From contig NZ_CP113916.1 in assembly GCF_029395455.1 (NCBI RefSeq), positions 1,488,001 to 1,552,000 on the forward strand: a DNA stretch of 64,000 nucleotides. Reading direction: 5' to 3'. The notes below the pieces were generated by a model that was not told where the DNA came from, searched no databases, and worked only from the letters and a program-made list of their open reading frames with translations. The position numbers and the translations under genes were made by a program. Shown in pieces: positions 1 to 64,000 of this stretch. This stretch comes from Lactobacillus sp. ESL0785 (GTDB lineage Bacteria > Bacillota > Bacilli > Lactobacillales > Lactobacillaceae). Within the stretch, counting starts at the first letter, position 1; each line of letters begins with the position of its first letter.

Positions 1-389
1 ACAGTTATGTTTGCAACTAGAACATATCTGCCACGACTTAAATTATAGTACTTTTTACCCTTAATAATCTTAGTACCATAGACCTTAATTGCCTTACCCT
101 TTTTAAGAGACGAACCAATTTTCTTGCCATTCTTATTATAAACAGCTGCATTCTTCTTAACTCTAGCTGACTCAGCATGCACTTTAACAATCTTTTTGTT
201 GACTGCTCTTGCTTCAACAACTGAGCTAGTTAGATTAGGATTAACCTTAGAAACCAATGTTAGTCCACTTAGAACACTACCAGCAGCAATTGTTGTTACC
301 AATAAGTTACGAGTAGTCTTATGAAACTGCTCATTTTTTAATGCTTTGGCAACATCTTTTTGTAATTTACGTTTATTATTAAAATCCAC
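1..389 (-). CDS. SLAP-repeat surface protein, N-terminal part (runs off window)
   Basis: An open frame reads leftwards from a GTG at 389 to the window edge (about 129 codons). The start is supported by GGAGGT at about 397-403, some 7 nt upstream, and by a TATAAT box further up. It encodes a basic N-terminus, a hydrophobic signal segment (about residues 28-50) and then one SLAP-type repeat, with residues such as VYNKNGKKIG, KVYGTK and KYYNL, as in lactobacillar S-layer-associated proteins. Such proteins are exported and held non-covalently on the wall. The C-terminal function lies outside the window. The frame continues unbroken to base 1. Confidence 0.8.
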   Translation of the reverse strand, partial: MDFNNKRKLQKDVAKALKNEQFHKTTRNLLVTTIAAGSVLSGLTLVSKVNPNLTSSVVEARAVNKKIVKVHAESARVKKNAAVYNKNGKKIGSSLKKGKAIKVYGTKIIKGKKYYNLSRGRYVLVANIT

Positions 390-435
390 TTTTACAAACC
401 TCCATAATAATAATAAATACCATACAAACTTATGT

Positions 436-464
436 ATTATATGATAATACTAATTATGTACAAA
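436..464 (-). promoter_or_regulatory. Probable sigma-A promoter of the partial SLAP gene
   Basis: On the minus strand TATAAT (ATTATA on plus, 436-441) lies 17 nt from TTTGTA (459-464), about 47 nt upstream of the GTG start. The -10 is perfect and the -35 is weak. Confidence 0.5.
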
Positions 465-797
465 TCAAGAGTGCGCTTACAACAGGAAGACATATTTTAA
501 TTATTTCAGCTAACTATATATAAGTTTTTAGCCATAAATAATAATTAATTTAAATATTTATTAAAAAATGCAATATAAGCTTTTAAATTATCAACATATT
601 TTAAGCCGGATATTGTGAACAATTAAAGGAATACAAAACTCAGCTGTTTAATTAAGCAAGTCCAACTGTAAAATCATGTCTATATAGGCTATATTTAATT
701 TAATTAGCAGAATTAGAATAGCTACCAAATAAGCTATTCTAAAAAACACTTCAAGTATAATCGCTTAAAGTGCCATTTATTCATTAAATTTTTGTAA
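465..797. other. Intergenic, largely featureless
   Basis: Very AT-rich spacer between two SLAP genes that read in the same direction. Apart from the terminator at 741-773 and an inverted repeat (AGAATAGCT 715-723 / AGCTATTCT 732-740) next to it, I see no coding frame, RNA gene or repeat. Confidence 0.5.
741..773 (-). terminator. Intrinsic terminator of the SEC10/PgrA-like gene
   Basis: Reading leftwards, CACTT...AAGTG forms a hairpin followed by a run of six T (A run on plus at 741-746). It lies 25 nt past the stop at 798. Confidence 0.55.
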
Positions 798-2921
798 TTA
801 ACAAGTATAGACTAGATAAACAAGAATTTCGCCATCAGATAGCACTTGAGCACCAATACCAACATGTGTGACATTGGATGCAATATAATTTTTAAGATTG
901 GCAAATACTCTATCTGCAAATTCTATTGTCGAAGTCCCCATAGTACCTGTATACATTGCATAGCCATTCCATTTAAGACCAGCTTGATCATAATAATATG
1001 ACAAATCATGTTCAGGTTGATCCGTCGAATTAGTATATTGTTTAACAAACTGTTGTACAGCCTGATTATAGGCTTTACTCCTAGGTATTACTGCTAAGCC
1101 TTTATCTGTACGATCATTATTTAGATCCTTAAAAATTTCTGTTTTAAAATCTTTAAGCGAGAATTCTTTTGCAACACTATCACCAGCATTAGGTACAACA
1201 ATGTCAGCTCCTGTAGCATCTTTTCCCGGATCAAACATACAATTATGTTGTTGACCATAAGCCCCATTGATATAGTAAGAAGATACGTGAATATAATGGA
1301 TTGAAAATTTACCATTTACATATGTACTACTAATGCCAAAGTAATCTTCATCATTATCCTCATTAACAGTAGTACCATCACTATACGTTTCTGTACCTAA
1401 CAAATTACCAGCATGTTTCCATTCACTATTACCTAAATTAGCAACAGAAGTCGAATCATCAACCCCACCAAAAAGCATGTCAGTTAAACCACAATAGATA
1501 ACTTTTTTAAGGTCAGACAACGTCATCTGTTTATCATAGCCGGACACGGTAAACATATCCTCAATATATTGTCCAGCAATATTCAAACCATTTTTTCTAG
1601 CCGCACGAACAATTCCATCAACGTAGTGACCTTCAAAACCAGATTTATCGTTTTCGGTATATTCAGCAGCTACATCATCAGCCAATTTTTGCGTACCTGT
1701 ACTTTGAATCCATGGTTTTAAACCTAAGGCTGTTCGCGCTTCATTAATTAAGCGCAAAGTAAAACTGCTAATTTCTTTTTCTTGCTCAGACGTTAAATTA
1801 GTTGGGTCGACTTTTGTTGTATCATCACCAGCACTATCAACGTTATCTGACTTATCAAAGGCGTTATCTTTCATCCCTTGCTTACAAGCTTCAATAAAGT
1901 CAGCACTTGGATGTCCCTTATATGCATCTAATAATTCAGCACGCTTATATCCTGCTGGCATTTTTATTGCTGCCTTTTGCACACTAGACGCAGTACTGCT
2001 CGAGGAGCCGCTATTATCTGCCGGCGGCGTTACTGGAGTACCTGGATTACTATCAGCAGTTGAACCAGAACCACTTGAAGTATTAGATGAACCTGTTCCA
2101 TTGCCAGTTGCTGCATTTGAAGAACCACTATTAGTTGGTTTATGCGGCTTATTAGGCTTTGAATTATTCGCTGAGTTATTGTTATTTGTCGGCACTTGAC
2201 CTGGTACTGATGTACCACTATTACCTGCTGATGCCTGACTACCAGAATTTGGCTTACCTGGCTTGCTCATTGAAGCAGAATTATTTGGCGCACTAGAACT
2301 TACCGATCCTGCATTATTGGTATCCGATCCAGCTGCAGGTGTCTTTGTTTTATTGGCAGCTGGTTTTTGAACAGCAGGTGTAATGCTTTTAGCCAAAATA
2401 TACTTACCATTACCTAAACTGTAATAAGTTCTCCCTTTAATTGTCTTAATGCCATAAGTTTTAATTTTACTACCCTTTTTAAACGTCTTTTTACCAGTTA
2501 GCTTACCCTGACTATTGTAAATATTGGTCTTCTCAAGCGTCATAACTATCGTTGCTAACTTAACTTTTTTAGCGGGAAGATACTTACCATTACCTAAATT
2601 ATAGTAAGCTTGACCCTTGATAGTTTTAGTACCGTAAACCTTGATATTCTTATTCTTTTTTAAAGCCTTTTTACCGATTTTCTTACCTTTACCATTATAA
2701 ACGTAAGATTTTTTTGTTAATTTAGCTGCTTTTGCGACAACTTTAACACTTTGGACACTTATTTGTGTTGTTTTTTGAGTTGCCGCATGAACCTGATTAT
2801 TAGCCATATTCAAGCCGCCAAGGATACCACCAAGAGCTGCAGTTCCAACAAGTAGATTACGACTTGCCTTCTTATTCTTCAAAAACACTTTAATTAATTG
2901 CTTTCTACCCCTATAATTCAA
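798..2921 (-). CDS. Surface protein: two SLAP-type repeats plus SEC10/PgrA-like exclusion domain
   Basis: 707 aa, exported. A signal sequence (about residues 1-46, ending VHA) is followed by two SLAP-like repeats (about 62-120 and 125-185; VYNGKGKKIG, YNLGNGKYL) and then a Ser/Asn/Gly/Pro-rich linker (about 190-310). The C-terminal half resembles the SEC10/PgrA surface-exclusion domain of lactobacilli: FTLRLINEARTALGL, GHYVDGIVRAARKNGL and a MLFGG segment. A second smaller segment ends the protein, which terminates in Cys. SEC10/PgrA was first described as limiting plasmid transfer, but chromosomal copies in lactobacilli have unknown roles. There is no LPXTG motif, so wall binding must come from the N-terminal SLAP repeats. 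Monocistronic; terminator at 741-773. Confidence 0.75.
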   Translation of the reverse strand: MNYRGRKQLIKVFLKNKKASRNLLVGTAALGGILGGLNMANNQVHAATQKTTQISVQSVKVVAKAAKLTKKSYVYNGKGKKIGKKALKKNKNIKVYGTKTIKGQAYYNLGNGKYLPAKKVKLATIVMTLEKTNIYNSQGKLTGKKTFKKGSKIKTYGIKTIKGRTYYSLGNGKYILAKSITPAVQKPAANKTKTPAAGSDTNNAGSVSSSAPNNSASMSKPGKPNSGSQASAGNSGTSVPGQVPTNNNNSANNSKPNKPHKPTNSGSSNAATGNGTGSSNTSSGSGSTADSNPGTPVTPPADNSGSSSSTASSVQKAAIKMPAGYKRAELLDAYKGHPSADFIEACKQGMKDNAFDKSDNVDSAGDDTTKVDPTNLTSEQEKEISSFTLRLINEARTALGLKPWIQSTGTQKLADDVAAEYTENDKSGFEGHYVDGIVRAARKNGLNIAGQYIEDMFTVSGYDKQMTLSDLKKVIYCGLTDMLFGGVDDSTSVANLGNSEWKHAGNLLGTETYSDGTTVNEDNDEDYFGISSTYVNGKFSIHYIHVSSYYINGAYGQQHNCMFDPGKDATGADIVVPNAGDSVAKEFSLKDFKTEIFKDLNNDRTDKGLAVIPRSKAYNQAVQQFVKQYTNSTDQPEHDLSYYYDQAGLKWNGYAMYTGTMGTSTIEFADRVFANLKNYIASNVTHVGIGAQVLSDGEILVYLVYTC

Positions 2922-3020
2922 AGTAAATTCCTCCTATAATAAAAATACCTTTTATTATCAATGATAACCTTTCCCACAATTTATTCAATTATAAATTTAA
3001 CTATCTTTTTTACAAACAAA

Positions 3021-3048
3021 AAAGGTATCTGAAAAATCAGATACCTTT
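3021..3048 (-). terminator. Intrinsic terminator of the 3057-3428 gene
   Basis: AAAGGTATCTGA (3021-3032) pairs with TCAGATACCTTT (3037-3048) around a 4-nt loop. On the minus strand the stem is followed by a T-rich tract. It closes the LCP/membrane protein operon. Confidence 0.85.
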
Positions 3049-3056
3049 ATTTATTA

Positions 3057-3428
3057 TTACAATTCTACTTGTTTACGCTCACGCTCGTATTTTTGCAAGG
3101 CTTCCAAGATTTTAGGCCAATAACGCTTAGGTAAAATCAATTGTAATTTATCTTGATAAACCGGAAAGTCACTTGCTTTCATCCCTGTAATACGAGCCAA
3201 ATCTTGATCAGATAGATGATATTCCTGGGTAATTCGCTTAATTTCTACTGAAGCATGACCGCGAAACCATGACAGAACAAAGAAACAGATAGCAAATAAT
3301 CCCCCAGCTAAAATTGCACTTGGCAGCGACCAGCGAAAACTGCGCAAGCAGATAAAAAAGACCGCGATAAACGCTATTAATGCAGAAAGCATGCCATAAA
3401 TAATGGGAAAAAGTGATTTTTTATGCAT
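3057..3428 (-). CDS. Small membrane protein with cytoplasmic tail
   Basis: 123 aa, family not recognised. Two transmembrane helices (about residues 8-28 and 35-54) are followed by a charged cytoplasmic tail of about 70 residues with the look of a short helical domain (LSDQDLARITGMKASDF). The gene follows the LCP gene after 18 nt and shares its terminator, so it is probably co-transcribed and may act at the envelope with it. That link is inference from context. Confidence 0.65.
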   Translation of the reverse strand: MHKKSLFPIIYGMLSALIAFIAVFFICLRSFRWSLPSAILAGGLFAICFFVLSWFRGHASVEIKRITQEYHLSDQDLARITGMKASDFPVYQDKLQLILPKRYWPKILEALQKYERERKQVEL

Positions 3429-3446
3429 CGTTTGGCCTCCTTCTTT

Positions 3447-4622
3447 TTAATTGCTATTATTAGTCGAATTAGTAGTAGTATCTGAACTGCCAGGATCATC
3501 CGCAACTACTGACGAATAGATTTGATAATTAGTAAATGCATTCGGGTCTTTCCACTTAATATTATTCCGCTCATCATTAAGCTTATTTAGTCTAGTTTCA
3601 TCATTATCTAGAACTTCTTTATCTAAGCCTAAGTTTGTCCGCATTAAATCTGAAGCTTTTTGCAGCTGAGCAGTTGATGCTACTTGAATTGATGCGCCGT
3701 TGATCCAGGCATCATGGCCCTGAATATAGCCACTGTCAAGATCATCCATGCAGCCGCGATAATTCAAAGCCAAAGCCAACATATCATTAAAAGTTAGATT
3801 GGTTTTAACATATTTATCAAAAATTTTAACCAATTTATGGTAGTTAGCAATTGTATTAACTGACATTGCCTTATGGGCAACTGACGTAATTATTTGTCGC
3901 TGCCGCATTTGCCGACCATAATCTCCCCGTGGATCATCATGACGCATCCGCACATATGCCACTGCATGGCGACCATTTAGGTGTTGCTTACCTTTATGAA
4001 AATTACACCAATCATATGAAAAACTGAAAGGCACCTTAACATCAACACCACCAACTGCGTCAACAAGACTCTTAAGTGCCTTCATATTTACCTCAATATA
4101 ATAATGAATTGGTACATTTACTAATGCAGTCACTGTTTTAATTGATGCTTTGCTGCCACCAACACCATAAGCTGAATTTACCCGAAACATATTATATTTA
4201 TTATTAGGATCACCTAAAATATTAGCCAAAGTATCCCGCGGAATTGACGTCATTGTTGCCCTGTTTTTACCAGGATTAGCTGTTGCTAAAATCAAAGTAT
4301 CAGAATTACCCTGATCATGGCGTCCTTCAATTCCTTGGTCAACACCTAAAATCAAAACCGAAATTGGCTCCTTATTAGCAATCCGTGCTGAAGTAGCAAA
4401 ATTGCCCCCTTCACCATCAAGAGCACTGTGCAAGGCAAAATACATGTGTGCTGCCCAAGCAAGTCCAAAGCTTACACACAAAACAGCCACAATCCCACAA
4501 ATGCGGGCAAAAACATTTCCTTTTAGCGCCGCAGCCGGCGCGGCAAAGGCATGATTACGATGAAGATTTGCAGAAGACCGTTTTCTACGGTAAGTTTCTC
4601 TACGTTTAGAATCTGGATTCAT
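3447..4622 (-). CDS. LytR-CpsA-Psr (LCP) family cell-wall glycopolymer transferase
   Basis: 391 aa. A basic cytoplasmic head (about 1-36) is followed by one transmembrane helix (about 40-62) and an extracellular LCP domain (about 88-300). Family motifs are SDT (107-109), SIPRDT (126-131) and the polyprenyl-phosphate-binding Arg cluster (YVRMRHDDPRGDYGRQMRQRQI). LCP proteins move undecaprenyl-linked polymers such as teichoic acid or capsule onto peptidoglycan. The C-terminus is Ser/Thr/Asn-rich. It resembles the EpsA/LytR protein that opens Lactobacillus eps operons, but it lies about 12 kb from the eps cluster here, so its substrate cannot be assigned. Confidence 0.85.
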   Translation of the reverse strand: MNPDSKRRETYRRKRSSANLHRNHAFAAPAAALKGNVFARICGIVAVLCVSFGLAWAAHMYFALHSALDGEGGNFATSARIANKEPISVLILGVDQGIEGRHDQGNSDTLILATANPGKNRATMTSIPRDTLANILGDPNNKYNMFRVNSAYGVGGSKASIKTVTALVNVPIHYYIEVNMKALKSLVDAVGGVDVKVPFSFSYDWCNFHKGKQHLNGRHAVAYVRMRHDDPRGDYGRQMRQRQIITSVAHKAMSVNTIANYHKLVKIFDKYVKTNLTFNDMLALALNYRGCMDDLDSGYIQGHDAWINGASIQVASTAQLQKASDLMRTNLGLDKEVLDNDETRLNKLNDERNNIKWKDPNAFTNYQIYSSVVADDPGSSDTTTNSTNNSN

Positions 4623-4780
4623 TCCTATTAATTATTCCCTTCAATAACTGTCCAAATGTATTTTTAACACTTTTAAACTTGAATTAAAATATTATCAAAT
4701 ATAATTAATAATATCTTATTTTTTGCTTTTCCGCATAATCATTATTAACATTAATTAGATACATAAAAGGAGATTTTACA

Positions 4781-6589
4781 ATGGCAATTCCAAAAAGAAC
4801 TGATGTCCCTGATCATTTAAAATGGGACTTAACCCGCGTTTTCAAATCTGATCTTGACTGGGAACATGAATATACAACAGTTAAAAATGAAATACAAACT
4901 TTAAGCAATTTAGTAGCAGACTTTGTTACATCCGGTCAAAAGTTATATGCTGGTTTAACGCAGATTTTAGCAGTTGGCCGTAAGCTAGAAAAACTCTACG
5001 TCTATGCAACCATGTCTAGTGATGTTGATACAAAAGATGCTCATTATTTAGGTTATGTTGCTCAGGCTCAAGCTTTAGCTAGTCAATTTGCGGCTGCAAC
5101 AGCCTTTATTAATCCCGCAATTTTAAGTATTTCTGAAGAAAAATTAACCGAGTTTAAGCAAGAAGAGCCGCGATTAACAGCATACAGCCACTGGCTTGAC
5201 CAAATTAACCAAATGCGGACGCATACCTTGTCAGCCCAAGAAGAAAAGCTAGTTGCCGATGCTGGTGATGCAATGGGAATTTCAGAAAACACCTTTAACG
5301 TATTGACTAATTCCGATATGGAATACGGTTATGTCCAAAATGACGCTGGTGAAATGGTTCAACTTTCTGATGGTCTATATTCATTGTTAATTCAATCGCA
5401 AAATCGCTCGGTGCGACAAAATGCTTTTGATGTCATGTATGCCACCTACGGCCAATTTGAAAATTCACTAGCTTCAACACTTTCTGGGGTTGTCAAAGAA
5501 CACAACTATACTGCTAAGGTGCATCATTATGATTCTGCTCGCAGCAGTGCCTTACATGAAAATGGCGTTCCTACTGTTGTTTACGATACTTTAATTAAGG
5601 AAGTTGACACTCATCTTGACTTACTTCATCGCTACGTTGACCTCCGAAAACAAATTTTAGGGTTAGATAAATTACAAATGTGGGACATGTACGTGCCTCT
5701 AACCGGTAAACCAGCAATCTCATATACTTTTGCTGAAGCTAAACAAGAAGCTAAACAGGCACTAGCACCATTAGGCAGTGATTACTTAAAACATGTTGAT
5801 TATATTTTTAACAATCGCGTGATTGACGTAGTCGAATCGCAAAATAAAGTTACTGGCGCATACTCTGGTGGTTCATACGATACTGATCCCTATGAACTGC
5901 TTAATTGGGAAGACAATATCGATTCGCTCTATACCTTAGTTCACGAAACTGGTCACTCTGTCCATAGTATGTACACCCGTGAAACTCAGCCTTATGTTTA
6001 TGGTGATTATCCAATTTTTGTTGCCGAAATTGCCTCAACAACTAATGAAAATATTCTAACAGAATACTTTTTAGACCACATTACTGATCCTAAGACGCGT
6101 GCCTTTGTCCTCAACTATTATCTTGATTCTTTCAAAGGAACACTTTTCAGACAAACCCAATTTGCAGAATTCGAGCAGTGGTTGCACGAACAGGATGCTC
6201 AAGGTAAACCTCTGACTGCTGACCACCTTAACGAATTCTATGGTCAATTAAACCAACGTTATTACGGTGATAGTGTTGCATCCGGTGGTGACATCGCCAA
6301 AGAATGGGCTCGAATCCCGCATTTTTACTATGATTTCTACGTTTATCAATATGCCACTGGCTTTGCGGCTGCGACAGCTCTAGCTAACAACGTTGTTCAT
6401 GGTACAAATAAGCAACGTGAAGCTTATCTTGGTTATCTTAAGTCTGGATCCAGTGACTATCCTACCGAAATTATGAAACACGCTGGTGTCGATATGACTA
6501 AGCCGGATTATTTAGAAGCTGCCTTTACTACCTTTGACCAACGACTAGCTGAGTTCGAGCAAATCATTCACACTAATTTTTTAAACTAA
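4781..6589 (+). CDS. pepF: Oligoendopeptidase F (M3B metallopeptidase)
   Basis: 602 aa, the usual family length. The zinc motif HETGH starts at H388 (H388, E389, H392), with the third ligand expected in the following segment (FVAEIASTTNE). A perfect AGGAG ribosome site lies 8 nt before the ATG. PepF is a cytoplasmic peptidase that cuts peptides of about 7-17 residues inside the chain and supplies amino acids after peptide uptake. It is transcribed divergently from the LCP gene and probably stands alone, since a strong promoter for the next operon follows at 6603. Confidence 0.93.
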   Translation: MAIPKRTDVPDHLKWDLTRVFKSDLDWEHEYTTVKNEIQTLSNLVADFVTSGQKLYAGLTQILAVGRKLEKLYVYATMSSDVDTKDAHYLGYVAQAQALASQFAAATAFINPAILSISEEKLTEFKQEEPRLTAYSHWLDQINQMRTHTLSAQEEKLVADAGDAMGISENTFNVLTNSDMEYGYVQNDAGEMVQLSDGLYSLLIQSQNRSVRQNAFDVMYATYGQFENSLASTLSGVVKEHNYTAKVHHYDSARSSALHENGVPTVVYDTLIKEVDTHLDLLHRYVDLRKQILGLDKLQMWDMYVPLTGKPAISYTFAEAKQEAKQALAPLGSDYLKHVDYIFNNRVIDVVESQNKVTGAYSGGSYDTDPYELLNWEDNIDSLYTLVHETGHSVHSMYTRETQPYVYGDYPIFVAEIASTTNENILTEYFLDHITDPKTRAFVLNYYLDSFKGTLFRQTQFAEFEQWLHEQDAQGKPLTADHLNEFYGQLNQRYYGDSVASGGDIAKEWARIPHFYYDFYVYQYATGFAAATALANNVVHGTNKQREAYLGYLKSGSSDYPTEIMKHAGVDMTKPDYLEAAFTTFDQRLAEFEQIIHTNFLN

Positions 6590-6602
6590 TTTCTTAATTA
6601 TA

Positions 6603-6631
6603 TTGACTTTATTTTTTAAGTATTTTATAAT
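6603..6631 (+). promoter_or_regulatory. Sigma-A promoter of the TrpXYZ-type ABC operon leader
   Basis: TTGACT (6603-6608), a 17-nt spacer and TATAAT (6626-6631): a near-consensus promoter. Transcription would begin near 6638, giving a leader of about 270 nt before the first transporter gene. Confidence 0.85.
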
Positions 6632-6660
6632 TTTAACATTGAGAGTTGGAGGTAATTCTG

Positions 6661-6726
6661 ATGAACACACTAGAATGTTACAGATTACAGTTAAATACTC
6701 GTTTTTACTTTAGCTATTATAGATAG
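6661..6726 (+). CDS. Phe/Tyr-rich leader peptide (21 aa)
   Basis: A 21-codon frame starts with ATG 8 nt after a perfect GGAGG (6648-6652) and stops with TAG at 6724-6726. Its last eight residues are Arg-preceded F15, Y16, F17, S18, Y19, Y20, R21, so five of the final seven are Phe or Tyr; there is also Y7. There is no Trp. The 3' end of the frame is segment 1 of the leader's first long stem. Strong ribosome site, short length, clustered codons for one amino-acid class and a downstream terminator are the marks of a classical attenuator peptide. Expression is not proven. Confidence 0.6.
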   Translation: MNTLECYRLQLNTRFYFSYYR

Positions 6727-6863
6727 TGTTTGGATTCATCTAGATGGATTCAAACGGAACGCAAGTTTGAATTTATCTATGATGGCTAAAGCAATTTGGT
6801 TGCAATTAGTCACATACTTCTAAGTGGCTAATCGCAGCAATTAATTTTTATGATGATTTTGGG

Positions 6864-6895
6864 ATACCCGCTTAGAAATAAGTGGGTATTTTTTT
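6864..6895 (+). terminator. Intrinsic terminator (attenuator) in the ABC operon leader
   Basis: ATACCCGCTTA (6864-6874), a GAAA loop and TAAGTGGGTAT (6879-6889), followed by a run of T to 6895. It ends only about 4 nt before the ribosome site of the first structural gene, so it can only act as a conditional terminator of this operon. Confidence 0.85.
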
Positions 6896-6911
6896 ATTGG
6901 AGGAAATTATC

Positions 6912-7883
6912 ATGCATTATCATCTTAAAAAATTAATTATGGGCGTTAGTCTAGCTGGTCTACTATTACTAGGCGGCTGCAGTCAAAATAAAACTAGTAA
7001 AACCGCCGTCAAGCACGTTGGTGTCCTACAAGTTGTCCAGCACCCTTCGCTTGACAAAGCCTATCAAGGTTTTAAAGAAGGACTCAAAGATGGTGGCTAC
7101 GTTGAAGGCAAAAACCTTAAAATTGATTATCAAAACGCCCAAAACAGTCAAGACAATTTAAAGAGTATGAGTGACAAATTAATTAATGAAAAATCTGACT
7201 TGTTGTTAGGCATTGCCACACCAGCCGCACAAAGTTTAGCAAATGCGACAACTAAAATTCCCATTGTGGTAACAGCCGTTACCGATCTTAAAGCTGCTAA
7301 ACTTGTTAATTCGCAAGCTAAACCCGGTAGAAATGTCACGGGAACAACTGATATGGTTTCAATTGATAAACAAATCAAGTTACTGCTATCAATCACTCCG
7401 AAAGCTAAGACCATTGGCATTATGTACAATGCCGGTGAAGCTAATTCTAAAATCCAAGCTGACCTCGCAGTTGCCGCACTTAAAAAGGCTGGCATTAAAG
7501 CAGTCGTTAAGACGGCTAATACCACCAATGACGTTCAACAAGTTACCGAAACTTTAGCAGATAGGGTTCAAGGAATATACGTACCAACAGACAATACTTT
7601 TGCTTCGGCAGCTTCACTTGTTGGCAAGGTCGTTAAAGACAAGAAGATTCCGCTAGTGGCAGGCTCAGTTGACCAAGTCAAAACTGGTGGCTTGGCTACT
7701 ATCGGCATTGATTACGAGGCCCTTGGCAGACAAACTGGTAAAATGGCCGCTAAAATTTTAGCTGGGCAGGCTAAACCAGAAGATATGGCTGTCGAAAAAG
7801 CCGCTAACTTAAAATTAGTAGTTAATAAAAAAATGGCCAAAGCATTAGGCATTAATCCGAATGCGATTAAAGCACCTAAATAA
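6912..7883 (+). CDS. ABC transporter substrate-binding lipoprotein (COG2984, TrpX-like)
   Basis: 323 aa from ATG 6912 (GGAGG at 6899-6903, spacing 8). An in-frame upstream GTG at 6882 lies inside the terminator stem and is unlikely to be used. A signal peptide ends in the lipobox LLGGC (lipidated Cys23), followed by a two-lobe binding protein (GVLQVVQHPSLDKAYQGFKEG; GIDYEALGRQTG). This family, with the adjacent permease and ATPase, includes the tryptophan/aromatic transporter TrpXYZ of Streptococcus. The Phe/Tyr leader supports an aromatic substrate, but the ligand is not proven. Confidence 0.85.
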   Translation: MHYHLKKLIMGVSLAGLLLLGGCSQNKTSKTAVKHVGVLQVVQHPSLDKAYQGFKEGLKDGGYVEGKNLKIDYQNAQNSQDNLKSMSDKLINEKSDLLLGIATPAAQSLANATTKIPIVVTAVTDLKAAKLVNSQAKPGRNVTGTTDMVSIDKQIKLLLSITPKAKTIGIMYNAGEANSKIQADLAVAALKKAGIKAVVKTANTTNDVQQVTETLADRVQGIYVPTDNTFASAASLVGKVVKDKKIPLVAGSVDQVKTGGLATIGIDYEALGRQTGKMAAKILAGQAKPEDMAVEKAANLKLVVNKKMAKALGINPNAIKAPK

Positions 7884-7910
7884 TTTAAAAAATAAAGGGG
7901 ATAGTAAAAC

Positions 7911-8828
7911 ATGATGAATACTTTTGGGGATTTACTTATTTCAGCAACTTCACAGGGTCTACTCTGGTCCCTAATGGCCATTGGTGTATACCTAACATTT
8001 AGGATTTTAGACCTCGCAGATATGACTGCTGAGGGCAGTTTTCCACTTGGCGGAGCAATTACAACAATGTGCTTAATTAAAGGAATTAACCCAATTTTAG
8101 CTACAGCTGCGGCTTTTGGTGGTGGAATGATTGCTGGATTAATTACGGGCGTTCTAAATACTAAATTGAAAATTCCAGACTTATTAGCCGGAATTGTAAC
8201 CATGACTGGACTATATTCAATTACCTCACGTGTAATGCAAAACGCCGCCAATGTTTCATTATTAGGCAAAGATACGATCTTTACTATTGCCCAAAATTGG
8301 GGCTTAGCCCGCACTAACGCTGTCATTGTAATGGGGCTCATTATCGCCTTATTAGTAATTATTATTTTGGTTGCCTTCTTCAAAACGGAAATCGGCTTAG
8401 CAATGCGAGCAACTGGTGATAATCCTGAGATGAGTGCTGCTAATGGGATTAAAACTCAAAGTATGAAAATTTGTGGTTATATGATTTCTAATGGCTGTAT
8501 TGCTCTTTCTGGTGCTTTACTTGCCCAAAATAACGGATTTGCTGACCTGAACTCTGGTGTCGGGACTTTGGTTGTCGGCCTAGCCTCAATTATCATTGCA
8601 GAAGTACTATTACATAATTTAGGAATTAGTGCTCGCTTACTCACTTTAGTTCTTGGGGCGATTGTTTACCGGATTATTTTAGCCCTAGTCTTTCAAATGA
8701 ACGTTCAGCCTTCTGACGCTAAGCTGGCCTCAGCTTTGGTATTAGTTATCTGCCTTGCGCTACCTAATTTTCACTTATTACATCACCATCATGGAGGAAC
8801 CAAAAATGTCACCCGTACTAGAAATTAA
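7911..8828 (+). CDS. ABC transporter permease (COG4120, TrpY-like)
   Basis: 305 aa with about eight hydrophobic segments. It belongs to the branched-chain-type permease superfamily (LADMTAEGSFPLGG, VAFFKTEIGLAMRATGDNPEMSAANGI). It lies 27 nt after the binding-protein gene, with ribosome site GGGG before ATG-ATG. The C-terminal tail is His-rich (LLHHHHGG) and its last 23 nt overlap the start of the ATPase gene. It would form the membrane channel of the importer. Confidence 0.88.
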   Translation: MMNTFGDLLISATSQGLLWSLMAIGVYLTFRILDLADMTAEGSFPLGGAITTMCLIKGINPILATAAAFGGGMIAGLITGVLNTKLKIPDLLAGIVTMTGLYSITSRVMQNAANVSLLGKDTIFTIAQNWGLARTNAVIVMGLIIALLVIIILVAFFKTEIGLAMRATGDNPEMSAANGIKTQSMKICGYMISNGCIALSGALLAQNNGFADLNSGVGTLVVGLASIIIAEVLLHNLGISARLLTLVLGAIVYRIILALVFQMNVQPSDAKLASALVLVICLALPNFHLLHHHHGGTKNVTRTRN

Positions 8829-9609
8829 AAATCTTCACCAAACTTTTGAACAAGGCACAGTTAATGAAAATCGCGTCTTACGCGGCGTTGATCTTAAACT
8901 AGCTGCTGGTGACTTCGTTACTATTATCGGCAGTAATGGTGCTGGGAAATCAACTTTACTCAATAGCATTGCAGGCACTTTACCAATTCAGGAAGGACAA
9001 ATTATCCTAAATGGAAAAGATATCACTAAATTATCTGTAACTAAAAGAGCCAAAAGTATTAGCCGTGTTTTTCAAGACCCCAAAATGGGGACAGCTGTTC
9101 GTTTGAGTGTTGAAGAAAATCTCGCTCTCGCAATGAAACGCGGTCAGCATCGCACTTTTCGCGCTGGTGTTAAAAAGCAAGATCGACAATTCTTCAAAAA
9201 GCAACTTGCCCAGCTTGACCTAAATTTAGAAAATCGCCTAAAAACTGAAATTGGCCTGCTCTCTGGCGGTCAGCGCCAAGCTATTACATTACTCATGGCC
9301 ACTCTTAAACGTCCTGATCTAATTTTGCTTGACGAACATACGGCGGCTCTTGACCCGCAGACTTCAATTATCGTTATGCAATTAACAGAAAAATTAATCA
9401 GCGAGCAAAAACTAACGGCTTTCATGGTAACTCACAATATGGAAGACGCGATTCACTACGGTAATCGTCTAATCATGCTCCATCAAGGACGAATCGCCTT
9501 AAACCTTGCTGGAGAAGAAAAGAAAAAAATGACTGTGCCACGGTTAATGGCTTTATTCCAAAAACACGTTGGTACGGAATTAAAAGACGATGCCGTTTTG
9601 TTAGCTTAA
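8806..9609 (+). CDS. ABC transporter ATP-binding protein (COG1101, TrpZ-like)
   Basis: 267 aa from ATG 8806, chosen because GGAGG (8793-8797) lies 8 nt upstream; a longer frame from 8755 has no such site. Walker A is GSNGAGKST (residues 42-50), the signature is LLSGGQRQA and Walker B is LILLDEHTAALDP. Its start lies inside the permease gene, which suggests translational coupling. It powers the importer encoded by the two preceding genes. Confidence 0.9.
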   Translation: MSPVLEIKNLHQTFEQGTVNENRVLRGVDLKLAAGDFVTIIGSNGAGKSTLLNSIAGTLPIQEGQIILNGKDITKLSVTKRAKSISRVFQDPKMGTAVRLSVEENLALAMKRGQHRTFRAGVKKQDRQFFKKQLAQLDLNLENRLKTEIGLLSGGQRQAITLLMATLKRPDLILLDEHTAALDPQTSIIVMQLTEKLISEQKLTAFMVTHNMEDAIHYGNRLIMLHQGRIALNLAGEEKKKMTVPRLMALFQKHVGTELKDDAVLLA

Positions 9610-9703
9610 ATAACATTCTACCTAAATAATTTTAAATAAAGCTTGCAACTCGGTAGAACAAATAATATAACTATATATAGAAAGTAAAATTTCTCACATC
9701 AAG

Positions 9704-9732
9704 AAAACGACTTCTCACAGGAAGTCGTTTTT
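9704..9732 (+). terminator. Intrinsic terminator of the TrpXYZ-type operon
   Basis: AAAACGACTTC (9704-9714) pairs with GAAGTCGTTTTT (9721-9732) around a 6-nt loop, with a T tract. Confidence 0.88.
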
Positions 9733-9800
9733 AGTTTAGAAACAAAATATTACGGTTAAAATTTTACAATAAATAATATGTATATCTAAGGATTAAATTT

Positions 9801-10250
9801 ATGAAAAAGTACTTCTACACAGCAGCTTGGCTGCTACTACTTATCCTGATAGGAACAGTAGGGTATCTATGCTTTTCACCCAATTTACCTGTTAGTCTGC
9901 CCGCTGGTAGTCATCAAATTTCCTATATTATGGTCGGTAAAGCTCCCGTAGCCTACGTTCCCTTTCAAGAAATTGGTCAATTAGGATTTTGGTTAAACAT
10001 TCTAATGACAGTTCCTTTAGGGATAATTATTGCAGTAATCACAAAATACCAGTGGCGATTAAAGTTAATAACGATCACTGGTATTGTAATTGGCTGCCTC
10101 ATTGAAATAACCCAATTTATTTTAGACAATTTATCACTAGCATCCCGCTGGGTTGACATCAATGACGTGATTGCCAATGGTTTAGGCTTCATTATTGGCT
10201 ACTTGTTAATCATAATCGCTGCTAAATTATTTTCTAAACGATCTAATTAA
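9801..10250 (+). CDS. VanZ-family membrane protein
   Basis: 149 aa. An N-terminal helix, an extracellular loop and three further helices are followed by the VanZ-type signature RWVDINDVIANGLGFIIGY (about 117-135). VanZ relatives confer low-level glycopeptide (teicoplanin) resistance in enterococci; most lactobacillar copies have no assigned role. Its last 8 nt overlap tail-to-tail with the convergent flippase gene, so no separate terminator fits between them. Confidence 0.75.
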   Translation: MKKYFYTAAWLLLLILIGTVGYLCFSPNLPVSLPAGSHQISYIMVGKAPVAYVPFQEIGQLGFWLNILMTVPLGIIIAVITKYQWRLKLITITGIVIGCLIEITQFILDNLSLASRWVDINDVIANGLGFIIGYLLIIIAAKLFSKRSN

Positions 10251-11655
10251 CTAACTTTTTAAGGACTACCAATATTGAAGCTTTTAAAACAAATAATACT
10301 GTTAAATAAACAACAAGTCCCACTATAACTTCTACTATTAACATTGACCAACTAGTAGCAACCACGCGATCAAGCCCTAAGACACATAAATACATAATTA
10401 GTCCTGCAAGTAAATATTTATCAAATTCATAGAATAACTCACGAAAACTCACTTGTCTTCGAATTACCCAAAGTTGATAGCCGGTTATTGCCGTTTCCGA
10501 AATAACTGTTGCCAGTGCAGCACCCACTGCACCATTTGAAATTATTAAGACAATATTGCAAAGCACGTTGACAATTGCTCCCAAAATAACCGAAACAGTA
10601 TAATTTTTATTTTGATTAGTTGGCAATAAATACTGATTACCAAGCACATTACTCCAGGCAATTGGCAAAATCACAAAAGATTCAACCATCATAATTGGTA
10701 TTACATCAGAAAACTGGGCCGTTAAAAATAACGGAATAAGCTTATGCGCAATTATTAACAATCCAAACGTCATTGGTACTGAGATTACGGAAACAAATGA
10801 AAAACTTTTATATAAGTATTCTTTTGTTTTGTGATAATTTTTATTGGCAAAGGCATTAGCAACATGCGGTAACATCACGGTTCCCGTTGCCGTAACAATT
10901 CCTAAAAGCATCTTTACAATTTTGTCTGACTGATCAAAGTAACCTGCTGCCTGGACACTTTTTAATGACCCCAGCATAGTTTTATTCAATACCCAATATA
11001 TCTGTGAAGCTACTTGCGGAATAAATAATACTAAGGCTGGCTTAAGGTGGCGCAAAATAGCTAATGACTTGAAGTCAGGCCGACCAACGTACTTTTTTAA
11101 ACTAGGAAACATTGTTAAATTACCGATTAGCAACGATACAGATGAAATTAGGATATAGTAGACTAAATCTGCTGGAGATTTAACAAAAACAAAAATGCTA
11201 ATTACTGTTAATATCTTAATAATAAAATTTCTAATAACAGTTACAGAAAAGTTTTCCACGCCCATAAAAAGCCATGAAATGTCAAGAGCAGATGCAATCA
11301 GCGAAAATGATTGTGCCCAATAATAGATATGATATTGCTGAACACATGACAAAAAAATCAGAAACAGTAAAAACGACAAAACGCTTGTAATGATTTTTAA
11401 AAATAAAATTTCATAAAAAGTTTGAGTAACCAGTTTGTTGTTATCACGGACAAAGGCAATTTGCCGTTCGGCGTATAAATTAATTCCAATACTACCCAAC
11501 AGAATAAAGTATTGCATTGTAGCAGTAGTAAAAGAATTAATTCCCACTCCTTTAGGGCCAACAACTTGAGCGATATACGGTGTAGTAATTAATGGTACAA
11601 GTACAATAAAAATCTGATAAGCAACATTATATAAATAGTTCTTAAAAACTTTCAT
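10243..11655 (-). CDS. Polysaccharide repeat-unit flippase (Wzx/RfbX type)
   Basis: 470 aa with 12-14 predicted helices, of the polysaccharide-transporter branch of the MOP superfamily (NYLYNVAYQIFIVLVPLITTPYIAQVVGPKGVGINSF split over the N-terminus). It moves undecaprenyl-linked repeat units across the membrane. It is the last gene of the eps cluster, 10 nt after the polymerase gene. Confidence 0.9.
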   Translation of the reverse strand: MKVFKNYLYNVAYQIFIVLVPLITTPYIAQVVGPKGVGINSFTTATMQYFILLGSIGINLYAERQIAFVRDNNKLVTQTFYEILFLKIITSVLSFLLFLIFLSCVQQYHIYYWAQSFSLIASALDISWLFMGVENFSVTVIRNFIIKILTVISIFVFVKSPADLVYYILISSVSLLIGNLTMFPSLKKYVGRPDFKSLAILRHLKPALVLFIPQVASQIYWVLNKTMLGSLKSVQAAGYFDQSDKIVKMLLGIVTATGTVMLPHVANAFANKNYHKTKEYLYKSFSFVSVISVPMTFGLLIIAHKLIPLFLTAQFSDVIPIMMVESFVILPIAWSNVLGNQYLLPTNQNKNYTVSVILGAIVNVLCNIVLIISNGAVGAALATVISETAITGYQLWVIRRQVSFRELFYEFDKYLLAGLIMYLCVLGLDRVVATSWSMLIVEVIVGLVVYLTVLFVLKASILVVLKKLVN

Positions 11656-11665
11656 GTTTAAACCT

Positions 11666-12769
11666 TTAATTTATTTCGGGTTGCAATTTTGCATCTTTAC
11701 CCTGCTGCACACTAGATGCTAATAATATTGCGACAGGTATAAAAAGTTCAAAGTGCTGCAGTGAGGTTTCAGTGAAGCCAATTAGGACGTACATTGTGAA
11801 GATCAAAATATCTTTAATCCTCATTTTTTTAATTTTCCAGCCCATCATTATTAAAATATATAACAATTGCATTGTGAAAATTATTCCCTTTGCAAGTAAT
11901 GCCTGCAAATATCCATTATCAAACATTGCCGATTCTAGTTCAGGATTTTTTAACAGATGAATGCCATACATCGAATAAAACTGTTTGTAAAGCGCTAATC
12001 TGCCTGAGAGAATGTTATTTAGTAGTGGCGAATATCGATAAAATAAGGTACACAAAGAAATTGTAAAGATAGCAACTGGAAGCAAGCAAACTAACTTTGA
12101 AACAGTTCGATTAACTCTAAGATAGATTTTATTCCCTAATCCAAAAGCAATGACACAATAAAGCAAAATAAGATAAGTTGAAGTCCTAGATTGCGTTTGC
12201 GTATAAATAATGTAGGTTAAAATCCCAACTACGAAATTGTCCACACGTTCAAATTTATGTCGTTCAATAGAACAAAAGTCCAGTACTACTGCCAACCATA
12301 ATTGCATTGCCACGTTAGGATGGGTAAAACCCAACGATTTTCTAAAAATATAACCATTGCCGCGCCACATTTCAAAATCATTTGCACCCCGACCAGTTAA
12401 TAAATTAGCTAATACTATTAGGCCAAATGTAATACCCACAACAGCTGCCAGCCACTTTAATATTTTGTTGTAATCAATGCCAACATTCGTGCGCAATACA
12501 TAAATAAAGGTAATCATTAATGTACCCGAAATCATATACGGCGCACTGTTTATAAGACAAATAAATAGCGATAATAAAAATAGAAAAATAAAAGAATAAC
12601 TAAATTTATTATTTGAAAATAAAATTGCAAGCATTAATAGCATACTTACAATTGCTTGAATCGCACTTGAAAGTGAATTAGAGATTATCCCTGCCCCACT
12701 TAAAATTGCCATCACTGAAACAACAACAGACATTATGATAATTAATTTAGTTACAGTAGTTAATTTCAA
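11666..12769 (-). CDS. Exopolysaccharide polymerase (Wzy-like)
   Basis: 367 aa, about ten hydrophobic helices, weakly conserved as is usual for Wzy proteins. A large loop in the middle (TGRGANDFEMWRGNGYIFRKSLGFTHPN) resembles the O-antigen ligase/polymerase loop. Position between the glycosyltransferase and flippase genes supports a role in joining repeat units outside the membrane. Confidence 0.75.
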   Translation of the reverse strand: MKLTTVTKLIIIMSVVVSVMAILSGAGIISNSLSSAIQAIVSMLLMLAILFSNNKFSYSFIFLFLLSLFICLINSAPYMISGTLMITFIYVLRTNVGIDYNKILKWLAAVVGITFGLIVLANLLTGRGANDFEMWRGNGYIFRKSLGFTHPNVAMQLWLAVVLDFCSIERHKFERVDNFVVGILTYIIYTQTQSRTSTYLILLYCVIAFGLGNKIYLRVNRTVSKLVCLLPVAIFTISLCTLFYRYSPLLNNILSGRLALYKQFYSMYGIHLLKNPELESAMFDNGYLQALLAKGIIFTMQLLYILIMMGWKIKKMRIKDILIFTMYVLIGFTETSLQHFELFIPVAILLASSVQQGKDAKLQPEIN

Positions 12770-12805
12770 ACGTAAATCCCCATCATCAATTACACAGCCA
12801 CAAAA

Positions 12806-13552
12806 TCACTTGATTAACCGCTTAAGGCTATTATAAGTGCCATATCCCCATAGAAAATCAATGTAGTGCTTCAGATATTTCTTTATCCCTAACACCTTAC
12901 CACTTGATTTACTCTTATTTTTTTCATCTTTCCACGAAGCAGCATAATGGTGGATGGAAATTGTATTGGGTTTAATAACTAATTTTTGCCGCCAAAAATT
13001 TACGGGACAAAAATATGAACTTGGATAAATAATTACATTACCAATCTTTTGCTTACTCCCATTAAATTTAAATCCGCTTTTTGCTAGCAAGTGCGTTGTT
13101 ATATCCGTGCAAAGTACTTGGTTGAACGTACCATCTTGATTAATAAAATGCAGCCTCTGGTACTCATTAAGATTAGCCAAAATAAACTTGTTACCCTTAA
13201 CGCCGCCAAAGCCCCCACCAGTATTAACCGTAAACCGATCTTCACAACCAAAATAAGCTTCCGCAGCCAAAACTGAATCCAAACTTTTAATTAGTTCAAC
13301 ATCAGTATCCAAATAGATACCACCATAATGATAAATTATGTCTAATCTTGCCACATCTGAGACAAAAGCCCATTGTTGTCTTTCATAGGCTTCCTTTGTA
13401 AAACTGTACTTGTTAACATCAAAATTACTTTCATTCCACTGAATAATCGTATAATCTGGGCAATATTTTTGCCAAGAATTTATGCAACGCTGAACTTGGG
13501 GCGGTAAAGATGCCTTGCCAAACCAGCAGTAATTAATAACTTTAGGTATCAT
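12806..13552 (-). CDS. Glycosyltransferase family 32 (OCH1/capsular type)
   Basis: 248 aa. MIPKVINYCWFG at the N-terminus and GGIYLDTDVELI carrying the metal/nucleotide-sugar DXD motif (D82-D84) mark the GT32 fold. Cytoplasmic, it probably adds one sugar to the lipid-linked repeat unit; donor and linkage cannot be read from sequence. It lies 36 nt upstream of the polymerase gene. Confidence 0.85.
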   Translation of the reverse strand: MIPKVINYCWFGKASLPPQVQRCINSWQKYCPDYTIIQWNESNFDVNKYSFTKEAYERQQWAFVSDVARLDIIYHYGGIYLDTDVELIKSLDSVLAAEAYFGCEDRFTVNTGGGFGGVKGNKFILANLNEYQRLHFINQDGTFNQVLCTDITTHLLAKSGFKFNGSKQKIGNVIIYPSSYFCPVNFWRQKLVIKPNTISIHHYAASWKDEKNKSKSSGKVLGIKKYLKHYIDFLWGYGTYNSLKRLIK

Positions 13553-13563
13553 TTTCTATTTCC

Positions 13564-14049
13564 TCAAAACAATTGGCGAACTAAAGTTGCTAAATTCTGA
13601 TTAAAGCTTTGATTATTACTATGAAACTTGGGATGCTGATTATCCTTTTGCGACCGAATTGCTTCAGCCAAATCTTCAATATTGGTAATAACGTTAATAG
13701 GAAAACCACGTTTTTGTAACTCAGTACAAAAGATTAATTGGTGATCATTAACGTGTTCGTTGAATTTTTCCTGACGCGGAACCACAATTGGCGTTTTATC
13801 TTGTCTAATGACTTCAATAAAAGAAGATGGCCCGCCATGAGTAATAATTACAGAAGCTTGATTAATTAGTGCCTGCATTTTAGCTGGTGAAATGAATTTT
13901 TCATACCGGCAACTTTTAGGCAAATAAGTACTATAACCAATTTGAATGAATACTTCATCCGTAATTTTATTTTGCGCCTTTAATTGGTCGATTTTCTTGA
14001 TTAAACGGTTAAACGGTTGTTCATGCGTACCGACAGTTACAAAAATCAT
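13564..14049 (-). CDS. Glycosyltransferase catalytic subunit (Alg13-like, EpsF/PssE type)
   Basis: 161 aa from ATG 14049 (MIFVTVGTHEQPFNRLI), which overlaps the stop of the preceding gene as TGATG; a longer frame from 14106 would overlap it heavily. It carries the C-terminal GT28/Alg13 motif ITHGGPSSFIEVI with nucleotide-sugar contacts, and PRQEKFNEHVNDHQ. Such half-size proteins work with a membrane-binding Alg14-like partner, here encoded immediately upstream. Confidence 0.87.
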   Translation of the reverse strand: MIFVTVGTHEQPFNRLIKKIDQLKAQNKITDEVFIQIGYSTYLPKSCRYEKFISPAKMQALINQASVIITHGGPSSFIEVIRQDKTPIVVPRQEKFNEHVNDHQLIFCTELQKRGFPINVITNIEDLAEAIRSQKDNQHPKFHSNNQSFNQNLATLVRQLF

Positions 14050-14498
14050 CAAAAAATACTTCCTAAATTTTTTGCCTTGGGATAAACCTGCTTCATTTCT
14101 TCCCACTGAACAATAAACAAGTCAGTAACAGGATAAACAAGTTTTCCCGTTAATGTGGCCTTGTTTATTCTGTCAAATACTTCAATATAAACGGTCTTCA
14201 TTCCCAATAGCTTGCCAATATAAAAGAACGGAACAGCCACCGCCGCACCAGAAGAAATTATCAAATTTGGTCTTTCTTTTTTAAGGATTTTAATTGCTAA
14301 AAAAGTATTCCTGATTAAATTTTTGAAATTTCGATTGGTTGGAAAATAACACGAATACATTTTTTCTCTAGCCAACAAATTTACAGCATCATCTTTAGGA
14401 AAAGTAACCCAGAAGCGATCTTTATCTTGCCAAAATTTTTTAAGCATATATAAATGAGTTAAATGACCGCCACTAGAGCCAACCAAACAAATTTTCAT
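14049..14498 (-). CDS. Glycosyltransferase membrane subunit (Alg14-like, EpsE/PssD type)
   Basis: 149 aa. MKICLVGSSGGHLTHLYML is the Alg14 N-terminal signature; an internal hydrophobic segment (VAVPFFYIGKLLGMKTVYIEV) probably contacts the membrane. It recruits the Alg13-like subunit encoded next to make one complete transferase that adds the second sugar of the repeat unit. Confidence 0.87.
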   Translation of the reverse strand: MKICLVGSSGGHLTHLYMLKKFWQDKDRFWVTFPKDDAVNLLAREKMYSCYFPTNRNFKNLIRNTFLAIKILKKERPNLIISSGAAVAVPFFYIGKLLGMKTVYIEVFDRINKATLTGKLVYPVTDLFIVQWEEMKQVYPKAKNLGSIF

Positions 14499-14516
14499 AA
14501 GTAATTCCTTTTTTAT

Positions 14517-15176
14517 CTAATAGGTCGTATTAGGAAAACAAACGACAAAAATGGTTTTTAGTAAAATTTGCATGTCTAGCCAAAGACTAGCTTTATTGAT
14601 ATAGATAATATCTATTTTGACCATTTCATAAAAACTAACCGCATTTCTTCCTGTAACCTGCCACAAACCTGTACATCCTGGTTTAACTACCAGTCTTTGC
14701 ATATCAAAATTGGTATACTGAGTTATTTCACGTTCTAACGGTGGTCGTGGCCCAACTAGAGTCATGTCGCCCTTTAATACATTCCATAGCTGCGGCAATT
14801 CATCTAAGCTATGCTTCCTAATTATTCTACCCACTTTAGTTACGCGTGGATCATTCTTCATTTTAAACATTGCCCCAGTAATCTCATTTTTATGAAGTAA
14901 TCCACTGAACTGTTTATCCGCATCAACTACCATTGACCTAAATTTATACATTCTAAATTTATGACCATTTTTGCCAATTCGAATTTGAGAATAAAAAATT
15001 GGTCCTGGTGAACTCTTGTCTAATTTAATAGCAATTGCAATCACAAAAAAGAGTGGACTTAAAATTAGTAGCGCAATTAGGCTTAGGGCAATATCAAAAC
15101 CTCTTTTTAAAAAGCAATACAGATTCCGCTCATTAATCATATTTTGATTTATCAAAATTTTATTTTTAAGTTCCAT
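14517..15176 (-). CDS. epsE: Undecaprenyl-phosphate sugar-1-phosphate (priming) transferase
   Basis: 219 aa bacterial sugar transferase (PF02397 type). One hydrophobic hairpin (about 27-50), then KFRSMVVDAD, DELPQLWNVLKGDM and LVGPRPPLEREI. This size corresponds to the catalytic WbaP/PglC-like half with only a short N-terminal tail. It loads the first sugar phosphate on undecaprenyl phosphate and starts repeat-unit assembly. The sugar (glucose or galactose) cannot be told from sequence. Confidence 0.9.
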   Translation of the reverse strand: MELKNKILINQNMINERNLYCFLKRGFDIALSLIALLILSPLFFVIAIAIKLDKSSPGPIFYSQIRIGKNGHKFRMYKFRSMVVDADKQFSGLLHKNEITGAMFKMKNDPRVTKVGRIIRKHSLDELPQLWNVLKGDMTLVGPRPPLEREITQYTNFDMQRLVVKPGCTGLWQVTGRNAVSFYEMVKIDIIYINKASLWLDMQILLKTIFVVCFPNTTY

Positions 15177-15312
15177 TTTCCCCGCTTCCTTACTACAATA
15201 AATTTATAATCTCTTTGATTTTTTATTGAATAGTTCGGAATTTTTTAAAAATTTCGGATTACGTTTTAGCTTAATGATTACCGATATAATTTATTGATGT
15301 ATACTTCAGAAA

Positions 15313-16002
15313 TTATTTGCGATATGCATGATAGTTAGGCACTACATCATTTAGTACATAGCCTAATAAATTAGCTTTTGCTGTTTGCAAAAGTTCCACA
15401 GACTGCTTAACAGCAGCTTTTTGAGCTTGACCTTGACGAACAACCAACACAACACCATCTACTTTTGGAGAAATGACTCGTGTATCTGTTACTGGCAATA
15501 CTGGCGGAACATCTAAAACTAACAAATCATAATAATTTCTAAAATAGGCAAGCAACTCTTCCATTCGTCTTGATCCTAAAAGCGCCGCTGGATTAGGCGG
15601 AATAGGACCACTTGCAATTATTGATAAATTATTCACTAGGCTCTGCTGCACCACTAAGTCAAAACTTTTATCACTTGCTAGAATTGTTGACAAGCCTTTT
15701 CGACTATTACGCAAGCCAAATATGCTTTGAATTGTTGCTTGACGTAAATCCGCGTCAATCAATAAAACTTTGCGACCTTGTTTAGCCCAACTAACTGCTA
15801 AATTTGCAGAAATAGTCGACTTACCTTCATTAGCTTGCGAAGAAGTAATCAGAATTGTCTTTAATTCATGATTAACCGCTGAAAAATTTATGTTTGTTAA
15901 AATCGTTCTAAATTGTTCAGAAACAATATTTCTCGGATCAATATCAGTAATTAACTTAACTTTATTTTTTCTACTCCTAGTAGATTTTTTGCGATGAAAC
16001 AT
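15313..16002 (-). CDS. epsC: Bacterial tyrosine kinase of EPS assembly (CpsD/EpsC type)
   Basis: 229 aa cytoplasmic BY-kinase. Walker A SSQANEGKST (about 54-63), Walker A' LLIDADLR (80-87) and Walker B LLVLDVPP are intact. The usual Tyr-rich C-terminal tail is short: only Y215, Y224 and Y227 remain in the final stretch (NYHAYRK end). It pairs with the chain-length protein encoded upstream, which activates it and sets polymer length. No CpsB/EpsD-type phosphatase gene is adjacent; 136 nt of non-coding DNA precede the next gene. Confidence 0.88.
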   Translation of the reverse strand: MFHRKKSTRSRKNKVKLITDIDPRNIVSEQFRTILTNINFSAVNHELKTILITSSQANEGKSTISANLAVSWAKQGRKVLLIDADLRQATIQSIFGLRNSRKGLSTILASDKSFDLVVQQSLVNNLSIIASGPIPPNPAALLGSRRMEELLAYFRNYYDLLVLDVPPVLPVTDTRVISPKVDGVVLVVRQGQAQKAAVKQSVELLQTAKANLLGYVLNDVVPNYHAYRK

Positions 16003-16030
16003 AATAACTATCCTTCGTGATAATTAAAAC

Positions 16031-16753
16031 TCAACGATACCGTTTGTAATTCTGGATTGGCCGTATTCTAAAGATATGGCCTAGGTTTGGCAATCCAAGT
16101 TCGGTAGTCAAGAATTCATTTCCTTTAATAGTTGTATCGGTTATTTCTTTAATAAAGGCATAGCTCAAACCGATTAACAATCCAACACCTGCACCAATTA
16201 ATAACATTACTGAGGTTTTGGGAAATGTTTTTTGCCGTACCGGTAAGGCCTTAGAAACAATCATCACGTTGTCAATACTCATGATTTTACCAATTTTTCT
16301 TTTAAACACACTGGCAATCTCATTAGCAATAGTAGCTGCTTCATCCGGATTATGACTTTTTACATTTAAAGCAAAGACCTGTGAATTTTGATTACTGGTA
16401 ATCGAAATATCTTTTTGAAGCTGCTTAACACTGACGTAATAGGGCTTGACGATATCACTTGGATTAGCCAAATTTTGGCTCGCAGCTTTTAAGACCACTT
16501 GATTAGTAATGATATCTTTATACGTATTAATCATTTGGACATCAGCTTGCTGACCTTGGTAAATCCCATTAAGGTCAGAGCCAACTTTCTTTTGATTGAC
16601 CAATATTTGTGTAGTTGCTGTATATTGCGGTGTTATGACAAATTTATCTATACCTATTGCAGCAGCCAGACAAATTACAAAACTAGTAATAATAAAAATT
16701 ATATGTTTGCAAATGATTCTAAGTATTTGGTAAAAATTCAAATAGTTTCCCAT
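16031..16753 (-). CDS. epsB: EPS chain-length determinant (Wzz/CpsC type)
   Basis: 240 aa from ATG 16753, preceded by GGAG at a 6-nt spacing; a TTG four codons earlier is too close to that site. Two transmembrane helices (about 18-40 and 172-195) flank an extracellular domain of the Wzz fold (YTATTQILVNQKK; ASVFKRKIGKIMSIDNV). It controls length of the exopolysaccharide and activates the BY-kinase encoded 28 nt downstream. First gene of the eps operon. Confidence 0.88.
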   Translation of the reverse strand: MGNYLNFYQILRIICKHIIFIITSFVICLAAAIGIDKFVITPQYTATTQILVNQKKVGSDLNGIYQGQQADVQMINTYKDIITNQVVLKAASQNLANPSDIVKPYYVSVKQLQKDISITSNQNSQVFALNVKSHNPDEAATIANEIASVFKRKIGKIMSIDNVMIVSKALPVRQKTFPKTSVMLLIGAGVGLLIGLSYAFIKEITDTTIKGNEFLTTELGLPNLGHIFRIRPIQNYKRYR

Positions 16754-17139
16754 ACCATTCTCCAAGTCTTAAAAATTAATATACCTAATTCCAATACATT
16801 AAAATTACGTTTACTAATTCAGCTTTTAATACCACCATATAGATACACAATATTAATTTTTGCTAGCAAATCTTGAGAATATTCTGCTGTTGACTTATCA
16901 AATTAAGGCAAAAAATAAATCCTCTATATTGCTGATGCTAATAAAGAGGATTAATCAAAAATTCTAAATAGTATTAAACTAGCAGGTAAAATTCAACATC
17001 TGTTGACTAAATTATAGATGAGCATACCATTATTAGCATAAAGCATATACATAACTAGCTATAATGTATAGCTATCCATGTATAATGTCAAATTATAATT
17101 GTATGCATTTTTTTAATGCTATATATTAATACTTTATAT
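16754..17139. other. Upstream region of the eps operon
   Basis: 386 nt without a convincing gene. It holds a leftward-oriented terminator-like hairpin (16919-16951). On the minus strand TTGACA (17086-17091) is followed 17 nt on by TACATT (17063-17068), a possible but weak promoter. The stretch 17050-17095 repeats short TATAATGTATA-like words. A long eps leader starting near 17055 and crossing the hairpin is possible. Confidence 0.4.
16919..16951 (-). terminator. Hairpin terminator upstream of eps genes
   Basis: AATCCTCT (from about 16919) pairs with AGAGGATT (to 16951) around a long loop; on the minus strand the stem runs into TTTATTTTTTG. It may end transcription of the permease gene at 17140, or attenuate the eps operon. 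Confidence 0.55.
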
Positions 17140-17967
17140 TTATCTATTAACTTTAGCTTCAACATAATGGGTAAAAAGCCAAAGATCAATTACTAGTATA
17201 ATTACGTCATAAAGCAAAAAAAGCCCAAAATCTCCGCTTATGCTAATTTTAGGTATCGTCATTTCCATATCCTGATAAGAACTTCCAGTTAAAAAATGAC
17301 CGATATTAGCGGACACATCCCACCAAATGTTATAACTAATCACCAATAATCCACTAACTAATATAATCATTATTAACCGTACCAGCCAAGTGATAATTTG
17401 ATGCGACTTACCCGGCCAAAAGTCAATTACGGCATGACTACTAAAATTTAAAAAGCTGACAGTTAAATAGACAGCTAGACCAATAAGTAATAATAGTAGT
17501 GCAGCCAATAATAACTTCCCACATTTTAACCACGTTAAGTGCGTGACCCAATAACCAAAAGCAGCTACCTGTTGCCGAGTATATCCATCAAATGGGTAAA
17601 ATATCACTAATATTAATGCCAGTTCAATTCCCAATAAAAGATCAAGATAGATAAAGGCAATTCCAGAAGAAATTGTATTAGTTAAATATAATTGACTATC
17701 ATGCAATGGGATTAATCGCCACGTCTGGTTATGATTAAATTTTTCATTTTGCCAGCAAGTGATCCCAAGATAAATAATATTCGCTAACACAAAAAATAAA
17801 ATAAATGCAGTAACAAAACTATCAGGATATAAACTTAAGCGACTTTTAGCTGAATAACTCAAATCAATGATAAATGAAAAAAACAACGTAGCTAGTAATT
17901 GCAATAACAGTATCCTGTAAGTTAACCAATTTTTTTGTCGTAACAACGTTTTAAATAAAGCTATCAT
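17140..17967 (-). CDS. ABC-2-like membrane protein (orphan permease)
   Basis: 275 aa with six to seven transmembrane helices and the layout of an ABC-2 type permease or of bacteriocin-immunity-type permeases (short cytoplasmic N-terminus, helices at about 20-38, 53-72, 95-125, 150-172, 188-210, 245-265). No ATPase gene is next to it. The family cannot be named more precisely; it may be the remnant of a two-gene exporter or use an ATPase encoded elsewhere. Confidence 0.6.
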   Translation of the reverse strand: MIALFKTLLRQKNWLTYRILLLQLLATLFFSFIIDLSYSAKSRLSLYPDSFVTAFILFFVLANIIYLGITCWQNEKFNHNQTWRLIPLHDSQLYLTNTISSGIAFIYLDLLLGIELALILVIFYPFDGYTRQQVAAFGYWVTHLTWLKCGKLLLAALLLLLIGLAVYLTVSFLNFSSHAVIDFWPGKSHQIITWLVRLIMIILVSGLLVISYNIWWDVSANIGHFLTGSSYQDMEMTIPKISISGDFGLFLLYDVIILVIDLWLFTHYVEAKVNR

Positions 17968-18033
17968 TGAATTCCCCCGTATACAAAAATCAAATTAATT
18001 TTAGCATATCTCAGCACCATATTATGCTAATCA

Positions 18034-18073
18034 AAAAAAGATACGATATCTTTATTGATATTGTATCTTTTTT
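18034..18073 (-). terminator. Intrinsic terminator of the amino-acid ABC operon
   Basis: AAAAAAGATACGATATC pairs with GATATTGTATCTTTTTT around a short loop, just past the stop at 18075. Confidence 0.88.
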
Positions 18074-18074
18074 A

Positions 18075-19223
18075 TTATTTTGTATATTCTTGCCAGAACT
18101 TCCAAGCCAAATCTTGGTAAAGCTCACAGCCCGCTAAATAATTACTTACCGGCGTATATTCATTAGGTTCATGGGCAACATCTCCCGGTGCCGGTCCCAT
18201 AATTATAATCGGAAAATCGCCAACAGAGCGGATATATTCCGAAGCATCTGTTGCGCCTGTATCAGCAACAAAATTACCACCATAATCCAGCTTTTCCTTA
18301 ATAACAGCCTGCGTTAACTTGGCAAGCTTAGTGTGCTTTTGGTTAGGTAATGGCACCTCTGGGAAACTATAACGAATTGCCAGCTCTGCTCCCTGCTGGT
18401 TCAACTCAGCTACGATCTCTTCAAGTTCCTTGTAAATCTGGTCATTCGGATAAAGTGGCGTCGTTCTAATATTGCCTGAAAGCCAAGCACTATCTGGAAC
18501 TGAGTTAATCTGGCTACCACCCTGAATTTGACTAATCACATGAGTCAAGGGACCCAAAACTGGGTCTACTTGATTATGGCTGTCCATCTTGGCTTGCGCC
18601 TTTTGGGCAAAAGCAACTAATGGCATAATAGCATTTTTACCCTTCTCTGGTGTTGATGAATGAACTGTCACACCTTTAGAAGTCACATAATAATCAATGA
18701 CGCCCTTGTGCGTCACTACAATATCACAGTTAGATGCTTCGCCAATAATTAAGCCATCAAGATCGTCAACATAGCCTTCTTTAGTTAGTTGAGCTGCACC
18801 ATATTCACCAGTTTCTTCACCTACTGATGCCAGCAGCCGAATTCGACCCGGTAATTTTTGACCACTGTTTAGTAAATCCAGCATTGCCACAACCATGGCA
18901 GCTAGGCCTGACTTCATATCACTAGCGCCGCGACCATATAAGTTGCCGTTTTTAATGGTCGCAGTAAACGGTGGTGTTTGCCAATTATCTAGGCTGCCTG
19001 CGGAAACTACGTCTTCATGACCAGAAAAGCCTAACAGTGGTCCTTCATTCCCCATCTCAATAACCAAATTATCACGATCTTCGGCATAAGTAACCCGCGT
19101 GATTTTTACCGGATAATCTTTAAACAAATTAACCAGATAATCGGCTACCGCTGTTTCGTGATCGTTAGTCGATTCAATACTAATTAAATCAGACAATATC
19201 TTAAGTGCTTTTTTGTCTTCCAT
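18075..19223 (-). CDS. M20 family deacylase (ArgE/DapE type)
   Basis: 382 aa zinc/cobalt amidohydrolase. Metal and catalytic residues are visible: GHEDVV (H69, D71), GRGASDMKSG (D102), GEETGE (E136, E137) and a C-terminal HEPNE. The family removes succinyl or acetyl groups from amino acids (succinyl-diaminopimelate, N-acetylornithine) or cleaves dipeptides. The gene is third in a T-box-controlled operon, 11 nt after the ATPase gene of an amino-acid importer. It may therefore release a free amino acid from an imported N-acyl or dipeptide form rather than act in lysine synthesis; that is inference. Confidence 0.85.
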   Translation of the reverse strand: MEDKKALKILSDLISIESTNDHETAVADYLVNLFKDYPVKITRVTYAEDRDNLVIEMGNEGPLLGFSGHEDVVSAGSLDNWQTPPFTATIKNGNLYGRGASDMKSGLAAMVVAMLDLLNSGQKLPGRIRLLASVGEETGEYGAAQLTKEGYVDDLDGLIIGEASNCDIVVTHKGVIDYYVTSKGVTVHSSTPEKGKNAIMPLVAFAQKAQAKMDSHNQVDPVLGPLTHVISQIQGGSQINSVPDSAWLSGNIRTTPLYPNDQIYKELEEIVAELNQQGAELAIRYSFPEVPLPNQKHTKLAKLTQAVIKEKLDYGGNFVADTGATDASEYIRSVGDFPIIIMGPAPGDVAHEPNEYTPVSNYLAGCELYQDLAWKFWQEYTK

Positions 19224-19234
19224 TTATATAGCCT

Positions 19235-19984
19235 CTATGCTTCTAAAACCTTAGCCAAAAAGTCTTGCGCCCGTGCTGTCTTTGGCTGAGCAAAGAACTC
19301 ACTTGGTGTTGCTTTTTCTTGAATATACCCATCTGCCATAAACCAAACTTGGTCAGCCACATTCTTCGCAAAGCCCATTTCGTGAGTAACGACAACCATT
19401 GTCATCCCTTTTTGGGCCAAATCCTGCATAACCTTCAATACTTCTCCAACCATTTCCGGATCAAGTGCCGAGGTTGGCTCATCAAAAAGCATCATTTCTG
19501 GATCCATTGCCAATGCCCGTGCAATGGCCACCCGTTGCTGCTGACCTCCCGATAAACTAGCAGGGAACGCATCAGCCTTATCAGCCAATCCTACTTGCGC
19601 AAGTAACTCTTTAGCTTTAGCTGTTGCCGCTTCATCAGTTACATGTTTAACCTTCATCGGTGCCAATTTCAGATTTTCTATAACACTCATATGTGGAAAA
19701 AGGTTAAATTGTTGGAATACCATACCCATCTTTTCCCGCAAAGTATTCAGCTCGTCTTCACTCAAGGCAGTTAATTCTTTATCTTCAAAAATCACCTTAC
19801 CAGAAGTTGGTTGATCTAATAAATTCAAGCACCGCAAAAAAGTACTTTTACCTGCACCCGATGGTCCAATTAAGCAGATAACCTGACCATCCTTAACGTC
19901 AGCGTTAATATCTTTTAAAACTTCGTTATCACCAAAAGTCTTCTTTAAATGCTCAACTTTAATCAGTGGTTCTTCGTTACTCAT
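19235..19984 (-). CDS. Polar amino-acid ABC transporter ATP-binding protein (GlnQ type)
   Basis: 249 aa. Walker [10 protein letters not shown] (about 42-50), signature [16 protein letters not shown] and Walker [16 protein letters not shown] place it in the polar amino-acid family. It overlaps the permease/binding-protein gene by 8 nt, so the two are translationally coupled and form one importer. Confidence 0.93.
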
Positions 19985-21476
19985 GTTTCATCTTCCCTTC
20001 AAATACCTTCATCAAACTCGATAAACTAAACGTAATGATAAAGTACAAAATCATCGTAATTACTAACGGCATTACGCCCCGATAAGTATCAGCCTGCACG
20101 ATTCTTGATTGATAAATCAAATCCTTAACTCCAATAACCGACACGATTGAGCTCTCCTTAATTAAGGAAACAAATTCATTCCCCAAAGCTGGCCAAATGT
20201 TTTTCATGGCTTGCGGCATAATGACATAACGCATTGTTTCTGTCCGCGACATTCCTAAAGACCGGGAAGCCTCAGTTTGTCCCAGTGCAATCGAGTTAAT
20301 CCCTGAACGAATAACTTCTGCAACATACGAAGCCGAGTTAAGCGAAACCGCAATAATCCCAGATAGTAGTGCCGGAATATTAACCACTAGTCCTAAGCCA
20401 AAGTAGATAAAGAGCAACTGCACCATCAGAGGTGTACCACGGACAAATTCAATATAAGCTGTAGCAATCGAATGAGCAACTTTATTACGGCTCAAACGCA
20501 TAAACGCAAGAATAGCACCAAGTAAGAACCCGAAAAAGACAGAAATTGCGGAAATAAATAAGGTATAACCCACACCAGCAACAAAGAAGTCTTTATATGC
20601 CCACATTGAATTATCAATTTTTGCTGACTTTTTGGACTTGCCATTAGATGCCAAATATTTACCTGCCATTGGCAAATAATCTTTTTTAATTAGATTCTTT
20701 GCTTTAATCTCGTCAATTGATTTATTGGCTGCATTAACTAAGCTTTGGGCACCCTTATGAAAGGCAACGGACGAGCCAACTGATTTGTCCTTAAAGCCCG
20801 AACGAATATTGGTAATCCCCGTTGTATTTTTAACATAAGCATCGGCTGAAGCTGAGTCAACCGCAACAGCATCAAACTTATGTGTCTGCAATGCTAAAAT
20901 CAAGTCGCTGTCTTTATCCATTGTTTTTAGCGTTACCTTGGGTGCTTGCTGTTTAATTAAATCACTTTGCAGACTGCCTGTTTGTGCAGCAATTGTTTTA
21001 CCATCAAAGGAATGGAAATCATGATATTTACCTGCATCAGCCTTTCTGATAATCAAGTCTTGACCACTGGCATAATAGACCTGACTAAAGGCAACACTCT
21101 TTGCCCGTTTAGGTGAAGCCGACATCCCAGAAATAACCATGTCGATTTTACCAGTTTCTAGAGCCACCAACAATGAATCAAAGTCCATGGTCTTAACAAC
21201 GAGCTTAACACCCATGTCATGGGCAATTTTTTTACCTACCTCAATATCCATGCCGTATACTTTTGACTTACCATTAACATTCTTGACAAATTCATAAGGC
21301 GGAAAATCAGGACTAGTCCCCATAATTAACTCGCCTTTTTGTTTAACCTTTTGTAAATAATTATCCGTTGCTTTTGGTGCTTGAGCTGCCTGAACGCCGC
21401 TAACACAATTAACTAACATTGTCAGTGTTACCAGCATCACTAAGGCAGCCTTGAGCCATTTAATTGCCTTTTTCAT
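19977..21476 (-). CDS. Fused amino-acid binding protein and permease (ABC importer)
   Basis: 499 aa. A signal segment (about 1-30) is followed by a family-3 solute-binding domain (about 45-275; [41 protein letters not shown]). The C-terminal half is a HisM-type permease (about 300-490; [30 protein letters not shown]). Fused proteins of this kind are common in Lactobacillales and keep the receptor tethered to the channel. Substrate: a polar amino acid, sensed by the T-box upstream. Confidence 0.92.
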
Positions 21477-21575
21477 AGCTTATTCCTCACTTCTTGATCT
21501 TAATCTGATTAAAAATGAACTACCCTGGTTACATCGTCGTTTATTTTCTAAATTCATTTTTAACCTCCCAGATAT

Positions 21576-21778
21576 AAAAAAACTCGCCCCTTCTTACAAT
21601 AATGTAAGAAGAGACGAGTTTTTACCCGCGGTACCACTCTCATTGATAGCTAAGTATCCGCTTATTAAATTCCTAAGTTGTGGCTTAAGCACGCCTTCAC
21701 TAATTATTCTAATCTGCCTTCCACCAACTGCAGACTCGCTAATAGAAAAAACAAGTTACTACTCTTAAGCTATTTAAG
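21576..21778 (-). ncRNA. T-box leader of the amino-acid ABC operon
   Basis: The minus strand carries the T-box core AGAGTGGTACCGCGGG (21625-21640 on plus). It is followed by a terminator whose stem pairs AAACTCGTCTCTTCTTAC with GTAAGAAGGGGCGAGTTT (21576-21623). Upstream is Stem I: a GCTTAAG/CTTAAGC base, the loop-E AGTA, the apical GGTGG loop, and GAA followed by GGC and then G. Read by the usual rule (GAA, specifier, purine) the specifier would be GGC, glycine, but this is only a hand fold. Uncharged cognate tRNA would stabilise the antiterminator and turn on the importer and deacylase genes. Confidence 0.9.
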
Positions 21779-21783
21779 TAAGA

Positions 21784-21812
21784 ATTATAACAGAAATTTT
21801 GTATTTGTCCAA
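21784..21812 (-). promoter_or_regulatory. Promoter of the T-box operon
   Basis: Minus strand TTGGAC (21807-21812), a 17-nt spacer and TATAAT (21784-21789), immediately upstream of Stem I. Confidence 0.8.
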
Positions 21813-21862
21813 TCTTTTTTGCATAAATATTAAAAAATAATGATTTATCTGTGAGATTAATC

Positions 21863-22609
21863 TTAACTAAATGGCCACCACGGTATCCTATTATCAGTTC
21901 TAGGCTCTAATCCTTCTGGTCCCCGAGTTTCTTTATACGGCCAATAATCATCAGATATTTTTTCTCGCATCTGCACTGGTATTTCACTTTTCTTAATTAA
22001 ATGCGTCTCATAGACATACGAGCCCTTATGCATTATATAGACCCAACGATGCTGCTTATCATATTCACCAGTCTGAAATTTTAACCATGACCCCTTGCCA
22101 AATGGACCATCATAAACACATGCTTCAACTGGTTGCGGAACATTAAGCCAGACTTTTTTCTTAGTCTTACCATGTTGTTCAATTCCGCGTTCCTTTTTTA
22201 GCGTCACCTTATCTGGCAAAGTCGCGTAACCATATTTAGTTGCCAAAAAAGGATTAAAGCGGTCAACCAGCTCAACTTGATTCGCCCGACCCCAGCCTAA
22301 AACACATAACCACAATAAAACAACACACAAAATACTAATAATTGTTATCAGATAGCGTCGATATTTGCGTTTATCTTTGACATCTGAACTAATCTTTTTC
22401 ACCATTACGTTATCGTCTCCTTTCAATAAAGTGTCCAAAGAAATTGCTAAAATATTACTGAGTTCTACTAGCGTATCTAAGTTGGGATAACTGAGAGAAT
22501 TCTCCCACCGCGACAGCGTTTGCCGCGTCACGTGCAATTTATCGGCCAACTGCTGCTGCGTTAAATGCAACTCTTTTCTTTTTTCACATAAAATCCGAGC
22601 AAATTCCAT
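21863..22609 (-). CDS. XRE-family regulator with transmembrane helix and extracytoplasmic domain
   Basis: 248 aa. An N-terminal Cro/C1 helix-turn-helix (about 5-58; LTQQQLADKLHVTRQTLSRWE) is followed by a basic linker, one transmembrane helix (about 85-105) and a C-terminal outside domain of about 140 residues rich in Trp, Tyr and Lys. It may read an envelope signal and pass it to DNA. No partner gene adjoins it. The external domain is not recognised. Confidence 0.75.
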   Translation of the reverse strand: MEFARILCEKRKELHLTQQQLADKLHVTRQTLSRWENSLSYPNLDTLVELSNILAISLDTLLKGDDNVMVKKISSDVKDKRKYRRYLITIISILCVVLLWLCVLGWGRANQVELVDRFNPFLATKYGYATLPDKVTLKKERGIEQHGKTKKKVWLNVPQPVEACVYDGPFGKGSWLKFQTGEYDKQHRWVYIMHKGSYVYETHLIKKSEIPVQMREKISDDYWPYKETRGPEGLEPRTDNRIPWWPFS

Positions 22610-22720
22610 TTACACCTTACCATCCTTTCTAAACAATAACTTACCAGTTAAAATCATCAAAGTAACGCAATTATCATGTTACATCAAGTAAATTTAGGGT
22701 TATTTCAGTTTTTTCCAACA

Positions 22721-22757
22721 AAAAACTGATGCAAGTCTCACACCTACATCAGTTTTT
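22721..22757 (-). terminator. Intrinsic terminator of the lactate oxidase gene
   Basis: AAAAACTGATG and ACATCAGTTTTT form the stem. On the minus strand the T run follows. It lies 22 nt past the stop at 22779. Confidence 0.85.
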
Positions 22758-22778
22758 AAAATTATTTAAATTAAACTT

Positions 22779-24008
22779 TTAAGCTTGTGAAGCACCTGAA
22801 ACGGCATCTGAGTCGTCTTCCTTAATTTGATTATCCTTAGTTACAGGATAAGGCTTAATTCTTGAAGGATCAGTATTTGACTTCAAATTATCAGCGGTAT
22901 AATCAATATGTGTCAAACGTGCATGCTTAACATCTTCAATTGTCTTACAGCCAGTTAATTGCATATCAATTACTAATTCATCATTCAATTGCTTAATAAC
23001 TGATTCAACTCCCTTAGCACCACCAAGAGCTAATGCATAAAGGTAAGGACGGCCAATACCAACTATATCAGCTCCTAAAGCCAAAGCCTTGAAGACGTGT
23101 GAACCACGACGAACGCCAGAATCAAAGATAATTGGAACCCGGTGGTTAACGGCCTTAGCAATTTCTGGCAACATATCAATGGTTGCTGGGCCACTATCAA
23201 CTTCACGACCACCATGATTAGTTACATAGATCCCATCTGCACCGGCACCCATTGCTAAGTAAGCATCTTCAGCACAGACAACTCCCTTAACAAATACTGG
23301 CAAGCCAGACATTTCCTTAATTCGCTTAACATCATCTGGACCAATCTTCTGAGCAGATGAAGCATACATTTGTGCAACAGTTTGACCTTCACCCTTACCA
23401 CCTTGATAACGAGTAAAAAAGTCTAGTGGAACTGGGTAGGCAAACTTAGTTCTCAAGTTAGCTTCACGATAACCAGAAACAAGTGCATCAACTGTTAAGA
23501 AAATACCCTTATAGCCAGCCTTCTTAATCGCATCAAAGACCATCTTGTTAAATTCCCAATCTTTACTTAAGTAAAGTTGGAAGAAACGTGGTGCATCTGG
23601 AGCTGCAGCTGCAATCTCTTCAACACTCTTATTGCCATAAGTACTTGATGAGAACAATGCTCCAGCAGCTGCTGCACCCTTTTGAGTAGCAACTTCAGCA
23701 TCCTTATGCGCAATTCCATGACAAGCAATTGGTGAAATCATAATTGGGGTCTTTAATTTCATTCCCATAAACTCAGTATCAGTTTGTGGATTATCCATAT
23801 TGGTTAAAGCCCGCGGTACAATTTGAAAATGGTTGAAAGCATAAGTATTGTTACGCCATGTCCACTCATTTTCTGAACCTGAAGCAATGTAATAATATGC
23901 TCCTTCTGGCATAATTTCTTTTGCACGTTCCTCAAGTTCATCAACATTAATCATATTGATTGCTTCGTTACGATCACTTTGGGGAAAACCATTATAATAA
24001 GCTGTCAT
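22779..24008 (-). CDS. lctO: L-lactate oxidase (FMN-dependent)
   Basis: 409 aa member of the FMN alpha-hydroxyacid oxidase family. Residues described as active-site or FMN contacts in Aerococcus viridans lactate oxidase occur here with the same numbering: Y40, A95, Y146, R181, Y191, Y215, H265 and R268 (TNHGGREVD holds H265 and R268). It oxidises L-lactate with O2 to pyruvate and H2O2 in the cytoplasm, so the cell can reuse its end product when oxygen is present. The C-terminus has an Asp/Ser-rich tail. Monocistronic, with AGGAG upstream of the ATG and a TATAAT at 24058-24063. Confidence 0.92.
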   Translation of the reverse strand: MTAYYNGFPQSDRNEAINMINVDELEERAKEIMPEGAYYYIASGSENEWTWRNNTYAFNHFQIVPRALTNMDNPQTDTEFMGMKLKTPIMISPIACHGIAHKDAEVATQKGAAAAGALFSSSTYGNKSVEEIAAAAPDAPRFFQLYLSKDWEFNKMVFDAIKKAGYKGIFLTVDALVSGYREANLRTKFAYPVPLDFFTRYQGGKGEGQTVAQMYASSAQKIGPDDVKRIKEMSGLPVFVKGVVCAEDAYLAMGAGADGIYVTNHGGREVDSGPATIDMLPEIAKAVNHRVPIIFDSGVRRGSHVFKALALGADIVGIGRPYLYALALGGAKGVESVIKQLNDELVIDMQLTGCKTIEDVKHARLTHIDYTADNLKSNTDPSRIKPYPVTKDNQIKEDDSDAVSGASQA

Positions 24009-24190
24009 TTAAAAGATCTCCTTTTATATAAAATTATTAAAATTATTATTCACCTTTATTATACATGAAAGTGCTTCCGATAGTTAGTGAAATTTATTAA
24101 AGAATGTTTAAATATCAGCAATTGTAATGTATTATTTTTCACAATCTAAATATAAGCTAATTTATCATCATAAATAAGTCAGCTTATTAT

Positions 24191-24988
24191 CTATAAATTA
24201 TGTCTAAGCAAATGAGTGAAATAAGTCACTAGATAAATAAAAACTTCAATTACTGCAATAAAAAAAGTTACTGGTAAGTTGGTCATAAAGCCCAAATAAA
24301 GTCCCAACCAAACACCGATTAAGGCAAAGAAAACAGACCAGCCAATCATCGACCACACAGTTTTACCAATATAATTAGCTGTTGCTGGCGGCAATGTTAA
24401 TAAAATGAAGACCAACAATGAGCCTACGATTTGCGCGCCAATTGATACAGACATTGCCAAGGCAATTAAAAAAATCACACTGACTAAACCTGTTCTGACA
24501 CCATGTGCTAATGCACCAATATGATCAAATGAATCAAAATTCAGCGGCCGCTGAATTGCAAAAATCATCAACAAAACAATTACTGACAAAACAACCAGCT
24601 GAACGACCCCTTGATTATCAACCCCAATAATACTGCCAAACAAAATGTTAGTCGCATAATTACTGTTAGCACCAGAAATTGCCAAAAATAGCACACCTAG
24701 ACCAATAAAAAGTGCTGAAATTGCACTAATTGATGATTCTTTTTGCTCACTATGAAGAGATAATTCACCAACACTGACTGACCCCAGCAGCGTAAACAAT
24801 AACATTCCCCATAAAGGACCAATTCCCAGCCAGACTGCAAATGCCGCACCAGCAAAGCCAATTTCTGATAATGTATGAGCTAAAAAACTAAAGTTGCGTG
24901 CTACCACATAAACACCAACTGTCCCACAGGTAATCGCAATAAATGTACTAGCCAAAAAAGCATTACGCATAAATGGTAAAGCAAACAT
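24191..24988 (-). CDS. Metal ABC transporter permease (ZnuB/MntB type)
   Basis: 265 aa with about eight helices, of the ABC-3 permease family (FLAHTLSEIGFAGAAFAVWLG; QIVGSLLVFILLTLPPATA). Its start overlaps the last base of the ATPase gene stop. It forms the channel for the metal carried by the lipoprotein at 26769. Confidence 0.9.
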   Translation of the reverse strand: MFALPFMRNAFLASTFIAITCGTVGVYVVARNFSFLAHTLSEIGFAGAAFAVWLGIGPLWGMLLFTLLGSVSVGELSLHSEQKESSISAISALFIGLGVLFLAISGANSNYATNILFGSIIGVDNQGVVQLVVLSVIVLLMIFAIQRPLNFDSFDHIGALAHGVRTGLVSVIFLIALAMSVSIGAQIVGSLLVFILLTLPPATANYIGKTVWSMIGWSVFFALIGVWLGLYLGFMTNLPVTFFIAVIEVFIYLVTYFTHLLRHNL

Positions 24989-25641
24989 TATTCGTACGCC
25001 TCCTCAAACTGTTCCATCTCCCCTTGTTCGATATTGCCACGATTTAAATACAAATAATTTTTCATATATTTACGCGCCAGTGGCACATCATGAGTAACAA
25101 ATAAAACTGTCATTTGATGTTTTTCATTCAAATGCTGAATTAAACCCATTAATTCATCTTTAGCAACAGGATCTAAACTCGCCGTAGCTTCATCCAAAAT
25201 AATAATATTGGGATTATCAAGTAATGCTTGGGCTAAGTATGCCCGCTGCTTTTGACCACCTGATGCTTCTCCCATTCGGACATTTTTAATTTGGTACAAG
25301 TTAGTTTCTTGCAATTGTGTTGTTATTGCCCGTTTAATTTTGGCAGTTTTAATAATTGGCGTATTTAAACCAATAAACGCTTCAATTGATAGTGGATATT
25401 CTGCATCAATATTCCGAAACTGGGGAACATAGCCTAAACGAACACCTGGAGCAAACTTAAACAAGCCACTAGTTGGCACTAGTATCTTCATTAAAATATT
25501 AATCAATGTTGTTTTTCCTGCACCATTAGGTCCTAAGAGCGCAGTCATTGACCCTTTTTTTAATTTGAAATTTAAATTTTTAAAAACTGTCTTTTTATCA
25601 AAACTCATCGTAAGATCAGTTACTTCTAAAATATCAGCCAA
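24988..25641 (-). CDS. Metal ABC transporter ATP-binding protein (ZnuC/MntA type)
   Basis: 217 aa from TTG 25641, chosen because AGGGAG lies 7 nt upstream. A longer frame to 25815 would run through the upstream SLAP amidase gene. Walker A GPNGAGKTT, signature ASGGQKQRAYLAQALL and Walker B IIILDEATASLDP are intact. It lies 31 nt after the amidase stop and overlaps the permease start. Confidence 0.88.
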   Translation of the reverse strand: MADILEVTDLTMSFDKKTVFKNLNFKLKKGSMTALLGPNGAGKTTLINILMKILVPTSGLFKFAPGVRLGYVPQFRNIDAEYPLSIEAFIGLNTPIIKTAKIKRAITTQLQETNLYQIKNVRMGEASGGQKQRAYLAQALLDNPNIIILDEATASLDPVAKDELMGLIQHLNEKHQMTVLFVTHDVPLARKYMKNYLYLNRGNIEQGEMEQFEEAYE

Positions 25642-25672
25642 ATTTGCACTCCCTTTATTTAACCTTATTAGC

Positions 25673-26767
25673 TTAAAAGTTGCCGACTTTGACAAATTGA
25701 TTAACATCAATTTGATAATATTTGTACCCATTAATCTTAACGCGACCGCCATAGGTTCTAAGATATTTGCCGCGGTAAAATTTACTAGTACCAATGCGCT
25801 TACCATTATTATCATACAAGTAAGCGTTGTGCGTTAAGTAACGTAAACTACCTTCGACGTTGCTAGCAACAACGTATTGATTGACGCCAATCCGCAGGTA
25901 TTTACGCCCAGCAATCATCTTATCACCATAAAGCGTTAATTTTGCTCCTGCTTGCTCAAGTGCAGCATCTGTAACCTTACCATCTTCATCATAAATCAGC
26001 GCATCATGCATCAAAACCTTAGTTGCAACTGGATCTGGTAAAGTCGGCTGCGTAGGCGTAGTAGCGGCTGGTGCTACTGGTGTGTTTGCTGGCTGCTGGT
26101 CATAGTAATACTTGACTAAATCACAAAAGTCATCCATTGAATAACCCCACTTAGCAAAATAGCCATCAGGATCTGTATGATTAGTGCCGCCTAAGAATTT
26201 GGAAACAGCGTGGTGTGACCAAATTGTCCCCTGACCATCATGAACAGCATTAGTAGGTACCAAATCATACCGATGCAATAATTGTGCCACATAAACAGCA
26301 TCATTATTAACACCTTTAGCAAAGTCAGCTAGATTATTTTCCTCACATAATTCCACTTGGATAAATCTACTATTGGCTACTGGACCAGCACCCCAAGTAC
26401 CATAATTTGGTGTCATCATCTGGATTACACCATTTTTATCAACAAATGCATGAACGTAAGCGTCGATATTCATCCATTCACGATTAAAGTAAATTGCTTC
26501 ATCATGAGCTGTCGCATTAGGGGTTGCCGTTTCATGAATGACAATTCCTTCCGGCTTACCATTACGATACCCAAATTTATTATTTGTATAAAAGCAATTA
26601 TATGCGATTCCCTCTTGCTGCAACATTTTATACAGGTAAGTAACCCCACTGTAACTATCTTGCTTAGCTGTGTCATTAATCGTGCTGGCCTGAACTTGCG
26701 TTGACCATACAACAGATGAAGTTGCTAGACTGGCAGCTAGTACTATCGCCGTGAGTAATTTCTTCAT
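25673..26767 (-). CDS. N-acetylmuramoyl-L-alanine amidase with SLAP repeats
   Basis: 364 aa from ATG 26767 (AAAGGAG upstream). A signal peptide (to about residue 28, VQA) is followed by an amidase_2/PGRP-like zinc domain (about 35-220; GIVIHETATPNATAHDEA, IWSHHAVSKFLGGTNHTDPDGYF), a Pro/Thr linker and two SLAP repeats (about 245-364; LMHDALIYDEDGK, THNAYLYDNNGKRIG). It should cut the sugar-peptide bond of peptidoglycan while held on the wall by SLAP. Its start abuts the stop of the metal-binding lipoprotein gene, so it is built into a metal-transport operon. It is a close paralogue of the gene at 59656. Confidence 0.88.
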   Translation of the reverse strand: MKKLLTAIVLAASLATSSVVWSTQVQASTINDTAKQDSYSGVTYLYKMLQQEGIAYNCFYTNNKFGYRNGKPEGIVIHETATPNATAHDEAIYFNREWMNIDAYVHAFVDKNGVIQMMTPNYGTWGAGPVANSRFIQVELCEENNLADFAKGVNNDAVYVAQLLHRYDLVPTNAVHDGQGTIWSHHAVSKFLGGTNHTDPDGYFAKWGYSMDDFCDLVKYYYDQQPANTPVAPAATTPTQPTLPDPVATKVLMHDALIYDEDGKVTDAALEQAGAKLTLYGDKMIAGRKYLRIGVNQYVVASNVEGSLRYLTHNAYLYDNNGKRIGTSKFYRGKYLRTYGGRVKINGYKYYQIDVNQFVKVGNF

Positions 26768-26768
26768 G

Positions 26769-27668
26769 TTAATTTTCTCCTTTTTTAACAACCTGTGCTA
26801 ATTTTTGATAATTTGTCCGCATCCATTCCAGGTAGGTCATATTATCAGGGATTGTTTCCCGCACTACTAATACAGGAATTGCCTGCTCTTTTGCCAGTTT
26901 AATAAAATTAGTAACTGTTGTGCTTGATGTTTGAGCATTATCAACAAAAAAGGCAATTTTACGCTTTTTAATATTATCTGTCATCGTCTGGACAGTCGCT
27001 GGACTAGGATCCGTATTATTTTGAATTGCCTGTTCAAAATCACGGTCAGCCACCCGCAAATGAGCAGCCTCCAGTGCATAATCAAAAACAGGTTCACTCA
27101 CATAAACTGGTTTACTGCTTTTGCCATCAATTTTAGCTGCTATCTTCTGAATAGCAGCAATTTTAGCTAAGTAACGCTGACCATTAGTACGATAAGCAGC
27201 AGCATGTTTTGGATCCAGATGGGACAATTTAGTAACCAAATAAGCAACATATTTAGTTGGCATTGTTAGATTATACCAAATGTGAGGATTAGCACCTTTA
27301 TGCAGTCCCATCAGATCTTCACCAACCAAAACCGCCTTCTTATCCACAGCAGACGCCAATTTGTTCATCCAACTATCATAGCCCAAGCCATTAGCAACAA
27401 CAATATCAGCCGTTGCCAATTCCTTAGCATCGTTAGTTGTCGGTTCAAAATCATGTGGGTCCATTGCCCCTTTTGTGATAATTGCTTCGGCATGACCGTA
27501 TTTACCAACCACATTCTGCGCAATATCAGCATACACATTAGTTGTAGTAATAATTGAAATTTTCCCATTCTTTTTTGGCATCTGCGCACAAGCACTTAAT
27601 GTTAAAAGCACTACACTAAGCAAAACTGTTAAAGCCGCTAATTTTTTAAATTTAACTAATTTTTTCAT
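26769..27668 (-). CDS. Zn/Mn-type metal-binding lipoprotein (ZnuA/cluster A-I)
   Basis: 299 aa. A signal peptide ends in the lipobox LSAC (Cys27). Metal-ligand positions of the family are visible: H72 (PHDFEP), H129 (NPHIWYNL), a Glu in VSEPVFDYAL and an Asp in FVDNAQTSS. There is no His-rich loop, which many zinc proteins have, so zinc and manganese both remain possible. First gene of the operon SBP-amidase-ATPase-permease. Confidence 0.9.
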   Translation of the reverse strand: MKKLVKFKKLAALTVLLSVVLLTLSACAQMPKKNGKISIITTTNVYADIAQNVVGKYGHAEAIITKGAMDPHDFEPTTNDAKELATADIVVANGLGYDSWMNKLASAVDKKAVLVGEDLMGLHKGANPHIWYNLTMPTKYVAYLVTKLSHLDPKHAAAYRTNGQRYLAKIAAIQKIAAKIDGKSSKPVYVSEPVFDYALEAAHLRVADRDFEQAIQNNTDPSPATVQTMTDNIKKRKIAFFVDNAQTSSTTVTNFIKLAKEQAIPVLVVRETIPDNMTYLEWMRTNYQKLAQVVKKGEN

Positions 27669-27730
27669 TAGCTACATCCCTCTCTAACCTTACAAGTCTA
27701 CGGAATAGTCAAAAAGTCCAGCCGCAACAA

Positions 27731-27753
27731 TTCACTTACAAATTCACTTACAA
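27731..27753. repeat. Tandem 11-bp repeat in the metal operon leader
   Basis: TTCACTTACAA occurs at 27731-27741 and again at 27743-27753, one helical turn apart, between the TATAAT-like box (27763-27768, minus strand) and the lipoprotein gene. It may be an operator. It matches neither the AdcR nor the MntR box as I know them. Confidence 0.4.
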
Positions 27754-27776
27754 TTAATAACAATTATACACTAAAA

Positions 27777-27800
27777 ATACGCCACCCTAAAGTGACGTAT
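27777..27800 (-). terminator. Intrinsic terminator of the fructose operon
   Basis: ATACGCCAC pairs with GTGACGTAT with one mismatch; on the minus strand TTTTT follows. It is about 80 nt past the fruA stop. Confidence 0.65.
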
Positions 27801-27877
27801 CATTCCTATTTAGTTACAATTTGATTACTTTTTTACTTAATTATTTTTATTTCAAATAAGCGCGTAAAATCGACAAT

Positions 27878-29830
27878 TTACTTATCATCCACTGGCTTTT
27901 TCCACAAGCCTAAAATCACGCCAGCGACAATCGAACCAACAATTGTTGCAACAAAGTAAAGAACGATATGATTAGCAAGTGGTGATACCCACAGACCACC
28001 GTGAGGAGCGGGAACACCAATGCGCCATAAACCAACTAAAGCACCACCAACAGCTGATCCGATAATACATGATGGAATAACATGTCCCGCATCAGCGGCA
28101 GCAAATGGAATTGCTCCTTCAGTAATAAAGGAAAAGCCTAAAATCCAATTAGTAACACCGGCACGGCGCTCATCTTCAGTGTACTTATTCTTAAAGAAAG
28201 TCGTCCCAATTGCCGTGGCAAATGGTGGCACCATGCCACCAACCATAACAGCAGCCATCATAACAGCAGCTACCGTTGAATGGGGATCATTAGCAAAAGC
28301 ACCAGAAGCAAAGACGTAAGCCGCCTTGTTGAAAGGTCCACCCATATCAATGGACATCATTCCTGCCAAAATTGTTGTTAAAACAACTAAATTGCCTGTA
28401 CCCATCTGATTCAAAAAGCTAGTAATTGCAAAGTTAATACTACTAAAAATCGGGTTAACAATGTAATACATAATAAGTGCAATAAAGAGTAAACTCAAAA
28501 TTGGATATATCAGCATCGGCTTCATACCTTCAAGCGACTTAGGTAATTTAGTAAATAGTTTCTTTAAACCCACAACTAAATAGCCGGCAATAAATCCTGA
28601 AGCCAGACCACCCAAGAAACCTGCAGGCGACTTAGCATTAGTTACCACGTTGGCAACATAAGCACCGCCATATGAGCCGCTGTAAACTGTCGCCATAAAG
28701 CCACCAACAAAACCGGGCATCAAGGCAGGCAAGTCACCAATCGATTCAGCAATATATCCTGACAAAATTGGCACCATGAAAGCAAAGGCCATGTTTCCGG
28801 CATTATTTAAGAAAATGAAGGCAGGTGATTTAGGACCTCCAGCATAGTTCTCAACAATAAAGGAAATTGCCATCAAAATTCCACCACCGATGACAAACGG
28901 CAACATGTGAGAAACGCCGTTCATCAAGTTTTGATAAATCGACCCCCATATTCCCTTCTTAGAACTATCATCAGCAGTTGCTGCCTGACTATCCGAATGG
29001 TAAACACTAGCCTGACCATCCAAAACTGCGGTCACTAATTCATCGGGCTTATTAATTCCATCAACAACTGGTCGACTAATCAGTGGCTTACCATTAAAAC
29101 GTGGCATATCGACTTTTTTATCAGAAGCAATCACCACTCCCTTAGCTCTGCGAATTTCATCAGCCGTTAACTTGTCCTTAACACCCTCTGAACCGTTGGT
29201 CTCAATACGGACATCAGCACCGAGCTTTTTACCAGCTTTAATTAATGCTTCTTGAGCCATATAAGTATGAGCAATCCCATTAATACAAGCAGTAACCCCA
29301 ACAATCAGTGGCTTTTCAGTATCATTTCCGGCAGAAGCTTTTTTAGCCTGCTCTGCCGCTTTTTCAGCATCTTTTTTAGCCTCCGCCTGTTCAAACAAAG
29401 CAATTACTTCTTCAGGGGTCTGTGCCTTTTTTAATGCACTAACTAAATCTGGATTAATCAGTAACCCGGATAACTTAGCTAAAGCTTCCAAGTGCGTATT
29501 GTCAGCACCAGCTGGCGCAGTAATCATAAAGAACAAGTTGACTGGTTTACCATCAAGCGAATTATAATCAATTCCTGCATCACTTTTGGCAAACAAAACG
29601 CGAGTTTTATTAATTGACTTATTGCGGGCATGAGGCATTGCAATGCCATCACCAATCCCCGTCGTTGACTCATTTTCACGTTCCCAGATTGACTTAATAA
29701 ATTCATCTTCGTTATTAACAATTCCTGTGTCAACCTCTAAGTCGGCCATCTCTTTAATTGCAGCTTCCTTATTAGTTGCTTTCAACGCCATAATCATGGA
29801 CTCAGGAGCTAAAATATCTTTGATTTTCAT
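27878..29830 (-). CDS. fruA: Fructose PTS enzyme IIABC
   Basis: 650 aa, three PTS domains in one chain. EIIA (about 1-148) has the phosphorylated His in GIAMPHARN (H67). EIIB (about 173-270) has the active Cys in GVTACINGIAHT (C182). EIIC (about 295-645) is a membrane domain of about ten helices. A charged Ala/Lys linker (about 150-170) joins A and B. It takes up fructose as fructose 1-phosphate. Last gene of fruR-fruK-fruA. Confidence 0.95.
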   Translation of the reverse strand: MKIKDILAPESMIMALKATNKEAAIKEMADLEVDTGIVNNEDEFIKSIWERENESTTGIGDGIAMPHARNKSINKTRVLFAKSDAGIDYNSLDGKPVNLFFMITAPAGADNTHLEALAKLSGLLINPDLVSALKKAQTPEEVIALFEQAEAKKDAEKAAEQAKKASAGNDTEKPLIVGVTACINGIAHTYMAQEALIKAGKKLGADVRIETNGSEGVKDKLTADEIRRAKGVVIASDKKVDMPRFNGKPLISRPVVDGINKPDELVTAVLDGQASVYHSDSQAATADDSSKKGIWGSIYQNLMNGVSHMLPFVIGGGILMAISFIVENYAGGPKSPAFIFLNNAGNMAFAFMVPILSGYIAESIGDLPALMPGFVGGFMATVYSGSYGGAYVANVVTNAKSPAGFLGGLASGFIAGYLVVGLKKLFTKLPKSLEGMKPMLIYPILSLLFIALIMYYIVNPIFSSINFAITSFLNQMGTGNLVVLTTILAGMMSIDMGGPFNKAAYVFASGAFANDPHSTVAAVMMAAVMVGGMVPPFATAIGTTFFKNKYTEDERRAGVTNWILGFSFITEGAIPFAAADAGHVIPSCIIGSAVGGALVGLWRIGVPAPHGGLWVSPLANHIVLYFVATIVGSIVAGVILGLWKKPVDDK

Positions 29831-29845
29831 TATTAATTCTCCTTT

Positions 29846-30760
29846 TTATGAAATTTGTTCTACATTAATTTGCGGTAAAACAGCTTCAATTTGACTTTTA
29901 ACGGCAATATCTTTAGTAAAGGCAGTTGCAGCACCACACGCCATTCCAACACGGAAGCTTTCAGCCGGATCACCACTATTAACATATGTCCCAACAAAAC
30001 CAGCAATCATTGAATCACCGGCACCAACTGAATTAACAGCTGTTCCAATAGCAGCCTTAGCATGATAAATATGCTCACGTGTAATCAAGTAACCGCCGCT
30101 TGCAGCCATAGAAACCATGACATTTTGCGCACCTTGATCTAACAATTTGCGCGCGCAAGCAAGCATTTCTCGGTCAGTATTAAAAGTCGTATTAAACAAG
30201 TCTGCTAATTCATGATGATTAGGTTTAAGAACTAGTGGCTGATAACTTAAAGTTTCTAGCAATGCTTTACCCGTTGTATCAATGACAAATTCAGCGCCAG
30301 CTTCTTTAATTGTTGGCAGCAGTTGCTGATAAAAGTCAACTGACAAATTAGGTGCTAACGACCCACTTAAAACAACAATATCGCCAGCTTGTAAATCACT
30401 AAGACGATCCTTAAATGCCGTAATTTCTTGCTGAGTAATATTCGGACCTGCCGCATTAACTTCTGTTTCTTTTTCAGCATGCAGCTTGACATTAACACGA
30501 GTTGCATCTGACACAGTCACAAAATCATTCACAATCCGACGTTGATTCAACTGTCGCACCAGTTCTTTACCCGTGAAGCCACCAACAAAACCCCACGCAG
30601 TATTTTCAATTCCCAGCTGATTAAGAATTTGTGACACATTAATGCCTTTACCACCTGCTAGAAATGAGCAATTCTTACTGCGATTAACCTCACCATGTTT
30701 GATTTGTTTCAACTGAATGACATAATCCAAGGCAGGATTAACAGTAACTGTATAAATCAT
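29846..30760 (-). CDS. fruK: 1-phosphofructokinase
   Basis: 304 aa PfkB-family sugar kinase. Family signatures are GGKGINVSQIL (about 37-47) and NSVGAGDSMIAGFVG (about 248-262) with the catalytic Asp. It phosphorylates fructose 1-phosphate from FruA to fructose 1,6-bisphosphate. The start overlaps the fruR stop as TAATG, and fruA follows after 15 nt. Confidence 0.95.
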   Translation of the reverse strand: MIYTVTVNPALDYVIQLKQIKHGEVNRSKNCSFLAGGKGINVSQILNQLGIENTAWGFVGGFTGKELVRQLNQRRIVNDFVTVSDATRVNVKLHAEKETEVNAAGPNITQQEITAFKDRLSDLQAGDIVVLSGSLAPNLSVDFYQQLLPTIKEAGAEFVIDTTGKALLETLSYQPLVLKPNHHELADLFNTTFNTDREMLACARKLLDQGAQNVMVSMAASGGYLITREHIYHAKAAIGTAVNSVGAGDSMIAGFVGTYVNSGDPAESFRVGMACGAATAFTKDIAVKSQIEAVLPQINVEQIS

Positions 30761-31515
30761 TATTTAGTCTCCCTCAAGTTAATTTTATTAGGTAATAATT
30801 TTTTTAATCCGGCATTAAGCACGGTCGTAACAATGGTTACATCTTTACTATTGGCAAAAACTGCAAAATTACGTTCACCAATTTTAGAAGCATCGGTTAG
30901 TACATAAGCATGGTCAGCATGAGCAATTTCTAATTTTTTAATTGCGGCTTCTTCAAGATCTGGCGTTGTCAAATTACCTTGATAATCAAGCCCATTAGTG
31001 CCGATAAAACTGGCAGCAAAGTTCATCCCCTGCAGCTGGTCAATCGCCGATTGACCAACAACCGCATGCGTATCTTCTTTGACTTTTCCACCTAAGAAAA
31101 CCGTCTCAATACCGTGGCTAATCATTCCTAATGCTGTTTCCAGTCCGTTAGTCACCACCGTAATTTGCGGAATTTTAGCTAAAAAAGGCACCATTTCATA
31201 GGTTGTCGTTCCTGCATCAATAAAAAGATAATCATTTTTGTGCACATAATGTTGAACCGCATAACGAGCAATTTGAATTTTGTCCTCATGGTTCAGATTA
31301 AAACGAATATGCTGGGACACATCATGAGTAAAGTTCTTAAGTGATTGGGCACCACCATGAACCCGCTTAATCAATCCGTTACCTTCCAGCTGTGTCAAAT
31401 CACGACGAATTGTCGATTCTGATGTAGGAATCATCTGCGCTAATTCGCTAACTTGACATAATTGGTGTTGGTTGACGTAATTCTCAATTATCTTTTGCCG
31501 TTCCTGCGTTAACAT
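30760..31515 (-). CDS. fruR: DeoR-family repressor of the fructose operon
   Basis: 251 aa. An N-terminal DeoR helix-turn-helix (about 6-55; VSELAQMIPTSESTIRRDLTQLE) precedes a sugar-phosphate effector domain of the DeoR C-terminal type (DYLFIDAGTTTYEMVPFL). As in other lactic bacteria it probably binds repeats in its own promoter and is released by fructose 1-phosphate. First gene of the operon. Confidence 0.92.
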   Translation of the reverse strand: MLTQERQKIIENYVNQHQLCQVSELAQMIPTSESTIRRDLTQLEGNGLIKRVHGGAQSLKNFTHDVSQHIRFNLNHEDKIQIARYAVQHYVHKNDYLFIDAGTTTYEMVPFLAKIPQITVVTNGLETALGMISHGIETVFLGGKVKEDTHAVVGQSAIDQLQGMNFAASFIGTNGLDYQGNLTTPDLEEAAIKKLEIAHADHAYVLTDASKIGERNFAVFANSKDVTIVTTVLNAGLKKLLPNKINLRETK

Positions 31516-31534
31516 TTTTCCACCTCATGCAGAT

Positions 31535-31607
31535 ATTGTATTCGGTTTCAGTTAAAAAGACAATCAGTTTTACTCAAATATATGCAAAAAAAATCAGTTT
31601 TAATCAA
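31535..31607 (-). promoter_or_regulatory. fru promoter with repeated FruR operator
   Basis: On the minus strand TTGTCT (31558-31563) and TACAAT (31535-31540) with a 17-nt spacer form the promoter. Two near-identical words, AATCAGTTTTACTCAA (31562-31577) and AATCAGTTTTAATCAA (31592-31607), lie exactly 30 bp apart, and a degenerate third (TTTCAGTTAAA, about 31547) overlaps the promoter. The spacing fits DeoR proteins binding on one face of the helix. Confidence 0.7.
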
Positions 31608-31662
31608 TAATGCGCATAAATAGTAATAAAATAGCGCCAGCTTACTTACTAGCGCTTTTAAA

Positions 31663-31960
31663 TTAATCCGTTAAGTAATGAACCGTTGCCATTCTAGTGG
31701 CCTTAGCCGCTACAATTAAACAAGCTTCATCAAGCATAAAGTTAAGACTATGGTTGAGAACGAATCTGCCAGCAGCAATATCACAACCAATATATAAACG
31801 TACACGGCTTTTCAATGCATAATATGAAAAGTCCTCAGATGGATCTTGTGCATCAAAGTCAGTCCGCAAGTCTAACTTTCACTATCAATATCGATCGTAA
31901 TGCCACAATCTTTTACTGTACAGTCAAGGCCATCATCAAAATGTTTAATATAATCATGTG
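31663..31960 (-). pseudogene. Decayed gene fragment, possibly nucleoside hydrolase C-terminus
   Basis: Two adjacent frames read as parts of one protein. The upstream frame gives DYIKHFDDGLDCTV...GITIDIDSES and then hits TAG near 31880. A shifted frame continues RTDFDAQDPSEDF...IAAGRFVLNHSLNFML and ends at 31663. The order Ile-Asp-Ile-x-x-Ser, then TDFDAQ, then a hydrophobic strand and GRFV resembles the tail of IunH/RihC nucleoside hydrolases, but the match is weak. No start or ribosome site is visible. A weak hairpin (31632-31656) follows. Confidence 0.4.
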
Positions 31961-32039
31961 TTGCTTAAAAATGCGACTTGCACTCTTATGCTAAAATTAA
32001 TTTATCTTTGTTAAGATTAAAAAGGAAGTTGTTTAACTA

Positions 32040-33395
32040 ATGGAAGAAAACGAACCAGTTATAACGCGCCATCATTTGTCGGCAAGACATCATATGAAAA
32101 TTCATTGGAAAGAATTTTTTAAAAGCCCAGATAATACGCTAATTAAAGATACAACTTTAGTTGAAAAAGGTTCACTTGTCGGTAGAATCGGTATTATGCT
32201 GCTAGAATGCGGAACAGGAGCTTGGCGCGTACGCGATTCAATGAATACTGTTGCCCGAGCACTAGGAATTACTTGTTCAGCTGATATTGGTCTAGTTTCA
32301 ATTGAATACACCTGCTTCGACGTTAATAACAAGTCCTACTCGCAAACCTTGTCGTTGCCAACAACTGAAGTTAATATGAATAAATTAAATAAGATGGAAC
32401 AATTTGTCCGCCAATTTGAAATTAAAAATGAGCAATTAACAATTGGCGCTATCCATCATGAACTTAATCAAATTGAACGCCATACGGTTACCTACCCGCT
32501 GACAATTGCAGCTTTGAGTGCGGGACTTGCTTGCTGCTGTTTTATTTTTTTACTTGGTGGCGGCTTACCAGAAATGCTGTGTACCTTCTTTGGTGCAGGC
32601 ATTGGTAACTATATTCGCGGTCAGATGGGTAAGCACAAAATTACACTTGTAGCCAAAATTGCAGTAGGCGTTGCTAGCTCATGTGCGGTTTACTTCCTGT
32701 GCTTTTTACTTGGTCATAAATTATGTGGCTGGGACTACCAGCACGCTTATGGATATATTGGCGCCATGCTTTATGTGATCCCGGGTTTTCCTTTCATCAC
32801 TTCAGGACTGGATATGTCCAAACTCGATATGCGATCAGGACTCGAACGTTTAGCGTATGCTGGATTGATTATTATGATTGCCACAATGGTTGGCTGGGGC
32901 GTTGCAACCAGTCTAAATCTAATGCCGGGAGCTATGCCGGACCTAAAGCTTACTCCTACTGTTTTAACAATTTACAGAATTCTAGCTAGTTTTGGTGGAG
33001 TCTTTGGCTTTTCCGTAATGTTTAACGCTAAACCTGCAATGGCAACTGTCGCCGCATTAATCGGTGCCCTATCTAACACCTTACGTTTAAGTTTAGTTGA
33101 TTATAATCACATGCCTGCTGCCCTTGCTGCTTTTATTGGGGCGCTTTTAGCAGGCTTACTCGCGAGCTTTGTTCGTGATCGAGTAGGGTTTCCGCGAATT
33201 GCGATTACGGTACCCGCAATTGTGATCATGGTACCTGGATTATACATGTATCGTGCTGTTTTTAATTTCGGTGTTACTAACATTAATGTTGGTGCCTATT
33301 GGATTATGAATGCGTTAATGATTGTTATTGCTTTGCCAATTGGTCTTTTAACTGCCCGAATTTTAACAGATGCCAAATGGCGTCATGCAGATTAA
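32040..33395 (+). CDS. ThrE-type threonine/serine exporter family protein
   Basis: 451 aa. The N-terminal soluble ThrE/DUF1212 domain (about 40-165; LLECGTGAWRVRDSMNTVARALG) is followed by about ten helices, comprising the rest of ThrE and a C-terminal ThrE_2-type segment fused in one chain. Such proteins export threonine and serine, but homologues often carry other substrates. GGAAG lies upstream of the ATG. Monocistronic between two decayed genes; terminator at 33408-33438. Confidence 0.85.
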   Translation: MEENEPVITRHHLSARHHMKIHWKEFFKSPDNTLIKDTTLVEKGSLVGRIGIMLLECGTGAWRVRDSMNTVARALGITCSADIGLVSIEYTCFDVNNKSYSQTLSLPTTEVNMNKLNKMEQFVRQFEIKNEQLTIGAIHHELNQIERHTVTYPLTIAALSAGLACCCFIFLLGGGLPEMLCTFFGAGIGNYIRGQMGKHKITLVAKIAVGVASSCAVYFLCFLLGHKLCGWDYQHAYGYIGAMLYVIPGFPFITSGLDMSKLDMRSGLERLAYAGLIIMIATMVGWGVATSLNLMPGAMPDLKLTPTVLTIYRILASFGGVFGFSVMFNAKPAMATVAALIGALSNTLRLSLVDYNHMPAALAAFIGALLAGLLASFVRDRVGFPRIAITVPAIVIMVPGLYMYRAVFNFGVTNINVGAYWIMNALMIVIALPIGLLTARILTDAKWRHAD

Positions 33396-33407
33396 ATAAT
33401 AAATCAC

Positions 33408-33438
33408 AAAGGGAGTAGAATTAATTCTACTCCCTTTT
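33408..33438. terminator. Bidirectional intrinsic terminator
   Basis: AAAGGGAGTAGAATT and AATTCTACTCCCTTTT form a perfect stem between convergent genes, with T runs on both strands. Confidence 0.88.
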
Positions 33439-33468
33439 GTATTATCTTATATTCACAGCAACTTCAGA

Positions 33469-33921
33469 TTACTTAATTACAGCCATAATATTATCACCAA
33501 CAATTATTTCTGAATTATCAACAGTTGAAATAACGTCGATATAATCATTAGTATTAGTCACAATACTTAAAACTACAGGATCATATCCTGCTGCTGCAAT
33601 CGCCGCAACATCCATTTCCATCAATAAATCGCCTTGATTAACATGGTCCCCCTTTTTCACATGAGATATAAATGCTTGTCCTTTAAGTTCAACTGTATCA
33701 ATTCCGTCATCACTTCTTAAACCAACAGCATGCCGTGTATCCGCAACTAACGTAACTTCACCTGAAAATGGAGCAACAATCTTAATTTGTTCACCAGTAG
33801 CTTTACCAGCTGACTTTGTAGTTGTTGGTTCTTTATCTTGCTTTTCACTAGAGCAATTATTAAATCCAATAATCCAAGTTGCAATGAAGCCCACTGGGAT
33901 TATTTTGAGGCTGGGGGACAC
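33469..33921 (-). pseudogene. Remnant of a beta-glucoside-type PTS EIIBCA: EIIA without its active-site His
   Basis: 150 codons from a GTG that directly follows a stop. The first 20 residues resemble the last helix of an EIIC domain. Then a linker and an EIIA-Glc-type domain follow, but with two in-frame deletions. Sequence jumps from IVAP to FSGEVTLVADTRHAVGL, losing the first part of the fold. It also jumps from SDDG straight to IDTVELKG, losing the LIHxG segment that carries the phosphorylated His. The remaining C-terminus (HVKKGDHVNQGDLL, VTNTNDYIDVI) is well conserved. EIIB and most of EIIC are absent, so it cannot phosphorylate a sugar. Confidence 0.8.
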
Positions 33922-33971
33922 TTAATTGGTGGCTGCTGCACAAGAAGTTTAAGTTAGTTTTCTCATACAAA

Positions 33972-34005
33972 AAAAGCTGGTCTTGACACTAAGTCAGACC
34001 AGCTT
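33972..34005 (-). terminator. Intrinsic terminator of lrgAB
   Basis: AAGCTGGTCT (33974-33983) pairs with AGACCAGCTT (33996-34005); minus strand continues into seven T. Confidence 0.85.
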
Positions 34006-34079
34006 CTTTACTCAAAGATTGAGTGCGTAAGTAAACTGAATACTAATAAATTTTTACAATATTTGTCCATTACCAATAA

Positions 34080-34805
34080 TTATAAGCCCAGCATATGAGC
34101 AAATACCGGAACAAGCAAGTTATCTACTAATCCCGTAGCCACCACAGCAACAGCAGCCATCGCACCTTGAACGGAACCAAGCTCTAATCCAAATGCAGAG
34201 CCAATTGTGTGACCTGCTGCTCCTAGACCAAGACCTGTTCCCATTGGATCACTATCAAGCTTAAACCATTTAACCATTTGCTTACCCAAAGCATAGATTA
34301 CAACAGCATTAAGAATGCAAGCCATCGCGGTAATTGAAGCATTACCACCAATTGAAGTTGTTAACGGCATTGCAATCGCGGTTGTTGCTGATTGACTAAG
34401 CATTGATCTAATGCCAACTTCATCAAGACCGACCGCTTTAGAAATCAAAGTAATTAAAATTAATGAAATAAAGGTACCAATAATTAAACTCAGTAAAATA
34501 ATGCCCCAATTCTTTTTAACAACATCATTTCGTTTATATAAAGGAACTGCAAACGCAATTGTTGCTGGAGTAATAAACCAGAAGATAATATCGCCACCAG
34601 GCTTATATGCCTTAGCATAAACCTGAGCAGTTGAAACATCAAAGTACTTACCTAGTACTACTAAAATGGCAATTCCCAAGACCATTGCAACAAACAAAGG
34701 CTGAAAAATAAACAAACCATGCGATTTTTTAAATAGCCATTTACCGATTAAAAAGACCAGCAAAGATAAAAAGACTCCAAATAAGGGATTACTTATATAT
34801 GACAT
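34080..34805 (-). CDS. lrgB: LrgB-family membrane protein
   Basis: 241 aa, about seven to eight helices, of the LrgB/CidB family (FWFITPATIAFAVPLYKRND; TAIAMPLTTSIGGNASITAMACILNAV; GLGLGAAGHTIGSAFG across two stretches). With LrgA it modulates murein hydrolase activity or moves small carboxylates such as pyruvate across the membrane, as described in Bacillus and Staphylococcus. The start overlaps the lrgA stop (TAATG). Confidence 0.92.
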   Translation of the reverse strand: MSYISNPLFGVFLSLLVFLIGKWLFKKSHGLFIFQPLFVAMVLGIAILVVLGKYFDVSTAQVYAKAYKPGGDIIFWFITPATIAFAVPLYKRNDVVKKNWGIILLSLIIGTFISLILITLISKAVGLDEVGIRSMLSQSATTAIAMPLTTSIGGNASITAMACILNAVVIYALGKQMVKWFKLDSDPMGTGLGLGAAGHTIGSAFGLELGSVQGAMAAVAVVATGLVDNLLVPVFAHMLGL

Positions 34806-35248
34806 TATTTGCCACCTCCTGTCTTAACACCTTGCGAGGTGCCATTCAATTTAACTGCAGTCAATTTCTTTTTAAGCCAAAGCAATGCTCTTGTAGTATA
34901 AGCTGTTACGACCAACAGAATTACCGTTGATAGTAAAATTACCAACACGAGTTGCACACCTTGGGCTTTCATAATATCAAGGTTGGCAGCAATTGAAATT
35001 CCTGACGGAACAAACATAAAACTAATTAATGAAATTAGTGCACTACCAAAAGAATCAACCCATTCAATTTTAATAACGTGTGCTGTCAACAACACATACA
35101 ATAAAACTAAACCAATTACCGGTGTGGGCACCGGAAAATTCTTTGGCATCATTTCTGAGATTAATTGTGACACAAATAAGATTGTGGCATAAATCAACAT
35201 TTGAAATAACAGTGGTGCTGATTGGTGCTTATCTTCTTTTCTTTTCAT
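34805..35248 (-). CDS. lrgA: LrgA-family holin-like protein
   Basis: 147 aa from ATG 35248, chosen because AAAGGA lies 8 nt upstream; an earlier in-frame start at 35281 has no ribosome site. Four helices of the CidA/LrgA family (LLFQMLIYATILFVSQLI, FPVPTPVIGLVLLYVLL). Probably membrane-pore-forming with LrgB and under LytSR control. A 129-nt gap separates it from lytR, enough for its own promoter. Confidence 0.9.
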   Translation of the reverse strand: MKRKEDKHQSAPLLFQMLIYATILFVSQLISEMMPKNFPVPTPVIGLVLLYVLLTAHVIKIEWVDSFGSALISLISFMFVPSGISIAANLDIMKAQGVQLVLVILLSTVILLVVTAYTTRALLWLKKKLTAVKLNGTSQGVKTGGGK

Positions 35249-35377
35249 CTTACTCGTCCTTTCTGAATTTCTTATTTTCAATGTTAAAGATACTAGAAAA
35301 GCGAGTTTTTGAGTGCAAATTCAAGCCGAACTGCAAAAATTGGCTCGTGAACTGCCCTTAAATTAACGTGACTAATA

Positions 35378-36115
35378 TTACATTCCCAGTCGCTGACTTA
35401 AGTCCTTACGGTACGACCGTCCAACCTGTATTTTTTCACCGTTACTCATCACTAACAAAAGCGTATGATTAAACCATGGCTGAACTTCCTTTACCTCTTC
35501 GACATTAATGATTGCATTCCGGTGTACTTGCATAAATTTAGGCTGCGTAAGCCGCTTTTTTAGCCAAGCCAAAGTTTGTTTAGTTTGATAATGGTTTTGA
35601 GCAGTCGAAATTGTCAATATGCCACGATTAATAGTCGCCGTAATTAACGCACTTGTTTTAATCACAATGTTACGGTCAGCCAATTCGATACTGAGTATAT
35701 CACTTACCGGCTGCTCGGAATTATTCGGACTGGGCTGCTTACGAGAATTAATTACCTGCAGTGCTTTAGTTAGTGACTGATCAATCCGTTCTTGCTCAAA
35801 CGGCTTCAGGATATAATCTAATGCACCAACATCAAAAGCCTGAATCGCATATTCATCATATGCCGTCGAAAAGATAATCAATGGTGAATAAGACAACTTT
35901 AATTCATCCGCCAATTCAAAGCCATTTTCTTCATTAAGCGAAATATCCAAAAACATTAAATCAATTTTGTTCTTCAATAATTCTTTCTGAGCCTGCTTAA
36001 TATCTTCTGCCTGATAAATTGTGACAGCTACGTCTTTAAGAACGGGACTGGCTTTAATTAAATATTCTAATTCTGTTCGTGCCAGTGGCTCATCATCAAC
36101 CAATAAAATCTTCAT
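35378..36115 (-). CDS. lytR: LytTR-type response regulator (LytR)
   Basis: 245 aa from ATG 36115, preceded by AAGGA at a 7-nt spacing. The receiver domain (about 1-120) has D8/D9 and the phospho-acceptor D57 (MFLDIS), plus the KPF Lys. The LytTR DNA-binding domain fills about 140-245 (FMQVHRNAIINVEEV, VGRSYRKDL). Partner of the LytS sensor encoded 39 nt upstream; the expected target is lrgAB next door. Confidence 0.92.
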   Translation of the reverse strand: MKILLVDDEPLARTELEYLIKASPVLKDVAVTIYQAEDIKQAQKELLKNKIDLMFLDISLNEENGFELADELKLSYSPLIIFSTAYDEYAIQAFDVGALDYILKPFEQERIDQSLTKALQVINSRKQPSPNNSEQPVSDILSIELADRNIVIKTSALITATINRGILTISTAQNHYQTKQTLAWLKKRLTQPKFMQVHRNAIINVEEVKEVQPWFNHTLLLVMSNGEKIQVGRSYRKDLSQRLGM

Positions 36116-36154
36116 CTCTGTATCCTTCATTAACACCCTTTATTAGCCAACTAC

Positions 36155-37894
36155 TCATTGTTCTTGTTCAACAATTTTTAAGGGAATATTGGTTTTAAAA
36201 ATTGTTCCTTGATCATTGCTGACAATCTTCAATTGACTGCTCGTTCCGTATAATCCTTTTAACCGCAAATTCAAGTTATATAGTGCCGTGCCACTGCCTT
36301 TAGATTCACTAATTGGCTTTTTTCCTAAAGATTGCAGCACACTAGGTGCAATCCCGGTACCATTATCCGTTACGCTGACTTCAACGCGTTGATTTGCAAG
36401 CTCTTTAAGACGAATAATAATCCGATTCCCCTGCTTACGTCCTTTAAAAGCGTGTCGCACTGCATTTTCAACAAAAATTTGTAAACAAAATGATGGCAGT
36501 AAAATATTATCGGGAACTTCAATTTGATAATCAATAATAAATTTATTAGGAAATCGCAGCTTTTCAATACTCATATAAGAATCAACATGACGCTTTTCTT
36601 GTTCTAATGTAACTTCTTTTTCTTGACCATTGCGCAGACTGGATCTAAAAAAGACACTTAACTGCATTAATGCCTGATGTGCTTTTTCCACGTTTACTCG
36701 CATCAAGGCGCCAATCGTGTTAATCGCATTAAAGAAAAAATGCGGATTAATTTGAACCTGTAAGGCCTTAATCTCTGCTTCATTGAGTAAACTGGTCTGC
36801 TGCTCGGCAATCCCAATTGCCAATTGTCCCGAAAAAATCATCGCCAAACCACGGACCAAGTTTTCTTCAACAACCGTCATTTTACTACCCTCACAAAAAT
36901 ATAATTTAAGGGCACCAATTGTCTGATTATTAACACGCAAGGGGAACACAATCGCTGACGTTAATGGACAAGATGGTTCTGGACAGCCAATTTCTTTTTT
37001 CGAGTAGGCCAATTTTTCTTTTCCCGTTAAAATAGCAGTCTTGGATAAGTCGGTTATTACTGGTTCTCCTGCAATATGGTGGTCTTCACCAGCACCAACA
37101 TGGGCCAAAACATTAACTCGATCGGTTAATCCTACCGCATCAAAGTTAGTATATTGCTTAATAATTTGACAAACGTGCTTTGCCGAGTCGAAGTCAAGAC
37201 CCTTACGAAAATAAGGTAGCGTTTTGTTAGTTAATTCCAAAACATCTTTGGTCTGAACCGCCTTTAATTGGCGCTCATTTGATAAGTAAGTCTTCAAGAT
37301 TTCAATAAATAAACTTGCACCAATTGTGTTTAACAGCACCATTGGAACAAAAATCAAGGTTACTAAACCAATACCATGAAAAGTAAAGATGAAAGCCATT
37401 TGAATTAATTCCGCAAAAAAAGCTAAAACAGCTACCCATGGTGTTGATGGATAAAGATTGTCGCCTTTAACGCGATCGCCGCATATCCCAACAAGATAAC
37501 CAATGAGGACAGAACTAGCAATATAAAAATAATCCGAAAAGCCACCGAAGACAACGCGGTGCAGACCACCTATCAGGCCAACCATCATCCCAACATACGG
37601 TCCACCAGTTAAACTAGCAGCTGTAATCACCAAAACACGCGTATTCGCTATCGAATCTGATTGCGGCAAGCCGGTTATAATCAACGGTGTAACTACTTCT
37701 TTAGAACTAGTAATCTCAACTCCTGTTAAATTCGCCATCACAACAAAAATTGCGAAAATAATGGTCAGCCAAATTTGTGATTTTAATGTTCTTTTTTCAA
37801 TTAGGTTTCTAAAAAAGCGCATATTAACCAGCAAAAATGCCAGCAACATAATAATGCCTAGCCGTTCCATCAGCAAAATAAATAAGTTAAACAT
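36155..37894 (-). CDS. lytS: LytS-type sensor histidine kinase
   Basis: 579 aa. A 5TM-LYT membrane sensor (about 1-200) is followed by a GAF-like region (about 225-355; CPEPSCPLTSAIVFPL), a His_kinase domain with phospho-acceptor in QVQINPHFFFNAINTIGAL, and an HATPase domain (FVENAVRHAF, DNGTGIAP, GTALYNLNLRL). In other firmicutes LytS responds to membrane potential or extracellular pyruvate and activates lrgAB through LytR. First gene of lytS-lytR. Confidence 0.93.
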   Translation of the reverse strand: MFNLFILLMERLGIIMLLAFLLVNMRFFRNLIEKRTLKSQIWLTIIFAIFVVMANLTGVEITSSKEVVTPLIITGLPQSDSIANTRVLVITAASLTGGPYVGMMVGLIGGLHRVVFGGFSDYFYIASSVLIGYLVGICGDRVKGDNLYPSTPWVAVLAFFAELIQMAFIFTFHGIGLVTLIFVPMVLLNTIGASLFIEILKTYLSNERQLKAVQTKDVLELTNKTLPYFRKGLDFDSAKHVCQIIKQYTNFDAVGLTDRVNVLAHVGAGEDHHIAGEPVITDLSKTAILTGKEKLAYSKKEIGCPEPSCPLTSAIVFPLRVNNQTIGALKLYFCEGSKMTVVEENLVRGLAMIFSGQLAIGIAEQQTSLLNEAEIKALQVQINPHFFFNAINTIGALMRVNVEKAHQALMQLSVFFRSSLRNGQEKEVTLEQEKRHVDSYMSIEKLRFPNKFIIDYQIEVPDNILLPSFCLQIFVENAVRHAFKGRKQGNRIIIRLKELANQRVEVSVTDNGTGIAPSVLQSLGKKPISESKGSGTALYNLNLRLKGLYGTSSQLKIVSNDQGTIFKTNIPLKIVEQEQ

Positions 37895-37981
37895 TGTAAA
37901 TTACTCCCCAATTTTTATTCTATTATGTCATTATTGCACAAAACAAAAGCAAAATGCTGTAAAGTAATTTAATCTACTATC

Positions 37982-38020
37982 AAAAAAAGCTTTATTAAGT
38001 AAGAACTTAATAAAGCTTTT
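37982..38020 (-). terminator. Intrinsic terminator of the MarR-MFS operon
   Basis: AAAGCTTTATTAAGT pairs with ACTTAATAAAGCTTT around a 4-nt loop; seven T follow on the minus strand. Confidence 0.88.
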
Positions 38021-38030
38021 CAACCAGAAT

Positions 38031-39434
38031 TTACTTATTTTCTTCCTGAGCTGTTGGCAACCCAAACGAACCGATCAAACCGATTATCGCAAAGATTAGC
38101 ATTAAGATGAAGCCCCAATGGTAACCTGTTGCTAAAGCAGCGGCTTTATTCACAACTACATTAGCAGAACCGATGGTTACAACTAACATCGCTAGGGCTG
38201 TTCCCAATGACCCACCAATCTGGCGAATTGTCGACGATCCGGCATTGGCATGGGCAGTCATTTTTGACTGTACCTGATTAATTCCCGCAGTAAAGGTTGT
38301 CATCATCGTAAAGGAAATTCCTACCATCCGCAAAGCGTAACATATACCGATCATTACTAAGCTAGTTTGCGCACTAAAAGTCAGCATTGGCACAGTTCCA
38401 AGAACTAACATTGTAAAACCAAATAGTGATAACTTTTTAATTCCCAATTTGTCATACAAAGTCCCTGAAATTGGGTTGCAAATAATCAGCAGCAATGCTC
38501 CCGGCATCATTACAAGACCAGAAGTCAAAGCCGATTCGCCACGTGTAGTTTGCAAATACAGCGGCAAAACTAATTCGATTCCAACCATGGCCAAGTTACT
38601 GATTGTACTTAATAGCGTACACAGGTCAAACTGCCAATTTTTAAAAACACGAATATCAAGTAACGGTTCTTCTAAATGTAATTGTCTCCGGCAGAAAAGA
38701 TAAATAACTACCAAACCAATAATAAAAATTAGAGCTAACGTAAATGTGATTTTACCAGTATTACCTATTTCAGACAAAGCATACAAAATCAATCCGAAAC
38801 CAACAATTGATTCTAAGAATGAAATCACATCTGTCGTACTCATGTGTGGTGTCGTAATATTTTGTACCGTAAAAATTGCTAACAGAGCTACCAAACCACT
38901 GGTAACACTCAAAATGATAAAGAGCATCTGCCAGCCGGAATATTTTAAAATCAAACCAGAAATTGTCGGACCTACAGCTGGACCAAAGCCAATTACTAAA
39001 CCCGTAATTCCCATTGCCATGCCGCGCTTTTCAGGTGGAAACATCATCAAAATCACATTCTGAATGAATGGCATTAAGCCACCAGCCGCAATTGCCTCAA
39101 TAATTCGCCCAGTTAACAAAACGTAAAAATTAGGTGCAAAAACACAAATTATCGAACCAATAAAGAAAATTCCCATCATTGTTAGATAATTTTGCTTCAT
39201 GTTAAATGATTCAAAAATCCAAGCTGACATTGGAATCATCAAGCCAACTACTAATAAGTACGCTGTTGTGAGCCATTGGGCCGTGGATTGACTAACGCCA
39301 AATGCAGTCATAATTGTTGGCAACGCATTATTTAGGAACGTTTCTGCTAATAATGCCACAAAGGCACCAAATAGCAGCACCGCCATCATTAAATTTCGCT
39401 TTTTTCCAGAAATTTGTTTTATTTCTTGTGTCAT
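38031..39434 (-). CDS. MFS multidrug efflux pump (DHA2/EmrB-QacA type)
   Basis: 467 aa with 14 helices. Motif A-like segments and the motif C region (GFGPAVGPTISGLIL) mark a drug:H+ antiporter of the DHA2 group, as in LmrB. It follows the marR gene after 50 nt, and that gap holds a copy of the palindrome found in the marR promoter. It is therefore probably induced by a MarR ligand, perhaps an organic acid or phenolic. Confidence 0.88.
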   Translation of the reverse strand: MTQEIKQISGKKRNLMMAVLLFGAFVALLAETFLNNALPTIMTAFGVSQSTAQWLTTAYLLVVGLMIPMSAWIFESFNMKQNYLTMMGIFFIGSIICVFAPNFYVLLTGRIIEAIAAGGLMPFIQNVILMMFPPEKRGMAMGITGLVIGFGPAVGPTISGLILKYSGWQMLFIILSVTSGLVALLAIFTVQNITTPHMSTTDVISFLESIVGFGLILYALSEIGNTGKITFTLALIFIIGLVVIYLFCRRQLHLEEPLLDIRVFKNWQFDLCTLLSTISNLAMVGIELVLPLYLQTTRGESALTSGLVMMPGALLLIICNPISGTLYDKLGIKKLSLFGFTMLVLGTVPMLTFSAQTSLVMIGICYALRMVGISFTMMTTFTAGINQVQSKMTAHANAGSSTIRQIGGSLGTALAMLVVTIGSANVVVNKAAALATGYHWGFILMLIFAIIGLIGSFGLPTAQEENK

Positions 39435-39448
39435 CTTTTCTCCTTTTA

Positions 39449-39462
39449 TGTAGTAAGCTACA
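39449..39462. promoter_or_regulatory. Putative MarR operator, copy 1 (before efflux gene)
   Basis: TGTAGTAAGCTACA, an inverted repeat with one central mismatch, lies 15 nt upstream of the efflux-pump start and matches the two copies at 39958 and 41869. Confidence 0.65.
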
Positions 39463-39484
39463 CTTTTATAAATAAAAAAAGCTA

Positions 39485-39937
39485 TTAGAAGTTAGCAATA
39501 ATCTGATTTAAAAAGATTTCTAACTGTCCGATATCTTGATCACTAAGGCCGGCAATAATTTGGCTATTAATTTTATCCATAATTGCATGAATTTCCGTAA
39601 TATTTTCATCAATCAGTTTAAAACCAGCAGCTGACAAAGTCAGTACAATTTGCCTTTGGTCACTTTCTAGATGCGCTGTTTGAATAAAGTTATTGTCAGC
39701 TAACCGCTTTACAATCCCGCGAATTGTTGGGTGACTGAGTACAAAAGTATCTGCAATCTCTTTTTGCGTAATAGTTCTCCCCTTTGAATCATATAGGTAA
39801 ACTAAAAGTGAGATTTGAGCTCCAGTTAAGGAATAATCTTGAAATAGACTTGCAAAATGATTATTTAATTCCTTCTCAATTAGGGTATTGGCAATTTTAA
39901 TCTTTGGTCCTAAGCGATTTAAAAGTTGATCAGACAT
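39485..39937 (-). CDS. MarR-family transcriptional regulator
   Basis: 150 aa winged-helix protein of the MarR fold. The recognition helix lies in about 55-78 (ITQKEIADTFVLSHPTIRGIVKRL) and the wing contains LESDQRQIVLTLSAAG. A palindrome overlapping its own -10 box suggests self-repression, and the same palindrome precedes the efflux gene and the flavoprotein gene on the other side. Ligand unknown; MarR proteins commonly sense phenolic acids or oxidants. Confidence 0.9.
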   Translation of the reverse strand: MSDQLLNRLGPKIKIANTLIEKELNNHFASLFQDYSLTGAQISLLVYLYDSKGRTITQKEIADTFVLSHPTIRGIVKRLADNNFIQTAHLESDQRQIVLTLSAAGFKLIDENITEIHAIMDKINSQIIAGLSDQDIGQLEIFLNQIIANF

Positions 39938-39956
39938 ACCTAGCTTCCTTCCTATT

Positions 39957-39972
39957 ATGTAGTATACTACAT
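39957..39972. promoter_or_regulatory. MarR operator, copy 2 (over marR -10 box)
   Basis: ATGTAGTATACTACAT is a perfect 16-bp palindrome. On the minus strand TTGATA stands 18 nt before TATACT, and that -10 box lies inside the palindrome, 20 nt or so upstream of the marR ATG. Confidence 0.75.
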
Positions 39973-40003
39973 TTTTTAGAAAATTATCAAGCCCGGTTAA
40001 TTC

Positions 40004-41779
40004 CTACATCCTTTGCTTTTTAGCCATTGCTTCAACTGCCATTCTACCAGAATTAATTGCAAAACCCATTGAATTACCAGGCAAAGTAAAGTTATAGCTA
40101 TCACCATAAATAGTATTTGCATCTTGACCAGAACAATACAATCCAGGAATTACTTGGCCGTTTTCACCAAACACACGCATATTTTCGTCAGTACGAATAC
40201 CGCCCAAAGTTGCATAAGCACTTAAATAGAATTTGCCAACAATGAAACCACCCTGTCCTGTAAGTTGTCTGAGATACTTAGCTGGCTTAAAGAATTGTAA
40301 ATCCTGATGTTCAGCACACATTTCATTATAATTTCCAATTGTAATAGCCAACTTATGCTTTGAGATTCCCAGTTTTTGCGCTAATTCTGAAATTGTATTG
40401 GCTGCAATTATGCCTTCATAACGTTCTGCTTCTGCACGAGCAATTTCATCATCAATACCACCAAACGGATTTCCAGGTGACACAATATTTACGATATCAA
40501 CACCAGTTTTTTTATACTGTTCCAGCATTTGACGATCCATAATGCAATAAGCATAATGGCCTGGCTGCAACATTAGTGCGTTACCTGTATAAGTAGTATT
40601 ACCCATTTGCGCTTCATTCATAAAGCGATCACCATTTTGATTAATTAGTAAGTTTGGCTGACGCAATCCCGCATCACTATGAAAGTAACGAATATTATGT
40701 GGTAACGAAAAAATGGTCTCAATGGTTTCTGAAGCATGGTCTTTTTGTGCACCTATTTGCCACATCATTTGTAAGCCATCCCCCGTAATTCCTGGAACTT
40801 CAAAGTCAAAGAAGTCGTCATTAAGATGTAAGCCTAATTCATCACGAAGCATTTCTTTATTAGAAGCAAAACCACCAGTCGCAACTAATACATACTTGGC
40901 TTTAACCTCATATACTTGATTACCTGACTGTGCAACTACTCCTGTAACTTGGTTACCAGTTTTAACCAAATGCTTAACTGGTGTTACTAAATAAAACTTA
41001 GCCCCTAGCTCTTGGGCTCTTTGGTACAGATGCTTATTCATCCACGATGCTGCAGCTGGTCCAGGCTTGCTGCCATCTTCTGGCTGAACAATATGCCATG
41101 TAGCATTGGCACCTTTAAAGTATGGAAATGCTCCTGCAAATTTAACACCCATTTTTTGTAGCCATTCAATTGTTTCAGCTGACTTAGCAAAGTACTTCTT
41201 AACTAAAGCTGCATTTACACGATAATGGGTATAATTCATATGTTCATTAAAGGCTTCTTCAACAGATAAATCATTAAAGTTATCTTTTTGAATTTGCGTA
41301 TCAATTCCTAAGGGACCCATCCCCATACTGCCTGTTCCACCGATGTTACTGTTTTTTTCAAATACAATAGACTTAAGTCCCTGTTCACCAGCAGTTACAG
41401 CTGCCGCCAACCCAGAAGGACCTGCACCGACAATTACAATATCAGTTTCCAGATGATATGTTTTACCATCTTTTTCTTCATTTTCAGATTTGACAGCTAT
41501 ATCTATTGTACCTGCTTGTTCCAAGGCCTTTTTAACAGCATTTTTTATTCCTGCAGAAGTCATTGATGCACCACTTACTGCATCAACAGCATAAGTTTGC
41601 TGCTCGACAATTTTATTTGGTAATTCTTTTAGCGGCTTATCCGCAATTCCCTTAGTTTCCGATTCTGAAACTATTTTGACTGCAGTAATTTTATTATTTT
41701 GGATACCAACTTCAACAGCTATTGGGCCGCCATGACCCATTTCTTGAGCTTGATAAATTCCATCATGCAATTGATTCAT
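40004..41779 (-). CDS. FMN/FAD-containing fumarate-reductase-like flavoprotein
   Basis: 591 aa, cytoplasmic (no signal). An N-terminal FMN-binding domain (about 1-95) carries SGASMTS (69-75), the motif to which ApbE attaches FMN through Thr/Ser. The FAD_binding_2 domain starts with a Rossmann motif GAGPSG (118-123) and ends with DSYNFTLPGNSMGFAINSGRMA. This layout is shared by urocanate, acrylate and hydroxycinnamate reductases that hydrogenate an enoate C=C bond. The gene has its own promoter next to a MarR palindrome (41869-41882). Substrate not known. Confidence 0.85.
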   Translation of the reverse strand: MNQLHDGIYQAQEMGHGGPIAVEVGIQNNKITAVKIVSESETKGIADKPLKELPNKIVEQQTYAVDAVSGASMTSAGIKNAVKKALEQAGTIDIAVKSENEEKDGKTYHLETDIVIVGAGPSGLAAAVTAGEQGLKSIVFEKNSNIGGTGSMGMGPLGIDTQIQKDNFNDLSVEEAFNEHMNYTHYRVNAALVKKYFAKSAETIEWLQKMGVKFAGAFPYFKGANATWHIVQPEDGSKPGPAAASWMNKHLYQRAQELGAKFYLVTPVKHLVKTGNQVTGVVAQSGNQVYEVKAKYVLVATGGFASNKEMLRDELGLHLNDDFFDFEVPGITGDGLQMMWQIGAQKDHASETIETIFSLPHNIRYFHSDAGLRQPNLLINQNGDRFMNEAQMGNTTYTGNALMLQPGHYAYCIMDRQMLEQYKKTGVDIVNIVSPGNPFGGIDDEIARAEAERYEGIIAANTISELAQKLGISKHKLAITIGNYNEMCAEHQDLQFFKPAKYLRQLTGQGGFIVGKFYLSAYATLGGIRTDENMRVFGENGQVIPGLYCSGQDANTIYGDSYNFTLPGNSMGFAINSGRMAVEAMAKKQRM

Positions 41780-41836
41780 AATATTTCCCTCCTTTAAATC
41801 ATCTTTGTTAAGTTAATCACTTTGATTAACAATGGA

Positions 41837-41882
41837 ATTATAACATCGCTTACATTTAAGGGCAATAGTGTAGTATGCTACA
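41837..41882 (-). promoter_or_regulatory. Promoter and MarR operator, copy 3 (flavoprotein gene)
   Basis: Minus strand TTGCCC (41860-41865), a 17-nt spacer and TATAAT (41837-41842). The palindrome TGTAGTATGCTACA (41869-41882) abuts the -35 box on its upstream side. Confidence 0.7.
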
Positions 41883-41977
41883 TTTTAAAGAAATAAAAAA
41901 TAGATTTATTATTTCAGATAACCTGATAATATTCTATAATTAGATTAATAATATACGAATATACAAGGAGAATTATA

Positions 41978-42259
41978 ATGGGTTTTATTCTTATGGGCAG
42001 CAGTTTAATTATTGGTGGCGGCTTAATTGCCATCGCAATCTTAGCCATTACCAACCACATTTTAAAATATTTAACTTTATCAATTGGCATTTTAGCTTTA
42101 TTAGGTGGTTTAATTTTATTATCTTTTCCTATTAAATTTATGATTTCATATATACTTCAATTATTATCTACTGATTTTAATTATAAAAATAGAGCAGCTA
42201 AAAGCTGCTCTATTTTGTTCCCCAATATTTATTTTAATCCTTATCAACAATTGCCTTAA
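41978..42259 (+). CDS. Small two-helix membrane protein
   Basis: 93 codons with AGGAG and ATG in good register, and an AT-rich promoter-like stretch before it (TATAAT near 41935). Two helices (about 3-27 and 30-58) are followed by a polar tail. The frame runs straight through the terminator hairpin at 42186-42215 and into the 3' end of the convergent flavoprotein gene. An original stop before the hairpin may therefore have been lost, so the last 25 or so residues are doubtful. Family not recognised. Confidence 0.5.
   Translation: MGFILMGSSLIIGGGLIAIAILAITNHILKYLTLSIGILALLGGLILLSFPIKFMISYILQLLSTDFNYKNRAAKSCSILFPNIYFNPYQQLP
42186..42215. terminator. Bidirectional intrinsic terminator
   Basis: AATAGAGCAGCT and AGCTGCTCTATT form the stem with A and T runs on either side. 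It serves the flavoprotein operon on the minus strand and the small membrane protein on the plus strand. Confidence 0.85.
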
Positions 42260-43679
42260 TTGCATTTCTACCTGAAAAAATACAATAACCGGCATGAGTA
42301 CCCGGAACGTTAACGCCATAAGTATCACCGTATAAAACCGCTGAACCATCACTACCAATTGCATAAAGACCTGGAATCGGTCTACCCTTGGTATCCAAAA
42401 CCTCATTATTAATGTTCACCCGTAACCCATCGCCAGTCGTGTAAGCACCAACGCCTAATTCAATTGCGTAGTAGGGACCATCACCAGTAATAGGCAACAT
42501 GTATTTAGCAGGCTTATGGAAGTCAGTATCCTCGCCTTTTGCAGCCATTTCATTGTAATGCTTAACGTAAGCTGGCAAGTTCGGTGTGTCAATTTCTGCA
42601 GCCAACTCGTCAATTGTAGCTGCCTTGTGTAAGAACTTACGGCCGTCTTTTTCAGCCTGTTCAATATCATCGCGCAAAGTCGGGTATCTATCTTCTGGTA
42701 CCATCGGTTTCATTGAACGTGGATAGGACTTATCGGTAAAGTCATCTAAGATCGATTGACTAAAGATACAGAAGACGCGGTCTTGCCGGTTCATAGCATT
42801 ACCTTCATTTGCCCAGTTAACAACACAAGCGGCCTCATTAACAAAACGTTCGCCTAATTCGTTAACCCACATTTGTGGTTGATCGCAAACTGAGCTCCAC
42901 ATTGCGGTGCCCCATAATTTAAAGGCAGGGACAGTTTTATCCTTTAATTGACCGCCAAACATCATTGACATTCCAGTAAAGTATTTCTTCGCTCCCAATT
43001 TCCACGCTAAACGTAATCCATCACCAGTACTCTTGCCCGAGTTAACTGGAATCACATTGTCTGGATTTTGGTGCGGCGTCTTCCCAAATAGTTCTGAATC
43101 GTTCAAATAACCACCTGATGCCAAAACTACGTTTTTAGCATTAACAATTTCGGTAGTTCCATCTTCCACCATTGTTAAAGTGACATCATAGCTCTGGTCA
43201 TCTTTAGGTTCTAAAGCAGTTACCTTAGTTATAGTCTTAATAATTAGTCCCTTCTTAGTAGCGTAAGGTTCTAGTCCCTTATGAATAGCATCATGACCTT
43301 TACCTTCAAATAAATGCCACGTTCTAACACTGGTCCCCATATTGACAACCATCCAAAACTTAACACCACGGTCTTGCAGCCAAGAAACATTCTTACCAGC
43401 ATTAGCAATATAGCGTTGCCACATTCTGCCGTCACCTTTATAGTGAGAATAGTTCAGCTCTTCTTCGAGTAGTTCCTTCTTGTCAATTACAGCATTATCC
43501 TTCTTCTGCAATTCGGAATCGGCAGCAAACACACCTTCAACATAATTACCAGTACCACCAGTTGTATTGCCTTTTTCAACCAATAAAGTTTTCAAATTAT
43601 TGTCAACAGCTTCAGTTGCAGCTGCAAAGCCAGCAAGACCAGCACCAACAATGACAACATCATATTTTTCTTCTGTCAT
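42234..43679 (-). CDS. FAD-dependent fumarate-reductase-like protein (no FMN domain)
   Basis: 481 aa. Rossmann GAGLAG at residues 12-17, a full FAD_binding_2 domain and a C-terminal VLYGDTYGVNVPGTHAGYCIFSGRNA close. Unlike the neighbours at 40004 and 43750 it has no FMN-binding domain, so electrons must come from another flavoprotein or a diffusible donor. Last gene of a four-gene operon, 70 nt after the FMN/FAD protein. The substrate is probably an alpha,beta-unsaturated acid or related compound by family; nothing in sequence identifies it. Confidence 0.82.
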   Translation of the reverse strand: MTEEKYDVVIVGAGLAGFAAATEAVDNNLKTLLVEKGNTTGGTGNYVEGVFAADSELQKKDNAVIDKKELLEEELNYSHYKGDGRMWQRYIANAGKNVSWLQDRGVKFWMVVNMGTSVRTWHLFEGKGHDAIHKGLEPYATKKGLIIKTITKVTALEPKDDQSYDVTLTMVEDGTTEIVNAKNVVLASGGYLNDSELFGKTPHQNPDNVIPVNSGKSTGDGLRLAWKLGAKKYFTGMSMMFGGQLKDKTVPAFKLWGTAMWSSVCDQPQMWVNELGERFVNEAACVVNWANEGNAMNRQDRVFCIFSQSILDDFTDKSYPRSMKPMVPEDRYPTLRDDIEQAEKDGRKFLHKAATIDELAAEIDTPNLPAYVKHYNEMAAKGEDTDFHKPAKYMLPITGDGPYYAIELGVGAYTTGDGLRVNINNEVLDTKGRPIPGLYAIGSDGSAVLYGDTYGVNVPGTHAGYCIFSGRNAIKAIVDKD

Positions 43680-43749
43680 AATTTCCCCTCCTTAGTAAAA
43701 AACACGTATAAATCAAAATTTCTTTAATTCATACATGTTTTTAAATTAA

Positions 43750-45612
43750 TTATTTGTTTGTTCTTGCAGTTTCAGCGGCATCAATTCCAGCCAACCGACC
43801 TGAAATGTACGCAAAGCCTAATGTTCCACCTTCAAAGTCAACATAAGCCTTACCATACATCCCAGATGCATCGGCACCAGTAACATAGAGATTAGGAACA
43901 GGTTCACCTTCTGGGGTTAAAGCATGCATCTTTTCATCAATCGTTGCACCGCCAAGTGTTCCCAAATTACGGGCAATGAATTTAACTGCGTAGAATGGAC
44001 CCTTCTCAACTGGAATCATCCGGTTAGTATCAGAGAAGAACAGGTCATCTTCACCAGTCTTCTTGGCATTATTATATTGCGCAACAGACTTTTGCAAGTT
44101 ATCCTTGTCAACACCCATCTTGTCTGCCAATTCTTCAATCGTATCGCCAATAAAGACAACGTTAGTTGATTCAAGCTGATTTAACAGAGCCGTGAAGTCA
44201 GTCTTTTCATGCTCACGCTTAATGTTTTCTTCAGTATCAGTTGGATAATTAAATTCCATGTAGAATTCACGATGGTTTTTCCATTTCCCATAATGATCTT
44301 CAATCGCAACTGTACCGCCTTCCTTGATCTTATCCAACATTGCTTGATCAAGAACAACATATTCAGTTTGTTTTGGCTGTTCAGATAATTCGGCACCATG
44401 AACAGCGAAGTCTAAGGCATGAGTTTCACTAGCATAGCGTTGACCCCGATTATTAACGCGCAAGTTCGGAAAATCGGCTAAAGCATTAAGCGGCAGCCAA
44501 CCCGGACCTACAATTTTGGCCATTGCACCAATATCTTCATTACTGAATGTTTGCCAGAAATAGTGGGTTGAACCATTAATATGGTGAGCAGTACCAGCAT
44601 CCCAAGCCATGTTCAAACCGTCACCGGTATTTTGCAAAACTTGACCTTGTGTGCTGACATCACCTAAATATTCCTTACGCATTTGCGGATTACCACCAAA
44701 ACCACCGGTAGCAATAATTACCTTTTTGGCGTGTACTTCTAAAGTACTATCATCACCTTGGGCAATAACACCAGTAACTACACCATTATCTGTCAGAAGC
44801 TTCTTTGCAGCAAAGCCAAAGTACATCTTACCGCCAATTGATTTGAATTTTTCAATCAGCTTGGTAATTGCCTTAGTACCACCTTCTTGGTAGCCGTGCA
44901 AAGTTGCAGGCATCCCAATATGGTCATAACTACCACCAGTCCCGGCATCAACCAACTTCATGATGGCGCCGTTTTCGTTCAGCCAGTCAACGGTTCTACC
45001 AGATTCATCAATAATCCGCCGAACTAAGATTGAATTCATATAGCCCTGTGAGGCATCCATGTATTCGTCATAAAGCCACTTCTTTGAAACAACCTGATTT
45101 AAATCTTTTTGTTGTTGACTATCAGCGGCAAACATCCCGCCAGCGAACGTACCAGCACCAAGTGGTGAAATTGTCTTTTCAAGAAGGGCAACACTAGCAC
45201 CTTCTTGCTGAGCAGCAAGTGCTGCAGCAGCACCAGCAGAGCCAGCACCCACAACAGCAACATCGACATCAATTACTTCTTTATCAGCGCTAGCATTTTG
45301 CTTACCATTTTCTTTTAGAGCAGCAAAGTTAACGTTGGCCTTGGTTAAAGCATCCTTAACACCAGCAATAATTCCCCGTGAGGTTTCAGAAGCTCCTGAA
45401 ACAACATCAACGTCAACTGACTGATTTTTCACAATCTTATCAGCCATCTTCTTAAAGGCGTTATCAGCTAAACTATCTGGAGCAAAATTGTTCAATGCTT
45501 TAACACTATTAATCTTGTCTTCATTAACATCAACTTCAACATTAATGATGCTTTCCTTACCTTGACCTGAACCGGTATATTTGCCCGGCTTTGTCGTGAT
45601 TTTTTGTGTCAT
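43750..45612 (-). CDS. FMN/FAD-containing fumarate-reductase-like flavoprotein
   Basis: 620 aa, cytoplasmic. FMN-binding domain (about 1-95) with the flavinylation motif SGASETS (72-78), a short charged linker, then FAD_binding_2 with VGAGSAG (121-127) and AYVDFEGGTLGFAYISGRLAG near the end. Same layout as the protein at 40004 but not a close copy. It sits 24 nt after the MFS gene in the operon. By family it is a 2-ene reductase such as urocanate or hydroxycinnamate reductase. Confidence 0.85.
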   Translation of the reverse strand: MTQKITTKPGKYTGSGQGKESIINVEVDVNEDKINSVKALNNFAPDSLADNAFKKMADKIVKNQSVDVDVVSGASETSRGIIAGVKDALTKANVNFAALKENGKQNASADKEVIDVDVAVVGAGSAGAAAALAAQQEGASVALLEKTISPLGAGTFAGGMFAADSQQQKDLNQVVSKKWLYDEYMDASQGYMNSILVRRIIDESGRTVDWLNENGAIMKLVDAGTGGSYDHIGMPATLHGYQEGGTKAITKLIEKFKSIGGKMYFGFAAKKLLTDNGVVTGVIAQGDDSTLEVHAKKVIIATGGFGGNPQMRKEYLGDVSTQGQVLQNTGDGLNMAWDAGTAHHINGSTHYFWQTFSNEDIGAMAKIVGPGWLPLNALADFPNLRVNNRGQRYASETHALDFAVHGAELSEQPKQTEYVVLDQAMLDKIKEGGTVAIEDHYGKWKNHREFYMEFNYPTDTEENIKREHEKTDFTALLNQLESTNVVFIGDTIEELADKMGVDKDNLQKSVAQYNNAKKTGEDDLFFSDTNRMIPVEKGPFYAVKFIARNLGTLGGATIDEKMHALTPEGEPVPNLYVTGADASGMYGKAYVDFEGGTLGFAYISGRLAGIDAAETARTNK

Positions 45613-45636
45613 AGTAATTCCTCTTAATTAATAACT

Positions 45637-46851
45637 TTAACGATGACGACCTGCATTTGGATTTGGTAAAATTGCCATAAAAATAGCAGTCAAAGCAAAG
45701 ACAAGTCCTTGAATAATAAAGGTCATTAAGTAACTCTTACCAGCAATCATCGAAATAATGATTGGTACACAGTATGATAAAAGCAATGATACAGTACCAA
45801 CTAACCCACCAGCTGAACCAGCATACTTAGGTCCAATTTCTGGGAAAGTAATTGGCATTGCCTGCATAATCGGACCAGTCATGGCACCAAGCAAGCCACC
45901 AATAACTAGGTTAATTGTCAGAACTGCTCCTAAAGGAACGTACCAACTAATCGCCATTGAAACACCGCCTAAAATGGTAATACCAATCATTAATGGTTTA
46001 GCATTCTTAGGCTTATTAATAATTGCTGGGCCAAAGGCACTGCCAAACATACTACCAACAGTCGCAATAGCAGCAACAGTACCTGCTTGTTGTGGGCTCA
46101 TTCCTCTTGCAGCAAATGCTTGTGGCAAAATTCCGGAGAAAGCTTCACTAGCACCCATACCACAACCTACACAAAGAGCAACAATCCAGGTCTTCTTACT
46201 TTTAGCAGCTTCTTTAAAGAAACTCCATGAAGATGCGGCTTGATCGGCTTGCATTTCTTGCTTAGGAACTTCTTCACCCTTTGGTGTATCTTTAACAAAT
46301 AATACCCAGCAGACACCTAACACAAGTAAAACAATTGATGAGAAGATATAAGCTGCTTTAACACTAGGAAACATTGGTCCCGTAATTTGTGACAACATAA
46401 TTCCTACACTAGCTGAAGCGAAGAAAATCCCCATTGCCATGTTAGTATCTTGCTTAAACCAAATACCAAAGATCTTCATAGTATTAGCGTTTAGAAGTGC
46501 CATATATACCCCAAACATCATCAGCATAATCATCATTGTGATGAAGTTATTAGCCCACAAACGACCAAACGCACCAATAACTGATACGATTAATCCAACT
46601 GTGACGATTTTCTTAGCACCAAATTTATCGGCTAACGATCCCGCAGGAATACTTAAGACAACCGCAATTAACATTGGTGCCATTAATAAACTTTGAAATT
46701 GCGGCATTGTAATATGTAATGCTGGCATAATTTGCGTAGCTAATGATGAAATTTGGAATTGTACGTAATTACTAATCATATCCAGCAATGCGGCAATTGC
46801 TAAAATCACCCACCGATAGTTTGAAAGCTTCGGTAATTGTTTTTGTTCCAT
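45637..46851 (-). CDS. MFS transporter (OxlT-like anion carrier)
   Basis: 404 aa, 12 helices. An MFS motif A-like stretch is visible (SLADKFGAKKIVTVGLIVSV). It resembles the oxalate:formate/monocarboxylate branch of the family. It lies between flavoprotein genes (28 nt after 46880, 24 nt before 45612), so it probably imports their substrate or exchanges substrate for reduced product. A paralogue is encoded at 49590. Confidence 0.85.
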   Translation of the reverse strand: MEQKQLPKLSNYRWVILAIAALLDMISNYVQFQISSLATQIMPALHITMPQFQSLLMAPMLIAVVLSIPAGSLADKFGAKKIVTVGLIVSVIGAFGRLWANNFITMMIMLMMFGVYMALLNANTMKIFGIWFKQDTNMAMGIFFASASVGIMLSQITGPMFPSVKAAYIFSSIVLLVLGVCWVLFVKDTPKGEEVPKQEMQADQAASSWSFFKEAAKSKKTWIVALCVGCGMGASEAFSGILPQAFAARGMSPQQAGTVAAIATVGSMFGSAFGPAIINKPKNAKPLMIGITILGGVSMAISWYVPLGAVLTINLVIGGLLGAMTGPIMQAMPITFPEIGPKYAGSAGGLVGTVSLLLSYCVPIIISMIAGKSYLMTFIIQGLVFALTAIFMAILPNPNAGRHR

Positions 46852-46879
46852 AATAATTAACCCTCTCTAAATTTACAAC

Positions 46880-48364
46880 TTAATTTTCCGCAGCATATTG
46901 ACCTGCTAAACGGCCAAATGTTTGTGCGTGACTGCATGTCAGACCAGGAACTCTATCTGGATAACTACCCCAGAAGAAGCCACCACTAGCATTGCCTGCT
47001 GCATAAAGATGTGGAATTGGCTTACCCATCTTGTCAATAACTTCCATCTTGGTGTTAATTCTTAAGCCATCAAGCGTTGCCAATAGCCGACCACCCATAA
47101 TCACACCGTAGTATGGACCATGTTCAACTGGGAACAATCTAAACTTTTCTTTACCAAAGTCAGTATCTTCCTCTTGGTCGCACATCTTGTTATATTCATT
47201 AACAGTAGCAACCAACTTTTCTTTTGGCAGGTTTAACATCTCTGCTAATTCTTCAATTGTGTCGGCCTTCTTAACCATGCCATCATCGATTCGCCGTTGA
47301 ACTTCAGCTTTGTTCTCCTCAGTATTATAAATTCCTGGGAAGCCTAAACGTGAACAACCTTGTGTTCTAAATTGCGCCATATGATCCATTGCATCTTCAG
47401 ACCAAATTTGTGCTTCCAAGTATCCAGGTTGCTTAGCCATTGCATTAATGTCAAATTGGTATGGCACACTTTCGTTACCAAAACGCTCACCGTTTAGGTT
47501 AACTTTCAGCATTGGGTATGCGCCCATCCAGAAGTAACCCGGATCCTTAAAGTCAATAACATAATGATCTTCAGCGTTAGTACCAACTGGGACAGCGCCA
47601 CGGTCAAAAATGATTTCAGCTGGTTCTTCATCACGAGCTGCACCAACTTTTAGCCCGGCCAAAATACCTGAACCATCATCACGTGGGCCATCAGAATAAA
47701 CATTCTTCTTGTAGCCAAGTGGATCCCACTTCTTCATCAATTCAACATTGGCACCATAACCACCAGTACAAATAATGACACCCTTAGTAGCAGCGTATTC
47801 GGTCTTTTCGCCTGAATCACGATCGCTAGTAATGACACCCGTTACCTTACCGCTATCATCTGTAACCAACTCTTCTAACTTGGTATTGTACTTAAGTGTT
47901 ACGCCTAATTCCTTCACCTTATCGATCATCCAGTCACCGTAGTGAGCCCAATCATCATCAGGTGTCGCAATTGCTAATTCAGTATTGAAAGCTGTATTAA
48001 CAATAGTTTCGTAATAAGCATCTGATTGTGGCTTCAGTACACCACCGTTTGGCTTCAAAATATTTTCTTCAAGCCAGTTTGCTGTTTCATCAGTGTGGTT
48101 AGCCCAAGTCCACAATAGGCGTTCGTCAACATTATCTTGATAGAACAAAGTTAAGAAATTCATTAACTTAGCTTTATCAACCTTAATTCCTGCTCTTCTT
48201 TGTGCATTACTGTCTAATGCTGCAAAAAATGACCGAAACAAAAATCTTGAACTGCCCATTTTATCAACTAATAAAACTTTGGCACCTTTTTCCGCAGCTG
48301 CCATGGCTGCCATTGCACCAGCATTGCTGGCACCAGCAACAATTATGTCATAGGTATCTTTCAT
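46880..48364 (-). CDS. FAD-dependent fumarate-reductase-like protein (no FMN domain)
   Basis: 494 aa. Rossmann GASNAG (11-16), FAD_binding_2 domain, and C-terminal HLYAAGNASGGFFWGSYPD. The Rossmann loop differs from the other flavoproteins (Ser-Asn-Ala) and the active-site region ends in a distinctive GGRLLATLDGLRI. It is the first gene of the four-gene operon and may act on a different substrate from the others. No covalent FMN domain. Confidence 0.82.
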   Translation of the reverse strand: MKDTYDIIVAGASNAGAMAAMAAAEKGAKVLLVDKMGSSRFLFRSFFAALDSNAQRRAGIKVDKAKLMNFLTLFYQDNVDERLLWTWANHTDETANWLEENILKPNGGVLKPQSDAYYETIVNTAFNTELAIATPDDDWAHYGDWMIDKVKELGVTLKYNTKLEELVTDDSGKVTGVITSDRDSGEKTEYAATKGVIICTGGYGANVELMKKWDPLGYKKNVYSDGPRDDGSGILAGLKVGAARDEEPAEIIFDRGAVPVGTNAEDHYVIDFKDPGYFWMGAYPMLKVNLNGERFGNESVPYQFDINAMAKQPGYLEAQIWSEDAMDHMAQFRTQGCSRLGFPGIYNTEENKAEVQRRIDDGMVKKADTIEELAEMLNLPKEKLVATVNEYNKMCDQEEDTDFGKEKFRLFPVEHGPYYGVIMGGRLLATLDGLRINTKMEVIDKMGKPIPHLYAAGNASGGFFWGSYPDRVPGLTCSHAQTFGRLAGQYAAEN

Positions 48365-48510
48365 TTTTTATCCCTCACTTCTATAAAAACGAAATCCTCT
48401 AATCTCTTTCATCATACTATGAATTAAGTGAAGCTTTGCACTAAATTAGGAATTGATGATTACTAAATGGAATAGATACCAACTTTACAAGCAATTTTTG
48501 GCATAAAAAA

Positions 48511-48538
48511 GGACTAACAGTATTTTATTTGTTAGTCC
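48511..48538 (-). terminator. Intrinsic terminator of the first LysR gene
   Basis: GGACTAACA (48511-48519) pairs with TGTTAGTCC (48530-48538); six T follow on the minus strand. Confidence 0.85.
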
Positions 48539-48548
48539 GACCTAATAA

Positions 48549-49472
48549 TTATTTTTTATTTGGTAAGAATTCTGTAATTGATTGGCGTAAAATGGCAATC
48601 ACTTGCTTTAAAATAGTCTCACTAGCAAAGGATTCCATATAAGCAATACCATATGGCGAGATTTCATGATAAGCAAATGGAATGTAAGTAATACCATTTG
48701 CTTGATAATCAGCAATGAAATTCGGCAACACGCCATAACCCCAGCCGGCTTTGACATAAACACCCATACTTAAAAAATCCTGCACAAACTTAATGTGCTT
48801 CATGCCAATATTATTAACTAAGGTATTCTGAAATTTAACTTGAACATTCAACGAACTATTGGGATCTAGCAAAAAAATGTCCTTATTTTTTAAATCAGCC
48901 AAAGTTATCTGCTTTTTTTGTGCAAGCGGAGAATCTGACGGACACGCAACCACAAATTGCCCAGTAATTAATGGCTCAAACTGGACATCTTCAACAATTT
49001 CAACGTCATCTCGAGCAATCGCGCAGATATCCACATGATGGTTTAATAATTCACCAATTGAATTATTGAGAACGAAGACAAACTGAACATCAATATTGTT
49101 ATTAACTGACCGTAATTTTCGCAAAAAGATTGGCAATACTTGCTGTTCTAAAGGCGTGTCACATACACCAATCCGCAACAATGTTCCCGCATTATTTCTC
49201 TGGCTCTGTAAATAAGCAACCGTATAATCCATGTCATCAATCACATTGCGCGCAACATGATAAAAGTATTTGCCGGCATTGGTCAATGAAATGCGATGAT
49301 GTGCGCGATTAATCAAGGTCACACCAATTGTTGTTTCCAAATCTTTAATATTCTTAGAAACGGCTGATTGGGAGAAGTTAAGTCGTTCTGCCGCAATTGT
49401 AAAACTAGAATTGTCAACTGCCTTAACAAAGCAGCGTAATTGAGTAAAATTCATTTTCATCATTCCATTCAT
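48549..49472 (-). CDS. LysR-family regulator (probably of the flavoprotein operon)
   Basis: 307 aa. N-terminal winged helix (about 5-64; SFTIAAERLNFSQSAVSKNIKDLE) and a LysR substrate-binding domain (about 95-300). The start may be MKMNF at the fourth or sixth codon; the annotated first Met is within a Met-rich run. It is transcribed in the same direction as the operon starting at 48364, with a terminator and about 180 nt of promoter DNA between. In lactobacilli, phenolic-acid reductase genes are also paired with a LysR activator. Confidence 0.88.
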   Translation of the reverse strand: MNGMMKMNFTQLRCFVKAVDNSSFTIAAERLNFSQSAVSKNIKDLETTIGVTLINRAHHRISLTNAGKYFYHVARNVIDDMDYTVAYLQSQRNNAGTLLRIGVCDTPLEQQVLPIFLRKLRSVNNNIDVQFVFVLNNSIGELLNHHVDICAIARDDVEIVEDVQFEPLITGQFVVACPSDSPLAQKKQITLADLKNKDIFLLDPNSSLNVQVKFQNTLVNNIGMKHIKFVQDFLSMGVYVKAGWGYGVLPNFIADYQANGITYIPFAYHEISPYGIAYMESFASETILKQVIAILRQSITEFLPNKK

Positions 49473-49536
49473 TTATAGCATATCCTAATTATACTTTATC
49501 TGTAAGGGGTTTCACAATAAATTAACATTACAATAT

Positions 49537-49566
49537 AAAAAACGATGAACTTAATTCATCGTTTTT
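49537..49566 (-). terminator. Intrinsic terminator of the second MFS gene
   Basis: AACGATGAA and TTCATCGTT with flanking A and T runs form a strong stem. Confidence 0.85.
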
Positions 49567-49589
49567 TAAAATCAATTTTTTACTAATCT

Positions 49590-50783
49590 TTACTTAACGT
49601 GATTTGCATCTGGTAAAAGTAAAATGAAAATCACTGCACTCACATGTAATAATGCCTGTAGACCAATTGTCATTACTGGATTATGACCAGCAATTCCTGA
49701 AATAGAAACCGGAACAATATAAGATAACAGCATTGAAACAGTACCACCAATACCACCGGCACTACCTGCATATTTTTGCCCAATTTCTGGTAATTGAATT
49801 GTCATCCCTTTTAAAACTGGACCGGTCATTGAACCAAACAAACCACCAATTGCCAAGTTAGCCATCATAATTGCACCACCGGACAACTTAGTATTCATAA
49901 AAATCATAATGCCTGAAAGAATGACCGCAAAAAGCATAAATGGCTTGGCCCGATGCAACTTTCTAATAATTGCTGGCCCAATCATTGAACCAAATAATGC
50001 ACCCATTGACGCACAAGACGTCATTATACCAGCTAATTTAGGATTAACGCCCTTGGCATTAACTAAAATTTGCGGCAGCGTACCAATAAAGGACATCGAA
50101 GCAGCACTGACAATACCACCACAGATGCACAATAACCAAACCCGCTTACTTCTTGCGGCAACACCAAAGTATTTAGTAACTGATTCGTGTTTTGGTAGTG
50201 TTTCACCTTTAGGTGTATCTCTAACTAAAAGCAGCCACAGGCAGGCAATAATAACTATTAAAACTGATGAAAAAATATATGCTGACTGAACTGTGGGAAA
50301 ATATGCCCCCGTAATCTGTGATAAGCTCGTACCAACCGTGCTGCAAGCAAACCAAATCCCCATAGCAATTCCTGTATCTTGCTTAAACCATGTACCTAAA
50401 ATTTTGGTTGAGTTGGCATTGCCCAAGGCCATATAAACACCAAACATGAGTAAAGCAATCATCATAGTCGCATAATTCGTAGCATATAGCCGACCAAAAG
50501 CACCGATAATTGAGACAATAAACCCAGTTGCCACTACTTTTTTAGGTCCAAATTTATCGCCAAGTGTTCCTCCGGGAATACTTAAAAAAACGGCAACTAA
50601 CATTGGCGCCATAAGTAGACTAGCGAATTGAGCAGGCACAATATGCAACTGCGGAATAATCCGAATTGCTAAAGCGGAAATTTGAAATTGCACGTAGCTG
50701 CTAGTCATCGTCATTAACGACAAAACTGCCAAAATAACCCACCGATAATTCGATAAAACCGGTACACTTCTTTCTTTTTCCAT
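49590..50783 (-). CDS. MFS transporter, paralogue of the 45637 carrier
   Basis: 397 aa, 12 helices. The N-terminus (LSNYRWVILAVLSLM.., YVQFQISALAIRIIPQLHI) and many other blocks match the carrier at 45637 nearly residue for residue, so the two arose by duplication. It stands alone between two terminators and two LysR genes. It probably carries a related organic anion. Confidence 0.85.
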   Translation of the reverse strand: MEKERSVPVLSNYRWVILAVLSLMTMTSSYVQFQISALAIRIIPQLHIVPAQFASLLMAPMLVAVFLSIPGGTLGDKFGPKKVVATGFIVSIIGAFGRLYATNYATMMIALLMFGVYMALGNANSTKILGTWFKQDTGIAMGIWFACSTVGTSLSQITGAYFPTVQSAYIFSSVLIVIIACLWLLLVRDTPKGETLPKHESVTKYFGVAARSKRVWLLCICGGIVSAASMSFIGTLPQILVNAKGVNPKLAGIMTSCASMGALFGSMIGPAIIRKLHRAKPFMLFAVILSGIMIFMNTKLSGGAIMMANLAIGGLFGSMTGPVLKGMTIQLPEIGQKYAGSAGGIGGTVSMLLSYIVPVSISGIAGHNPVMTIGLQALLHVSAVIFILLLPDANHVK

Positions 50784-50887
50784 AATTAATTTCTCCTTCT
50801 ACGATCTTAAAAACTGGTACTTACTCTTATCTTAAAATTTGTTTCCTATTTATGATGATTATAGTAATTGCTTGATTGTACAAAAAA

Positions 50888-50920
50888 GGACCTAACTCAA
50901 TAAAATTCAGAATTAGGTCC
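50888..50920 (-). terminator. Intrinsic terminator of the ASST-LysR operon
   Basis: GGACCTAA (50888-50895) pairs with TTAGGTCC (50913-50920); on the minus strand TTTTTT follows. Confidence 0.82.
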
Positions 50921-50937
50921 CTTCATGTTATTGAATT

Positions 50938-51822
50938 TTAATAATTATCAAGGAGCGTTTGCTCAATAATTGAACAAATTTTTTCTTCTAACTTTGTTAT
51001 ATTGTTTTTAGCAGGATAAATTATTTCCAAGGGAACAGTCATCTGCACCTTTAAGGGAATAGCACAAAGCTTGCCAGAAACAAAATAATTATTGCCTATT
51101 GATGCTGTTTCCGGCATAACTGTATAACCACGATTATGGGCAACCGCATTAAAAATAATATCGCGACTTGATAATACATACTGCTGCTTGTGTCCCGGCC
51201 AATTTTTATAATCATTCAGGACGAAGCAAGTCAAACCTTCAACATCGTCCTCACCAATAGTCTGCTTTGCAGCCAAGGGACTATCTTTAGACACATATAC
51301 TCTCAACGGCACGTCAAGTAACTTCTTGTGCTGTAAGTGCATTTCTGTAACAATCATGTCAAACAAAACTTCGTCATCCTTGCGCTTACTGCACAGCGCA
51401 ATGTCCACTTTTCCATCACGCAGCCGCTCAAGCAAACGCCGCGGTCTTAATTCTTCTGGTGAAATTTCCAACTTAGAAAATTGCTGATAAATTTTGTTAA
51501 TAATTTTCAGAAAAATTGTCCCCGAAATCATCGGCACTACTGCCAGATTAAGCGACTTAATATCCTCATTATTAACGGCAAAACGCTGCAATTCATCCAC
51601 ATCACGTTGGATTTTCTGAACAATGTGATAAACTTGCTTGCCCTTAGCAGTTAATTCCACACCTCTACGTGTTCGTTCAAAAATTTGCGATCCCATTTCA
51701 CTTTCAAATAATTTAATTGATTCACTCAATGCTGGCTGAGAAATAAATAATTCATAACTAGCTTTCGAGATTGAATGACATTCGGCAACTTTGAGAAAGT
51801 ATTGTAATTGAACGAGCTTCAT
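50938..51822 (-). CDS. LysR-family regulator (in the arylsulfotransferase operon)
   Basis: 294 aa. Winged helix at about 3-60 (SISKASYELFISQPALSESIKLFE) and a LysR effector domain of the CysB-like layout. It lies 16 nt after the arylsulfotransferase gene and is followed by a terminator, so it is last in trx-asst-lysR and may control that operon and the divergent reductase genes. Confidence 0.88.
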   Translation of the reverse strand: MKLVQLQYFLKVAECHSISKASYELFISQPALSESIKLFESEMGSQIFERTRRGVELTAKGKQVYHIVQKIQRDVDELQRFAVNNEDIKSLNLAVVPMISGTIFLKIINKIYQQFSKLEISPEELRPRRLLERLRDGKVDIALCSKRKDDEVLFDMIVTEMHLQHKKLLDVPLRVYVSKDSPLAAKQTIGEDDVEGLTCFVLNDYKNWPGHKQQYVLSSRDIIFNAVAHNRGYTVMPETASIGNNYFVSGKLCAIPLKVQMTVPLEIIYPAKNNITKLEEKICSIIEQTLLDNY

Positions 51823-51838
51823 TTTATTTGACTCCTAA

Positions 51839-53260
51839 TTAAAGTTTATCCACACAGAAGGCTGCTCCCTTGCCATAACCAGCAGTCCCAGCAACTGAAA
51901 CTGTGACATCATCCTTAAATTTAGGATCAGCAGCACCAGGTACTTGGAAGTCAGCAATCTTTGGCGGAATGATTGCTTTAGGCTCTTCTTTAGTTAACTG
52001 TGGTACCCATTCATAAGGAACCCGATAAGCACGGTAAACCAAGTAGTCCCCAACATATGGATAAACATATTCCCAGACTACTTCCTTATCTGGTGTAACC
52101 TCCAAGAAGCGACCCTCGGTTCCTTCATCAATTAGGGTATTACCGTTCGGTAAACGTTGGGCGTCACTAACTAATGGTGAGTAGAAATGGTGACCATGGA
52201 ATGGCGTTTTGCTATCAAAGTCAGTCATGCCAAATGACCAAACAACTTCTAAAGTAGTTGGATTAAATTCAATTACGCGTGAAGTATCGACTCTGGTTGT
52301 CTTCATTCCTGTCTTTGAAGTTTGATCAGGTAGTCCATAGCCAGCCCAACCACCATTATTGAAGACCATAATGTTACCAGCACCAGGCAACCCTTTAGGA
52401 ATCATATGTGAATGATGCATCCCAACTAATGGCCCTAACAACCGCAAAGCTAAGGAAATAGTATAATCTGGACCAATTTGCCAAACTATTTTACCGCTTT
52501 CATGGTCAACAATCCACATAATATTTGCTTCACGAGAATCCATAATAATGTTATTAGGATTAAACCGTTCATCACCCTCATCAAACCAATGGTTAGGTCC
52601 TAAATAACTGGCACAGTTAACGTGGAAAATATCACCCTCACCATGTTCACCGCTTTGCTGCGTATTCGGATCATGGAACATCGCGTTCTTCTCAATATTA
52701 GTTAAATGAAATTCACGGAAGTGATCCATAATATGCCATGACCATAATTTTTTACCTTCACGATCAACTTCAATTAAGACATCTTCAAGAAGCGGCTGCG
52801 GTGAAATCTTACGTTTTTTGACATTGTTATGAGTTAGCAGCAAGACCTTGTTAAAGTCTTCCTTAGCGTCTTGACCTGGAACATAGTAGCCCACAGGATT
52901 ACCTTCAATTTGATAATCATGGTGTTGGCGGGCAACCCAGCCCTTACCAACGTCTTCATCATCGACTTCTTGGTTATGGTCAAAGCTCCAAACTTTCTTC
53001 CCGTCCCAGTCAACTTCCGTCAGATCAGCATAATCTTGGTAAGCAGCGTAACGATCACGACATCTTAAAGAGCCAAAAATCTTACCACCGGGAACCATCT
53101 TATTCGGAAAGCCTTGAAAATCCTTCCATTCATGAACAACCTTGCCGGACATATCAATTAAAACAGCCCCGACTCCGGATGCATTAAACAATGTGTAACC
53201 ACTCCAAGTTTTATCAGGATTATATCTAACCGTTCCTGTTGGATAAACCGTTCTTCCCAT
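51839..53260 (-). CDS. Arylsulfotransferase (ASST family), cytoplasmic
   Basis: 473 aa. It shows the repeated beta-propeller pattern of bacterial arylsulfate sulfotransferases (GKKVWSFDHNQE, GKKLWSWHIMDH, GKIVWQIGPDY, LEVVWSFGMTD, KEVVWEYVYP). The conserved His clusters QHHDY, HHSHM and FHGHHFYSP are present; one His is expected to carry the sulfate. The family moves sulfate from one aryl sulfate to a phenol without PAPS. Unlike the periplasmic E. coli enzyme it has no signal peptide and would act inside the cell. Cys occurs in RCRDRY, VNCASY and AAFCVDKL. It lies 19 nt after the thioredoxin gene. Confidence 0.85.
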   Translation of the reverse strand: MGRTVYPTGTVRYNPDKTWSGYTLFNASGVGAVLIDMSGKVVHEWKDFQGFPNKMVPGGKIFGSLRCRDRYAAYQDYADLTEVDWDGKKVWSFDHNQEVDDEDVGKGWVARQHHDYQIEGNPVGYYVPGQDAKEDFNKVLLLTHNNVKKRKISPQPLLEDVLIEVDREGKKLWSWHIMDHFREFHLTNIEKNAMFHDPNTQQSGEHGEGDIFHVNCASYLGPNHWFDEGDERFNPNNIIMDSREANIMWIVDHESGKIVWQIGPDYTISLALRLLGPLVGMHHSHMIPKGLPGAGNIMVFNNGGWAGYGLPDQTSKTGMKTTRVDTSRVIEFNPTTLEVVWSFGMTDFDSKTPFHGHHFYSPLVSDAQRLPNGNTLIDEGTEGRFLEVTPDKEVVWEYVYPYVGDYLVYRAYRVPYEWVPQLTKEEPKAIIPPKIADFQVPGAADPKFKDDVTVSVAGTAGYGKGAAFCVDKL

Positions 53261-53279
53261 ATATCTTCTCCTTTATCAA

Positions 53280-53582
53280 TTAAGCCAGCATATCTGCATA
53301 TTCGTCTTCATCATGATTACCACTAAGCCGCTTAACTGGCTCACCGTCATCAAACAAAATCACGTGCGGCACACCCTTTAAGCGTAGTTTTGCTTGTAAT
53401 TCTGGGCTTGCTTCAACATCAACATTGTAAAAAGGTATATCTGGAAATTCATCTTCAAGGTCTTCAATCTTTGGGTGAACTTTTTTACATACTGGACAAG
53501 TTTTCCGTGAAAACAAAACTAGGCATTTTTGCCCGTCATCTTCAACAACCTCATCAAAAAACTCAGAATTAATCGTTTTCAT
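53280..53582 (-). CDS. Thioredoxin-like protein
   Basis: 100 aa from ATG 53582 (AGGAG upstream, spacing 8); a longer frame to 53621 lacks a site. Thioredoxin fold with active site RKTCPVCKKV (CPVC instead of the usual CGPC) and the cis-Pro in KGVPHVILF. The Pro-Val dipeptide would change its redox potential compared with housekeeping thioredoxin. It is first in the operon with the arylsulfotransferase and divergent from a thioredoxin-reductase-like gene, so the three probably form a dedicated redox set. Confidence 0.88.
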   Translation of the reverse strand: MKTINSEFFDEVVEDDGQKCLVLFSRKTCPVCKKVHPKIEDLEDEFPDIPFYNVDVEASPELQAKLRLKGVPHVILFDDGEPVKRLSGNHDEDEYADMLA

Positions 53583-53749
53583 TATGAACACTCCTCGCAT
53601 CAAGATTATTATTTTTTTCACAATTAAATTTTAATACAAAACAGCTTGCTTAGTCCCATATCTAAAACTTATACCACATAAGTAACGCCTATATATTAGT
53701 ACTTTGAAAAAGTTATATCCTTTAGTTATCAGCAACAAATTACATTTTA

Positions 53750-53765
53750 CACATGAATACATGTG
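53750..53765. promoter_or_regulatory. Inverted repeat in the divergent trx / reductase promoter region
   Basis: CACATG-AATA-CATGTG, a perfect 6-bp inverted repeat, lies about 32 nt upstream of the reductase start inside the 215-nt gap shared with the thioredoxin operon. It may be an operator, possibly for the LysR protein at 50938. Confidence 0.45.
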
Positions 53766-53797
53766 ATGTTTGTCATTATTTGTAAAGGAGTTTTTTG

Positions 53798-54718
53798 ATG
53801 GAAAATTGTGATGTACTTATCTTAGGTGCTGGTCCAGCAGGTTTATCTGCTGGATTGTTCAGCGCGCGTTACGGCTTAAAAACCATTATTTTAGAAAAAG
53901 ATGAAGTCGGTGGTCGCGCTAATCAAATTACCAAAATTACCACTTATCCTGGAATTTTAGAATCTTCTGGTGAAGACTTAATTGCTAAGATGCGTAAGCA
54001 TGCCGAAAACTTCGGGGCAATTATTAAAATGCAATCGCCTAAAGCAATTGAACTACAAGATGGTTACAAAATTGTTCACACACGAAAAGTTGACTACAAG
54101 GCTAAGACCCTAATTGTTGCAACAGGAATGACACCACGCGTATTGGGCATTCCCGGCGAAAAAGAGTTTACGGGGATGGGCGTTTCTTACTGTGCCACTT
54201 GTGATGCCGATTTTTATCAAGACCAAAAAGTTGTGGTTGTCGGCGATAATAATGAAGCAATTAATGAAGGACTTTTAATCTGTAAATTTGCCAGTGAAGT
54301 CGACGTAATTGTCAATAAACCTGACGGACACCTCACTTGCAGTCAAGCCAACCAAGAACGTGCACAAAAAGAACCCAAGATGCACTTTATCTGGAATACG
54401 ACAATTGAAGCTGTTCATGGTGACATGAATGTTGAAGGCGTTACACTGAAAAATCTAACGACTAACCAAACATCTGATCTTGCTTGCGATGGCGTCTTTT
54501 TCTTCTTAGGCATGATGCCAGCAACAGCAATTGTTAAAGATATTGTTCCCGTTGATCAGCAAGGCTATCTGCATACCAAAGAAGACATGAGTGTCAATGA
54601 TCAAGGTATTTTCGCTGCTGGTGATACCCGCGCCAAATATCTCAGTCAGGTTCTAACTTCCGCTAGTGATGGTGCCATTGCCGCAGCTGGTGCTCAAAGA
54701 TACATCGCTACCCACTAG
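53798..54718 (+). CDS. Thioredoxin-reductase-like flavoprotein
   Basis: 306 aa from ATG 53798 (AAAGGAG, spacing 7; a TTG one codon earlier is less likely). FAD-binding GAGPAG near the N-terminus, redox-active SYCATCDADF (C132 and C135), and the C-terminal FAD motif GIFAAGDTR. The NAD(P)H-binding part has VVVGDNNEAINEGL where classical TrxB has GGGNSA, so the Gly-x-Gly-x-x-Ala pattern is altered and the electron donor may differ. It should reduce the neighbouring CPVC thioredoxin. It is co-transcribed with an MFS gene 25 nt downstream. Confidence 0.85.
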   Translation: MENCDVLILGAGPAGLSAGLFSARYGLKTIILEKDEVGGRANQITKITTYPGILESSGEDLIAKMRKHAENFGAIIKMQSPKAIELQDGYKIVHTRKVDYKAKTLIVATGMTPRVLGIPGEKEFTGMGVSYCATCDADFYQDQKVVVVGDNNEAINEGLLICKFASEVDVIVNKPDGHLTCSQANQERAQKEPKMHFIWNTTIEAVHGDMNVEGVTLKNLTTNQTSDLACDGVFFFLGMMPATAIVKDIVPVDQQGYLHTKEDMSVNDQGIFAAGDTRAKYLSQVLTSASDGAIAAAGAQRYIATH

Positions 54719-54743
54719 AAGCTCATAACTTCGGAGAATAACT

Positions 54744-55943
54744 ATGAAAAATATTTCGCATAAGAGTATTATTTTCAAAATTTCCGTTTTATCAATTTCT
54801 CTAGCTGTCATGCTGGCACCTGTAATTTCGCCAGCTTTGCCATTAATGCGTTTTCCCGGAGTCACTAAAGCCCAAATTGATACTCTTTCTACTATTCCTA
54901 ACTTAGCTAAGATCTTTGGCATTCTCGCCTGCCCATTTTTAATTCGAATTGTTGGCCAAAAAAAGACAATTTTAGCTGGTTTAATGGGAATCATTTTATT
55001 AGGAATTATTCCTTTCTTTAGCAGTTCATATACCGTTATTTTAGCCGCAAGAATTATTGTTGGCCTAGCTTTCGGAATTTTCATGCCATTATGTACGAGC
55101 TTAATTGTCCAACTATACCGAACAGATAAGAACACAATGGCACACATGATGGGTTACCAAAATACAATTCAAACTTTAGGCAGTGCCTTGGGCTCTTTTA
55201 CGGTCGGCAGTCTAGTTACTTTAGGCTGGCACCAAGCATTTTTGGTTTACTTAATTCCAATTATTCCCATTATCTTATTTAGCTTATTTGTTACTATTGA
55301 TGAGCCCAAGAAAGTTAGCACTAAAAAAACAGCTAGCAAGACTAAATTTAAATTCACACCTGAAATTGCATTGGTTTGTTTCTTTATGCTGGCAACCTTA
55401 ATCTGCTATATGCCGATTAATTTCACTCTGCCTCGCTTAATTATTCAAGAAAAGTTAGGCTCTGCTAGTACTGCTGGTGTAATTGCCGGAATTATTCAGC
55501 TGGCAACTATGGCAACGGCGTCCTTATTTGGTTTTATGATGAAGCATGTTGGACGCATTGTTTTTTCAATCGGCTATCTAATCATCATGTTAGGTTACTT
55601 TTTAACCTCAATTGCAAATAATATTCCTTTCTTGCTCATTGCTTTGATTTTTATTGGCATTGGCAACAGCTTCTGTATGCCTTTTATTTATAATTGGATG
55701 GCACTACTCACAGACGCTAATACAGCAACTATGGGCCAATCTATCTTAATGATTGCTCTTAATATTGGCACCGTGCTTTCGCCCAAAATCGTTAATGGTA
55801 TTAACCAAATAATGGGCAGCACTCTGCCAAGCAATATTATGTTGATTTGTGCATGCAGTGACTTTTGTCTAGCTGTAATTGCCTTTCTTAATTATCTTTA
55901 CAGTAAGAACAAAGTTAAAACTATTCCTAAACTCAAGGCTTAA
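54744..55943 (+). CDS. MFS transporter
   Basis: 399 aa, 12 helices, of the general MFS fold (LPLMRFPGVTKAQIDTLSTIPN; FGIFMPLCTSLIVQLYRTD). It is not a close relative of the two OxlT-like carriers in this window. GGAG precedes the ATG. Cotranscribed with the thioredoxin-reductase-like gene and divergent from the arylsulfotransferase operon; import or export of an aryl compound is a reasonable but unproven guess. Confidence 0.85.
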   Translation: MKNISHKSIIFKISVLSISLAVMLAPVISPALPLMRFPGVTKAQIDTLSTIPNLAKIFGILACPFLIRIVGQKKTILAGLMGIILLGIIPFFSSSYTVILAARIIVGLAFGIFMPLCTSLIVQLYRTDKNTMAHMMGYQNTIQTLGSALGSFTVGSLVTLGWHQAFLVYLIPIIPIILFSLFVTIDEPKKVSTKKTASKTKFKFTPEIALVCFFMLATLICYMPINFTLPRLIIQEKLGSASTAGVIAGIIQLATMATASLFGFMMKHVGRIVFSIGYLIIMLGYFLTSIANNIPFLLIALIFIGIGNSFCMPFIYNWMALLTDANTATMGQSILMIALNIGTVLSPKIVNGINQIMGSTLPSNIMLICACSDFCLAVIAFLNYLYSKNKVKTIPKLKA

Positions 55944-55962
55944 TTAATTCATATAAATATTA

Positions 55963-56000
55963 AAAAAACTCTTTGAACCAGTATGATTCAAAGAGTTTTT
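55963..56000. terminator. Bidirectional intrinsic terminator
   Basis: AAAAACTCTTTGAA and TTCAAAGAGTTTTT flank a 9-nt loop between convergent MFS and gpmA genes. Confidence 0.9.
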
Positions 56001-56018
56001 CGTATCTTAAACTAAAAT

Positions 56019-56708
56019 TTAATCCAATTTTTCCTTGTTAGTGACATTCAACTTATCATCGAAGGTATAAACAACTGGTTCACCAGTCTTCATTTCCAAA
56101 TTCATAATGTCAGCGTCAGAAATGTTTTCGATGTATTTAGTCAAAGCCCGCAATGAGTTACCGTGAGCCGCAATAATCACATTCTTACCAGCAAGTAAGT
56201 CTGGTGCAATATGATCTTCCCAGAAAGGCATAACTCTGCCAAGGCAAACCTTCAGGTTCTCAGTCCGTGGAATAATGTTCGGGTCAAGGTCAGCATAACG
56301 ACGGTCGTGAACTTGACTGAATTCTGAACTATCCTCAATCTTTGGTGGCAGAACATCATATGAACGACGCCAAATATGTACTTGTTCATCACCGAACTTT
56401 TCAGCAGTTGCCTTCTTGTTCAGGCCTTGCAAACCACCATAGTGACGCTCGTTAAGACGCCATGACTTAGTCTCTGGTACCCAAAGTTGGCCGCTCTCTT
56501 CCAAAGCATAGTGCAAAGTCTTAATCGCACGCGTTAAAACTGACGTATAGGCTTGGTCAAATTGCAAACCAGCCTTCTTGATCAATTTACCGGCATTCTT
56601 AGCTTCTTCTACACCTTTTTCTGACAAATCAACATCAACCCAGCCAGTGAACTTATTTTCAAGGTTCCATTCACTTTGACCATGACGAATCAAAACTAAT
56701 TTTGACAT
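56019..56708 (-). CDS. gpmA: 2,3-bisphosphoglycerate-dependent phosphoglycerate mutase
   Basis: 229 aa. The phospho-His motif [10 protein letters not shown] (about 6-15), ERHYGGLQG, and the second catalytic His in [10 protein letters not shown] are all present. It interconverts 3- and 2-phosphoglycerate in glycolysis. Own ribosome site and terminator; codon use looks like a highly expressed gene compared with its neighbours. Confidence 0.96.
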
Positions 56709-56865
56709 GAAATATCTCCTTTACAAATTAAAAGTTTCACTTATTATTTTACACATTTCAAGTTTGTTTTCATAGGGTTTACAATTAAAAATCATTTTTT
56801 AAATCATAATTTTACGATACAATAGAGATATTAATGATTATAAGAAAAGAGAATATAGAAGCATT

Positions 56866-57657
56866 ATGAAATTTAAGAAAATTATCCTTGGCTTAAGTCT
56901 TGTTGCAGCCCTAATTGCTGGCGGTTGTTCTAAGCAAAAAAAGCAAAGCCAACCCATTTTAACTAAAACACAAGTAGTGCAAAAAGCTGAAAAAAGTTTC
57001 AAAAGTGGTCAAGCCAAACAAATTGTTACTTTAGGAACTGATACAGCAAAGCAAAATGTAATGACTACCGCAACTTTTGGCGGTAATCCGACGGTGTTTC
57101 ACCTTAATTATCAAACGGAAGCTAAAGGCAAAACGCAAAATTCTGAGCAATGGGCCGATAATTCTGGACGCCTATACTTAAATGGTCAGAGTTCTTGGTA
57201 CCAAGTCGATATCGAAAAGCTGACGGGACACACTTATGCTGATTTACTTGATTCCTTCATGAACAACAAGATGTTAATGGATCCACCGGCAGCCTTAACC
57301 AAGGCTTATAAGATGTCTCGCAACGGCAATACTTATACCCTAACTGCTACCATTGATGATAAAAAAGTTATGCAGGAAGCAGTCGACCCTGTTTTCACTA
57401 CTAATACTCAAAGCGACCAGCAGCTTAAGGTTTATCATAAATTAGAAAAAGCTAGCAAATTTCAAAATATGAAAGTTAAACTAGTAGTTAAAAATGGCAA
57501 GATGTCTTCTTTCAGATATCTGGTTAACATGCAAATTGGCAAGTTAATGAAACTCAATGTCGGCCAAAGTTATGGCAATATGGGCAGCCAAGACTTCCTT
57601 AAATTACCAAGTAGTGCACTAAACGCCAAGCCGTTACCTAAGACAACGAAGAAATAA
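56866..57657 (+). CDS. Lipoprotein of the DUF6612-like family
   Basis: 263 aa. A signal peptide ends in the lipobox IAGGC (Cys21), after which a Lys/Gln-rich linker leads into a domain of about 220 residues built of beta strands with the look of LolA/LppX-like folds (GRLYLNGQSSWYQVD; NGNTYTLTATIDDKKVM; LVVKNGKMSSFRYLVNMQ). It is the first of two tandem paralogues. Role unknown; the fold class often binds lipids or senses envelope states. The ribosome site is weak. Confidence 0.7.
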   Translation: MKFKKIILGLSLVAALIAGGCSKQKKQSQPILTKTQVVQKAEKSFKSGQAKQIVTLGTDTAKQNVMTTATFGGNPTVFHLNYQTEAKGKTQNSEQWADNSGRLYLNGQSSWYQVDIEKLTGHTYADLLDSFMNNKMLMDPPAALTKAYKMSRNGNTYTLTATIDDKKVMQEAVDPVFTTNTQSDQQLKVYHKLEKASKFQNMKVKLVVKNGKMSSFRYLVNMQIGKLMKLNVGQSYGNMGSQDFLKLPSSALNAKPLPKTTKK

Positions 57658-57666
57658 TTATTATCA

Positions 57667-57701
57667 GTACTTTAAGCTACTTCCAGCCTAAAGTACTTTT
57701 T
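57667..57701 (+). terminator. Intrinsic terminator of the lipoprotein gene
   Basis: AGTACTTTA (57667-57675) pairs with TAAAGTACT, followed by TTTTT to 57701. Confidence 0.8.
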
Positions 57702-57781
57702 ATTAAGTAAAAATAAAGCTGCATAAAACGTGAATTTACTATAGAATATAAAGTAAGAATTAATTAAGGAGCTTTAAATAC

Positions 57782-58552
57782 ATGAAATTCAAGAAAATAC
57801 TCATTGCTTTCATTCTCGCAAGTGGACTCGGAATCAGCTTGAATCAACCGCAGACTACGGCAGCAATGACTAAGCATCAGGTAATTACTAACATCAAAAA
57901 AGATATTAAGACTATTCACAGCGGACAATTGAAGCAAAATATTGTCGCACACTATAGTGGTCTTAACGAAGCGATTACCTCCACCGCAGCTTTTACCAAC
58001 AGGCCGCTCTTAATTCATGTCAACAATCAAACTTTATATAATAACAAAACAACCCAGACTGATGAATGGCTGGAACCCGCAACTAAACGCCTCTATACTA
58101 GAAGTAACAATCAATGGTACTACAAAAAGTTGCCTGCTAATTATCAAACAGCAGCAAACTCATTGAGCAGCAAAGCTATTAGTAAACCCCTGCAGCAATT
58201 TATTAATCAGAGTAGTAAAACTGCCAAACTAAAGAAACATGGTAAGACTTATACCCTAAGTGCCAATATTGCCGACAAAAAGTGGTTCATCAAAACTATC
58301 TCTAACTTATTAACTACTAAACTAAATAAAACCCAACTTAAAGACGTTAAAAAACACTTGAAATTCAAAAAAATTCACGTTGTGTTAACAGTAAAAGGCA
58401 AAAAGTTAATTGCCGCCAAAGCTAAAGTTAATTTAACCTACGCCAAAGTGCTTAAAGCCACAATTAATGAAAATCTCAGTCAAATTGGTAATTTTAATAA
58501 TCTAACCTTACCTAGTGCTGTTAAGAACGCCGCCAAACTACCTGCTAATTAA
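57782..58552 (+). CDS. Secreted paralogue of the preceding lipoprotein
   Basis: 256 aa, strongly basic. The N-terminus (MKFKKILIAFILASGLG) and the domain pattern (KRLYTRSNNQWYYKKL; GKTYTLSANIADKKW; VVLTVKGKKLIAAKAKVNL) follow those of the gene at 56866, so the two arose by tandem duplication. Here the lipobox Cys is absent and the signal peptide appears to be cut after TTAA, so the protein is released rather than anchored. It has its own AAGGAG and is separated from its neighbour by a terminator. Confidence 0.68.
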   Translation: MKFKKILIAFILASGLGISLNQPQTTAAMTKHQVITNIKKDIKTIHSGQLKQNIVAHYSGLNEAITSTAAFTNRPLLIHVNNQTLYNNKTTQTDEWLEPATKRLYTRSNNQWYYKKLPANYQTAANSLSSKAISKPLQQFINQSSKTAKLKKHGKTYTLSANIADKKWFIKTISNLLTTKLNKTQLKDVKKHLKFKKIHVVLTVKGKKLIAAKAKVNLTYAKVLKATINENLSQIGNFNNLTLPSAVKNAAKLPAN

Positions 58553-58597
58553 TTTAAGCGGTACCATTAAAGTAGATATATTAATGGAGGTTTTAAA

Positions 58598-59566
58598 ATG
58601 AAATTAGGGATTATTGGCAGTGGAAAAATCGTCCATGACTTTTTAACAACTGCTAACCAAATTACCGGTCTAGAATTAATGGCAATTTCCACTACTAAAC
58701 GCAGTGAGCAGATTGCCCGTGATTTAGCTAAGCAATATGGCATTAAGGAAGTCTTTGCCGATAACGACCGTCTCTATCATGACCCGAATGTCGACACTAT
58801 TTATGTTGCTGTTCCTAACTCCTTGCACTATGCTGTGGTCAAAAAAGCAGTTATGGCTGGTAAAAATGTTATTTGTGAAAAGCCTTATGTTGACACAACT
58901 GCCGAAGCCATCGAATTAAAGCAATTAGCTGACCAACACGATGTTATTATTGTAGAAGCAATCACTAACATTCACTTGCCTAACTATCAGGCAATTAAGC
59001 AGCTGCTACCCAAAATTGGCCCAATTCATATCGTTGCCCTTAATTACACTCAATATTCAAGTCGCTACGATAATTTCCTGAAAGGTAATATTGCACCTGT
59101 ATTTGATCCCGCTAAGGGCGGCGGTACATTAACTGATCTGAACATCTATAATATTCATCTTGCTGTTGGTCTTTTCGGCAAACCTGAACAAGTTCAGTAC
59201 TATCCAGTTATGCAAAAGCAGATTGACACTTCAGGTATCTTAAACTTGGCTTATCCAGATAAACAAGCAACTTTAATTGCTGCTAAGGATTGCTACGCAA
59301 CACCGCGATCATTTATCGAAGGCGAAAAGGGAACCATCTACTTTGACGGTTCCACTGGTGTGCTTGACAGCTTTACTGTGGAAATGCGCTCTGGCGCAAA
59401 AAAGCAAGTTAACCTTAACCAATTCCCACACAGAATGGCTAGTGAATTTACCGATTTTGTTAATATTATTGATCATCACGATGTAAAAACTGCTAATGAA
59501 TTATACGACCACAGTGTTGCGGTGATGGCCGTCTTGGCTCAAGCTAAAGCATCATCAAATAATTAG
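58598..59566 (+). CDS. Gfo/Idh/MocA-family oxidoreductase
   Basis: 322 aa. An N-terminal NAD(P)-binding Rossmann segment (GIIGSGKIVHDFL, 4-16) is followed by the family's EKP motif (ICEKPYV, about 94-100) and a C-terminal substrate domain containing GGTLTDLNIYNIHLAVGLFG. It reduces or oxidises a sugar, inositol or related alcohol; the exact substrate is not evident. The ribosome site GGAGG (58586-58590) partly lies in an inverted repeat CCATTAA (58564-58570) / TTAATGG (58581-58587). Confidence 0.85.
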   Translation: MKLGIIGSGKIVHDFLTTANQITGLELMAISTTKRSEQIARDLAKQYGIKEVFADNDRLYHDPNVDTIYVAVPNSLHYAVVKKAVMAGKNVICEKPYVDTTAEAIELKQLADQHDVIIVEAITNIHLPNYQAIKQLLPKIGPIHIVALNYTQYSSRYDNFLKGNIAPVFDPAKGGGTLTDLNIYNIHLAVGLFGKPEQVQYYPVMQKQIDTSGILNLAYPDKQATLIAAKDCYATPRSFIEGEKGTIYFDGSTGVLDSFTVEMRSGAKKQVNLNQFPHRMASEFTDFVNIIDHHDVKTANELYDHSVAVMAVLAQAKASSNN

Positions 59567-59604
59567 CAGTAGACCTAGCCTAAAAATCTTTACGTCCGTA
59601 CACA

Positions 59605-59638
59605 AAAACCACCACGAGAAATTTATCGTAGTGGTTTT
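59605..59638. terminator. Bidirectional intrinsic terminator
   Basis: AAAACCACCACGA pairs with TCGTAGTGGTTTT between convergent genes; T runs on both strands. Confidence 0.85.
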
Positions 59639-59655
59639 ATTATGTAATAAATTAA

Positions 59656-60804
59656 TTAAAAATTACGTGCTTTGACAAATTCGCCAACATTAATCTGATA
59701 ATACTTAGTACCGCCAATCTTCACTTGACTGCCATAAGTTCGGAGCTTTTGACCATACTTTAAAGTTGGGTGCTGCACACGCAACCCAGTCGTATCATAG
59801 ACATAAGCATTATGTGTTAAGTGACGCATTACCCCATTAATATTGCTGGCAACAACATATTCATTATCGCCAACTTGTAAATATTTTCGGCCTTTAATCA
59901 TTTCACTACCAACCACAGTTACCTTACTACCAGCGATTTGTAGCTTAGCAGCTGTTCTCTTACCCTGCTTATCATAAATATATGCATCATGCATTAATAC
60001 TTGTTTATTTGTTGAAGCTTGAGAAGCTGAAGCGGCAATCGCATTATCACTAGTACTATTTTCTATAGGATTAGGAGTAACCTCAACTGCTTCCAGTGCC
60101 GAATCAGTTTCATCATCTTGCATATTATAATAATACTTAATTAAATGATAAAACTGCCCCATTGAGTAACCCCATTTAGCAAAATAGCCATCTGGATCAG
60201 TATGATTTGTCCCACCTAAAAAGCGACTAACTGCATGGTGCGACCAGATAGTACCCTTACCGTCATTAACCGCATTATTAGGCTGTAAATGATAACGGTG
60301 CAAAATCTTGGCAGCATAAATTGCATCGTTATTAACACTTTTGACAAAATTCTTCCGCGAATTTTCTTCGCATAATTCAATTTGAAAAAAGCGATTATTG
60401 GCAACTGGACCAGCACCCCAGACACCATACTTAGGTGTCGTCATTTGGATAACATGCTTGTGGTCAACAAAAGCATGAACGTAGGAATCCATTTCTTGCC
60501 ATGTTCGGTTAAAGTAGATTGCTTCATCGTGTGCACTCGCATTTGGCGTGGCTGTTTCATGAATGACAATCCCTTCAGGCTTACCTTTACGATAGTGAAT
60601 TTTATTATCAACAGTAAACTTATTATACTTAATTCCTTCAGCCTTAAGCATTTTATACAGATAGGTAACCCCACCATAACTTTCTTTTTTCGCACTTGAA
60701 TTAATTGACGCAGCGTTTATAACTTGGTGCTGGCTAACACCAAAAATAGGCGTAACTAAACCTACTCCGATAGCGACAGTAGTTATTAGTTTCTTTATCT
60801 TCAT
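59656..60804 (-). CDS. N-acetylmuramoyl-L-alanine amidase with SLAP repeats (paralogue)
   Basis: 382 aa. Signal peptide (to about residue 31), amidase_2 zinc domain (about 40-225; GIVIHETATPNASAHDEA, IWSHHAVSRFLGGTNHTDPDGYF), Ser/Asn/Ala linker and two SLAP repeats (about 268-382; LMHDAYIYDKQGKRT, THNAYVYDTTGLRV). It matches the amidase at 25673 throughout, differing mostly in the linker. It follows the glucosaminidase gene after 37 nt, so both muramoyl hydrolases may be co-expressed. It is wall-bound and probably acts in daughter-cell separation or wall turnover. Confidence 0.9.
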   Translation of the reverse strand: MKIKKLITTVAIGVGLVTPIFGVSQHQVINAASINSSAKKESYGGVTYLYKMLKAEGIKYNKFTVDNKIHYRKGKPEGIVIHETATPNASAHDEAIYFNRTWQEMDSYVHAFVDHKHVIQMTTPKYGVWGAGPVANNRFFQIELCEENSRKNFVKSVNNDAIYAAKILHRYHLQPNNAVNDGKGTIWSHHAVSRFLGGTNHTDPDGYFAKWGYSMGQFYHLIKYYYNMQDDETDSALEAVEVTPNPIENSTSDNAIAASASQASTNKQVLMHDAYIYDKQGKRTAAKLQIAGSKVTVVGSEMIKGRKYLQVGDNEYVVASNINGVMRHLTHNAYVYDTTGLRVQHPTLKYGQKLRTYGSQVKIGGTKYYQINVGEFVKARNF

Positions 60805-60841
60805 CTAAAAATTTTCATTCCTTATTATAAACACTTAATCA

Positions 60842-62062
60842 TTAAAAACTGCTCTTCTTGAGATATTGATGAATACCAACCCGGTAATACTTATTACCAT
60901 AAATTGTCACCGTGCCGCCAAAAGTAGCAATTGACTTACCTGCTTTTTCCTTCTTATTACTATCATGATTGCCATAATCATTATAAATATAAGAATCATG
61001 CTTTAAGATACGCATTGTACCGTCAATATTGCCAGCGGCAAGATATTGGTTAACACCAATCCGGTAATATTTCTTGCCATTAATTGTCTTACTGCCATAG
61101 GTACCGACAGTTTTGCCTTCAGTGCCAGATTTCAGGGGCTTCATCCCCTTAACTCGATTACCTTTTGCATTATAAACATAAGCATTATGCATTAAAGTCT
61201 TATTGACCTTAACTGCACCTTGAGGAGCATGAGAAGCTGGTGGCAAGGCACTGCCAAGATTTAATGCGGAGCCATTAACCCAGCCTTTACCAGCAACGTA
61301 CATTCTCTTCTTACCATTATAAAAAGTGATCGTCTTAGTAACGGTAACATTATCACCTTTATTAATTGTGTCAGTTTTAGCAGAAATTGAATGATCAGTC
61401 GGCCATGCATAAGTTGCGCTGTTCTTCTTAACGGTATAAGAACCACTGACATTTGAAATCTTCGGATCATATTGGGTCAAGTCAGAAGCAGTAATTCTTG
61501 TATTCAAAATTGTATTGTAATTATGAGCAGTGGCATATGTACCAGTCAGCGCCTTAGTGGCATCGCCATAAGTGGCTGCATTCTCAAGCCAAGCTCCTTG
61601 ATAACGGTCAGGTTGCCAGGTAACACCTTCACGCAGCTTTTTGCCGTTATCATCAAAGGAACCTTGGTAACTTGAATACTTACGGAATTTAGCATTAACA
61701 TAATAGCTCTTGCCGTTTTTGTCTTCTTCACGTGTTTTAGAAGTATAAACAGCACCAGTCCAGTCTGTATCAGCCTTAATCCCGAATAAATTATTGGCAT
61801 TAACTGCTAAGCCAGATTGGCCCCAATCTGATTCTACAATCGCCTGCGCAATCATTACTGACGGATATAAGCCGTACTTCTTAGCTACCTTCTGAGCCTG
61901 CTTAACAGCAGTATTTAAAAAGGTTGCCTGACTATCAGTTGCTGTAGCAGCTGACACTTTCTCAGCACGTGCTGGAGAATTAGCCATTAAGTTGTTGGTA
62001 ACTGGTGCAGCAACGGTCAATAATGTGGCCGCAGCAACACCAGTGATAAAACTATTTCTCAT
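60842..62062 (-). CDS. Peptidoglycan N-acetylglucosaminidase (GH73) with SLAP repeats
   Basis: 406 aa from ATG 62062, after a perfect AGGAGG; an earlier in-frame start to 62089 lies upstream of that site. Signal peptide (to about residue 33), GH73 domain (about 45-195; YPSVMIAQAIVESDWGQSGLAVNANNLFGIK with the catalytic Glu), an SH3-like middle segment (about 205-270; GDNVTVTKTI, KGWVNGSALNLG) and two C-terminal SLAP repeats (about 285-406). It cuts glycan strands; such enzymes separate daughter cells in lactobacilli. Confidence 0.9.
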   Translation of the reverse strand: MRNSFITGVAAATLLTVAAPVTNNLMANSPARAEKVSAATATDSQATFLNTAVKQAQKVAKKYGLYPSVMIAQAIVESDWGQSGLAVNANNLFGIKADTDWTGAVYTSKTREEDKNGKSYYVNAKFRKYSSYQGSFDDNGKKLREGVTWQPDRYQGAWLENAATYGDATKALTGTYATAHNYNTILNTRITASDLTQYDPKISNVSGSYTVKKNSATYAWPTDHSISAKTDTINKGDNVTVTKTITFYNGKKRMYVAGKGWVNGSALNLGSALPPASHAPQGAVKVNKTLMHNAYVYNAKGNRVKGMKPLKSGTEGKTVGTYGSKTINGKKYYRIGVNQYLAAGNIDGTMRILKHDSYIYNDYGNHDSNKKEKAGKSIATFGGTVTIYGNKYYRVGIHQYLKKSSF

Positions 62063-62170
62063 AAATTGAATTTCCTCCTTAATCAACATCTTTATTGTAT
62101 CGAGCTATCATGTTCTAGACAATAGCTTCCAATTATTTGTAGTCAAAAAGTAATATTGTTCATAATTTTA

Positions 62171-62677
62171 TTACAAAAAGTTTGACGAGATTTCTAAAGT
62201 TTGACGTAAATGATTAATTAAACGGCGCTTAATCCGTTGCAATTGTACTCGCGTCACGCCGCTAGCAGCTGCTATCTCCGTTATCGTCTCACCAGCTAGT
62301 AAATGGCGATAAAAGATTACTGCTTCTAAAGCTGTCATCTGGGGAATTTCCTTTTCTAAAGCTAGATAATTATCCCAAGAATGCATCTGCCGCAAATTTT
62401 GTGCTGCCAGCAGATCTGTCTGCCGTTCTTGCACTAATTGATTCTTACGCAGCAAGTCTAGTGTACGCCAGATAATCTTGCGAAAACTCCGCCGATCAAT
62501 TTCTTCTCTCGTCAATGGCTGCCCTTGAGCAAGTTCTGTTGCATAGACAAATATTCCTTCCTGTAATAAGTCGTCATAATTATTATAGTCCCGTCTAACA
62601 TGCGCTGTCTTAAGTGCACCCCTAACTAATTTTTGATTTTCCCAGGCGGCTAAAAAAGCCTGCTTACTAATCTTCAT
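62171..62677 (-). CDS. ComX/SigH-like alternative sigma factor
   Basis: 168 aa. Region 2-like helices (about 20-100; DYNNYDDLLQEGIFVYATELAQ, RKIIWRTLDLLRKNQ) and a C-terminal region 4 helix-turn-helix (about 128-158; ETITEIAAASGVTRVQLQRIKRRLINHLRQ). Short sigma-70 proteins like this in lactobacilli are homologues of streptococcal ComX and Staphylococcus SigH, which switch on DNA-uptake genes. GAGGA lies about 10 nt before the ATG. Its position next to a ComK-like gene supports a competence role. Confidence 0.7.
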   Translation of the reverse strand: MKISKQAFLAAWENQKLVRGALKTAHVRRDYNNYDDLLQEGIFVYATELAQGQPLTREEIDRRSFRKIIWRTLDLLRKNQLVQERQTDLLAAQNLRQMHSWDNYLALEKEIPQMTALEAVIFYRHLLAGETITEIAAASGVTRVQLQRIKRRLINHLRQTLEISSNFL

Positions 62678-62878
62678 TGTGTGACATTCCTCATTTTCAA
62701 TTTTGTCACAAACGCTTGTGCACTATTAGATTAGCAAGTTACTGGTAATTATTAAAAGCAATAAAAGTAAGCGATAACAGTTAATATTATCGTAATGTTT
62801 AATTTGTTATTTTAGATATTAATTAATACCATCTAGCTCAAATTCAAGTTACTTACTGGATGAAAAAAGTGTAAAAAA

Positions 62879-62924
62879 ATAGTCTGACACAGAACTTCAA
62901 ACAATGAAGTCTTACTCAGACTAT
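62879..62924 (-). terminator. Intrinsic terminator of the ComK-like gene
   Basis: ATAGTCTGA (62879-62887) pairs with TCAGACTAT (62916-62924) with an inner AGAACTTC/GAAGTCT stem; seven T follow on the minus strand. Confidence 0.82.
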
Positions 62925-62930
62925 AATGCA

Positions 62931-63770
62931 CTAATATAAAGTATCTGGTCGCCGACTTAACAGATAAACAAAGCAGTGCGCCTCCTGAATGGAAGCTAAT
63001 TCATAATAATCTGTCAGGTAAGCACCATAACGAGCGTGCTGCTTATCTAGTAACTCTTGCCAGACTTGCTTAAGCGAAAAATTATTTAGAGATGGTGCTG
63101 GTTCAAAATACTGCTTCTGATCAATCATCGACTTGCTCTGCGTTCGTCTAACCTGCCACCCTAATGATCCTAAATGCATCGTCCCTAATTGCCACACCGC
63201 ATGATTATAGTAGACACTATTGCAGACTTGAGAACTAATGTAGCGACTACAATGATAAAAAGAAAAGGTATACCTAATTCCGCCAAGCTTGACTGACTCA
63301 AATGCAATTGCCCGCTTACCTAACGAACGATACTCATTCATCTGGTGCAAGGCTACCCAATCAACCGCTCCCGTTGTATAACTGCGCATGGAGAAGAACG
63401 CTAACTTACCAGTTGCAATCACATAATGCGCCTGCAAATGCAGCTTAACTGATAATTCGCGCTGAAATTCCAACCCTGTCAACAAATTCTGCCTGCAAAA
63501 AGCCGTAATCAATGCCTGACTGCTGCGTTCACTAAGAATAATTCCTGCTTCAGCATCAAACAAGACACTCTTATACTTACCCAGTAATGGTTTCTTTTGA
63601 AACTCATAAAGAGCAAGCGTATTAGCATTGATATAATAATTCTGATTCCTAACTAAATAATTATCTAACTTCTGGTCATGGCCTATTCGCTCACGGAGCT
63701 TGGCTTTCGACCATTGACGATATTCTGGGGTAGTCGGCAGGTGCCAACCTTGATTTGTCGCTTTCGGCAA
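62931..63770 (-). CDS. ComK-like competence protein (tentative)
   Basis: 279 aa cytoplasmic. The middle resembles ComK in order and spacing: YYINANTLAL, then SSQALITAFCRQNLLTG (ComK has PLQIVDRSCRFFGSS), then HYVIATGKLAFFSMRSYTTGAVDWVALH (ComK has PIMV..QIFLFPTLSSTRPQCGWISH). It is longer than B. subtilis ComK (192 aa), with extra sequence at both ends, and only hand comparison was possible. ComK is a DNA-bending activator of uptake genes. It is followed by the ComX-like gene 250 nt away, each as its own transcript. Confidence 0.55.
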   Translation of the reverse strand: MPKATNQGWHLPTTPEYRQWSKAKLRERIGHDQKLDNYLVRNQNYYINANTLALYEFQKKPLLGKYKSVLFDAEAGIILSERSSQALITAFCRQNLLTGLEFQRELSVKLHLQAHYVIATGKLAFFSMRSYTTGAVDWVALHQMNEYRSLGKRAIAFESVKLGGIRYTFSFYHCSRYISSQVCNSVYYNHAVWQLGTMHLGSLGWQVRRTQSKSMIDQKQYFEPAPSLNNFSLKQVWQELLDKQHARYGAYLTDYYELASIQEAHCFVYLLSRRPDTLY

Positions 63771-63885
63771 ATTAATTTCCTCCTTTAATTATTTTTTACT
63801 TATCAAATTATACTAAATTTGGTACCGCTTGCATAGTGAAAATTTTGAAAAAGTGAACTTTTTAGTCAGCTACTTTGACTAGCAC

Positions 63886-63919
63886 AAAAAAACGGCAACG
63901 ACTGACTCGTTACCGTTTT
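63886..63919 (-). terminator. Intrinsic terminator of the gene entering from the right
   Basis: AAAACGGCAACGA pairs with TCGTTACCGTTTT (to 63919); seven T follow on the minus strand. It lies 20 nt past the stop at 63939. Confidence 0.85.
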
Positions 63920-63938
63920 AAAGGGGAATTATTCTATT

Positions 63939-64000
63939 TTAAAGTTCTGACAATTTACCATACTTATTAATATCAGTAGTTGGAACTGTTACTTTTATTT
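63939..64000 (-). CDS. C-terminal end of an unidentified gene (runs off window)
   Basis: The minus strand holds an open frame from the window edge to a TAA at 63939-63941, ending VPTTDINKYGKLSEL. The terminator directly behind it supports a true gene end. Nineteen or so residues are too few to name the family. Confidence 0.55.
   Translation of the reverse strand, partial: IKVTVPTTDINKYGKLSEL

Follow-up and report, generated by a model that had tools for sequence, protein, structure and literature searches.

Title: A conserved leader peptide very probably couples phenylalanine/tyrosine supply to expression of an ABC importer operon in Lactobacillus and gives a likely function to the RF02863 RNA family

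A short peptide-coding leader very probably gauges the supply of phenylalanine and tyrosine in Lactobacillus sp. ESL0785 and switches on an amino-acid importer. The leader lies in the window, by which we mean the whole 64-kb stretch of DNA that was analysed (1488001–1552000 of a 1.69-Mb single-contig genome), and it precedes genes for a substrate-binding protein (SBP), a permease and an ATPase that form an ABC operon (6912–9609). Sequence comparison revealed an aromatic-rich open reading frame (ORF) led by a Shine-Dalgarno (SD) site, with its sensor codons; a series of mutually exclusive stems, the first of which overlaps the end of this ORF and which covary among relatives; and downstream genes devoted to aromatic amino acids. 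We hold with considerable confidence that this region acts as a classical translation-coupled transcription attenuator sensing charged tRNA-Phe/tRNA-Tyr. The RNA belongs to Rfam family RF02863, catalogued as a small RNA, which we re-read as, very probably, a cis-acting leader.

The features of the locus are collected in Table 1. A preliminary description, made from the sequence alone, had pointed to a near-consensus promoter, to a 21-codon frame with a ribosome site and five aromatic residues among its last seven, and to an intrinsic terminator ahead of the first gene, and all of these were found again. The promoter is the top match among 13 promoter-like sites between 6000 and 10500, a number at chance level (12.9 expected), and the count of terminator-like sites in the region (4 vs 3.5 expected) is by itself equally unremarkable. 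The anatomy rises above chance through its conservation, that is, through the match to RF02863 (E 2.2e-09 over the window) and the frame bias of a Leu-Asn motif in the leader peptide. Among the 139 leaders that we compared, a loose promoter pattern, for which there is no null, was present within 90 nt upstream in 106, and an SD-like site in 129, a count favoured by the choice of start codons, in which those with such a site were preferred.

Table 1. Features of the leader and its operon in the window
Feature	Coordinates	Strand	Basis or remark
pepF	4781–6589		gene just upstream of the leader region
Sigma-70-type promoter TTGACT-17-TATAAT	6603–6631	+	near-consensus, 11/12 positions
SD site GGAGG of the leader peptide	6648–6652	+	sequence
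Leader peptide ORF MNTLECYRLQLNTRFYFSYYR*, 21 codons and stop	6661–6726	+	sequence; homologous ORFs
Conserved Q-L-N codons CAG TTA AAT	6688–6696	+	leader comparison
Sensor codons Phe Tyr Phe Ser Tyr Tyr	6703–6720	+	sequence
Segment 1	6708–6726	+	end of leader ORF; partner of segment 2
13-pair hairpin directly after the stop codon	6728–6755	+	proposed RNA polymerase pause hairpin
Segment 2	6773–6795	+	6773–6791 with segment 1, or 6778–6795 with segment 3
Segment 3	6799–6816	+	with 2 (antitermination), or 6799–6813 with 4 (termination)
Segment 4	6818–6838	+	6824–6838 with segment 3, or 6818–6827 with 5 (antiterminator)
Segments 5:6, predicted intrinsic terminator and T-run	6861–6895	+	hairpin 6861–6892; 6868–6877, antiterminator target
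RF02863 sRNA_2410 match	6710–6902	+	model 1–196 of 196
SBP, PF04392	6912–7883	+	predicted Phe/Tyr-binding; S252 and Y268 at two known selectivity positions
Permease, PF02653	7911–8828	+	
ATPase, PF00005	8806–9609	+	

The proposed mechanism is as follows. When Phe and Tyr are ample, the ribosome would complete the peptide and leave, segments 1 and 2 would pair, then 3 and 4, and the 5:6 hairpin would end transcription; the same structures would form if a ribosome never started translation. A ribosome stalled at codons 15–20 (F-Y-F-S-Y-Y) would cover segment 1, which coincides with the final sensor codons and the stop codon. Segment 2, thus freed, would take segment 3, leaving segment 4 to pair with the left arm of the terminator, and the operon would be read through. 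The hairpin behind the stop codon may make the polymerase wait for the ribosome. We infer termination, ribosome stalling, the role of this pause hairpin and the response to Phe and Tyr from the arrangement of these elements.

Folding of 6638–6897 gave −80.4 kcal/mol (z −6.7), a value equalled by 0 of 200 shuffles. The sampled lineages possess two alternative sets of pairings, 1:2 with 3:4 and 5:6, or 2:3 with 4:5. In the window, TTCTAAGTGG (6818–6827) forms ten pairs with CCGCTTAGAA (6868–6877), and the same segment (6824–6838) pairs upstream with 6799–6813; both partners that had been proposed for it were therefore found. We located the segments as best pairing partners at the 139 leader loci and compared their mean pairing energies with those of shuffles. 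Three loci offer no room between segments and were omitted from the tests of 1:2, 2:3 and 3:4. Against dinucleotide shuffles, the remaining 136 gave −19.9 vs −10.7 for 1:2, −16.3 vs −9.4 for 2:3 and −17.0 vs −9.6 for 3:4, while 4:5, at all 139, gave −14.9 vs −9.4. Shuffles matched the real pairing in 75/2720, 119/2720, 65/2720 and 206/2780 cases, respectively, and all four alternative pairings thus beat the shuffles. For 4:5, at least one of 20 shuffles was as good at 67 of the 139 loci, and in 13991 of 17646 comparisons with unlike terminator arms from other loci, the cognate arm paired better. The terminators were taken as the best hairpin ahead of a T-run in a set range, a choice made without a shuffle control.

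The most telling change is the concerted replacement of the last leader codon and of segments 2, 3 and 4. At the 101 loci whose last codon is AGA, segment 2 carries TCT (93/101), segment 3 AGA (88/101) and segment 4 CTA (93/101); at the 28 loci ending in GGN (GGA), the corresponding triplets and tetranucleotide are TCC (26/28), GGA (25/28) and CCAT (26/28). Seven of the 136 loci have other last codons and were excluded from this cross-table. Segment 5 follows less strictly (TAG in 80/101, the GG form in 19/28, the opposite form in 10/101). Exchanging segments between the AGA and GGA types costs 3 to 11 kcal/mol. The concert between the last codon and the segments is partly built in, because the segments were located as best partners.

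Compensatory changes in the alternative stems, which the preliminary description had proposed to look for in related lactobacilli, were also found, most weakly for 2:3 and 4:5 in the window's own clade. In an alignment of 17 members of this clade, where the pairing counts are favoured because the structures were drawn from the window, the termination form had 90.1% of its cells paired and double-sided changes at 14 pairs (0/500 shuffles), and the outer part of 3:4 was only 64.3% paired. The antitermination form was 86.2% paired, with 5 pairs changed on both sides, a number reached by 64/500 shuffles, and further pair types that were reached by 206/500. The own-clade covariation for 2:3 and 4:5 is modest and would be weak if taken alone. 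The hairpin behind the stop codon was paired in 98.2% of cells among the 17 relatives, with 4 pairs changed on both sides.

Leaders of this kind stand before genes for aromatic SBPs, shikimate-pathway enzymes, PheA or an aminotransferase. Among 225 leader items, 163 had a downstream ORF in the DNA examined, which encoded an SBP in 140 cases, AroE in 18, an aminotransferase in 2, and PheA, TrpB and an unclear product in 1 each; the SBP rows include near-identical proteins. Pfam or NCBIfam confirmed one AroE, PheA, both aminotransferases and TrpB, and the other AroE proteins were recognized by eye. A second tally, among the 120 pattern matches listed, gave 63 SBP, 28 AroE, 6 DAHP synthase, 13 other ORFs (three chorismate synthase, five dehydroquinate synthase, one shikimate kinase and four unrelated matches) and 10 with none, so that an aromatic gene followed in 106 of the 120. 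Ten of these listed matches had no Leu-Asn-type leader by a lenient test; several of them, in unrelated taxa, were taken as chance. Outside the order, leaders with similar tails precede DAHP synthase and prephenate dehydratase genes in one family of the class (f48), and at L178, in that family, the DAHP synthase behind the leader has a chorismate mutase. Also outside the order, a gene for a sodium:neurotransmitter symporter carries the leader MFRIISTNIWYSYRR (L174:270–317), with Trp among its aromatic codons.

The preliminary description had called the operon TrpXYZ-type; read as tryptophan transport, this label did not agree with the SBP. Solved relatives described in the available part of PMC6816091 differ at two positions: Glu-263 of the Tyr binder CD0873 is Ala in Phe and Trp binders, and Gln-284 of the Trp binder SP1069 is Tyr in Tyr and Phe binders. 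The alignment places these positions at S252 and Y268 of the window SBP, which therefore has Tyr, not Gln, at the Trp-selecting position. Its closest solved relative is CD0873 (250 bits vs 203 for SP1069). A second SBP paralog in the same genome (G000:C1:217170, 41% identity) is closest to SP1069 (238 bits vs 177 for CD0873), and it passes the NCBIfam TrpX equivalog NF041285 with 412.9 against a cut-off of 390, which the window SBP, at 329.5, fails. Of the two SBPs, the second paralog is the likelier TrpX. With that paralog passing the TrpX model and the window SBP failing it and having Tyr instead of Gln, the operon is probably an importer of Phe/Tyr, not of Trp. The leader peptide of the window mixes Phe and Tyr codons and may report on Phe, on Tyr or on both.

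The kind of leader agrees with the second of these positions among the SBPs compared, near-identical proteins included. SBPs behind Trp leaders have Gln in 47/48 cases and a gap in one, and those behind Phe/Tyr leaders have Tyr in 88/92 and Phe in 4/92. Since a single branch, with support 100 in a quick tree of 137 rows, separates the Trp-leader SBPs from the others, the association between the Trp leader and Gln represents one event. At the position facing the tyrosine hydroxyl, Asp was found in 8/15 SBPs with Tyr-type leaders, 0/27 with Phe-type and 0/50 with mixed leaders; because Asp arose once on the tree and there are only 2 independent pairs (sign test p 1), this link is suggestive at most. 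Neighbouring SBP genes can have leaders of different kinds, one with a Tyr run and the other with a Phe run, as in some Lactobacillaceae (for example L042, L054, L066 and L070) and at L021 and L075; in five of these six pairs, the position facing the tyrosine hydroxyl is Asp in the copy behind the Tyr run and Ala in its neighbour.

The TrpX paralog has a leader of its own, with the peptide MIQSFTLNLNKSWQSQQD at L179:848–904 (G000:C1:216847–216903). Such Trp leaders typically read LNxRWQSR, with one Trp codon. A WQS-type leader was found in 43 of 47 paralog upstream regions from Lactobacillaceae, near-duplicates included (the misses are L065, L082, L182 and L197), and in 35 of these 43 an Asn lies three codons ahead of the Trp. 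The paralogs of about 42% identity had seemed leaderless, an appearance that came from a detector demanding four aromatic residues; their Trp leaders were found. A covariance model of the Trp leader had matches in 155 of 295 Lactobacillales genomes (E 0.01), a count that includes genomes whose leaders trained the model and some matches to Phe/Tyr leaders. The matches that we examined lie mostly before TrpX-like genes and once before trpB, and beyond the family some Trp leaders carry a second Trp codon (WQNW, WQSW). Weak matches of the Trp model to some Phe/Tyr leaders, such as G378:C2:96906 (7e-5), make the two kinds of leader look homologous. At L237 and L148 (G378:C2:93866 and 96925), a Trp leader and its TrpX-like gene precede the Phe/Tyr leader of aroE by about 3 kb, and the match positions suggest the same arrangement in several other genomes of that family. 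At L249:133–180, a Trp leader is followed by an ORF that by eye resembles a group II intron reverse transcriptase, possibly an insertion between the leader and its operon.

The leader ORF occupies a corresponding position in Lactobacillaceae and in named records of Enterococcus, Streptococcus, Vagococcus, Tetragenococcus and Alkalibacterium; the SD sites of the streptococcal leaders are weak, and the first scan did not pick these leaders up. Its aromatic codons are retained in relatives, and the conservation of the peptide, which the preliminary description had proposed to check by alignment, extends to a Leu-Asn motif ahead of them. An upstream Leu-Asn or Phe-Asn occurs in the leader frame at 79 of 94 distinct RF02863-match loci, compared with 5 and 6 in the other two frames. 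A DNA pattern of the codons YFSY(F/Y)R only yielded 90 distinct upstream stretches, of which 75 have an in-frame Leu-Asn (3 and 3 in the other frames), with AAT as the Asn codon in 75/75. These two are the unselected counts; the motif occurs in 131 of the 139 selected leaders, a figure inflated because the hand-written patterns used to choose them included Leu-Asn-like residues (L121, L122, L124, L133 and L159 dropped out of this set). The motif starts four or five residues ahead of the aromatic run in 130 of the 131, and seven in one. Its Leu uses all six codons (53, 33, 25, 9, 7 and 3, with one Phe instead) and is therefore kept as a residue. Its Asn is encoded by AAT in 124 cases and AAC in 4, compared with 113 and 103 for the other Asn codons of the same leaders (136 leaders, Fisher p 3e-21). 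In the window this codon is 6694–6696, and the homologous Asn codons are nearly always AAU. No RNA partner was found for the Leu-Asn stretch when its 12 nt were compared with the downstream leader in 128 leaders; the pairing energy was no better than that of shuffles (−4.56 vs −5.63 kcal/mol), and base-pairing was rejected as the cause of the motif.

This motif bears on a different reading, in which a conserved nascent peptide arrests the ribosome, as in the TnaC or Erm leaders, and senses the free amino acid or the state of the ribosome instead of charged tRNA. Passive sensing has no need of a fixed peptide, and yet Leu-Asn is kept before the sensor codons of the Phe/Tyr leaders in spite of the free use of Leu codons, Asn holds its distance from Trp in most Trp leaders, and the Trp codon itself stands in the near-fixed context WQS. 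However, the RNA can account for most of the fixed C-terminal residues, because their codons constitute segment 1; the leader codons track the binding pocket of the downstream protein; and arrest by a free amino acid, combined with the antitermination logic of these stems, would turn importers and biosynthesis on in times of plenty. We consider arrest of this type rather unlikely. A broader proposal, which we offer tentatively and regard as somewhat doubtful, is that the Phe/Tyr and Trp leaders form one old RNA-plus-peptide family whose sensor codons were swapped together with the transporter pocket, as in T-box specifiers, and in which Leu-Asn(AAU) positions or prolongs the stall. If true, it would describe a leader-peptide sensor with a built-in nascent-chain module.

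The classical attenuator also has to be weighed against the catalogue entry of its RNA. The leader of the window, between its sensor codons and the ribosome site, matches RF02863, "Enterococcus sRNA 2410", with 70.3 bits (cut-off 61) over the full model length, and is thus a homologous RNA by covariance model. The family is filed as an Enterococcus sRNA, and its model takes in the leader ORF from an internal point onwards, so that the start codon, Leu-Asn and the earliest sensor codons fall outside it. The name very probably derives from Putative_sRNA_2410 of E. faecium, which the accessible part of PMC5593968 gives as annotated at 195 nt and seen as two transcripts on Northern blots. A table there lists it as 2.3-fold up by RNA-seq and 4.1-fold by qPCR under daptomycin (adjusted P 0.0335), and the text seen of the same paper states that no sRNA rose significantly and that sRNA_2410 was mostly uniform. 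These transcripts and the daptomycin values favour a trans-acting sRNA whose position before the operon is incidental, but the two transcripts could also fit a terminated leader. Against the trans-acting sRNA, which we regard as very improbable, the RNA at the loci examined as a rule directly precedes aromatic amino-acid genes that run the same way, at the frequency given above for the listed pattern matches; most of these loci have an SD-led ORF, and the terminator at the end can be opened by a segment ahead of it. A role in trans may exist as a by-product. In E. lactis CCM 8412, a gene for an SBP of the same protein family lies behind the best RF02863 match (206 bits), and one for DAHP synthase behind a second (73.7 bits). 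RF02863 was detected in at least 158 of 295 Lactobacillales genomes and at least 47 of 74 genera of the order, in at least 28 of 301 genomes of the window's family and in at least 27 of 299 genomes of the class; none of the 14 control genomes gave a match. These counts are minima because the search filters were strict.

Control by a T-box or another tRNA or metabolite riboswitch, for which the Trp T-box of trpXYZ in Streptococcus suis offers a precedent (PMC9382623, in the part available), can practically be set aside: RF02863 is the sole Rfam family in the window at the gathering threshold, and also at E 1 in 6500–7000, a T-box core pattern was absent from L001–L090, and an Rfam scan of 18 paralog upstream loci (L179 not among them) gave 0 matches. 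The preliminary description had likewise seen no T-box core, and it had named a covariance match to a known riboswitch or T-box as evidence that would speak against attenuation; no T-box match came up, and the covariance match that does exist is to the "sRNA" family RF02863.

These results provide a likely function for an Rfam family filed as an orphan sRNA and suggest a leader-peptide regulon for aromatic amino acids that spans the order, in which one would expect T-boxes. They also correct the probable substrate of a "TrpX" importer, and leader codons let the substrate be guessed. The Leu-Asn(AAU) motif raises the question of whether an amino-acid attenuator uses its own nascent peptide. Aromatic regulation in low-GC Gram-positives was reportedly treated by Panina et al. 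in 2003. In the literature searched, in which subscription journals are scarcely covered, we found no paper on aromatic leader peptides in Lactobacillales, and the only experimental work on these leaders was that in which the E. faecium "sRNA" was detected.

In Proteobacteria, attenuation by leader peptides is a classical mechanism, with the enteric his, trp and pheA leaders as examples. The leader of the window resembles them in its SD-led short ORF, its run of the sensed amino acid, its exclusive stems and its terminator, and it has six segments, as does the his leader. Unlike them, it belongs to another phylum, to one apparently homologous family that serves Phe and Tyr and, in a sister leader, Trp, and it has a conserved Leu-Asn(AAU) before the sensor codons. 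Within the Firmicutes, classical attenuation of this type has been described for histidine (Naville and Gautheret 2010, PMC2965389; Rodionov et al. 2022, PMC9413887); in the available parts of these sources, it concerns histidine alone, in bacilli (the B. cereus group), Peptostreptococcaceae, Lutispora and Erysipelotrichales, and not aromatic amino acids or Lactobacillales. The trpX T-box of S. suis (PMC9382623, available part) governs a related SBP operon, also through attenuation that responds to aminoacylation; however, it is a tRNA-binding riboswitch without a leader peptide.
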